Assembly: GCA_018266475.1 (NCBI GenBank) | Contig: JAFEAI010000144.1 | Location: 1 to 34,341, forward strand | Length of the DNA stretch: 34,341 nucleotides | Direction: 5' to 3' | DNA from: Bacteroidota bacterium | GTDB lineage: Bacteria > Bacteroidota > Bacteroidia > Flavobacteriales_F > PHOS-HE28 | Shown here: positions 1 to 34,341 of the stretch, one piece after another | Layout of the letters: each line of letters begins with the position of its first letter | Position numbering within the stretch: position 1 is the stretch's first letter | Translations under genes and position numbers: made by a program | The notes under the pieces: generated by a model | What the model saw: only the letters and a program-made list of their open reading frames with translations | Databases searched by the model: none | What the model was told of the DNA's origin: nothing

Positions 1-1
1 C

Positions 2-115
2 AGGGGGAACAAGTCCTTCAAGCAGTTGGTGCACGACACCATGCGGGGGATCCAGTCGGACACCGGTCTTGTGCAGTCATTTTTTAGGGAACGGAATGTC
101 GCCTATGCTATGTAA
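2..115 (+). CDS. C-terminal end of an unidentified protein (cut by left edge)
   Basis: An open frame runs in from the left edge and ends at TAA 113-115, giving 37 residues that finish in SFFRERNVAYAM. The composition is protein-like (balanced charged and hydrophobic residues), and the other plus frames close earlier. I do not recognise the family. Its stop lies only about 10 bases before the point where the oppositely oriented SBBP-protein homology breaks off (about 120-128). That suggests this gene belongs to an inserted or rearranged segment whose end is near 116-125. A transposase C-terminus is possible, but nothing visible proves it. It could also be a chance open frame. Confidence 0.4.
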   Translation, partial: RGNKSFKQLVHDTMRGIQSDTGLVQSFFRERNVAYAM

Positions 116-1018
116 CATATAGTAACGAGTAACCGGTGACGAAGAAGTTGCCCGCTGCATCTATGGCACTGGCGTTCACTTGGTCGCCGTTGGTGCCACC
201 GAGGTAGGTGGACCAGCAGAGGTTCTCCGTGTTGGGCGGTGCTGTTGAAGGCAATGCCCCCACCTGGAACACCAACGGCAATGCAGGGTTGTAGGTGCTG
301 AAATTGAACTTCACCACCCCGCCGCCGGAGACAAGGGAATAGGTGGCCGCCCAGTTCACGGGGATGATGCTGTTGCCAGTGCCCACTTGGTAGGCCACCG
401 CTTGCGGCAGGATATAGTACTGGCCGTTGTAGTACACCTTCAAATTGCCCCACAGGTCCACCTTCAGGCTGTCCTGCCCGGTGAACAAAAGTTGGAGGTC
501 GGAAGGATTTGAACCGGGCCTCATGACAAATGACATCTTCTGGCCGCCGCTCCCGCTGTAGAAGTGCATGTCGATGGCATTGTAAATGCCTCGTAGATCA
601 CCCGGCTGTAGCCCGGCACTTGGCTGGCCCCGGCGGGTGCGGTCTGGGGCAGGTAGAAGTTCTGGTACCAGTCTTTCACGACCAAGCCCTGTGGATCCAC
701 CTTGCGGGCCTTTCCGTCCGGCTTCATGGAGACCTGCATCACGGTTACGGGATCCGTAGGAGCGGCACCATGTTCGTAGGTCAGGAAATACACCTGCGAG
801 TTCTTTGCCAAGCACGCCTTGGGCACGCAGCCCACGCTGGAGAACTTGATGTCATTGCGCGGTTGCCCGTTCTCGTTGATCAACTGGCCTTGGTTGGCAA
901 ACCAGCCTATGGGGTTCTTGTAAGGCTCGTTATAGAAATCGGGCGGCACGTATGGTTGGGCTTGGGCCGCAATGGCCATCAACATGAGTGAGCCAAGCAG
1001 GGCGGCATTGCGCTTCAT
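108..1018 (-). pseudogene. Frameshifted, truncated SBBP-repeat secreted protein
   Basis: Translation from 1018 gives a clear signal peptide (MKRNAALLGSLMLMAIAAQAQ) followed by a WFANQGQL...NDIKF segment. That segment is typical of the N-terminal domain found ahead of SBBP beta-propeller repeats in secreted Bacteroidota proteins. The frame leaves the homology after ...YSRVIYE and resumes one frame over as GIYNAIDMHFYSG. Restoring one base in the GCC/GGC run at about 588-591 rejoins both halves (VIYE-GIYNAID). The rejoined protein reaches the first SBBP-like repeat (CWSTYLGGTNGDQVNASAIDAAGNFFVTGYS) and then stops after five unrelated codons at 108-110. Full-length relatives carry many more repeats and usually a T9SS tail. 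The gene is therefore doubly broken: an internal frameshift and loss of the 3' part. A sequencing error could explain the frameshift but not the truncation. Confidence 0.8.
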
Positions 1019-1045
1019 CGGGTTGTGGGGTTAGGTTGAACACGA

Positions 1046-1195
1046 ATGGCAGAACGAATGTACATCATCCTCGGCGTGGACCGCATCCTGGACATGTGCC
1101 GCACGGCGGTGAACGTGGTGGGCGACATCACGGCGGCCACCTTCGTGGCCAAGAGCGAGGGATATACGTTGCTGGGTGCGGGAACCGAGGATTGA
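1046..1195 (+). pseudogene. 3' stub of a dicarboxylate/glutamate:cation symporter
   Basis: This plus-strand frame reads [20 protein letters not shown] followed by [13 protein letters not shown] and a short tail, ending at TGA 1193-1195. The DRxLDMCRTxVNVxGD block is the hallmark final membrane segment of the DAACS family (GltP/DctA/SdcS-type symporters). There the conserved Asp and Asn contribute to the substrate and cation site. Only about 46 of the usual 400 or more residues remain. An in-frame TGA at 1037-1039 precedes the fragment, so it cannot be the end of a longer gene here. It lies antisense and immediately upstream of the SBBP gene start, implying that the transporter body was replaced by the SBBP segment with a junction near 1040-1058. 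Confidence 0.8.
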
Positions 1196-1266
1196 TCGGA
1201 AGGTTAATCCGTGGCCCTCGATGCCTGCTGGATAATCCGTCAATGCAAAGTCGTGAAAAATGTCAT

Positions 1267-1274
1267 TACCTTTG
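1267..1274 (+). promoter_or_regulatory. -7 box (TACCTTTG) of the XRE/S24 regulator
   Basis: TACCTTTG matches the Bacteroidota TAnnTTTG -7 consensus and lies 22 bases before the ATG at 1297. This gives a short leader. No convincing -33 TTTG box is visible at the expected distance. Confidence 0.6.
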
Positions 1275-1296
1275 CTTCATCAACACCCCGTGAAGC

Positions 1297-2127
1297 ATGA
1301 TCAGCCATCCCTTCTTCGGACCCAACATCAAGCTGCTGCGCAGCCGCCGCGGCCGCTCACAAGAGGAAACCGCCATCGGCCTGGACGTAAAGCGATCCAG
1401 CTGGAGCGGCTACGAGAACGGCAGCGCGGAACCCTCCTTGGACCTGCTGGTGCGCATCAGCGGCTACTTCAGGGTAAGCCTGGACAGGCTGTTGAAGGAT
1501 GACCTGACGCAGCTGAGCGAAAGCCAGCTCGGCATCCTGGAGCGCGGCGGCGACGTGGACCTCAGCGGGAGGCGCCTGCGCGTGCTTTCCACCACCGTGG
1601 ACAATGGCGACCGCGAGAACATCGAACTGGTGAACCACAAGGCCAAGGCCGGCTACGCCCTGGGCTACGCCGACCCCGAGTACATCAGCGTGCTGCCCAC
1701 CTTCCAGATGCCCTTCCTGAGCCGGGACCGCAAGTACCGCACCTTCCAGATCAGCGGCGACAGCATGCCGCCCGTGGGCGAGGGCGCATGGGTTACCGGC
1801 GAGTACGTGCAGAACTGGCAGACCCTGCGCGACGGCCAGCCCTACATCATCATCACCAAGGAGGACGGCATCGTCTTCAAGGTGGTGTACAACCAACTGA
1901 AGACCACCGGCACCCTGCTGCTGTGCAGCACCAACCCCGTGTACCAGCCCTACGAGGTGCCCATCTCCGAAGTGCTGGAGATCTGGAAGTTCGTACACTT
2001 CATCAGCCATGAAATGCCCGAGCCCAACCTGAGCAGGGATGAGCTTTCCAAGAGCGTGCTGGACCTGCGCAAGGAAGTGGGGCAGCTACGCATGGCCATG
2101 GAAAAGCAGGGCAGATTGGCGTTGTGA
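1297..2127 (+). CDS. XRE-family regulator with S24 (LexA/CI-type) peptidase domain
   Basis: The 276-aa protein has an N-terminal helix-turn-helix (about residues 8-65, with the SQEETAIGLDVKRSSWSGYENG recognition region). A C-terminal S24 domain follows, with the nucleophile Ser156 in ISGDSMPP and the general base Lys195 in IVFKVV. Their 39-residue spacing is close to that of LexA. An Ala118-Gly119 pair in KAKAGY sits where LexA/CI proteins are self-cleaved. The last 35 residues look like a short coiled coil. The arrangement is that of a repressor inactivated by autocleavage or of a stress-responsive XRE regulator. It stands alone, with its own promoter and no phage genes nearby, so its targets cannot be read from context. 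Start: the ATG at 1297 is the first after a good -7 box. Confidence 0.85.
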   Translation: MISHPFFGPNIKLLRSRRGRSQEETAIGLDVKRSSWSGYENGSAEPSLDLLVRISGYFRVSLDRLLKDDLTQLSESQLGILERGGDVDLSGRRLRVLSTTVDNGDRENIELVNHKAKAGYALGYADPEYISVLPTFQMPFLSRDRKYRTFQISGDSMPPVGEGAWVTGEYVQNWQTLRDGQPYIIITKEDGIVFKVVYNQLKTTGTLLLCSTNPVYQPYEVPISEVLEIWKFVHFISHEMPEPNLSRDELSKSVLDLRKEVGQLRMAMEKQGRLAL

Positions 2128-2253
2128 GGGAAGCGGCAGTTGCCGCGTTGCCCGCGGGCCGGCATGGATGCCGTGCAGGGCACCGGGCCCATGTGGAACG
2201 CCCGGTGACCGGCCCGCACCGAACACCAGCCGCTGCGTGCTGTGATGCCGGAA

Positions 2254-2261
2254 TATCTTTG
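2254..2261 (+). promoter_or_regulatory. -7 box (TATCTTTG) of the 2287 lipoprotein operon
   Basis: A perfect TAnnTTTG box lies 25 bases before the ATG at 2287. Because it lies inside the longer open frame that begins at 2242, it argues that translation starts at 2287 and not at 2242. Confidence 0.6.
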
Positions 2262-2286
2262 GCCGATCAACCATCCGCCCCCTTCC

Positions 2287-2982
2287 ATGGGACCCCTCAC
2301 CCCAAGCAAGCGCACGTTCCTGAAAATGGCCGCGCTGGCGCTGGTCATGCTGGTTTCAGGATGCATCACCATCGAGGAGCACTACACCTTCCGCAAAAAC
2401 GGGGGGGGCACCATGGAGTACGTGATGGACATGAGCGCCTTGGGCGCCATGATGGATGCCTTGGACCAGGGCGGCAAGGCAAGGAAGAAGGGGAAGGGCG
2501 AACAGGAACCCATGGCCACCGGCATGGAAGAGCATGCCAAGGCCCTCCGGCAGTTGCAGGGCATCAAGCACGTGAAGCTGAAGCTTGAAAAGGACGGCTT
2601 TGTGCAGCGTATCAGCTTCAGCTTTGCCGACCTGGCCGCGCTGAACAGCGCGCTCAATGTGCTCATGCCCGACAGCACCGGCCCGCCGCACGCATTTTTC
2701 CGCTGGGAGGGCAGCACGCTGGTGCGCACAAGCAACCGCTATGCCAGTGCATTGGGCAAGGACATGTCCGGCGGCGCCGATTCCACCAACCTCTCCGGCA
2801 TGCTGCAAAGCATGCGGTACAAGTTCAGCTTCAACTTCCCCCGCAAGGTGGAGCAGGCGGACGTTGCCCAGGGCTTCACCCGGGCAAGCCCAAGCCCCAG
2901 GAAGCTGGAGCTGGCCACGGACTGGTCCGTGATCATGAAGGACACCACGGCGCTGGACCTGCGCATCACCCTGGGCAAGTGA
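2287..2982 (+). CDS. Predicted lipoprotein of unknown function
   Basis: The 231-aa protein begins with a basic n-region, then a hydrophobic stretch ending in the lipobox LVSGC (Cys26). Lipidation and membrane anchoring in the periplasm or outer membrane are therefore expected. The mature part starts ITIEEHYTFRKNGGG, has a Lys/Gly-rich hinge (KARKKGKGEQE, about residues 61-71), and then a soluble domain with no motif I recognise. The EEHYTFRKNGGG...MDMSALGAMM opening resembles families of Bacteroidota lipoproteins annotated only as hypothetical. The ATG at 2287 is preferred because it gives a compact lipoprotein signal and follows the -7 box at 2254. The stop overlaps the next gene's GTG (GTGA), so the two are probably translationally coupled. 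Confidence 0.8.
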   Translation: MGPLTPSKRTFLKMAALALVMLVSGCITIEEHYTFRKNGGGTMEYVMDMSALGAMMDALDQGGKARKKGKGEQEPMATGMEEHAKALRQLQGIKHVKLKLEKDGFVQRISFSFADLAALNSALNVLMPDSTGPPHAFFRWEGSTLVRTSNRYASALGKDMSGGADSTNLSGMLQSMRYKFSFNFPRKVEQADVAQGFTRASPSPRKLELATDWSVIMKDTTALDLRITLGK

Positions 2983-3470
2983 ACACCATGGAGGAGAATC
3001 AACTCGAGCGCGCCATCCGACTGGCCGTAAAGGTGCACAAGGGCCAAAAGGACCGCACCAACAAACCGTACATCTTCCACGTGCTGCGCGTAATGATGCA
3101 GGGGCGGAACCTGGAGGAGCAAACGCTTGGCGTGCTCCACGATGTGCTCGAACGCTCCGCGCTCACCGCGGCCGACCTGGAGCTGAAGGGCTTCCCGCCC
3201 CGCGTGCTCAAGGCCCTGGACCACATCTCCCGCCGAAAGGAGGAGGATTATTCCGCCTACATCGACCGCGTGGCCCAGGATGAACTGGCCCTCCGCGTGA
3301 AATTGCACGACCTCAGCGACAAAATGGACATCCGCCACGCCAAGGAACTGGACCTGGCCGACCTCAAACGCTACAACCGCCAACTTGCCGCCTACCACAA
3401 ATTGCGCCGCCTGGCCGGGGAAGCCGCCCTGGCCAACGGACAGGCTGAGACGCAAGGGCGCAGCATATAA
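2979..3470 (+). CDS. HD-domain protein related to (p)ppGpp hydrolases
   Basis: The protein is 163 aa from the GTG at 2979, or 160 aa from the ATG at 2988. It shows the metal-binding pattern of stand-alone RSH/MESH1-type hydrolases: a His in YIFHVLRV, the HD pair in GVLHDVLERS, and a downstream Asp in RVKLHDLSDKMD, which aligns with VKLADRLHN of RelA/SpoT. No synthetase, TGS or ACT domain is present. The likely reaction is hydrolysis of a pyrophosphorylated nucleotide. Whether the substrate is (p)ppGpp cannot be decided, because the residues after the Asp diverge from the hydrolase consensus. It is cytosolic. Its GTGA start overlaps the stop of the upstream lipoprotein gene, pointing to coupled translation of an unlikely functional pair. 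Confidence 0.75.
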   Translation: MNTMEENQLERAIRLAVKVHKGQKDRTNKPYIFHVLRVMMQGRNLEEQTLGVLHDVLERSALTAADLELKGFPPRVLKALDHISRRKEEDYSAYIDRVAQDELALRVKLHDLSDKMDIRHAKELDLADLKRYNRQLAAYHKLRRLAGEAALANGQAETQGRSI

Positions 3471-3499
3471 GCACCCGCCAAGGCGGTGCCTGCCGCCGC

Positions 3500-3507
3500 T
3501 ATATTCG
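3500..3507 (+). promoter_or_regulatory. Probable -7 box (TATATTCG) of the M49 gene
   Basis: TATATTCG is one mismatch from TAnnTTTG, is followed by the CGG-type context common here, and sits 20 bases before the ATG at 3528. Confidence 0.45.
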
Positions 3508-3527
3508 CGGCCCTCAACACCTTTCGG

Positions 3528-5567
3528 ATGAACAAACTGCCCGTTGCGCTATTGGCGCTCCCCCTGCTCATGGCCTGCGGCGGTCCGCACGCCACCCCTG
3601 AAAAAAACACCGGCAGCGACACTGCTGCTGCGGACACCTTCAAATGGGAGGCGGACCAGTTCGGCGACGTGCGCGTGGTGCGCTACCAGGTGCCCGGTTG
3701 GGAGCAGCTTTCCCTCCAGCAGAAGAAACTGGCCTATTTCCTCACCATGGCCGGCCTCAGCGGCCGCGATATCATGTGGGACCAGAATTACCGCCACAAC
3801 CTCAAAGTGCGGCGCGCCCTGGAAAAGATCATCAAGGAATACAAGGGCGACAGGTCCGGGGCGCAGTGGGATGCCTTCATGACCTATGCCAAGGAGGTCT
3901 TCTTCGCCAACGGCATCCACCACCACTACGGCATGGAGAAGTTCTTGCCTGCATTCCCCCGCAGCTACATGGATTCGTTGATCACGGCCAGTGGCGCCAC
4001 CCTGCCGAAGGAAGTGGTGGACATCCTCTTCGACCCAGGCGTGGACGCCAAAAAAGTGAGCTTGGACAAGGACAAGGACCTGGTGCTGGCCTCTGCGGTG
4101 AACTTCTATGGCGACGACATCAACGCCAAGGAAGTGGAAACCTTTTATGCGGCCAGGGAAGTGAAAGGCGACACCACGCCGATCAGCTACGGGCTCAACA
4201 GCAAGCTGGTGCGCGGCAAGGACGGCAAGCTCACCGAGCAGGTGTGGAAGGTGGGCGGCATGTACGGCGCCGCGCTTGCCGAAAGCGTAAAATGGCTGCG
4301 CAAGGCCGCCGAAGTGGCCGAGAACGACCAGCAGCGAAAGGCCATCAACCTGCTCGTGGATTTCTACACCACCGGCGACCTGAAAACATGGGACGCCTTC
4401 AACGTGGCCTGGGTGCAGGACACCACCGGCACCGTGGATTTCATCAACGGCTTCATCGAGGTGTACAACGATCCCTTGGGCAAGCGCGGCTCCTTTGAGT
4501 CCATTGTGGAGGTAACGGACCCCGTGGCCACGCGCAACATGGCGGTGATCCAAAAGAACGCCCAATGGTTTGAGGACCATTCCACGCTGCTGCCCCGGCA
4601 CAAGAAGAAGAACGTGGTGGGCATCACCTACCGCTTCATCAACGCCGTGGGCGAGGCCGGTGATGCCGCACCCAGCACCCCCATCGGCGTGAACCTCCCC
4701 AATGCCGACTGGATCCGCAAGGACCACGGCAGCAAGAGCATCAGCTTGGGCAACATCATCGATGCCTACGACAAGAGCTCCGGCAAAGGGGCGCTGCAGG
4801 AGTTCTGCTACGACCAGGCCGAGATCGACCGGGCCGTGAAGTACGGATCCCTGGGCGACAACCTGCACACCGCCCTGCACGAAGTGGTGGGCCATGCAAG
4901 CGGGCAATTGGAGCCGGGAATCGCAGGGCCCGACGTGACGCTGAAAAGCTACGCCAGCACCCTGGAGGAAGGCCGCGCCGACCTGGTGGCGCTCTATTTC
5001 CTGATGGACCCCAAGCTGGTGGAGCTGGGCGTGATGCCCAACATGGAGCCGGGCAAGGCCGCGTACGACGGCTATATCCGCAACGGACTGCTGGTGCAGT
5101 TGCGGCGCCTGAAGCTGGGCGACCAGGTGGAGGAGGCCCACATGCGAAACCGCCAATGGGTGAGCGCCTGGGTGTATGAAAAAGGCCTGCCGGACAGCGT
5201 GATCGTGAAGACCGTAAAGGAGGGGAAGACCTACTTCCACATCCGCGACTACGAGAAGCTGCGCACACTGTTCGGCCAGCTGTTGCAGGAGGTGCAGCGC
5301 ATCAAGAGCCAAGGCGACTACAAGGCCGGGCACGACCTGGTGGAGAACTACGGCGTGAAGGTGGATCCCGCCCTGCATGCCGAGGTGCTCAAGCGCTCGG
5401 AGCACATCAAAACCGCGCCGTATGCGGGCTTCATCCAGCCGCGCTTGGTGCCGGTGGTGGATGCCAAGGGCGAGATCACCGACATCAAGGTCGAATACCC
5501 GGACGACTTCATCGCCCAGATGCTGGAATACGGAGCGAAGTTCAGTTTCCTGCCGGACAACAATTGA
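3528..5567 (+). CDS. Dipeptidyl-peptidase III (peptidase family M49), lipoprotein
   Basis: The 679-aa zinc exopeptidase has a lipoprotein signal, MNKLPVALLALPLLMACGG, with the lipid Cys at residue 17. The M49 signature HEXXXH is present as H451-EVVG-H456. The second motif, EEGRAD, supplies the third zinc ligand (Glu481), about 30 residues later, as in Bacteroidota DPP III. DPP III removes dipeptides from the N-terminus of oligopeptides. The lipobox places this one in the envelope, where it would process imported or surface-degraded peptides. The open frame extends 14 codons upstream, but the ATG at 3528 gives the correct signal peptide and follows a promoter box. A second, divergent M49-like gene occurs at 7473, although the two are not in one operon. 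Confidence 0.92.
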   Translation: MNKLPVALLALPLLMACGGPHATPEKNTGSDTAAADTFKWEADQFGDVRVVRYQVPGWEQLSLQQKKLAYFLTMAGLSGRDIMWDQNYRHNLKVRRALEKIIKEYKGDRSGAQWDAFMTYAKEVFFANGIHHHYGMEKFLPAFPRSYMDSLITASGATLPKEVVDILFDPGVDAKKVSLDKDKDLVLASAVNFYGDDINAKEVETFYAAREVKGDTTPISYGLNSKLVRGKDGKLTEQVWKVGGMYGAALAESVKWLRKAAEVAENDQQRKAINLLVDFYTTGDLKTWDAFNVAWVQDTTGTVDFINGFIEVYNDPLGKRGSFESIVEVTDPVATRNMAVIQKNAQWFEDHSTLLPRHKKKNVVGITYRFINAVGEAGDAAPSTPIGVNLPNADWIRKDHGSKSISLGNIIDAYDKSSGKGALQEFCYDQAEIDRAVKYGSLGDNLHTALHEVVGHASGQLEPGIAGPDVTLKSYASTLEEGRADLVALYFLMDPKLVELGVMPNMEPGKAAYDGYIRNGLLVQLRRLKLGDQVEEAHMRNRQWVSAWVYEKGLPDSVIVKTVKEGKTYFHIRDYEKLRTLFGQLLQEVQRIKSQGDYKAGHDLVENYGVKVDPALHAEVLKRSEHIKTAPYAGFIQPRLVPVVDAKGEITDIKVEYPDDFIAQMLEYGAKFSFLPDNN

Positions 5568-5618
5568 GCGGAAGCGGGAAAATGTTGGCCGCACGGATGT
5601 GCATGCAGCACGCTCGGT

Positions 5619-5626
5619 TATATTTG
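5619..5626 (+). promoter_or_regulatory. -7 box (TATATTTG) of the tRNA gene
   Basis: A perfect TAnnTTTG box followed by CGCC lies 29 bases upstream of the tRNA 5' end, as expected for a short 5' leader removed by RNase P. Confidence 0.6.
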
Positions 5627-5655
5627 CGCCCCCGTTCGGAAAAGAACGTTGAAAT

Positions 5656-5739
5656 ACCGGAGTGGCGGAATTGGTAGACGCGCACGTTTCAGGGGCGTGT
5701 GACCGAAAGGTTGTAAGGGTTCGAGTCCCTTCTCCGGTA
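5656..5739 (+). tRNA. tRNA-Leu (CAG anticodon)
   Basis: An 84-nt class II tRNA folds by eye. The acceptor stem ACCGGAG pairs with CTCCGGT, and the discriminator base is A. The D-loop contains GGAATTGGTAGACG. The anticodon stem CACGT/GCGTG encloses the loop TTCAGGG, giving anticodon CAG. There is a long variable arm (about TGACCGAAAGGTTGT), and the T arm is AAGGG-TTCGAGT-CCCTT. The long variable arm and CAG identify leucine. The 3' CCA is not encoded (CAG follows the discriminator). It has its own promoter box upstream and a strong terminator hairpin immediately downstream. Confidence 0.95.
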
Positions 5740-5741
5740 CA

Positions 5742-5772
5742 GGCAAAGCGGCGAAAGCCGCTTTGCCGTTTT
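5742..5772 (+). terminator. Intrinsic terminator after tRNA-Leu
   Basis: A perfect 11-bp stem, GGCAAAGCGGC / GCCGCTTTGCC, is closed by a GAAA tetraloop and followed by GTTTT. This is a textbook factor-independent terminator for the tRNA transcript. Confidence 0.85.
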
Positions 5773-5815
5773 CAGCCTTGGGCAGTGATGGGCAGGCCCG
5801 ATGCCTGCAGAAGAC

Positions 5816-5823
5816 TATATTTG
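5816..5823 (+). promoter_or_regulatory. -7 box (TATATTTG) of the PH-like membrane protein
   Basis: A perfect TAnnTTTG box lies 10 bases before the ATG at 5834. Transcription would therefore begin at or within a few bases of the start codon. This supports 5834 over the longer frame starting at 5801, which would begin upstream of the promoter. Confidence 0.6.
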
Positions 5824-5833
5824 GTCGGACACC

Positions 5834-6421
5834 ATGGCAGCCAGGCATTTCCATAGCATGCGGTCCTACAGGGTCTATGTGCTCATGGTCCTGCTGGTGG
5901 GCCTGGACGCCTTCATCGGGCTGGTGATCACCGATTACACCGGTTCCGTTGTGTGGATGGTGGCCGCCGGGGCGGTGGGCGCACTGGGCCTGGCTGCGTT
6001 GGCGGTGGTGTGGCGCAGGGAGGAGATCGCCTATGTATTGGCGGCGGACCACCTGGTGCTCCGAAGGGGAAGGCAGGAGGAAGTGATCCCCCTGCACAAG
6101 GTGATGGATGCCAACCTGGTGGATCTGGCCACTGCGCGGAGCCATGTGCATAAGCAGCCGGAAGACGAAGGTGCCGTGGCGGTGCCTAAGCGGGCGGAGG
6201 TGCAGGTGTCAACGCGCTTTTGCGCGGTTCCCCTCAAGGGATGGGCATCCATCCTCAACGGATCGCACGGACTTAGCATGGAGAGTTTCAAGCGCACCTT
6301 GGTGCTGGTGCGCACCAATGATGGCCGGGCCCTGCTCCTGTCGCCACGCCAAAGCGCGCGCATGGTGTCCGCGATCGGGAAGCTGCTGCACAAGCCGGCT
6401 GCCACCGGGCTCCGGGCGTGA
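5834..6421 (+). CDS. Small membrane protein with PH-like cytosolic domain
   Basis: The 195-aa protein has two closely spaced N-terminal membrane segments (about VYVLMVLLVGLDAFIGLVI, then VVWMVAAGAVGALGLAALAVV). A soluble domain of about 135 residues follows, beginning EEIAYVLAADHLVLRRGRQEEVIPLHKVM. A TM hairpin plus a beta-rich domain starting with DHLVLRRG...IPL resembles bacterial PH (bPH2/YdbS-like) membrane proteins, though I cannot confirm the fold. No catalytic motif is seen. It ends four bases before the stop of the convergent M23 gene. The start is chosen by the near-leaderless promoter at 5816. Confidence 0.65.
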   Translation: MAARHFHSMRSYRVYVLMVLLVGLDAFIGLVITDYTGSVVWMVAAGAVGALGLAALAVVWRREEIAYVLAADHLVLRRGRQEEVIPLHKVMDANLVDLATARSHVHKQPEDEGAVAVPKRAEVQVSTRFCAVPLKGWASILNGSHGLSMESFKRTLVLVRTNDGRALLLSPRQSARMVSAIGKLLHKPAATGLRA

Positions 6422-6425
6422 TGCC

Positions 6426-7310
6426 CTATCGGATCCGCAGGTACTGGCCCACGCGCAGGGTGGCGTTGGCGCTTAGCCGGTTGATCTTTCGCAACCGCGT
6501 GACCGGCACCCCCGTGCTCCGCGAAATGGCAAAAAGCGTGTCGCCCTTGCGCACCCGGTAGCGCGATACATCGGTTTTTCCGGCGGGTACCTGGAAGGCC
6601 GCCGGCGTAATGGTGAACCGCTCGGAGCGCAAGGTGCCGCCCTCGAGGTCGAACAACTTGGTGGGGTCGATGGGATGCCCCAGGTAGCGGGTCTCAAAGT
6701 GCAGGTGGCTGCCTGTGGAGCGCCCCGTGGAGCCGCCAAGCCCGAGCAGGTCGCCGGCCTCCACCTCATCACCCACCTCCACCAGGCGCTTGCTCAGGTG
6801 GCCGTACAGGGTCTCCAGGCCGTTGGGGTGCCGCACCACTACCACGTTGCCGAAATCACGGTGGTACCGCGAAATGCGCACCTTGCCGGCAAAGGCGCTC
6901 CGCACGGTGTCGCCGGTCTGCAGCTTCAGGTCCGTGCCGTAATGGTGCCGACCGTGCCGCATGCCGAACGCCGAGGTGATGCGCCCCAGGATGGGCATGT
7001 GGTGGTCGCAGGCCGACCACCCCAGCAGCAGGTCCACCGTGTCGGTGATGGCCGGGCGCCGCTCAAAGATCTGGTCCGTGTTCCAGTCGCCGTATGTTTC
7101 ATACGCCGGAATGTGGAAGGCCGAGTCCGAGGCGGTCCAAGCATCGGATTCGATCGCCTCATCCACCACCAGGCCCGCACCGGTCTCCTCGTAGGTGCCC
7201 ACATCATCCGGCCCGCCGATGGCGCTTGCATCCTCTTGTCCGTATGCCGCAGGCAGCAACACCGCCCAGCACGCCATGGCACCAAGGAGTGAAAGGGTTT
7301 TTTCCGTCAT
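6426..7310 (-). CDS. Secreted M23-family peptidase with LysM domain
   Basis: The 294-aa protein starts with a signal peptide (MTEKTLSLLGAMACWAVLLPAAYGQ). Its M23 (LytM/lysostaphin-type) domain carries the zinc motifs HYGTD (His and Asp ligands) and GSHLHFE (HxH). The last 45 residues form a LysM module (YRVRKGDTLFAISRSTGVPVTRLRKIN...LRVGQYLRI), which binds peptidoglycan glycan. It is predicted to be a periplasmic peptidoglycan endopeptidase acting in cell-wall remodelling. M23 normally precedes or follows LysM, so the architecture is ordinary. The ATG at 7310 is chosen over the 28-codon longer frame because it begins the signal peptide and sits 6 bases after a -7 box. Confidence 0.9.
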   Translation of the reverse strand: MTEKTLSLLGAMACWAVLLPAAYGQEDASAIGGPDDVGTYEETGAGLVVDEAIESDAWTASDSAFHIPAYETYGDWNTDQIFERRPAITDTVDLLLGWSACDHHMPILGRITSAFGMRHGRHHYGTDLKLQTGDTVRSAFAGKVRISRYHRDFGNVVVVRHPNGLETLYGHLSKRLVEVGDEVEAGDLLGLGGSTGRSTGSHLHFETRYLGHPIDPTKLFDLEGGTLRSERFTITPAAFQVPAGKTDVSRYRVRKGDTLFAISRSTGVPVTRLRKINRLSANATLRVGQYLRIR

Positions 7311-7316
7311 GGCGCG

Positions 7317-7324
7317 CAAAGCTA
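7317..7324 (-). promoter_or_regulatory. -7 box (TAGCTTTG) of the M23 gene
   Basis: On the minus strand TAGCTTTG is followed by CGCGCC and then directly by the ATG at 7310, so the mRNA would be leaderless or nearly so. A TTG that could serve as the -33 element lies 19 bases upstream of the box. Confidence 0.65.
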
Positions 7325-7439
7325 TCCGCGAGGATTTGCCTTGCAACCCGGGTTTCCCAATGAATGCCAACAAGGGGCCCGGTCTTGCCAGCAACTGTCA
7401 AGAATGCCTTGGCGCATGGGGCGGTGCGGGCATGTCCAC

Positions 7440-7447
7440 CATCTTTG
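7440..7447 (+). promoter_or_regulatory. Probable -7 box (CATCTTTG) of the 7473 gene
   Basis: CATCTTTG is one mismatch from the TAnnTTTG consensus, is followed by CCACC, and lies 25 bases upstream of the ATG at 7473. Confidence 0.45.
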
Positions 7448-7472
7448 CCACCCCTGTTAAGGATCGTTGATC

Positions 7473-9146
7473 ATGCGTATTCCCACTATACCCCTTGGCT
7501 TGTTGCCTTGCCTGCTGCTGCTCGCGTGCGGATCTCCGGAACAAGCACCGCCGGACGACAGCCTTGAGGTGGACAAGGCCGTGATGGACCAACGCGTGCG
7601 GCCGCAGATCTATGTGCCGGTAAAGCTCACCACGGACCTGGCACTGCTCAGTGATGCCGATAAACGGATGATCCCGCTGATGATCCGGGCGGCACAGGTG
7701 ATGGACACGCTCTTCTGGCTGGAAGCGTGGGGCGCGCCGGACAGCATTCCGCTCAAGCATCCTTCGCCGGAGCTGCGTGAATTTTTCCGCATGAATTACG
7801 GCCCATGGGACCGCCTGGCGGGTGACCAGCCCTTTGTCAACGGGATCGGAGAGAAGCCCAAGGGCGCGCGTTTTTACCCGGCGGACATGACCGCGGACGA
7901 GTTTGATGCATGGGCAGACAGCGCCAAGAAGAGCCATTACACCATGGTGCGCAGGGATGGAGAAGGAAAGCTGCAAGCGATCCCGTACAACCGCTATTTC
8001 GCCGCGCGGGTGGAACGGGCTGCACTGCAGTTGGAGCAGGCCGCGGCATTGGCAACGGATGCGGGCTTGGCCAAATACTTGGCCGCGCGCGCAGCGGCCT
8101 TGCGCACCGACGACTATCGGGCCAGCGACCTGGCCTGGATGGACATGCGCACCAATGTGCTTGACCTCATCATCGGGCCCATTGAAACTTATGAGGACCG
8201 CCTCTTCGGCTACAAGGCCTCCCACGAGGCGTATGTGGTGGTGAAGGACAAGCAGTGGACGCAGCGCTTGGAACGGTTCGCCAAGTTGCTCCCCGCCCTG
8301 CAGCGCGGCCTGCCGGTGCCCCCTGCGTACAAGAAGGAAATGCCCGGGAGCGACGGCCAACTGGGCGCTTACGACGTGCTCTACTATGCCGGCGCATGCA
8401 ATGCCGGGGGCAAGACCATCGCCGTGAACCTGCCCAACGACGAGGCCGTCCAGTTGAAAAAGGGCACGAGAAGGCTGCAATTGAAGAACGCAATGAAGGC
8501 CAAGTTCGACAAGATCCTCGTGCCCATCAGTGATGCACTAGTGGCGGACGGGCAGCGCAGCCACATCACCTTCGATGCCTTTTTCCAGAATGTGATGTTC
8601 CACGAGGTGGCCCATGGGCTGGGCATCAAGAACACCATCAATGGGCTGGGCACGGTGCGTGATGCCTTGCTGGACCAGGCCGCTGCCATGGAGGAGGGAA
8701 AGGCCGACATCCTCGGCTTGTACATGGTGGAGCAGTTGCGCCGGCAAGGCGAGATCAAGGAAGGCGACCTGATGGACAACTACGTCACCTTCCTGGCAGG
8801 CATCTTCCGCTCGGTGCGTTTCGGGGCCAGCTCCGCGCACGGAAAGGCCAACATGGTCCGCTTCAACTTCTTCCAACAGGCCGGCGCCTTCCAGCGGGAT
8901 GCCGTATCCGGAACCTACCGCGTGGATGCCGACCGCATGGGCCAAGCCGTAAAGGACCTCAGTGCCCGCATCCTGAAATTGCAAGGCGACGGCGACCTGG
9001 AGGGCGTGCAGGCCCTGATGCGCGACATGGGGGCCATCAGTCCCGAACTGCAAAGCGACCTGGATCGTTTGAAGAAGGCCGACATTCCCGTGGACGTGGT
9101 GTTTGAACAAGGCCTGGACGTACTGAACCTGCCCGCCACACCGTGA
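7473..9146 (+). CDS. M49-like zinc peptidase/hydrolase, lipoprotein
   Basis: The 557-aa protein has a lipoprotein signal, MRIPTIPLGLLPCLLLLACGS (lipid Cys19). It has a zinc motif H377-EVA-H381-G followed 27 residues on by MEEGKADILGL (Glu408). The arrangement matches the shorter DPP III-like (M49) family of Bacteroidota. Unlike true DPP III, which has HEXXXH (see the gene at 3528), this protein has the ordinary HEXXH spacing. Substrate specificity is therefore uncertain, and peptide hydrolysis is only inferred. It is expected to face the periplasm or surface. The start at 7473 gives the signal peptide, whereas a TTG two codons upstream does not improve it. The stop overlaps the start of the transglutaminase-like gene (GTGA), so they probably form one operon. 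Confidence 0.82.
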   Translation: MRIPTIPLGLLPCLLLLACGSPEQAPPDDSLEVDKAVMDQRVRPQIYVPVKLTTDLALLSDADKRMIPLMIRAAQVMDTLFWLEAWGAPDSIPLKHPSPELREFFRMNYGPWDRLAGDQPFVNGIGEKPKGARFYPADMTADEFDAWADSAKKSHYTMVRRDGEGKLQAIPYNRYFAARVERAALQLEQAAALATDAGLAKYLAARAAALRTDDYRASDLAWMDMRTNVLDLIIGPIETYEDRLFGYKASHEAYVVVKDKQWTQRLERFAKLLPALQRGLPVPPAYKKEMPGSDGQLGAYDVLYYAGACNAGGKTIAVNLPNDEAVQLKKGTRRLQLKNAMKAKFDKILVPISDALVADGQRSHITFDAFFQNVMFHEVAHGLGIKNTINGLGTVRDALLDQAAAMEEGKADILGLYMVEQLRRQGEIKEGDLMDNYVTFLAGIFRSVRFGASSAHGKANMVRFNFFQQAGAFQRDAVSGTYRVDADRMGQAVKDLSARILKLQGDGDLEGVQALMRDMGAISPELQSDLDRLKKADIPVDVVFEQGLDVLNLPATP

Positions 9147-10087
9147 GCCAGGCAAACCCGCGCATGCCCGCCAACGATACCGCAGGACGAACGCCAAACC
9201 GTTGGGACGGCCTGCTGCGTGCAGCCGTCAGGTTCGTGGTGGCCTTGGCCGTCTCCCTTCCCCTCTGCCTGCTGCTGTGGCCCCACCTTCCGTTGCTGAA
9301 GGTGCCTGCCGTGTGGGGCATGGGGCTGGATCGCCTGCTCCTCCTGCTGGTGGTGTTCGGCGTGCTGCTCTTCCTCCTCAAGCGCTACCCGCTGATCAGC
9401 TTTGGGGCGGTCATCCTGGCCTTGGGCACCGCCACGTACAGGAGCTTCCATGGCGACCATGACCTGCGGAGCCTGTTCAAGGATTACAGGTCCGCCCTTG
9501 CCGCGCTTGCCCAAACCACCGAGGCACTGCCGGATGCCAAGGAGCTGCGCCCCTTCAAGGGGGCTGCTGAACTGCGGACGGCCATGGACTACAAGGATCC
9601 GGCGGTGAGGACCTTCGCCGTCCGCGCCGCCACCACCTGGTTCACTGCGGAGGCCGAGGGCGACGATCGCACCCTGGTCCAGTCCTTCTCCATCTTCAAG
9701 GTGATCAACTCCGGCTGGATCTACGTCAGCGACCCCGCCGACACGGAGTACTTTGCATCGGCCAAGGAAAGCATCGGGCTACTGGCGGGCGATTGCGATG
9801 ACCATGCCGTGCTCATGGCCTCCTGCATAAAAGCCATCGGCGGCAAGGTGCGCTTAGTGCGCACTACCGGCCACATCTATCCGGAAATGTGCGTGGGCAA
9901 GGCCAAGGGCATGCAGCATGCCGCCAACCTCATCCGCAACGAACTCTTCCCCGAAGAGGCGCGCTATGCCGACCTGTACTACCACACCGATGCCAATGGC
10001 GACTGCTGGATCAACCTGGATTACACGCGGCACTACCCGGGCGGGCCGGTGATGAACGAGAAGATCGTCGGCATCCTGCACGTTTGA
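9143..10087 (+). CDS. Membrane-anchored transglutaminase-like protein
   Basis: This is a 314-aa protein if translation starts at GTG 9143, which overlaps the preceding stop. An ATG at 9164 would give 307 aa. Two or three hydrophobic segments lie between residues about 28 and 102 (VRFVVALAVSLPLCLLLW; LLLLLVVFGVLLFLL; LISFGAVILALG). The soluble C-terminal domain carries a transglutaminase/cysteine-protease triad: Cys218 in GDCDDHAVLMAS, His244 in TTGHIYPE and Asp293 in WINLDYT. Such domains are cysteine peptidases or amidases acting on proteins or peptides outside the membrane. Coupling to the M49-like gene suggests a joint envelope role, but the substrate is unknown. Confidence 0.8.
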   Translation: MSQANPRMPANDTAGRTPNRWDGLLRAAVRFVVALAVSLPLCLLLWPHLPLLKVPAVWGMGLDRLLLLLVVFGVLLFLLKRYPLISFGAVILALGTATYRSFHGDHDLRSLFKDYRSALAALAQTTEALPDAKELRPFKGAAELRTAMDYKDPAVRTFAVRAATTWFTAEAEGDDRTLVQSFSIFKVINSGWIYVSDPADTEYFASAKESIGLLAGDCDDHAVLMASCIKAIGGKVRLVRTTGHIYPEMCVGKAKGMQHAANLIRNELFPEEARYADLYYHTDANGDCWINLDYTRHYPGGPVMNEKIVGILHV

Positions 10088-10104
10088 GCCGGGGATGGCC
10101 TTCC

Positions 10105-10112
10105 TACATTTG
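10105..10112 (+). promoter_or_regulatory. -7 box (TACATTTG) with -33 TTTG, olsF-like gene
   Basis: TACATTTG lies 5 bases before the ATG at 10118. A TTTG at 10083-10086, 18 bases upstream, makes a plausible -33 element. The transcript would start at about the initiation codon. Confidence 0.65.
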
Positions 10113-10117
10113 GCGGG

Positions 10118-11872
10118 ATGTCCGAGGAGCGCAAACTGATGAACCCCGCCGAGCTGGCCAAGGCCAGCCACATGAAGCAGGGCGATCCACGCATTGCGCT
10201 GCTGGCTGAGGTAAGCGGCCTCAAACGGCTCGAGCGCTTCTACAACGAGATAGAGATGAAGCCCGGCGAGGATTTCATCAGCGCGCTCTTTGCCCACCTG
10301 GACCTGCGGTTGGAAGTGGATCCCGCCGACCTCGAACGCGTGCCCGCCTCGGGCGGCGTGGCCATTGTGGCCAACCACCCCTACGGCGCCATCGACGGGC
10401 TGGCCCTGCTGCACGTGCTGCGCCACCGGCGGCCCGACCTGAAGGTGATGGCCAATTTCATGCTGCAGCAACTGGAACCCCTCCGCGACCGCTTCATCGG
10501 GGTGAACCCCTTTGAGCAGCTTGCCGCGCGCAGCAGCTTCCAGGGCATGCGGCAGGCCGCGCAGCAATTGGCCGATGGCGGTGCCCTCGGCGTGTTCCCC
10601 GCAGGGGAGGTGAGCAGCTACCGCAAGGAGGTGGATGCCGTGGCCGATCCCCGGTGGAAGACGCCTGTGATCAAGTTGATCCGCCATGCCGGAGTGCCCG
10701 TGGTGCCGCTCTGGTTCGATGGCGCAAACAGCCTGGTGTTCCAGATCCTGGGCATGGTGCACCCAAGCCTGCGCACCTTGCAATTGCCGCGCGAAATGCT
10801 GCGGATGCACGGCAGAAGCGTGCGCCTGCGCATCGGGAATCCGCTTACGGACAAGGAACTTGCACGGTTCACCTCCATGGACGACCTCGCCCGCTTCCTG
10901 CGTGCCAAGACCTATTCCATCGGCAGCGGCGTCACCGTGAAGCGTGAACATTTCAAGCCGCTTCTCTTTCCGCGCAGGGCCAGGCCCGTGGTGGAGCCCA
11001 CGCCCGTGGAGGCATTGGAACACGACCTCGCCGGCCTGGCGGACAGAAAGCTGAACACACAGGCCGAGTTCGACCTCTACCTGGCGCCTAGCGGACGCAT
11101 GCCCAACATCCTCCGCGAGATCGGCCGCCTCCGGGAGGTCACCTTCCGCGCCGTGGAGGAAGGCACCAACAAGGCCATCGACCTCGATGAGTTCGACCAC
11201 TACTACGACCATCTTTTTGTGTGGGACAGGGAGAAACGCAGGCTGGCCGGGGCCTATCGCGTGGGCGACGGCCGCGTGATCATGGACCGCTACGGCAAGC
11301 GCGGGTTCTATCTCAGCACCTTGTTCAAGCTGGGCGGGCCCATGCGCCAAGTGCTGGCGAGCAGCTACGAGCTGGGCCGCTCCTTCGTGGTGGCCGACTA
11401 CCAGCGGCACCGCCTGCCCTTGTTCATGCTGTGGCGCGGCCTGCTGCTGCACGTTACCGCCAACCCCGACCACCGCTATCTGATCGGCCCGGTAAGCATC
11501 AGCGGAGCCTACAGCAAGTTCTCCCGAAGGCTCATCATCGAGTTCGTGGAAAAGCACCACTATGATGCGGAACTGGCCCGGCATGTGAAACCGCGCAACC
11601 GGTTCCACATCGGCATCGACAAGGCGGACGGCACGGCCCTGCTGGAAGCATCGGGCGAGGACATCAAGAAGCTGGACCAGGTGATCGCGGACGTGGAGGA
11701 AAGCGGGTCCACCGTGCCCGTGCTGCTGAAGCGCTACCTCTCGCTCAATGCAAAGATCGTGGGGTTCAACCGCGACCCGCACTTCAATGATGCGCTGGAC
11801 GGCTTGGTGGTGCTGGACCTTTCCAAGGTGCCCGCGTCCGTCATCGAGGGCTTGCGCAAGGGCATGGTCTAG
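10118..11872 (+). CDS. olsF: OlsF-like bifunctional aminolipid acyltransferase
   Basis: The 584-aa protein joins two acyltransferase domains. The N-terminal half is PlsC/OlsA-like, with the catalytic block NHPYGAIDG (His87, Asp93) and the glycerophosphate-type motif GVFPAGEVSSY. The C-terminal half (about 300-575) is a GNAT/OlsB-like N-acyltransferase containing the LSTLFKLGG...SSYELGRSFV region. This order matches OlsF, first described in Serratia and Flavobacterium. In OlsF the C-terminal part N-acylates ornithine to a lyso-lipid and the N-terminal part adds the second acyl chain, producing phosphate-free ornithine lipids. Glycine or serine lipids are alternatives, since Bacteroidota make several such aminolipids. 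The protein is cytosolic or membrane-peripheral. Its TAG stop overlaps the convergent WD40 gene's stop by 4 bp (11869-11872). Confidence 0.75.
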   Translation: MSEERKLMNPAELAKASHMKQGDPRIALLAEVSGLKRLERFYNEIEMKPGEDFISALFAHLDLRLEVDPADLERVPASGGVAIVANHPYGAIDGLALLHVLRHRRPDLKVMANFMLQQLEPLRDRFIGVNPFEQLAARSSFQGMRQAAQQLADGGALGVFPAGEVSSYRKEVDAVADPRWKTPVIKLIRHAGVPVVPLWFDGANSLVFQILGMVHPSLRTLQLPREMLRMHGRSVRLRIGNPLTDKELARFTSMDDLARFLRAKTYSIGSGVTVKREHFKPLLFPRRARPVVEPTPVEALEHDLAGLADRKLNTQAEFDLYLAPSGRMPNILREIGRLREVTFRAVEEGTNKAIDLDEFDHYYDHLFVWDREKRRLAGAYRVGDGRVIMDRYGKRGFYLSTLFKLGGPMRQVLASSYELGRSFVVADYQRHRLPLFMLWRGLLLHVTANPDHRYLIGPVSISGAYSKFSRRLIIEFVEKHHYDAELARHVKPRNRFHIGIDKADGTALLEASGEDIKKLDQVIADVEESGSTVPVLLKRYLSLNAKIVGFNRDPHFNDALDGLVVLDLSKVPASVIEGLRKGMV

Positions 11873-12792
11873 ACCACCGGTACCTCCCACGCCACCACGG
11901 CCTTGTCGTCGCTGGCGGTAAGCAAGGTGCCATTGTCCGTCCAGAGCAAGGCGTTCACCGAGTAGCCGTGGCCTCCATGGTTGCGGTCCAGCTTCCGTAA
12001 GGGATCGAAGGAGGAGGAGGCCCACAGCTTTGCCGTTTTGTCGCGCGAGGCCGAGGCCAGCCGGGTGCCGTCCAGGCTGAAGGCGATGGAATAGATGGCG
12101 TCCTTGTGGGCCGGGAAAGCATGCAGCGGTGAAAACGCTGTATCTGTTCGCCATAGCCGCAGGTGCCCGTCCTTGCCACCGCTCACCAGCACCGGTTTGT
12201 GCGGGTGCCAGGCTAAGCTGTTCGCGCCAAGGTCATGGCCGGAAAGCGTGAATTGCTCGTTCAGGTCGGTGCTGTCCAGGATGTGGATGCTGCCATCGCC
12301 GCAAGCCACCGCCAAATGCCGCCCACCCGGGCCCAAGGCCAGGCAGCGGAGCTTGGCATCGCTCAACGGAATGCTCCGCTGCAGGCTCAGGAGGCCGCCC
12401 TGCGCATGGGTCAGCCACACGGAAAGCATGCCGTCGCCGCCCGCAACGGCCAACCGCCCGTCGGGCAGGGTGGCCATGCTGAAGATGCCTTTTCGGTGGG
12501 CCCGTTCCAGCTGCAGCTCCGCATGTCCCTGCACATCCACCACGTGCAACCCGCCGTCCTCATCGCCGATGTACAAGGGATGGCTCGGTGAATGGTGCAA
12601 TGCGAAGATGGCGCGGCCGACCTTAGCGACCACAAGGCCGGTGCCGGGGCTGCCAAGGTTCCAGCGCACCACGGTGCCGTCGCCGCTTGCACTGAGAAAC
12701 TCCCCTTCCGCCCCGCCGCTGCACAAGGCATACACCGGGCCCTTGTGGCCGGTGAAACGGGTGGTGCCGGGGAAAACGGTTGCTGAAAGCAT
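11869..12792 (-). CDS. WD40-repeat beta-propeller protein
   Basis: The 307-aa protein consists almost wholly of WD40 repeats. Repeat cores such as FTGHKGPVYALC, FSASGDGTVVRWN-like, LSGHDLGANSLAWHPHKP, LVSGGKDGHLRLWR, FPAHKDAIYSIAFS, LASASRDKTAKLW and LLTASDDKAVVAWEV are evenly spaced. About seven repeats would make a single propeller, which would be a protein-binding scaffold. No signal peptide is seen when translation starts at the ATG at 12792, so it is likely cytosolic. That start follows a TACCTTGC promoter-like box by 3 bases. The open frame extends 35 codons further upstream but through the promoter. The gene is convergent with olsF, sharing 4 bp at the stops. The partner is unknown. 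Confidence 0.88.
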   Translation of the reverse strand: MLSATVFPGTTRFTGHKGPVYALCSGGAEGEFLSASGDGTVVRWNLGSPGTGLVVAKVGRAIFALHHSPSHPLYIGDEDGGLHVVDVQGHAELQLERAHRKGIFSMATLPDGRLAVAGGDGMLSVWLTHAQGGLLSLQRSIPLSDAKLRCLALGPGGRHLAVACGDGSIHILDSTDLNEQFTLSGHDLGANSLAWHPHKPVLVSGGKDGHLRLWRTDTAFSPLHAFPAHKDAIYSIAFSLDGTRLASASRDKTAKLWASSSFDPLRKLDRNHGGHGYSVNALLWTDNGTLLTASDDKAVVAWEVPVV

Positions 12793-12795
12793 GGT

Positions 12796-12803
12796 GCAAG
12801 GTA
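12796..12803 (-). promoter_or_regulatory. -7-like box (TACCTTGC) of the WD40 gene
   Basis: On the minus strand TACCTTGC is followed by ACC and the ATG at 12792. It is the shorter TAnCTTGC form that recurs before several genes here and again predicts an almost leaderless mRNA. Confidence 0.45.
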
Positions 12804-12860
12804 CCCGGTTCGGATTTCCAGGGACATGAGGAAAGGTACGCCGACGGTGCATCCTGGGGC

Positions 12861-12890
12861 AAAAGGAAAGGGCCGCCATTTCCGGCGGCC
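12861..12890 (-). terminator. Intrinsic terminator of the T9SS cargo gene
   Basis: Read on the minus strand, GGGCCGCC-GGAAAT-GGCGGCCC forms an 8-bp GC-rich stem (10 bp if the flanking AA/TT pairs form), followed by TTTCCTTT. It lies 24 bases past the stop of the gene ending at 12914 and upstream of the WD40 promoter. Confidence 0.75.
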
Positions 12891-12913
12891 CTTCCATGCG
12901 TTCATGGGGTTGC

Positions 12914-13774
12914 TCAAGCCTTGGTCACCTTGATGGTCTTCACCAGCCCGTTGGCCAAAGTGATGCGGAACACGTACACGCCTTCCGTGAGCGCGGACAT
13001 GTTGATCTTGTTGTCCTGTACGCTGATGCTGGCGGTTACTTCCTGGCCCACCACGTTGTATGCGGCCACGGACTTCAGGCGCTGGCTGGTGCGGATGTTC
13101 AGCACAGTGCTGGCCGGGTTGGGGTAGAATTCGAAATCGGCCGCAGCCAGCTCGCTTACGCCAACGGGGGCGCCGATGTGGACCGCATCAATGCCGATGA
13201 AGTTGGAGTCGGTGCCGGAAGGGCCGCCGTTCAACACATTGTAACGGAATGCAGCGCGGACGGGCACCGGCGTGGAACCCACACCTGCAATTGTCAGTGA
13301 GTACGGCGTCCAATCCTCGGGGTAGCTCAGGTTCATGCCGTCATTGATGGTGGTGATCAGCAGGGTGAATGAACCCACGCTGGTGCTGCCCGAGGGCAGC
13401 GTCATGTCGCCGAGGCTGGCGCGCACCTCCAGGCGGTCGTTCCATTGGGTGCCGGTGGATGTCCGGGTCCAGAAGGAGAACACATCGCCGTCCTGCACGT
13501 TCACCACGGGGGTAATGAGCCAGGTGCTGATGTCGCCTGCACCGGCGGTGCTGTTGTAGTTGGCGCCGATGTAGGCCGTGTCCGCCCCGTTGTACGCGGT
13601 AAATACCGTTGAAGGGCCCTGGAACCACGTGGTGGTGCCCACGGGGTTGCTCTGGTTGGTCATCACCCATCCGTTGGCCACCAGGCCGGCAACGTTGTCG
13701 AAGTTTTCGTTGAGCTGGGAGAAGCCCAGCAGGGGTGTCAATGCAAGAGCGGGAATGAGTACGTGTTTTTTCAT
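12914..13774 (-). CDS. Secreted protein with choice-of-anchor-J-like domain and T9SS sorting tail
   Basis: The 286-aa protein has a signal peptide, MKKHVLIPALALTPLLGFSQ. Residues about 21-195 (LNENFDNVAGLVANGW, then GTTTWFQG, DISTWLITPVVNV, FSFWTRT) look like the choice-of-anchor J / cleaved-adhesin jelly-roll domain of secreted Bacteroidota proteases and adhesins. The last 75 residues (DFEFYPNPASTVLNIRTSQRLKSV, then GVYVFRITLANGLVKTIKVTKA) form a type A T9SS C-terminal sorting domain. The protein is thus exported by Sec, moved across the outer membrane by the type IX system, and either attached or released. No catalytic domain is present, so it is probably an adhesin or carbohydrate-binding protein. 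It is monocistronic, with a terminator immediately downstream. Confidence 0.88.
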   Translation of the reverse strand: MKKHVLIPALALTPLLGFSQLNENFDNVAGLVANGWVMTNQSNPVGTTTWFQGPSTVFTAYNGADTAYIGANYNSTAGAGDISTWLITPVVNVQDGDVFSFWTRTSTGTQWNDRLEVRASLGDMTLPSGSTSVGSFTLLITTINDGMNLSYPEDWTPYSLTIAGVGSTPVPVRAAFRYNVLNGGPSGTDSNFIGIDAVHIGAPVGVSELAAADFEFYPNPASTVLNIRTSQRLKSVAAYNVVGQEVTASISVQDNKINMSALTEGVYVFRITLANGLVKTIKVTKA

Positions 13775-13841
13775 GTTGTCCTGGTTTTTATTTTGGTTGG
13801 TTTGTGATGGTTCGTGGTTTTGCCTGCAAATGCCGACGGGT

Positions 13842-13849
13842 GCAAGATA
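13842..13849 (-). promoter_or_regulatory. -7-like box (TATCTTGC) of the T9SS cargo gene
   Basis: TATCTTGC on the minus strand lies 67 bases before the ATG at 13774. The leader between them is AT-rich (ACCAAAATAAAAACCAGG), which favours ribosome access in Bacteroidota. Confidence 0.4.
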
Positions 13850-14022
13850 ATCACAGCCGCCGCATTTGCAAAACGGGCACGCTCCCTTGGTGCCCGGGCG
13901 CCCGTGGACCCCGGTTTCCGGAAATGCGGTTCCGCGGCCATTGAACAAACAGGGGAGCCGCCCATGTGATCCTGCCGGCCTGCACGGCAAAGTCCGCCAC
14001 CTTGCTGCACTGCTGCGGCCAT

Positions 14023-14030
14023 TATCTTGC
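14023..14030 (+). promoter_or_regulatory. -7-like box (TATCTTGC) of the ABC operon
   Basis: The same TATCTTGC form as the divergent T9SS promoter lies 19 bases before the ATG at 14050. Confidence 0.4.
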
Positions 14031-14049
14031 CGGGCGAAGCAACCCCATC

Positions 14050-14937
14050 ATGGAACTCCTCATTGAAAACCTGAGCAAGACGTATGGCAACGGCGTGCAG
14101 GCGCTGGACAACGTGAGCTTGCACATCCCCACGGGCATGTTCGGCCTGCTGGGCCCCAACGGCGCGGGCAAAAGCACGCTCATGCGCATCCTGGCCACGC
14201 TGCAGGAGGCGGATTCCGGAAGTGCCATGCTGGGCGATATCAATGTGCTGAGGGACAAGGACGCGGTGCGGCGCGTGCTGGGGTACCTGCCGCAAGAGTT
14301 AGGCGTGTATCCCAAGGTGGGCGCCTACGAAATGCTGGACCACATCGCCCTGCTGAAGGGGGTGACGGCCCGGGGCGAACGCAAGGACCTGGTGGAAGCC
14401 CTGCTGAAGCGGGTGAACCTGTGGGACCAGCGCAAGCGGCGGCTCAGCGGATTCAGCGGAGGGATGAAGCAGCGCTTCGGCATCGCCCAGTGCCTGATCG
14501 GGCAACCCAAGCTCATCATCGTGGACGAGCCGACAGCGGGCCTGGATCCCGGCGAGCGCAACCGCTTCTACAACCTGCTTACCGAGATCGGCGAGAACGT
14601 GGTGGTGATCCTCAGTACCCACATCGTGCAGGACGTGCGCGAGCTGTGCGGCAACATGGCCATCATCAACAAGGGAAGGCTGCTGTATGCCGGGCCGCCG
14701 GACACGGCCTTGCAGGAGTTGAAGGGAAAGGTCTGGGAGAAGACGATCGCGAAGGGCGAGCTGGAAGGGTATGCCGCAGGAGGGAAGTTGATCAGCCACC
14801 GCTTGTCGGCCGGGTCGCCGGTGATCCATCTGCTTGACAGTGCGGCGCCCGGCGAAGGCTTTCATGCCGTGGAACCCAGCCTGGAGGACGTGTTCTTCGG
14901 GGCCATCAACATCGGCAACGCCCAACCCGCAGCCTGA
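14050..14937 (+). CDS. ABC transporter ATP-binding protein
   Basis: The 295-aa nucleotide-binding subunit has Walker A GPNGAGKST (residues 35-43), signature LSGFSGGMKQR (132-142), Walker B LIIVDEP (155-161) and the switch His in STHIVQD. The C-terminal 75 residues form the extra domain of the DrrA/CcmA-type exporter ATPases. It powers the permease encoded directly downstream: the TGA at 14935-14937 overlaps the next ATG, so the two are translationally coupled. Translation from 14050 (MELLIENLSKTYGNG) is the standard start. The open frame to 13966 adds 28 residues lacking homology and lies over the promoter. Confidence 0.93.
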   Translation: MELLIENLSKTYGNGVQALDNVSLHIPTGMFGLLGPNGAGKSTLMRILATLQEADSGSAMLGDINVLRDKDAVRRVLGYLPQELGVYPKVGAYEMLDHIALLKGVTARGERKDLVEALLKRVNLWDQRKRRLSGFSGGMKQRFGIAQCLIGQPKLIIVDEPTAGLDPGERNRFYNLLTEIGENVVVILSTHIVQDVRELCGNMAIINKGRLLYAGPPDTALQELKGKVWEKTIAKGELEGYAAGGKLISHRLSAGSPVIHLLDSAAPGEGFHAVEPSLEDVFFGAINIGNAQPAA

Positions 14938-17900
14938 TGACGCGGCGCTTTTTCTTCTTCGAGGTGCGCTATTGGCTCAGGCAGCCCATGGTGTACATCT
15001 TCCTGCTCATCCTGGGGTTGCTGCCCTTTTTTGCGGTGATCTCCGACAATGTGCGCATCGGGGCGGGCATCGGCAACGTGTACCGCAATGCGCCGTACAT
15101 CGTGTACCAGTTCTACGGTGCCATGTCCTTCCTGGCCGTGCTCATGGTCACCGCTTTCGTGAACGGTACCGCCATCCGCGATTTTACCAGTGATACCGCG
15201 CAGATCGTCTTCTCCACGCCGGTCTCCAAGCGAAACTATCTGTTGGGCAAGTTCCTCGGGAGCACCTTCGTCGCATGCCTGCCGCTGCTGGGTGTTTCCC
15301 TCGGTATCGTGCTGGGCAGCTGGTGGCCCGGGCTGGATCCCCAGCGCATTGGGGCCAACCGGCTGCTGCCGCACCTGGAGGCATTCCTCGTCATCGCCCT
15401 GCCCAACGTCATCTTCACGGCCGCCATCATCTTCGCCGTGGCCGTGCTGGTGCGCTCCACCATGGCCTCCTTCATCGCGGCCATCGCATTGTTCGTGGGC
15501 TATTCCATTGCCGGAACGCTCATGAGCGACATGGACAACCAGGTGCTGGCCTCCATGCTGGACCCCTTCGGGGGAAGCGCCACGGAGCTCGTCACCAAGT
15601 ACTGGTCCGTGGATGATCGCAATACGGCCCTCCTGCCCTTGGACGGCGTGCTGTTGTGGAACCGCCTGGCATGGATGGCCGTGGCCGTGCTGGTGTTCCT
15701 GTTCGGCTACATGCGGTTCCGCTTTACCGAACGGACGCAAAAGGCCAGGCCCGCCCCGGAAGATGAACGGATGCCGGCTGCCGCAGGAACCGCCCCGCTA
15801 CCCCGGGTGGCCTTGCACTATGGCGCTGCGGCACGCCGCCTCCACTTTCTGGCCTTGCTCCGCATGGACCTCCGCGGAATGCTGCGCGGTGCGCCCTTCA
15901 TCATCATCATGGCGCTGGGCCTCATCCAGCTTTTCGCATCCCTGGTCTTCGTCACCAGCATGTACGGCAACACCACCTACCCGGTAACTTACAATGTGGC
16001 GGAGCTTATGCGCGGTTCGCTGATGATCTACCTGCTGATCATCGTGGCCTTCTATGCCGGGCAGCTGGTGTGGAAGGAGCGGGAACCGAAGATCGACGGC
16101 ATCGTCAACGCGCTGCCGGTATCCACGGCGGTGAACCTGCTGGCCAAGCTGGCCGCCCTGCTGGCCGTGGTGCTGCTGGTGCTGCTGGTGGCCGTGCTGG
16201 CAGGCATGGCCACGCAGCTGATCCACGGCTATACCCGCCTGCAGCCCGGGGTGTACCTCACCTATTTTGTGCTGCCCAGCCTGCTCAATTTTGCCATTTG
16301 GGCGGCGGTGGGCCTGCTGGTGCACGTGCTGGTGAACAACAAGTACCTCGGCTACTTCATCTTCATCGTGGTGTTCGTGCTCAACATCTTCGTATGGGGT
16401 CCCTTGGGCGTGGTGTCCAACCTGGTGGTCATCAATGGCTCTTCCGGCCTTACGTATTCGGACATGAACGGGTTCGGCCCGTTCATGCGCCCTTGGCTGT
16501 TCTTCAAGGCGTATTGGCTGCTGTTCGGCGCATTGGCGGCATACGCGGCGTTCCTTTTTGCGGTGCGGGGGAACGATACCGCCATCCGCTGGCGGCTGCG
16601 CACCGCAGGGGGGCGCGTGCGGGCAACATGGCCGGCCGGGGCGCTGGTGGCCGCAGCCTTCGCCACCATGGCCGCCATTGGTTGGTACAACACCAAGGTG
16701 GTCAATACCTACCGCAACAGCGACGAAACGGAAGCCCTGCAGGTGCGCTACGAGCAGGAGTACAAGAAGTATGAAGGAATGCCCCAGCCGCACTTCACGG
16801 ACCTGTCCTACTTCATCACCTTGGACCCTGCGGCCCGCGCCATGTCCTACTCCGTGGACATCACCGTGCGGAACAAGCACGGCAAGCCCATTGATACGCT
16901 GTACTTCGACGTGCCGCACGACATGCACCTCCGCATGGAGGTGCCCGGTGCGCAGCTGGTGCTGAACGACACCGTGCTGGACCAGCGCATGTACCGCTTG
17001 GCCACACCGCTGGCACCGGGCGGGGACCTGATGTTCAAGGTCTCCGGTGAATGGCGCGCAAGGGGCATTGCAAACGAGGTGGAATTCACATCCCTGGTGG
17101 ACAATGGCACCTTCCTGAACAATGCGCAGCTGGTCCCGGGGATCGGCTACAATGCGCAAGGCGAATTGCACGACCGGGAAAAACGCCGCAAGCACAAGCT
17201 GCCTCCGAACGACCGCATGCCCAAGTTGAGCGACGACCCGGCCAGGCGCATGAACAACTACATCATGCCCAACAGCGACTGGGTGCATGTGCGCACCACC
17301 ATCGGTACCGCGCCCGACCAGATCGCCGTGGCGCCGGGCTCCCTGAAGAAGGAATGGCAGGCGGACGGCAAGCGTTGGTTCTCCTACGAGCTGGACCACA
17401 AGGCGCTGAACTTCTACTCCTTCCTCAGCGCGCGCTATGAAGTAGCGCGCGACACATGGAAGGACCCGAAAGGCAAGGAGCCCGACGTGGCCTTGGAGGT
17501 GTACTTCCAAAAGGAGCACGGGGTGAACGTGCCCCGCATGCTGAACAGCCTGCGAAAGTCGCTCGATTATTACACGGCGAACTTCGGCCCATACGGGCTT
17601 AGGCAGGCGCGCATCATTGAGTTTCCGCGCTACGCCTCCTTCGCACAAGCCTTCCCCGGCACCATGCCCTACTCGGAGAGCATCGGCTTCATCACCGACC
17701 TCACCAAGAAGGAGGACATCGACATGGTGTTCTATGTGGTGGCCCACGAAACCGGCCACCAGTGGTGGGCGCACCAGGTGATCGGGGCCGACATGCAGGG
17801 AAGCACCTTGCTCAGCGAGAGCATGGCGCAATACTCCGCCCTGATGGTGATGGAGAAGGAGTACGGCAAGGACCACATGCGGAAATTCCTGAAGTACGAG

Positions 17901-18548
17901 GGCGACAAGTACCAGCAGGCGCGCGGCATGGAGACTCTCGGCGAAACGCCGCTGCTCACCGTGGAGAACCAGGGATACATCCACTACAACAAGGCGAGCG
18001 TGGTGCTCTACGGGCTGCGGTCCTTCCTGGGCGAGGATACGGTCAACAAGGCCTACCGCGCGCTCGTGGACAGCTTCGGCTATGCCGATCCCCCCTGGCC
18101 CACCTCGCTGGAATGGTACCGCGCCGTGAAGCGCGTAACCCCGGACAGCCTGAACTACCTGCTGGAGGACGGTATCAAGTACATCACCCTGTACGATAAC
18201 CAGGTGGTGGAGGCCAAGGGCAGGATGAATACCGACAGCACCTGGACGGTGACCATGAAGCTCACCGCTGCCAAGGAACATGCCGATTCGCTCGGCAAGG
18301 GCACCTCCGTGCTGATGGATGATTGGATGGACATCGCCGTGGAGCGCTGGCCCACGTACGGCAAGGGCAAGGAGCTGAACGATGTGCCGCTGGTGCAGCA
18401 GCGCGTGAAGCTGCACACCGGCGAGAACATGTTCACCTTCACCGTGGCGGGCAAGCCTTCCGCCGTGGCGGTCGATCCGGATCATCTTTTCTTCGACCGC
18501 CACCCGGAGGACAACCGGATGAAGGTGGAGCTGGAAGGGAAGAAGTAG
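14937..18548 (+). CDS. ABC permease fused to M1-family aminopeptidase
   Basis: The 1203-aa two-part membrane protein has an N-terminal half (to about residue 590) with roughly a dozen hydrophobic segments in two permease-like halves (WLRQPMVYIFLLILGLLPFFAV at the start; a second set from about 310 on). Residues about 625-1195 form a large extracytoplasmic domain with the M1 zinc motif H937-ETG-H941-QWW and a following LLSESMAQYSALM block supplying Glu961. This fusion is an established Bacteroidota/Gammaproteobacteria family, usually annotated ABC transporter permease/M1 aminopeptidase. Its natural substrate is unknown to me. The peptidase half probably trims peptides on the periplasmic side while the ABC half transports or senses them. 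It is coupled to the ATPase upstream and abuts a lipoprotein gene downstream (stop 18548, ATG 18549). Confidence 0.9.
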   Translation: MTRRFFFFEVRYWLRQPMVYIFLLILGLLPFFAVISDNVRIGAGIGNVYRNAPYIVYQFYGAMSFLAVLMVTAFVNGTAIRDFTSDTAQIVFSTPVSKRNYLLGKFLGSTFVACLPLLGVSLGIVLGSWWPGLDPQRIGANRLLPHLEAFLVIALPNVIFTAAIIFAVAVLVRSTMASFIAAIALFVGYSIAGTLMSDMDNQVLASMLDPFGGSATELVTKYWSVDDRNTALLPLDGVLLWNRLAWMAVAVLVFLFGYMRFRFTERTQKARPAPEDERMPAAAGTAPLPRVALHYGAAARRLHFLALLRMDLRGMLRGAPFIIIMALGLIQLFASLVFVTSMYGNTTYPVTYNVAELMRGSLMIYLLIIVAFYAGQLVWKEREPKIDGIVNALPVSTAVNLLAKLAALLAVVLLVLLVAVLAGMATQLIHGYTRLQPGVYLTYFVLPSLLNFAIWAAVGLLVHVLVNNKYLGYFIFIVVFVLNIFVWGPLGVVSNLVVINGSSGLTYSDMNGFGPFMRPWLFFKAYWLLFGALAAYAAFLFAVRGNDTAIRWRLRTAGGRVRATWPAGALVAAAFATMAAIGWYNTKVVNTYRNSDETEALQVRYEQEYKKYEGMPQPHFTDLSYFITLDPAARAMSYSVDITVRNKHGKPIDTLYFDVPHDMHLRMEVPGAQLVLNDTVLDQRMYRLATPLAPGGDLMFKVSGEWRARGIANEVEFTSLVDNGTFLNNAQLVPGIGYNAQGELHDREKRRKHKLPPNDRMPKLSDDPARRMNNYIMPNSDWVHVRTTIGTAPDQIAVAPGSLKKEWQADGKRWFSYELDHKALNFYSFLSARYEVARDTWKDPKGKEPDVALEVYFQKEHGVNVPRMLNSLRKSLDYYTANFGPYGLRQARIIEFPRYASFAQAFPGTMPYSESIGFITDLTKKEDIDMVFYVVAHETGHQWWAHQVIGADMQGSTLLSESMAQYSALMVMEKEYGKDHMRKFLKYEGDKYQQARGMETLGETPLLTVENQGYIHYNKASVVLYGLRSFLGEDTVNKAYRALVDSFGYADPPWPTSLEWYRAVKRVTPDSLNYLLEDGIKYITLYDNQVVEAKGRMNTDSTWTVTMKLTAAKEHADSLGKGTSVLMDDWMDIAVERWPTYGKGKELNDVPLVQQRVKLHTGENMFTFTVAGKPSAVAVDPDHLFFDRHPEDNRMKVELEGKK

Positions 18549-19103
18549 ATGCGTAATATGGACCGAAGGCAAATGATGGCAAGCCACGCTTTCCCGTTGT
18601 GGGCGGCCATGCTAATGGCCTTGTTTGCGGCATGCGCCAAAAAGGGAGGGGGAGTGGCTCCCTATGCGGGATGTGGCAAGGTGGAGGGAATCCACATGAC
18701 CGACCATAACGGGGCGCACCTCGGCGATCCGGACACCACGGATTGGGTATGGCATGAAGAATGGTGCCCGGAGGTGGAGGCGCTTTTCCCCGTGCGACCG
18801 CTGCAATACGCGGCCTCAGCCCCTGATTCCCTCGCGATCGCGTGTTATCCCAACCCGGCCCGGCTCGGGCACGCATTCATCATCGGCTTCTATTACGGTG
18901 GCGTTACATACGCCGATTTCCGGCTTGTTGACGCGGGGTTCAACCTGCTGGCCGCGCATGACTCCGTTCCTGGCCACGCCGCTTACTTCGGGGTCAACGG
19001 GCTGGGCATCTCCCAACCGCAGGTGGTGCGGGCATACTACCGCGCGGTTCGCGCTGACGGCACGGCCTTCCGCGGCCATGGTGACGTGCAGATCGTGCCC
19101 TGA
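18549..19103 (+). CDS. Predicted lipoprotein, third gene of the ABC/M1 operon
   Basis: The 184-aa protein has a basic N-terminus followed by a hydrophobic run ending LFAAC (Cys29 if started at 18549), a lipoprotein signal. The mature part has an early Cys-containing, His-rich stretch (GKVEGIHMTDHNGAHLGDPDTTDW). It ends with a domain starting IACYPNPARLGHAFIIGFYYGG, which recalls a T9SS-tail-like immunoglobulin fold without the usual terminal Lys/Arg stretch. I do not recognise a function. Its ATG begins the base after the permease/peptidase stop, so co-translation is likely and it may be an accessory of that transporter. Later starts at 18558 or 18582 are possible. Confidence 0.7.
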   Translation: MRNMDRRQMMASHAFPLWAAMLMALFAACAKKGGGVAPYAGCGKVEGIHMTDHNGAHLGDPDTTDWVWHEEWCPEVEALFPVRPLQYAASAPDSLAIACYPNPARLGHAFIIGFYYGGVTYADFRLVDAGFNLLAAHDSVPGHAAYFGVNGLGISQPQVVRAYYRAVRADGTAFRGHGDVQIVP

Positions 19104-19178
19104 CGGCAGGGCCGGCCATGTGCGAAGCGGGACCGGCGGGAAGCGGATTTCGTCGATGGTCAATCGAGCATCCGGATC

Positions 19179-19224
19179 ATAAGTGGCCAAATGTGGTTCC
19201 AAATTGCCTGATTTGGCTACTTAT
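19179..19224. repeat. 46-bp palindromic unit, copy A
   Basis: Left arm ATAAGTGGCCAAAT (19179-19192), an 18-bp spacer, then right arm ATTTGGCTACTTAT (19211-19224). The arms are complementary over 14 bp with one G:T pair. The same 14/18/14 geometry occurs in copies B (19673) and C (21137). The last ten spacer bases agree with copy B at nine positions (AAATNGCCTG), and the first five (GTGGT) match copy C read on the other strand. Confidence 0.85.
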
Positions 19225-19672
19225 AGAATGCGAAAAGGAAGCTGTTCCGCGAGTTCTTCCGGTAGGGCCTGATGTACGCATTGGGAGGTACGACCGATCG
19301 GCAGATGGTTGCTGCATAGGCCCGGGTGCGAAGGATGGAGCCGAAGGCCGCTGGCCCCACGGTGGGACCGCATAGCGGACGGGTGGGCTGATGTCTGTGC
19401 CGTCCGACCGATGTACGGCGTTTCGGGGGCTTTTGCCGGAAGGGCGGTGATCGCAGTAGCGAAGGAGGGAGCATGTGGGAAACAGGCCCTCTGGAACACT
19501 TCGGTAAGCGGGCGTTGGCCTGGGAGGCAATGCGGGATGAACATGGCAAATGGGTTCTTCGGCCTTCGGACCGCCCGCGCCCCCCGGAGGGGCGAATAAC
19601 CGGTGTGCTGCTTGTGCAAAGCGGGGCCAATGGCACTTTGGTGCATGCCCAAGTGCAATCCGAACGATCAAC
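19225..19672. other. Apparently non-coding 448-bp interval between palindromes A and B
   Basis: No frame here looks like a protein. The longest minus frame runs from within palindrome B to within palindrome A but is rich in Pro, Arg, Ser and His, as expected of antisense or random GC-rich sequence. The plus frame at 19473-19676 (67 aa) is likewise unconvincing. I see no promoter box, tRNA or strong terminator. Bracketed by two copies of the palindrome, it could be an internally deleted relative of the adjacent ATPase unit or an eroded gene. No sequence similarity to the ATPase gene is visible. Confidence 0.5.
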
Positions 19673-19718
19673 ATAAGTAGCCAAATGATAGCTAAAATAG
19701 CCTGATTTGGCTACTTAT
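19673..19718. repeat. 46-bp palindromic unit, copy B (overlaps ATPase stop)
   Basis: ATAAGTAGCCAAAT (19673-19686), an 18-bp spacer, then ATTTGGCTACTTAT (19705-19718). The arms are perfectly complementary over 14 bp. The right arm contains the TAA stop codon (19715-19717) of the minus-strand ATPase gene, so the gene and the repeat unit are physically joined. Confidence 0.9.
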
Positions 19719-21127
19719 AAATTCTCAAACAAGACCTCCATGGTGAGCTCGTTCTGTACGAGCTGCCTGGCGATGGCATTGCCCGTAACGCCGTAGGTGG
19801 TGATAAAGGTGAGGAGAATGCTTTTCCTGGAGCGGGTCTCCGACCGGAAGCGCCTCACCTTGGCCGCGAGGTCACGTCCGTAGGCGGCGTCGATGGTGAA
19901 CGGGGCGGCGGAAAACTTCATCTCGCAGATGTTCACCACGTTGTCGTCGCGGTCGATCAGCAGGTCCACCTGGGCCCCTGGCCTCCCCTTGGAGACCCAA
20001 GCTCCCTCCATGCTGTGGACGCCTTGGATACCGAGGCCGCGCCTGATCTGTTCAACGTGCTTCATGCAGATGGTCTCAAACGTGAACCCGGACCAGGCCC
20101 GGTTGGATGGCTTGTCCTGCAGCTTGACCCAGTAGGCCCCCCTGGCCGGACGGCTTTCCGCGATGAACTTCAAGTGGAAAAGCGAAAGTTCGTCGCTGAG
20201 CCGGTAAAGCGGATCTTTGGTGCCGGTCCAGGGAGTATACCGTTGGATAAAGCCGGATGCATCGAGTTCCTCGAGCGTTCTGGTCAGTGTGCCGCCGGTG
20301 CGTACCCCGCTCTGGCGTGCGAGCTGGTCGCGGGTCATGCCCTTGCGCATGCGTGCAAGCGTCCGCACGATGCGCTCATGGTTCTCGCTATGGTCGAACA
20401 GGGAGGCGAACACGAGGTTGAACTCGTCGCGCAAGGGACCATCCTTTCGGAAGCACAGGCGGTCGATGGCCTGTGCTGCGCTTTCACCGGGCTGTACCAG
20501 TTGCAGGTAGTAGGGCACGCCGCCAAGGGCCATGTACAGCCGGATGATGTCGTAGCGGGTGAGCTGCACTCCGTTGTGGCGCAGCATCTGCTCGGTTTCC
20601 GCCAGGTTGAACGGTTCCAGCCGCACTTGCCTGGTGATCCGGTTGTGCAGGCCGCCCTTGTCCTTGATGATCTTGCGGACCATATAGGAGGCGGCGGACC
20701 CGCAGATCACCACCAGCAGGTCGTTCCGCTTGCTGGCAAAGGCGTTCCAAAAATTGCTGAAGGCGGGCAGGAAGCGGGATTTCCTGCCGTCGAGCCAGGG
20801 GAACTCATCAATGAAGATGACCTTTTTACGGGTGGACCGGAGCGAGGAGATGTAGGTGCCCAGCTGTTGGAAGGCCTCCAGCCAATCAGAGGGTTCGGGC
20901 AGGTTCTTGCGGTGTGCGGAGAGCGTAAGGTGGAAATTGCGCAGCTGCTCCTTGAGCGTGGCGCGGTGCATTCCGGTGATCTCGAAGCGGATGTGCCCCC
21001 GCAGGATGCTGCGGGCAAGAAAGGTTTTGCCGATGCGCCTGCGGCCCAACAGCACCACCAGTTCGGGGCGCTTGCTCGCCAGTGCCGCGCGCAACGTGGC
21101 GGATTCCCGTGTCCTTCCGATCACCAT
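19715..21127 (-). CDS. AAA ATPase with C-terminal PD-(D/E)XK-like (DUF234-type) domain
   Basis: The 470-aa protein has Walker A GRRRIGKT (residues 28-35), Walker B VIFIDEF (103-109) and a sensor-like VVICGSAAS, typical of the ATPase_2 (archaeal-type STAND/AAA) family. A winged-helix segment (about 265-315, MRKGMTRDQLARQSGVRTGGTLTRTL...) follows. The C-terminal DUF234-like domain carries GAQVDLLI-(X)-NICEMKF: Asp388, Glu402 and Lys404, the D-ExK pattern of PD-(D/E)XK nucleases. This family is common and often multicopy in Bacteroidota and archaea; its job is not established. Translation starts at ATG 21127, 9 bases from palindrome C, and ends inside palindrome B. A longer upstream frame would run through palindrome C and across the oppositely oriented riboswitch. 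Nuclease activity is inferred from the motif only. Confidence 0.85.
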   Translation of the reverse strand: MVIGRTRESATLRAALASKRPELVVLLGRRRIGKTFLARSILRGHIRFEITGMHRATLKEQLRNFHLTLSAHRKNLPEPSDWLEAFQQLGTYISSLRSTRKKVIFIDEFPWLDGRKSRFLPAFSNFWNAFASKRNDLLVVICGSAASYMVRKIIKDKGGLHNRITRQVRLEPFNLAETEQMLRHNGVQLTRYDIIRLYMALGGVPYYLQLVQPGESAAQAIDRLCFRKDGPLRDEFNLVFASLFDHSENHERIVRTLARMRKGMTRDQLARQSGVRTGGTLTRTLEELDASGFIQRYTPWTGTKDPLYRLSDELSLFHLKFIAESRPARGAYWVKLQDKPSNRAWSGFTFETICMKHVEQIRRGLGIQGVHSMEGAWVSKGRPGAQVDLLIDRDDNVVNICEMKFSAAPFTIDAAYGRDLAAKVRRFRSETRSRKSILLTFITTYGVTGNAIARQLVQNELTMEVLFENL

Positions 21128-21136
21128 GCGGTAATT

Positions 21137-21182
21137 ATAAGTAGCCAAAACTAAGCAAACAGGACCACATTTGGCTACATAT
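21137..21182. repeat. 46-bp palindromic unit, copy C (upstream of ATPase start)
   Basis: ATAAGTAGCCAAAA (21137-21150), an 18-bp spacer, then ATTTGGCTACATAT (21169-21182). The arms pair with two mismatches. It lies 9 bp upstream of the ATPase ATG (minus strand), in the position of a promoter or operator. It is AT-rich relative to its surroundings. Confidence 0.85.
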
Positions 21183-21331
21183 AAAATGACGTAGGGGAAC
21201 ATGGGCGGGTTTTCCGGCGGCAGCACCCTGCGGCATTCCGGGGTCGGGCGGGGAACTGGGCCGACCAGCTTCCAGCCACCGGAGGGCTGGGTCTGTCCCG
21301 GGCAACGGCAACACATTTCCCGGCGCGCCCC

Positions 21332-21339
21332 TATCTTTG
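21332..21339 (+). promoter_or_regulatory. -7 box (TATCTTTG) of the B12 operon
   Basis: A perfect TAnnTTTG box lies about 20 bases before the first conserved element of the cobalamin riboswitch, so the transcript starts immediately ahead of the aptamer. Confidence 0.65.
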
Positions 21340-21355
21340 CGCCGCTGATGATCCC

Positions 21356-21530
21356 TGCCTTCACAAGCAGGGTTAAAAGGGAACCGGGTGTGAATCCCGG
21401 GCTTTTCCTGAAGCTGTGAGCCTCACAAGGCCGAACCGGCACCAAGCCACTGTCCGCAAGGATGGGAAGGCGCCGGCGAGGGAGGCGAGCCAGAAGACCT
21501 GTCACCGGCACAAGGGTAGTTTGCTTTCAG
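21356..21530 (+). ncRNA. Cobalamin (B12) riboswitch
   Basis: Conserved blocks of the AdoCbl-type aptamer appear in order: a 5' GGTTAAAAGGGAACCGGGTG, then TGAATCCCGG, then CCACTGTCCGCAAGG, and the B12 box AGCCAGAAGACCTG at 21489-21502. The closing helix is plausibly GCAGGG...CCTG. It lies between a -7 box and the gene at 21633, with about 100 nt of expression platform containing two hairpins: GGTGCA/TGCACC (21548-21566) and GCTGTT/AACAGC (21591-21609). By analogy with other B12 riboswitches, cobalamin binding should reduce expression of the downstream uptake genes. The exact 5' and 3' limits are estimated. Confidence 0.9.
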
Positions 21531-21632
21531 GAGAAAAGCAGGCCCGTGGTGCAGGTACCATGCACCGCATTCGGCCCCTTCATCCTGGAAGCTGTTTGGA
21601 ACGAACAGCGAATTCAATAAACCAACAAAAGG

Positions 21633-22754
21633 ATGAAGTCTCTCTTACGCGCATTTTCAGCAACGGCCCTGCTCGGCACCATCGGTGTGCAGGCCCAAAC
21701 GTTCACCCTGGCCGATGTCCGCTTCTGGACGGGGGCCGGCCCCGACAGCACGGTGCTGGTGGTGGATTTCCATGATGGAACGGAGGATTCCAGCTACGCC
21801 TGGGGATACCTGCACGGGGCAGGGGCCACCGCCGAGGAAATGGTCAATGCCATCGCAGCGGCCGATGCCAACCTTACGGTGGACATCCAAGGCGGCTTTC
21901 TCAACTCGTTGACCTACAACGGTCACGCCGGCATCGGGGGGCAGCCGGATTGGTGGAGCACCTGGAGCGGCACGGACCTGGGCGGCATGCAGATGAACAT
22001 GGGCCTGGCGGAAACACTGTCCAATGGAAGCTGGTTCGGCTGCTCCTACACCGATTTCACCCCCGCGCTGCCGCCCGGCATGCCCTTGGCAGCCATAAAC
22101 CCTGCGGCCTTCACTGCCGGTGATGTGGCCTTCTGGACCGGCAGCGGCGCGCACAGCGCGGTGCTCGTGGTGGATTTCCAGGACGGCAATGGTGCGGCCA
22201 GCTATGCCTGGGGCTTCCACTTCGACGGCACTACCACCGGCGAGGCCATGTTGAACGCAGTGGCCGCTGCCGATCCGCAATTTGCCATGGTGGTGACCTC
22301 CGGGTTCCTCAGTGATATCACTTATGATGGCCATGCCGGGATCGGGGGGCAGCCCGACTGGTGGAGCACGTGGAGCGCTACCAACATGGGCAACTGGACC
22401 ACGAACCTTGGCATCGGGACCGAAGTGGAGGATGGCGGCTTCTTCGGCTGCTCCTACACGGATTTCAATCCCGCATTGCGCCCCGGCGTGCCGGTGGCGG
22501 CTTCCATCCCCACCTTGGTGGCGGAGCGTGCCAACGAAGGCATCCTGGTGTACCCGCAACCGGCCACGGACCTGGTGAACATCCGTTATGCCGCTGCGGC
22601 CGGGGAACCGGTGTTCATCACGGACCTTTCCGGCAAGGTGGTGCGCACGGCCCGCACGGGCGGCTTGCTTTCCGCAGTGGACGTAAGTTCCCTGGCCCCG
22701 GGCCTGTATGTGCTGCAGGTGGGCAGCGTGAAACAGACCATCGTTGTCCAATAA
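21633..22754 (+). CDS. Riboswitch-controlled secreted protein with duplicated domain and T9SS tail
   Basis: The 373-aa protein has a signal peptide, MKSLLRAFSATALLGTIGVQAQ. Two tandem domains of about 135 residues follow (about 23-155 and 162-295). Each opens with an FxxxDVxFWTGxG motif followed by VLVVDFxDG and xSYAWG, continues with GHAGIGGQPDWWSTWS, and ends WFGCSYTDFxPALxPG. About 75 residues of type A T9SS sorting domain close it (GILVYPQPATDLVNIRYAA...GLYVLQVGSVKQTIVVQ). As the first gene after the cobalamin riboswitch, followed by BtuB- and BtuG-like genes, it is probably a cell-surface cobalamin- or corrinoid-capturing protein. That role is inferred from position. I do not know a characterised homologue. 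Trp-rich conserved loops could form the ligand site. Confidence 0.82.
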   Translation: MKSLLRAFSATALLGTIGVQAQTFTLADVRFWTGAGPDSTVLVVDFHDGTEDSSYAWGYLHGAGATAEEMVNAIAAADANLTVDIQGGFLNSLTYNGHAGIGGQPDWWSTWSGTDLGGMQMNMGLAETLSNGSWFGCSYTDFTPALPPGMPLAAINPAAFTAGDVAFWTGSGAHSAVLVVDFQDGNGAASYAWGFHFDGTTTGEAMLNAVAAADPQFAMVVTSGFLSDITYDGHAGIGGQPDWWSTWSATNMGNWTTNLGIGTEVEDGGFFGCSYTDFNPALRPGVPVAASIPTLVAERANEGILVYPQPATDLVNIRYAAAAGEPVFITDLSGKVVRTARTGGLLSAVDVSSLAPGLYVLQVGSVKQTIVVQ

Positions 22755-22802
22755 TTGGAATGGAGGGAGGACGCGTTGCAGCGTTCTCCCTCTTTACCGC
22801 TG

Positions 22803-24740
22803 ATGCGCAGTTGCCTGTGGGGCCCAGTGTTCGTCCTGCTTGCAGGGCCGAACGGCTATGGCCAGCAACTGCCGGACACGATCAAGCTGCACGACGTGGT
22901 GATCACCGCGCCGCAACGCGCGGACTTTGCCTCCGGGGTGAAGGTGCAAGTGATCGACAGCACTGCCTTGGCGCGTTTCCGTTTCGCCGACTTGGGCAAC
23001 TTGCTGGAGCAGGAGAGCCCGCTTTTCATCAAGAACTACGGGCCGGGCAGTTTGGCCACTTCGTCCTTCAGGGGCGGCAGCGCCAACCATACGGCGGTCC
23101 TGTGGAACGGCTTCAACATCGGCAGCCCCATGAACGGGCAGGTCGACCTTTCCTTGGTGCCTGTGGGCATTGCGGACAATGTCATCATCCAGTACGGAGG
23201 TGGCAGCGCGCTCTGGGGGAGCGGGGCCGTGGGCGGTTCGATCCTCTTGAACAACAAGCCCGTTTTCAATGGGGGCCTTACGGTGGAAGGCGGTGCATCA
23301 TGCGGCAGCTTCGGCGACCAGCGGCAGCGGGTGGGCATTTCCATCAGCAAGCCCACGTGGATCGGTTCCGTTGACGTGTTCAACACTTCGTCGCGAAATG
23401 ATTTCGAGCACGTCAACACCGAAGAACACGGATCGCCGAAGCTCCGCCAGCAACATGCGGAGCTGGCCCAACAAGGGCTGCTGGCCGAGAACTACTTCCG
23501 CATCAATGCCCGCCAGCGCATCAACGCACGGTTCTGGTATCAGCGCAACGACCGGAACATCCCTCCCACGTTGATGGAGCAAAGCAGCACCGCAAGCCAG
23601 CAGGATGAGAGCTGCCGGGCCACCACCGAATGGCAGCGGACCGGTGACCGCGTGAACAGCTACGTACGCGCTGCCTGGTTCGATGAGCGGTTGAATTGGC
23701 ACGGAACGGGAACGGACAGTGCGGCCTTCAGCCGGGCGAAGACACTGATCGCCGAGGCGGAGGTGCGGATCAAGTTGAACAACGACCGCCAGCGGATCAA
23801 CATCGGCCTCAACAACACGTATGCACAAGCGATTTCCGACGGCTACCCGGATGAACCGCGACAGAACCGCACGGCACTGTTCGCCTCGTGCCAGTTCGCG
23901 GACCGGAAGAGGCGTTCCACCACGACGGTATCGCTCCGCCAGGAGGTGGTCGGTGGGGATCCGGCGCCCTTCACCTGGTCGCTTGGCAGTGAATACCAGC
24001 TGGCGCACTGGTTGCAGGCAATGGCGAACATCGCCAGGATCTACCGGCTCCCCACGTTCAACGACCTGTACTGGACGCCCGGCGGAAACCGGGACCTGCT
24101 GCCGGAAATCGGCTACAGTGGTGAAGCGGGATTGGCTGCGAAAGGTGAAGCCTCGGCACACGTGTCGATCACGGCCGGGGGCACCGTATTCCAACGCACC
24201 ATGGACAACTGGATCATCTGGCTGCCCAGCGGTGCCTACTGGAGCCCGGAGAACATCATGAACGTATGGAGCCGGGGAGTGGAGATGCGCGGCGAGATCG
24301 CGTGGCACGCGGGCACCACCACGGTCAAGCTCGGCGCATGGACGAACTACGTGGTTTCCACCAACCAACGGGCCAAGGCTGCGAACGATGCCTCGGTGGG
24401 CAAGCAGCTGATCTATGTGCCGATGTACAGCGGCCACGGGAAGCTTTCAGTAGCGCATGGGCCGCTTCACGTTTCCGTTGGCGCCAACTACACCGGCTAC
24501 CGCTATACCAGCACGGACAACCGCTCTTTCCTCGACCCGTACCTGCTGGCGGATGCCGCCGTTTCCTACCGCATTGCCGCTGGCAAGAAGTGCAGTGCGA
24601 GCCTGTTGGCGCAAGCCTTCAACCTGCTCAATGCCGACTACCAAGTTATGTTGAACAGGCCCATGCCCATGCGAAGTTTTCAGGTGGGCGTCAACGTGCG
24701 TTTCCATCAACCCAATGCCATAAAGAACATTCAGCCATGA
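22803..24740 (+). CDS. btuB: TonB-dependent outer-membrane receptor, BtuB-like
   Basis: The 645-aa protein has a signal peptide (MRSCLWGPVFVLLAGPNGYGQ). A plug domain follows, with HDVVITAPQ near the mature N-terminus, IKNYGPGSLATSSFRGGSANHTAVLWNGFNIGSPMNGQ and YGGGSALWGSGAVGGSILL. A 22-strand-type barrel ends in an aromatic-rich segment (MRSFQVGVNVRFHQP). It would import a ligand across the outer membrane using TonB energy. The riboswitch and the BtuG-like partner downstream make cobalamin the likely ligand. The ATG at 22803 is chosen because the longer frame relies on a TTG at 22755. The stop overlaps the next ATG (ATGA at 24737), so receptor and lipoprotein are translationally coupled. Confidence 0.88.
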   Translation: MRSCLWGPVFVLLAGPNGYGQQLPDTIKLHDVVITAPQRADFASGVKVQVIDSTALARFRFADLGNLLEQESPLFIKNYGPGSLATSSFRGGSANHTAVLWNGFNIGSPMNGQVDLSLVPVGIADNVIIQYGGGSALWGSGAVGGSILLNNKPVFNGGLTVEGGASCGSFGDQRQRVGISISKPTWIGSVDVFNTSSRNDFEHVNTEEHGSPKLRQQHAELAQQGLLAENYFRINARQRINARFWYQRNDRNIPPTLMEQSSTASQQDESCRATTEWQRTGDRVNSYVRAAWFDERLNWHGTGTDSAAFSRAKTLIAEAEVRIKLNNDRQRINIGLNNTYAQAISDGYPDEPRQNRTALFASCQFADRKRRSTTTVSLRQEVVGGDPAPFTWSLGSEYQLAHWLQAMANIARIYRLPTFNDLYWTPGGNRDLLPEIGYSGEAGLAAKGEASAHVSITAGGTVFQRTMDNWIIWLPSGAYWSPENIMNVWSRGVEMRGEIAWHAGTTTVKLGAWTNYVVSTNQRAKAANDASVGKQLIYVPMYSGHGKLSVAHGPLHVSVGANYTGYRYTSTDNRSFLDPYLLADAAVSYRIAAGKKCSASLLAQAFNLLNADYQVMLNRPMPMRSFQVGVNVRFHQPNAIKNIQP

Positions 24741-25795
24741 GCCGCATCCGTAGCCCATTCCGGTTTCTGCCCGTTGCGGTGCTTGGTTTTCCATTGATCA
24801 CTACGATCTTGTCCTGCCGGAAAGACAAGCCGGAGCAACCGGTGGAAACACCGGTCACCATCGGCAACGAACACGGCGTGTACATCACCAACGAAGGCAA
24901 CTTCCAATGGGGCAATGCCTCGGTGAGCTGGTACAACAAGGCGGACGGGCAAGCTGTGGAAGACCTCTACGCGCCGGCCAACGGAAGCGCCTTGGGCGAT
25001 GTATTGCAGTCCATGACCCTGCATGGCGGAAAAGGGTATTTGGTGGTGAATAATTCCGGCAAGGTGGTGGTGGTGGACCAGGACAGCTTCAGGGCCACGG
25101 CCACCATTGCAGGTTTCACCTCGCCGCGCTACCTGCTGCCCGTAGGCGGCAACAAAGCGTATGTATCAGAGATGCAGGGAAACAAGTTGCGTGTACTGGA
25201 CCTTGCCGCCAACGCCATTGTGGGCACCATAACCTGCCGCGGCTGGACCGAGGAAATGGCCTTGGCGGCAGGCAAGGTGTTCATCACCAACGAGACCCGC
25301 AAGTACGTGTACGTGGTGGACCCGGCCACGGATGCGGTTGCGGACAGCATAGCCGTGAGCAGCGGCGGCAACAGCATTGTGGAAGATGCGAACGGCAAGC
25401 TCTGGGTGGCCTGCAAAGGGGGGGGCGGCACGCCTCCCGCCTTGTGCCGCATCGATCCAGCCACCTTGCAGAAGGAGGCCACGTTCAATTTCGCGGGTTC
25501 ATCGGCCAACCCGTGGCGGCTCGCGGTGAACGGGGATGGCCACATGCTGTATTTCCTCAACGGCGATGTGTTCCGCATGGCCATTGCGGACGATGCGCTG
25601 CCCAATTCGCCGTTCATCGCTGCGGAGGGCCGCAACTTCTACGGCTTGGGCGTGGACCCGGGGGATGGCACCGTGTATGTTGCTGATGCGATCGACTACA
25701 CGCAGCGCGGGCGGGTGTTCCGCTATTCCGCGGAAGGAGTTTCGATCAATGATTTTCCCGCAGGCCGGATCCCGGGTGGATTCGTTTTCCGCTGA
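24737..25795 (+). CDS. btuG: BtuG-like surface lipoprotein (YncE-type beta-propeller)
   Basis: The 352-aa protein has a lipoprotein signal ending ILSC (Cys27), followed by a DKPEQPVETP linker. Repeated beta-propeller blades then follow, such as GVYITNEGNFQWGNASVSWYN, YLVVNNSGKVVVVDQDSF, AYVSEMQGNKLRVLDLAANAIVG, VFITNETRKYVYVVDPATD, LWVACKGGGG and VYVADAIDYTQRGRVFRY. This matches the DUF5074/YncE-like family that includes Bacteroides BtuG, the high-affinity B12-binding lipoprotein that caps BtuB. Its overlap with the btuB-like gene and control by the cobalamin riboswitch agree. The same frame stays open upstream into the btuB gene, but the lipobox fixes the start at 24737. Confidence 0.85.
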   Translation: MSRIRSPFRFLPVAVLGFPLITTILSCRKDKPEQPVETPVTIGNEHGVYITNEGNFQWGNASVSWYNKADGQAVEDLYAPANGSALGDVLQSMTLHGGKGYLVVNNSGKVVVVDQDSFRATATIAGFTSPRYLLPVGGNKAYVSEMQGNKLRVLDLAANAIVGTITCRGWTEEMALAAGKVFITNETRKYVYVVDPATDAVADSIAVSSGGNSIVEDANGKLWVACKGGGGTPPALCRIDPATLQKEATFNFAGSSANPWRLAVNGDGHMLYFLNGDVFRMAIADDALPNSPFIAAEGRNFYGLGVDPGDGTVYVADAIDYTQRGRVFRYSAEGVSINDFPAGRIPGGFVFR

Positions 25796-26028
25796 AGGGG
25801 CGCAACGCACGGAAAGCAGGATGCAAAGCAGGCGCGGGCGGGGATGTGGTTGTCCTGCCTTGCGGCGGCATAGCCAAGCAAGCGTGCATAGATAGGGATG
25901 CCGCCGCCGGGGAGGAGGCTGCTTTGCTTGGGCCATGGCAGACCGGCCAGGGTGGTGCGCGCGCTGGGCGTGAAGCGTTGAAATCCAATGCCGGGGAAAT
26001 CTTGCGTGCCCGGTGATTCCCCGCGGAC

Positions 26029-26036
26029 TACCTTGC
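26029..26036 (+). promoter_or_regulatory. -7-like box (TACCTTGC) of the M36 protease gene
   Basis: TACCTTGC lies 31 bases before the ATG at 26068. It is embedded in a CCCCGC...GCGGGG inverted repeat (26019-26040) that could be an operator or part of the upstream operon's terminator. Confidence 0.35.
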
Positions 26037-26067
26037 GGGGCATAGACGTCCCCAACCCGATTACCCC

Positions 26068-28683
26068 ATGAGACCTGTCCTTCCTTGCACCATCGCGCTC
26101 TGTTCCTTCGCGCTGCTTTCCCCCAACTGCCTGGCACAGGGCGGGGAGGAGCCGGTCAACCTGTGGTTGCAGGCCCACCGCACCGCTTGGGGCATCACCG
26201 TGCAGGATGCCGCCGAATGGACGGTAACCGGCCGCAGTACGGACAAGCAGGGCATCACGTACCTGTACATCCGCCAAACGGCCAACGGATTGCCCGTTGC
26301 GGGCGCCGTGGCCAACTTCGCCCTGAAGAACGGGCAGGTGGTGTACGCAGGCAACCGCATGCAGGCCGATGTGGCAGGGCGCGTTGCGGCCGCCACGCCG
26401 CAACTGGGGGCGGAAGAAGCCGTACACCTGCTTGGCCGCCACATGGGCATTGCGGTTGCGGACGTGCGGGTGGAAAAACGCACGTCCCCGACAGACCTGC
26501 TCCTTGGCACATGCGGCATGTCGCTCGATCCGATACCCGCAAAATTGGTGTACCAGCCGGTGGAAGGCCAGCATGCCATCCCCTTGGCGTGGGAGCTGGT
26601 GGTCCGCGAAAGGGGCGGCCAGCATTGGTGGCGCGCTGCGGTGGATGCGCACAGTGGCGCACTGCTGCGGCTGGATGACCGGGTGGTGCATTGTGCCCTG
26701 CCCCCCGGATCGTTCGCACGGAGATACAATGCCATGGCCGAACTGGCCAAGCAGCAACCCGGCAGAACACTATCAGCGCAAGGTGGCGAACGGGATGCCG
26801 CAGGGTACCGCATCTTCCCGCTGCCCACGGAAAGTCCGCTGTACGGCCCGCGCCAATGGAAGGCGAATCCTGCCGATGCGCCCGCATCCCCTTTCGGCTG
26901 GCACGACACCGACGGCGTGGTCGGCGCGGAATACACCATCACGCGCGGCAACAACGTGTATGCGGCGGAAGACCGCGCCAACACCGATGAAATGGGGTAC
27001 AGCCCCGATGGCGGAAGCGGCCTGCAGTTCGATTTCCCCTTCGTGCCCGCCAACGGCCCTGAGGCCTATCTGGATGCGGCCATCACCAACCTCTTTTACA
27101 CCTGCAACGTGCTGCACGACGTGTGGTACCACTACGGGTTCGATGAGCAGGGCGGCAATTTCCAGGCGATGAACTACACCGGGGAAGGGCAAGGCAACGA
27201 TGAGGTGTATGCGCAGGCCCAGGACGGCGGCGGCATGAACAACGCCAACTTCGCCACGCCCGAGGACGGATCCTCCCCGGTGATGCAGATGTACCTCTGG
27301 CGTACCAGCGAGGCCGACACCTTCCGCGTGAACAGTCCTGCCGGCATTGCCGGGGCCTACGCGATCGAAACGGCGGCTTTCGGGCCGGAACTGCCTTCGC
27401 CCGGGATCACGGCGGACCTGGCCTTGGTGCAGGATGACAACGCGCCGGAAACCGACGGATGCGACAACATCACCAATGGTGCGGCCATCGCGGGCAAGAT
27501 CGCGGTGGTGGACCGCGGCCAATGCACGTTCATCAGCAAGGTGCAGGCCCTGCAGACCCTGGGCGCCTTGGCCGTGGTGGTGGTGAACAACGCGCCCGGC
27601 GCACCGATCACCATGGGCGGCACCGATCCCGGAGGCATCACCATACCCGCTGTGATGGTGTCCATGGCCAATGGGCAAGTGATAAAGGGCGCCATGCAGA
27701 ACGGCCCCGTGAACGCCACCTTGAAGGGCGCCGGCCTGGAAAGCCTCCGCGATGGCGACTTCGACAACGCGGTGATCGCGCATGAGTACGGCCACGGCAT
27801 CTCCAACCGGCTGACCGGCGGAGCCAACAACGTGGACTGCCTGTGGAACGATGAACAGATGGGCGAGGGTTGGAGCGATTGGATGGCCATGGCGCTCACT
27901 ATGCACCCGGGCGACCTGCCCGAAACGCCCCGTGGAATGTCCAACTACGTACTTAGCCAACAAGCGGACGAAGGTGGCTTGCGGCCCTTCCCGTACACCA
28001 CGGACATGGCGGTGAACGGCGTTACGTACGGCATCACCAACACCACGGCGTTCCAGGAGAGCCATGCACTGGGCTTCGTGTGGGCCACCATGCTTTGGGA
28101 CCTCACCTGGGCGCTGGTGGATGGCGGCGGGTTCGACCCCGACATGTACCACGGCACGGGCGGCAACAACATCGCCATGCGGATCGTGATGGACGGCATG
28201 AAGCTGCAGCCCTGCGCACCGGGATTTGTGGACGGCCGCGATGCCATCCTGGAAGCCGATGAACTGGACTACGGCGGTGCGCATGCCTGCGCGATCTGGC
28301 AGGCCTTCGCACGGCGCGGCCTGGGCTTTAGTGCAAGCCAGGGAAGTTCCGCTTCCGTGAACGACCAGGTGGAGGCCTTCGACCTGCCGGCGGGTTGCAT
28401 CGTGGGGGTGCATGAACCCGCCATCCAAGGGGCCACCTTCGTGGTTGTTCCGCTGCCCGGCGCCGGGCAGATGCAACTGGTCATGGGCACCGCCGCCACG
28501 GAAGATGCCGAAGTGCACGTGGTCGGCATGGATGGCCGGCTCCTGCGCACCTGGCACATGCCGCGCGGATCCACCTCCTTTCTGCTGGACATGCAGGGCA
28601 TGGCCGGCGCACCCTACATCGTGGAGCGCCTGCCCCAGGGCGGCAAGCCGGAGCATAGGAAGGTGGTGTACACGGCATGGTGA
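26068..28683 (+). CDS. Secreted M36 (fungalysin-type) metalloprotease with PA insert
   Basis: The 871-aa protein has a signal peptide (MRPVLPCTIALCSFALLSPNCLAQ). An FTP-like propeptide follows (about 35-215; YLYIRQTANGLPVAGAVANF). The M36 catalytic domain has the zinc motif H572-EYG-H576-G and the downstream glutamate in MGEGWSDW (Glu600). A protease-associated (PA) domain is inserted at about 440-555 (IAGKIAVVDRGQCTFISKVQ). The C-terminal 85 residues (AEVHVVGMDGRLLRTWHMPRG...RKVVYTAW) look like a T9SS type A sorting domain. It degrades extracellular proteins after secretion and propeptide removal. An M36-PA-T9SS layout is familiar in Flavobacteriia. It has its own weak promoter. Confidence 0.92.
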   Translation: MRPVLPCTIALCSFALLSPNCLAQGGEEPVNLWLQAHRTAWGITVQDAAEWTVTGRSTDKQGITYLYIRQTANGLPVAGAVANFALKNGQVVYAGNRMQADVAGRVAAATPQLGAEEAVHLLGRHMGIAVADVRVEKRTSPTDLLLGTCGMSLDPIPAKLVYQPVEGQHAIPLAWELVVRERGGQHWWRAAVDAHSGALLRLDDRVVHCALPPGSFARRYNAMAELAKQQPGRTLSAQGGERDAAGYRIFPLPTESPLYGPRQWKANPADAPASPFGWHDTDGVVGAEYTITRGNNVYAAEDRANTDEMGYSPDGGSGLQFDFPFVPANGPEAYLDAAITNLFYTCNVLHDVWYHYGFDEQGGNFQAMNYTGEGQGNDEVYAQAQDGGGMNNANFATPEDGSSPVMQMYLWRTSEADTFRVNSPAGIAGAYAIETAAFGPELPSPGITADLALVQDDNAPETDGCDNITNGAAIAGKIAVVDRGQCTFISKVQALQTLGALAVVVVNNAPGAPITMGGTDPGGITIPAVMVSMANGQVIKGAMQNGPVNATLKGAGLESLRDGDFDNAVIAHEYGHGISNRLTGGANNVDCLWNDEQMGEGWSDWMAMALTMHPGDLPETPRGMSNYVLSQQADEGGLRPFPYTTDMAVNGVTYGITNTTAFQESHALGFVWATMLWDLTWALVDGGGFDPDMYHGTGGNNIAMRIVMDGMKLQPCAPGFVDGRDAILEADELDYGGAHACAIWQAFARRGLGFSASQGSSASVNDQVEAFDLPAGCIVGVHEPAIQGATFVVVPLPGAGQMQLVMGTAATEDAEVHVVGMDGRLLRTWHMPRGSTSFLLDMQGMAGAPYIVERLPQGGKPEHRKVVYTAW

Positions 28684-28763
28684 CCTCCCGGGGCAAGAAC
28701 CTGCGGCATGAAGGAAGCGTGCCGCCATTGAGCGGCTCGGGCACAAGGCACATGGGCCCCGCG

Positions 28764-28771
28764 CATCTTTG
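28764..28771 (+). promoter_or_regulatory. -7 box (CATCTTTG) of the alkD-like gene
   Basis: CATCTTTG is followed by CGCC and directly by the ATG at 28776, another near-leaderless arrangement. It is one mismatch from TAnnTTTG. Confidence 0.5.
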
Positions 28772-28775
28772 CGCC

Positions 28776-29441
28776 ATGCATTCCCGGCTGTCCCCACTGC
28801 ATGCGGCTTTCAAGCACCACGCGAACCCGGCCAACGCCGCCGCCATGCGCGCCTACATGAAGGACCGGTTCCCCTTCTTTGGCATCAAGGCACCCGAGCG
28901 GCGGGCGTTGCAGCAGGCCCATCTGGCACTGCACGGCATGCCGACCATCGAGGAGCTGCCCGGCATCGCACGTTCCGCCTTTGCGCAGCCGGAACGCGAA
29001 CTGCACTACGCGGCGGTGGACCTGTTGGTGAAGCATGCGAAGAAATTGAGGCCGGACCACCTGCCCTTGCTGGAGGAACTGATCACCACCCAAAGTTGGT
29101 GGGACACGGTGGATGCGTTGGCCGTGCATGTTGTGAGCGCGGTGCTGAAGAACCATCCGCCAGCGGTCGAGGAATGGAATGCGCGTTGGTCGGAGAGCAG
29201 CAACCTGTGGTTGAACCGCACGGCGATCTTGTTCCAGAACCGGTGGAAGGAAGACACCGACCAGACGCTGCTCTTCGCGAACATCGACCGGCATGCGGCG
29301 CACACCGACTTCTTCATCCGCAAGGCCATCGGCTGGGCGTTGCGGGAATACGGCAAGACCGACCCCGGTGCGGTGCTGGACTTTGTACATAGCAGGAAAC
29401 TCTCGCCGCTGAGCGAGCGGGAGGCCGTGCGGAATTTGTGA
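28776..29441 (+). CDS. DNA alkylation repair protein, AlkD-like (HEAT-repeat glycosylase)
   Basis: The 221-aa all-helical protein has the AlkD/AlkC pattern: YMKDRFPFFGIKAPERRAL near the N-terminus, ERELHYAAVDLLVKHAKKL, then LITTQSWWDTVDALAVHVV and SSNLWLNRTAILFQNRWKE, and FIRKAIGWALREYGKTDP. AlkD removes bulky or cationic alkylated bases (3-methyladenine, 7-methylguanine) without flipping them. The Trp-Asp of SWWDTVD and the Arg of NRTAI or of FIRKAIGWALRE correspond to its active site. The start follows a promoter box by 4 bases; a longer frame from 28677 lies over the promoter. It sits beside ogt, so the two repair genes form a functional cluster, though an inverted repeat separates them. 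Confidence 0.88.
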   Translation: MHSRLSPLHAAFKHHANPANAAAMRAYMKDRFPFFGIKAPERRALQQAHLALHGMPTIEELPGIARSAFAQPERELHYAAVDLLVKHAKKLRPDHLPLLEELITTQSWWDTVDALAVHVVSAVLKNHPPAVEEWNARWSESSNLWLNRTAILFQNRWKEDTDQTLLFANIDRHAAHTDFFIRKAIGWALREYGKTDPGAVLDFVHSRKLSPLSEREAVRNL

Positions 29442-29442
29442 G

Positions 29443-29524
29443 GGGCCTTCGGCTCCGCTCAGGCCTAACTCTCTTTTTTGATCATTGTAATCGATGCAAT
29501 TGGCCTGAGCGGAGCCGAAGGCCC
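29443..29524. repeat. Perfect 23-bp inverted repeat between alkD-like and ogt
   Basis: The arm at 29443-29465 (core CCTTCGGCTCCGCTCAGG) and its exact complement at 29502-29524 flank a 36-nt AT-rich loop containing CTCTTTTTT. A 23-bp hairpin right after the AlkD stop would end transcription. The arms are so perfect that a dispersed REP-like element is also plausible. The right arm ends 18 bp before the ogt ATG. A 12-bp near-copy of part of the arm (CCTGAGCGCAGC, 30075-30086) overlaps the ogt stop codon. Confidence 0.85.
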
Positions 29525-29530
29525 AACGAT

Positions 29531-29538
29531 TACCTTCC
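29531..29538 (+). promoter_or_regulatory. Possible -7 box (TACCTTCC) of ogt
   Basis: TACCTTCC lies 4 bases before the ATG at 29543, in the same position as better boxes elsewhere in the window. The match to TAnnTTTG is weak. Confidence 0.3.
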
Positions 29539-29542
29539 CGCC

Positions 29543-30079
29543 ATGGAACCTGTCGTGGTCCACACCTGGCGAACGCCGTTCGGTGAGCTGCTGCTGGGTT
29601 CGTACAACAACGAACTGTGCCTGTGCGATTGGCGCTACCGCCGCATGCGCACCACCATCGATGCGCGCATCCAGCGCGGCTTGCAGGCTGAGTACACAGA
29701 AGGTGCTTCGCTGGTGATCGAGGAGGCAAAGGCGCAATTGAACGCGTACTTTGCGGGTGAACGCACCACCTTCGATCTGTCCTTGCGCATGGTGGGCACC
29801 GACTTCCAGCAACGGGTTTGGAAGGCACTGCTCGCGGTTCCTTATGGCACCACGATGAGCTATGCTGAACTGACCGCGAAGGTTGCGGAACCCACGGCGA
29901 TCCGTGCAGTCGCTTCCGCGAACGGTGCGAATGCACTCTCGATCATGGTGCCATGCCACCGGATCATCGGCAGCAACGGGGAAATGACGGGCTATGCGGG
30001 CGGTGTGGGGGTGAAGCGGAGGTTGCTGGGGTTAGAAGGCGCAAAGCCGGATAGGCCGGACCTCTTCAACCTGACCTGA
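29543..30079 (+). CDS. ogt: Methylated-DNA-[protein]-cysteine S-methyltransferase
   Basis: The 178-aa suicide repair protein transfers the methyl group of O6-methylguanine (and O4-methylthymine) to its own cysteine. The active-site motif is MVPCHRIIGSNG with Cys138. The DNA-binding helix region is DFQQRVWKALLAVPYGTTMSYAELTAKV, followed by the conserved Arg of AIRAVASANGANALS. The N-terminal 80 residues form the variable domain. No AraC-type Ada domain is present, so it is Ogt-like. It lies just downstream of the AlkD-like gene, another alkylation-damage enzyme, beyond the 23-bp inverted repeat. Confidence 0.95.
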   Translation: MEPVVVHTWRTPFGELLLGSYNNELCLCDWRYRRMRTTIDARIQRGLQAEYTEGASLVIEEAKAQLNAYFAGERTTFDLSLRMVGTDFQQRVWKALLAVPYGTTMSYAELTAKVAEPTAIRAVASANGANALSIMVPCHRIIGSNGEMTGYAGGVGVKRRLLGLEGAKPDRPDLFNLT

Positions 30080-30210
30080 GCGCAGCGGCACACCTGTGGG
30101 GCGTGGACGTGTGGCCGACGGACACAGGTTTGAACGAGTGGGCCATCGGAACGTGGTAATCCTAGGAGGGAACCAGTGCCGGGCGGTCACCGTGGCAGCG
30201 GCGGCCAATG

Positions 30211-32208
30211 CTATTCCGCGAAGCGTCCAAGGTCCTGTACCACCGCTGCTATTTCGTCATCAACCGCCGCGCCGGAAGGGCTGAACAACTCCGCCAATTG
30301 GCCCATGCCCAGCGAACCATGCTCCAGGAGCAGTTCCCTGCACTTGTGGAAGAGGGTGGAGTGCTTGTCCAGCGTCTCCAGTGCAAGTTTTTCGGAGGCT
30401 TCGATCCATTCCTTGGCCTTGTCCTCCGCCTCAGCCAACACGCCCCGGAACCCGATGTCGTTGGCCGACGGATGTTCCGCCGTTTGCATTAGCGATGGGC
30501 CGAAGGCGGTCTTCTTGGCCCAGTAAAGGGCTTTGGCGGTGGCCTTTCGCAGATCGTTCGAGCTTCCCTCGGAAACGCCATTGGCTCCGTAAAGGATCCG
30601 TTCCGCGGCCCAACCGCCGAGCAATGAGGCCAGCTCGGGCAGGATGTCGCTGCGCAGGAAGGGTTCATCCTCGCGCTGCTGGTCCCACACTACAAAACCA
30701 CCCACTTCGGCGTCCCGCGTGCTTGCGCATGCCTGCAGGGGCTTCTTTCCGGCCAGCAGTGTGCCGCACAGCAGGTGGCCGGCCTCGTGGGCGGCGATGC
30801 GCTCGCGTTTGGCGCGGGAGCTCGTGTCCTTCTCCAGGTATCCCACCGGCCACGACAGCTCCACCTCTTCGGTGAGGTTGGCGATGATGCCGATCCAGGC
30901 CACGGGCCTGCCATCCTTCACCGCCAAACGGATGGAGCCGGTGGAGCCGGGCGGAACGGATGCCAGTGCTTGGGAAAGCAAGTGGGGTACGGCATGGTGT
31001 ACGGCCTGCACCACGGGGCGCGCGCCAAGCACGGCGATCGCGGAGGTGGCACTGAGGTGCTCCATCAGGGAAGCATCAAGTTCCACAGGGTGCCCGCAGC
31101 ATGCCGTGAGCTTCTCCAGATGCTTGTCCACTTCACGCTTCACCAACTGGTTGATCGTGGCTTGGCCGATGGGCGGGAACACCACGTGAGAGGTGCCCAT
31201 GCGGCCCACCTGTTCGAGCCGGAAGAGCTTGAGCAGCGCCTGCTGCACGCCCGACCTCCCGATGTTGCGGTGCCGGTGCAGCAGCACGTCCGGGTGCAGC
31301 TCGGCGATGGGTTCCTTATCGGTCACGTACAATTCATCCAAGTTGCCCAGCACGATGATCAGTGCCTTGCTGGCATCCACCACGCGGCGCACCGAGCGGG
31401 CCCTCATGAGTTCCTCGATCCAAGCCAGGGCTCCCGGCCCGTCCAACGTGGCCATTTTTTCCATGAACATGTCCTGCGTGGGCCTGGTGCCGATATGTGC
31501 TTCTTGCACATCATCCCACAGGTGCTCCGGAATGACCCAATTCGGTTCGCGCACTTTCGCCGCCCTCAGCGCCCCTTTAACGTACGGACCCAGGTCCAGG
31601 TCCATGTCCATGTCTTCCGTATCCATGGTCCAGCGGGCCTCCTTCACGATCTTGCCTTTATGCACCACCATGCCGTTTTCCACCTTCCCCTTCAGGCGCC
31701 CGTAGAAGCGATCCAGCGTGTTGGACCTCCAGCCATCGGGCCACACCACCACCCGGCCCGCGTCCAGCAGTTCCCAAAAGCGGCGCAGCATGCCGGGTTC
31801 GCTGAGCTCCCTTGCTACCTGGTCAATTGTGCGGGCATGCTGGAATTCATCCACTACCACAACGAAGGGTTGGCCGTCCAGCTCTTCCTCCAACTGGTCG
31901 AAGAACTTGTCCAACCAGTATTTGTCCCGGCATTCGCCGGCATCCAGCCAGAAGGTGCGTTGCTCCAGGCCGGCCTCCTTCACCAGTTCGCGCACCAAGC
32001 TGCTCTTGCCGGTGCCGGTCATGCCCCAAAGCCCGATGGTGCGCGGGCGGTCCTGCGCTTCGGCAAACTGGTACCAGGGCACGAATGCGTCCAGCACCTG
32101 CTGGATCTCGGTATCGATGCCGAAATGAGTGGCGCGTAGTCGCTCATGCAGCCCGCAGATGCGCTGACTGCGTTCGGAAAGAGAGCTGGGGAAGGGGTTT
32201 TTCGTCAT
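30211..32208 (-). CDS. Soluble AAA+ ATPase fused to FtsH-type M41 protease domain
   Basis: This is a 665-aa protein. The AAA+ module has Walker A GMTGTGKSS (62-70), Walker B FVVVVDEF (115-122), a sensor-1-like ALIIVLGNLDE, a possible arginine finger in RLEQVGRMG and a sensor-2-like GARPVV. The C-terminal third is an M41 peptidase: AAHEAGH with H474-E475-H478, then ELASLLGGWAAERILYG and the third-ligand motif SSNDLRKATAKAL. These blocks match FtsH closely. FtsH's two N-terminal membrane segments, its canonical AAA sequence and its SRH are absent. It is therefore a cytosolic relative with a different motor, expected to unfold and degrade substrates. It is downstream of, and in the same direction as, a WYL regulator and DrmB. 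Start ATG 32208 follows an AACCTTTG box. Confidence 0.8.
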   Translation of the reverse strand: MTKNPFPSSLSERSQRICGLHERLRATHFGIDTEIQQVLDAFVPWYQFAEAQDRPRTIGLWGMTGTGKSSLVRELVKEAGLEQRTFWLDAGECRDKYWLDKFFDQLEEELDGQPFVVVVDEFQHARTIDQVARELSEPGMLRRFWELLDAGRVVVWPDGWRSNTLDRFYGRLKGKVENGMVVHKGKIVKEARWTMDTEDMDMDLDLGPYVKGALRAAKVREPNWVIPEHLWDDVQEAHIGTRPTQDMFMEKMATLDGPGALAWIEELMRARSVRRVVDASKALIIVLGNLDELYVTDKEPIAELHPDVLLHRHRNIGRSGVQQALLKLFRLEQVGRMGTSHVVFPPIGQATINQLVKREVDKHLEKLTACCGHPVELDASLMEHLSATSAIAVLGARPVVQAVHHAVPHLLSQALASVPPGSTGSIRLAVKDGRPVAWIGIIANLTEEVELSWPVGYLEKDTSSRAKRERIAAHEAGHLLCGTLLAGKKPLQACASTRDAEVGGFVVWDQQREDEPFLRSDILPELASLLGGWAAERILYGANGVSEGSSNDLRKATAKALYWAKKTAFGPSLMQTAEHPSANDIGFRGVLAEAEDKAKEWIEASEKLALETLDKHSTLFHKCRELLLEHGSLGMGQLAELFSPSGAAVDDEIAAVVQDLGRFAE

Positions 32209-32470
32209 GCACAAAGGTTTGGAAACCACCACGCCAAAACATGTCGTTGGGCTTGCCAGCTCGGTTATGCCGTTGTAACAAGCAATATGGTCCGATTTCG
32301 GCTTTGCACCGTTCCGGCCATTTGCTCGAACGGCATGTGCCACTATGGCCTTCCGCCGCTGCCGGAAGGCACATTGGCATCACCTTGTCCGGCCACTGCT
32401 TGTACACACGGCATGCACCACTGTGGACATTCGGATCGTCCTTTGGACTGATCTGAATGTCCCATTGGTA
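32209..32470. other. Intergenic region between the WYL and AAA-M41 genes
   Basis: This 262-bp stretch has no coding frame that I believe. It contains a small hairpin, CCTTCCG/CGGAAGG (about 32350-32370), which might terminate the WYL transcript. On the minus strand it holds a promoter-like AACCTTTG (32212-32219) 3 bases before the AAA-M41 ATG. The separate promoter suggests the two genes are not a tight operon. Confidence 0.4.
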
Positions 32471-33361
32471 TTATTTGTACTGGGTGGCGGCCTTCTGGTG
32501 CGCCTCGCGGATGGCCTCGGCCAAGTGGACCGGCTCCAACACCTTTACCGAACCACCCAGCCCGAGCAGGACCTGGCGCAGCTCATAGTTGGGCATTACG
32601 AACAGGGAGATGGTCAACCCGTTGGCATCCTCCTGCTCCAGCAGCTGGCTGGGATGGAGCGGCAGGGCCTTTACGTACGGTGCCTGTGCGGTGGTGAAGC
32701 GCAGTAGGATCCGCTCCGCCGTGCCGGGACTGGTGTCCACGCCGATGGCGTTGTCATACAATTTCACCACCTTCCCCTCATCGCGCTTGAAGCGTGCGGC
32801 CAGCACTTGCACCCCTTCGATGCGGTCCAGCCCCAAGGCGATGGGATGGTCGTAGTCGCTAGCGGGGCCGATGATGTACCAGCGCCCGCGGAACTCCTTC
32901 AGCATGTGGGGACGGATGCGGATGGGCTTTGCCTTTTCCGTCCCGAACTTGTGGTAGTCCACTTTCGCCTCCCGCCGCTCGCGCACGGCCCGCAGCAAAG
33001 GCTCCATGTGCTGGATCCCCCGCAGCCGCCCCAGCTCCTCGAAACGGAGGCATTCATGGGCGCCGGCCTTGGGCTTTCCGCCATCGCGCACCAGCTCCAG
33101 CAGCTGGGCCCGCTCCAGCAGGTTCATGAGCATGGAGACGCTATCAAGGCCCGCGGTGACCCGGTAGCAATTTCCTGCCCGGTCGTACCCGGCCTCCACG
33201 CCGAACTCATCGCGCAGTTCCTCCAGGTCGCGCTGCAAGGTGCGCGCGCTTACCGCGTGCCCATGCTCGTGCAGGCGATCCCGCAATTGCTCCAGGCTCG
33301 GCTGCGTGGCCAGCCGCTCCAGTATGAGCAGGTAGCGCTTGAACTTTCCGCGTTGGGACAT
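32471..33361 (-). CDS. WYL-domain transcriptional regulator
   Basis: The 296-aa protein starts with a winged HTH (about residues 5-65: RYLLILERLATQPSLEQLRDRLHEHGHAVSARTLQRDLEELRDEFGV). A WYL domain follows (about 118-200: LLRAVRERREAKVDYHKFG...HMLKEFRGRWYIIGPAS), including RGRWYIIG where the W-Y-L triplet normally falls. The C-terminal WCX-like region contains YVKALPLHPSQLLEQED. WYL regulators bind nucleic-acid-like ligands and often control phage-defence or DNA-damage genes (BrxR/CapW type). Its position between a DrmB-like gene and an AAA-protease gene fits a defence-island regulator. The start ATG at 33361 lies 4 bases after CATCTTGC (33366-33373, minus), a -7-like box. Confidence 0.88.
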   Translation of the reverse strand: MSQRGKFKRYLLILERLATQPSLEQLRDRLHEHGHAVSARTLQRDLEELRDEFGVEAGYDRAGNCYRVTAGLDSVSMLMNLLERAQLLELVRDGGKPKAGAHECLRFEELGRLRGIQHMEPLLRAVRERREAKVDYHKFGTEKAKPIRIRPHMLKEFRGRWYIIGPASDYDHPIALGLDRIEGVQVLAARFKRDEGKVVKLYDNAIGVDTSPGTAERILLRFTTAQAPYVKALPLHPSQLLEQEDANGLTISLFVMPNYELRQVLLGLGGSVKVLEPVHLAEAIREAHQKAATQYK

Positions 33362-33365
33362 GGGT

Positions 33366-33373
33366 GCAAGATG
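33366..33373 (-). promoter_or_regulatory. -7-like box (CATCTTGC) of the WYL regulator
   Basis: On the minus strand CATCTTGC is followed by ACCC and the ATG. It is the same short form seen before the WD40 gene and again predicts an almost leaderless mRNA. Confidence 0.4.
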
Positions 33374-33471
33374 CGAAGGTTTGTTGGGCGGGGAGAGCGT
33401 AGTGCTGAGTTACTGACTAGCAGTGTAGTGATGGGTGTTGGGGGAAGGGTTGTAGACCTCCTACACGATTT

Positions 33472-33590
33472 GTTCCCCCGCATCGGTACTGTCCTTCATG
33501 GGCACGATGGAGATGACTTTCCAAGTGGGGCTCTCCGAAGAGATAAGTGTCGGTATATTGTGCTTTGAGAGTTGTTCGCAACAGTGGGGG
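33472..33590 (-). pseudogene. Possible remnant of a second defence gene C-terminus
   Basis: Just past the DrmB stop, one minus frame reads SKHNIPTLISSESPTWKV, continuing ISIVPMKDSTDAGEQIV and a stop. The residue mix is protein-like, unlike typical antisense frames in this window, and the local GC is lower. No start codon is evident in the non-overlapping part, so it cannot be an intact gene. In DISARM loci another gene (e.g. drmC) often follows drmB, so this may be the tail of a deleted neighbour. I do not recognise the sequence, and chance is possible. Confidence 0.2.
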
Positions 33591-34341
33591 TTAGACGCGC
33601 AGGCTGAACAGTGAGGGTACCTGGCCTTCAGGATCAAGTACGAACTTCCGGTCCAAGTATTTGTTGAACGATTCACAACTAGTTTCCGGCAGAAGTGCAC
33701 AGTTATGGCATGCGGCGCCGTTCACCGAATTTGGCCCCTGCCCACCTTCGTGGCTCAGGTCGGCGCAAACGGGATCGGCTGAGCACCACTCTGCTTCGTA
33801 GAGTGCCTCACGGAATATCCGTTCAAGGAAGCCTGGTTCCCCTTGTTTCACCAAGCCGCCCAAGGAGCCTTCCGAATCGCCCGAAGCCGTGTAGATCACT
33901 ATGGCATTCATCGGGTTTTGAGGATTCGCGTTGTGGCAATATATTCGCTCACGGAGGCTGGAAGAACCGTACCCACAGTTGTATGTGAGCCTGCGGATAA
34001 GCAGATGGGCCAATGTGTGCAACATGATGAAGCGCGCATTCAGACCCCCATCCTGATAGCGAGGGTCTAGTGCGGCTACCCGACCATTGAACCTGCCAAA
34101 ATGTTCTGTAGCACCCGGACGACCTTCCCACTCGTTCAAAAGGTTGTCATTGAACTTGATGAATATGCCCTCACCGCGCACAATATGCGCGGGAAGCCAG
34201 TCGGCATTCTCGTTACCTGTCATCATTTGTTTCAGTACGCCCGGGTCGAGCTGGTGCTGCGCTTGCACATCAATCCGCTGAAAGCCAATCAACGCCCGGG
34301 TCTCCCGTAACTTATCCAGTAAGACCACCCGCTCAATCAAA
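33591..34341 (-). CDS. drmB: DrmB-like protein, DUF1998 C-terminal part (gene continues past right edge)
   Basis: The last 250 codons of a larger gene show the DUF1998/DrmB landmarks in order: LNARFIMLHTLAHLLIRRL, CGYGSSSLRERIY, IVIYTASGDSEGSLGGLV, EWCSADPVC, and the Cys-rich NGAACHNCALLPETSCESFNKYLDR. DrmB is a core protein of DISARM, a restriction-modification-linked anti-phage system. There it partners with the helicase DrmA to block incoming DNA. DUF1998 also ends Druantia DruE and some other helicases, so the assignment rests on the close match of the SLGGLV and LLPETSCE blocks. Methyltransferase and helicase genes would lie to the right, outside the window. The sequence is noticeably less GC-rich than the rest, suggesting transfer. 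Confidence 0.78.
   Translation of the reverse strand, partial: LIERVVLLDKLRETRALIGFQRIDVQAQHQLDPGVLKQMMTGNENADWLPAHIVRGEGIFIKFNDNLLNEWEGRPGATEHFGRFNGRVAALDPRYQDGGLNARFIMLHTLAHLLIRRLTYNCGYGSSSLRERIYCHNANPQNPMNAIVIYTASGDSEGSLGGLVKQGEPGFLERIFREALYEAEWCSADPVCADLSHEGGQGPNSVNGAACHNCALLPETSCESFNKYLDRKFVLDPEGQVPSLFSLRV

What the first reader, a model, noticed from the sequence alone, without database searches (positions are those of the whole stretch)
19673..21182. AAA-ATPase/PD-(D/E)XK gene exactly bracketed by 46-bp palindromes
Copies B and C of a 14-18-14 palindrome lie 9 bp upstream of the ATPase ATG and across its stop codon. They leave a 1.5-kb unit that is almost nothing but gene plus ends. 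Arm identity is high (ATAAGTAGCCAAA / TTTGGCTACTTAT) and the spacer is 18 bp in every copy. Arm centres are 32 bp apart, about three helical turns, as expected for protein bound on one face. A nuclease-like ATPase bounded by hairpin-forming ends recalls RAYT/REP or IS200-type organisation, but with unrelated protein chemistry. The unit could be a new class of mobile or self-propagating gene. Alternatively the palindromes are the protein's own operators. I saw no target-site duplication.
Basis: partly seen in the sequence, partly recalled or inferred. Interest (0 to 1): 0.82.

Follow-up and report, generated by a model that had tools for sequence, protein, structure and literature searches.

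The report
Mobile nuclease-ATPase gene between paired palindromes
A single gene for an ATP-driven DNA-cutting protein, bracketed by two matching palindromes, appears to jump between distantly related bacteria and land at the ends of essential genes; the same protein family is currently catalogued as an anti-virus defence system.

Summary
Three palindromes lie in the window (19179-19224, 19673-19718, 21137-21182; 0 expected by chance) and two bracket an AAA+ ATPase/PD-(D/E)XK gene (19715-21127, minus strand). They are the only copies in this genome. The arrangement is conserved: of 78 homologous loci, 70 have such a palindrome upstream and 53 downstream (control: 6 of 2063 windows). Arm sequences differ between loci but match between the two ends of one gene. 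The upstream palindrome carries the Bacteroidota promoter -7 box (65/70), so it is probably an operator. The unit is mobile: members with 92-99% DNA identity sit in hosts whose rpoB is only 71-89% identical, and clean empty sites exist at tRNA-Ala, der and carB, where 1.6-1.8 kb insertions are flanked by a 33-80 bp repeat of the target gene's 3' end and hold no integrase. At the window locus the unit is absent in five congeners and truncated in a sixth. Resolved boundaries lie mostly outside the palindromes, so these are cognate sites, not element tips. The protein is PADLOC PDC-S27, a candidate defence gene. Best reading: a one-gene, homing-like site-specific element with autoregulatory palindromes. 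Which enzyme inserts it is inferred, not shown.

The parts
19179..19224 (.). Palindrome A (extra copy, one arm mismatch), 448 bp beyond palindrome B
19225..19672 (.). A-B interval, no homology found to the ATPase or to other loci; role unknown
19673..19718 (.). Palindrome B, perfect 14-18-14; downstream end of the gene, one arm contains the stop codon; no TAnnTTTG box
19715..21127 (-). AAA+ ATPase / winged helix / PD-(D/E)XK nuclease gene (470 aa; PADLOC PDC-S27; Pfam ATPase_2)
19916..19972 (-). PD-(D/E)XK catalytic motif Q386-x-D388...E402-x-K404, invariant in 48 homologues
20804..20821 (-). Walker B (F105-x-D107-E108), invariant
21023..21046 (-). Walker A GRRRIGKT (28-35); seven of the eight positions invariant
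21137..21182 (.). Palindrome C, upstream end of the gene; 9 bp from the ATG
21146..21153 (-). TAGTTTTG, a match to the Bacteroidota -7 promoter box TAnnTTTG, inside the right arm of palindrome C (minus strand)
   Evidence: read; family statistics
19104..21335 (.). Segment with no counterpart in congener G427, where only 42 bp stand in its place; includes A, B, C and the gene

Best explanation
The unit is a minimal one-gene mobile element. Its gene encodes an AAA+ ATPase with a winged helix and a PD-(D/E)XK nuclease. The palindromes are two half-sites about 34 bp apart that the protein itself recognises: the upstream one overlaps the gene's -7 promoter box and gives autoregulation, and the downstream one marks the other side of the gene. 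The element inserts site-specifically at the ends (mostly 3' ends) of conserved genes (tRNA-Ala, tRNA-Asn, der, carB and others) and brings along a copy of the target gene's end, so the target stays functional. The most likely route is homing-like: the nuclease cuts an unoccupied target, and recombination copies in the element with its flanking gene-end copy. Shown: palindrome conservation, matching ends, -7 box, empty sites, flanking repeats, horizontal transfer, absence of an integrase in the unit. Inferred: protein binding to the palindromes, autoregulation, and the nuclease as the driver.
For: Palindromes up in 70/78 loci, down in 53/78, control 6/2063; end-to-end arm match 0.90 within a locus versus 0.75 between loci, 0/5000 permutations; TAnnTTTG up 65/70, down 15/53. 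Arms switch in concert within the window's own clade: L031/L032 CCGCAG, L049/L050 AAGTGG, window AAGTAG; L032 and L049 lie on one contig with different arms. Empty sites: tRNA-Ala, 4 genomes, 43-bp repeat; der, relatives with both flanks adjacent, about 33-bp repeat; carB, 1 genome, 72-82-bp repeat. Flanking direct repeats in 16/64 loci versus 1/74 control windows. ATPase versus rpoB identity 96.8/70.7, 98.6/85.6, 93.9/81.7. Window locus: absent in G411, G416, G418, G426, G427, truncated in G428. Catalytic motifs invariant. Housekeeping genes, no integrase, beside the tRNA-linked units tested.
Against: No binding, cleavage or mobility experiment exists. The carB insertion lacks a downstream palindrome, so the downstream palindrome is not always needed. 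Pedobacter members sit in conserved synteny and have no detected downstream palindrome. The functional target is restored after insertion, so it is not obvious what protects the occupied site from cutting. Most distant relatives (phage, haloarchaeal) show no such palindromes. Some transfers rest on metagenome-assembled contigs.
Confidence: 0.55

Rival explanations
1. PDC-S27 is an anti-phage defence gene. The palindromes are only its operators, and host recombination or other elements carry it into tRNA and gene-end hot spots.
For: PADLOC PDC-S27 model E = 4e-183; thousands of members counted as candidate defence systems (PMC12988326); -7 box in the upstream palindrome; some plasmid- and phage-borne relatives.
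Against: An operator alone does not explain a matching palindrome beyond the stop codon. The inserted unit contains this gene and nothing else, with the same boundaries in several hosts. It recurs at the same tRNA gene in distant hosts.
Confidence: 0.25
2. The unit is a non-autonomous integrative element, moved in trans by a tyrosine integrase that uses tRNA and gene 3' ends as attachment sites.
For: Repeats equal to tRNA or gene 3' ends and restoration of the target gene are typical of integrase attachment sites.
Against: No integrase in or beside the tested units. Repeat length varies from 33 to about 380 bp, and one repeat is a gene 5' end. A GIY-YIG nuclease unit uses the same tRNA slot.
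Confidence: 0.13
3. A transposon-like unit whose physical ends are the palindromes.
For: In L108/L109 and several more distant pairs the similarity stops at the outer edges of the palindromes.
Against: Where an empty site fixes the boundary, it mostly lies tens to about 160 bp outside the palindromes. One or two copies per genome and few palindromes genome-wide.
Confidence: 0.07

Closest known systems
PADLOC PDC-S27 (candidate single-gene defence system; PMC12988326)
   Same: The same protein family: ATPase fused to a PD-(D/E)XK domain, full-length match.
   Different: In what I found it is described only as putative defence. Bracketing palindromes, insertion sites and mobility were not reported in the held literature.
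Homing endonuclease genes (GIY-YIG, LAGLIDADG, and PD-(D/E)XK types such as I-Ssp6803I; from general knowledge)
   Same: One nuclease gene, patchy distribution, conserved target genes including tRNA genes, low copy number, horizontal spread.
   Different: AAA+/winged-helix fusion, paired palindromes, no intron or intein, and an imported copy of the target gene's end.
Integrative elements at tRNA 3' ends (tyrosine integrase type)
   Same: tRNA or gene 3'-end direct repeats; the target gene is restored.
   Different: 1.6-1.8 kb, no integrase, variable repeat length.
Tn7 TnsC / TnsA
   Same: AAA+ ATPase (TnsC chains were the only PDB matches of the profile) plus a restriction-fold nuclease activity, site-specific.
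   Different: One fused protein, no DDE transposase, no Tn7-type ends.
RAYT/REP and IS200/IS605
   Same: Palindromes on both sides of a mobile gene.
   Different: No HUH/Y1 protein; palindromes not dispersed; insertion at gene ends with long repeats.
PABY2304 of Pyrococcus abyssi (2qen) and Orc/Cdc6 initiators
   Same: Best Foldseek matches of the ATPase/winged-helix part.
   Different: No nuclease domain matched there; function of PABY2304 unknown to me.

Membership tests
PDC-S27 | Full-length match to the family model | tested here: met
   E = 4.3e-183, residues 2-467 of 470
PDC-S27 | Anti-phage activity | not testable with these tools
   Validation described as pending for most PDCs (PMC12988326)
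Homing endonuclease element | Intact site-specific nuclease as the only gene | tested here: met
   D388/E402-x-K404 invariant; restriction-fold matches; single-gene units. Activity itself not tested.
Homing endonuclease element | Insertion at a defined target, empty alleles present | tested here: met
   tRNA-Ala, der and carB empty sites
Homing endonuclease element | Insertion destroys the element's own target | tested here: inconclusive
   The target gene is restored; the recognition site is unknown
Tyrosine-integrase integrative element | 3'-end direct repeats at tRNA or gene | tested here: met
Tyrosine-integrase integrative element | Element-encoded integrase | tested here: not met
   Only the ATPase gene in the unit; neighbours of the tRNA-linked units are housekeeping genes
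RAYT/REP | Dispersed palindromes and a HUH/Y1 transposase | tested here: not met
   3 palindromes genome-wide; few in 33 genomes; the domains are AAA and PD-(D/E)XK
Tn7-like | DDE transposase TnsB | tested here: not met
   No second gene in the unit

The most novel reading that the evidence does not exclude
A previously undescribed class of autonomous one-gene element: an AAA+/winged-helix/PD-(D/E)XK protein recognises paired cognate palindromes at both sides of its own gene and inserts that gene at the ends of essential genes while replacing the gene end. Thousands of genes now counted as PDC-S27 defence systems would then be members or descendants.
Probability: 0.35. Interest if true: 0.92.

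Novelty: new variant of a known kind. Interest (0 to 1): 0.8.

Why it matters
A protein family with over 8000 catalogued members (PMC12988326) is treated as antiviral immunity without a published test that I found. The genomic evidence says that, at least in Bacteroidota, it is carried by a minimal mobile unit with its own cognate DNA sites. If the protein drives its own insertion, this is a new mobility mechanism with gene-end replacement and family-specific target choice (tRNA, der, carB), and it would change how defence inventories are read. The finding is directly testable with a 46-mer and small Flavobacterium units.

Tried and rejected
REP/RAYT-like dispersal: rejected, few palindromes per genome. 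Palindromes as transposon tips: rejected by empty sites. Extra DNA beside the right palindrome in L047 and L085 as palindrome-bounded cassettes: it holds ordinary genes, including a GNAT-like one, and no second palindrome, so cassette arrays were dropped. Direct repeat or ATPase remnant in the window's flanks and A-B interval: none found. The L032 155-bp repeat may be a paralogous secretion-signal domain, so I do not lean on it. Palindromes in distant phage, plasmid and haloarchaeal relatives: present upstream in Emticicia, Segatella and Butyrivibrio plasmids and viral contig L199, absent in Wolbachia phage WO, haloarchaeal and most others. Literature searches found no description of the arrangement.

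Full report
Observation. The window holds three near-identical palindromes (A 19179-19224, B 19673-19718, C 21137-21182); none is expected by chance and these are the only copies in the genome. C lies 9 bp before the start codon and B overlaps the stop codon of a 470-aa gene on the minus strand. B is a perfect 14-18-14 palindrome; C is better described as 13-20-13 with one mismatch.

The protein. It matches Pfam ATPase_2/AAA_14 and, over its full length, PADLOC PDC-S27 (E 4e-183). Across 48 homologues the Walker A and B residues and the nuclease residues D388 and E402-x-K404 are invariant. The AlphaFold model (pLDDT 91.5) matches the Walker-type ATPase PABY2304 and Orc/Cdc6 folds; the C-terminal domain alone matches restriction-type nucleases such as EndoMS and BspD6I. 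By sequence profile the only PDB matches are TnsC chains. PDC-S27 is listed as a candidate defence system with over 8000 instances, described as ATPase fused to PD-(D/E)XK; experimental validation is said to be pending for most PDCs (PMC12988326).

Conservation of the palindromes. In 78 loci (mostly) I found an arm-N-arm palindrome upstream in 70, downstream in 53 and at both ends in 50, against 6 of 2063 control windows. CCAAA and TTTGG are 19-20 bp apart almost everywhere. The arms vary between loci but match between the two ends of the same gene (0.90 versus 0.75, 0 of 5000 permutations). Within the window's clade the arms switched in concert at both ends (L031/L032, L049/L050, window), and two members on one contig keep different arms. 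This is what one expects if each protein reads its own palindromes. The upstream palindrome contains TAnnTTTG, the Bacteroidota -7 box (from general knowledge), in 65 of 70 cases; the downstream one in 15 of 53. In the window it is TAGTTTTG in palindrome C, 19 nt before the ATG. A few genome-search loci (L008, L010, L012, L024, L029) are stored in the reverse orientation, so up and down are swapped for them; this touches at most five rows.

Mobility. Units with 92-99% identical DNA occur in hosts with much more divergent rpoB: L063/L068 96.8 versus 70.7, L066/L067 98.6 versus 85.6, L108/L109 93.9 versus 81.7; syntenic pairs such as L044/L045 (90.7 versus 89.9) behave as vertical controls. Identity stops a short way outside the palindromes. 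The gene is patchy: 24 of 395 genomes of the phylum sample and 8 of 399 Flavobacterium genomes.

Empty sites. In Flavobacterium sp. RSP15 (L065) a 1791-bp insertion plus one 43-bp repeat interrupts tRNA-Ala at the anticodon loop; the 43-bp 3' half is repeated, and four genomes have the uninterrupted gene. In F. solisilvae (L073) the unit sits at the 3' end of der with about 33 bp repeated; nine relatives carry der without the unit and in several of them the left gene is also adjacent (der domains). In another Flavobacterium (L206) the unit sits behind carB with 72-82 bp repeated, and F. solisilvae provides the empty site. Flanking repeats occur in 16 of 64 units versus 1 of 74 control windows, but related units share events, so these are fewer independent insertions. 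In L055 the two copies of the repeated gene start encode the same protein over about 69 codons despite nucleotide differences, and in L046 24 of 38 differing bases fall in synonymous codons. The duplicated gene ends therefore look like imported, previously selected alleles rather than decayed in-place copies. A separate GIY-YIG nuclease gene occupies the same tRNA slot in G473 (L149), which supports a nuclease-driven route.

The window locus. In the same genus the unit is missing at this place in G411, G416, G418, G426 and G427, and G428 keeps one palindrome plus a C-terminal fragment of the gene. In G427 42 bp stand where the window has 2.2 kb (19104-21335). No flanking repeat is visible here, so this is probably an older insertion; its exact ends are unknown.

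Interpretation. The unit is mobile and site-specific, and encodes only this protein; the neighbours of the tRNA-linked units that I tested are housekeeping genes, not integrases. The palindromes are best read as the protein's own binding sites, the upstream one an operator. Where boundaries are known they mostly lie outside the palindromes, and the carB unit lacks the downstream one, so the palindromes are not element tips and the downstream copy may be dispensable. I favour a homing-like mechanism driven by the nuclease, with the gene-end copy riding along; an integrase in trans and passive spread of a defence gene remain open.

Limits. Several transfers rest on metagenome bins; the key empty sites are in Flavobacterium and independent of those. 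No binding or cleavage is shown. The archaeal half of PDC-S27 was hardly sampled, and the haloarchaeal plasmid copy looked at has no such palindromes.

Noticed in passing
window 21329-21520 (+): Cobalamin riboswitch (Rfam RF00174, 112 bits) just upstream of a secreted protein and a TonB-dependent receptor; the ATPase unit lies directly upstream of it.
   Followed up: partly
L149 2020-2600: A small GIY-YIG nuclease gene inserted at the same tRNA-Ala as the ATPase unit of L065, with a partial tRNA 3' end on the left and an intact tRNA plus terminator on the right: possibly a second family of gene-end-replacing nuclease elements.
   Followed up: partly
L159, L193, L194: A PDC-S27 relative (38-39% identity) sits among head genes of Wolbachia phage WO, without palindromes.
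   Followed up: partly
L026 and L028 downstream of the gene: Distant ATPase relatives (26-27% identity) have tight near-perfect palindromes close to one end of the gene (ATTATACTCGAGAGTAT/ATACTCTGGAGTATAAT; ACTTCAAAGTAT/ATACTTTGAAGT), perhaps analogous sites of another type.
   Followed up: no
window 29443-29524: Perfect 23-nt inverted repeat with a 36-nt loop.
   Followed up: no
window 21714-22501: A secreted protein with two tandem repeats (408 bp apart, 74-79% DNA identity).
   Followed up: no
L081-L092 (Pedobacter): Pedobacter orthologues in conserved synteny carry up to three upstream palindromes and no detected downstream one; may be a domesticated, immobile lineage.
   Followed up: partly
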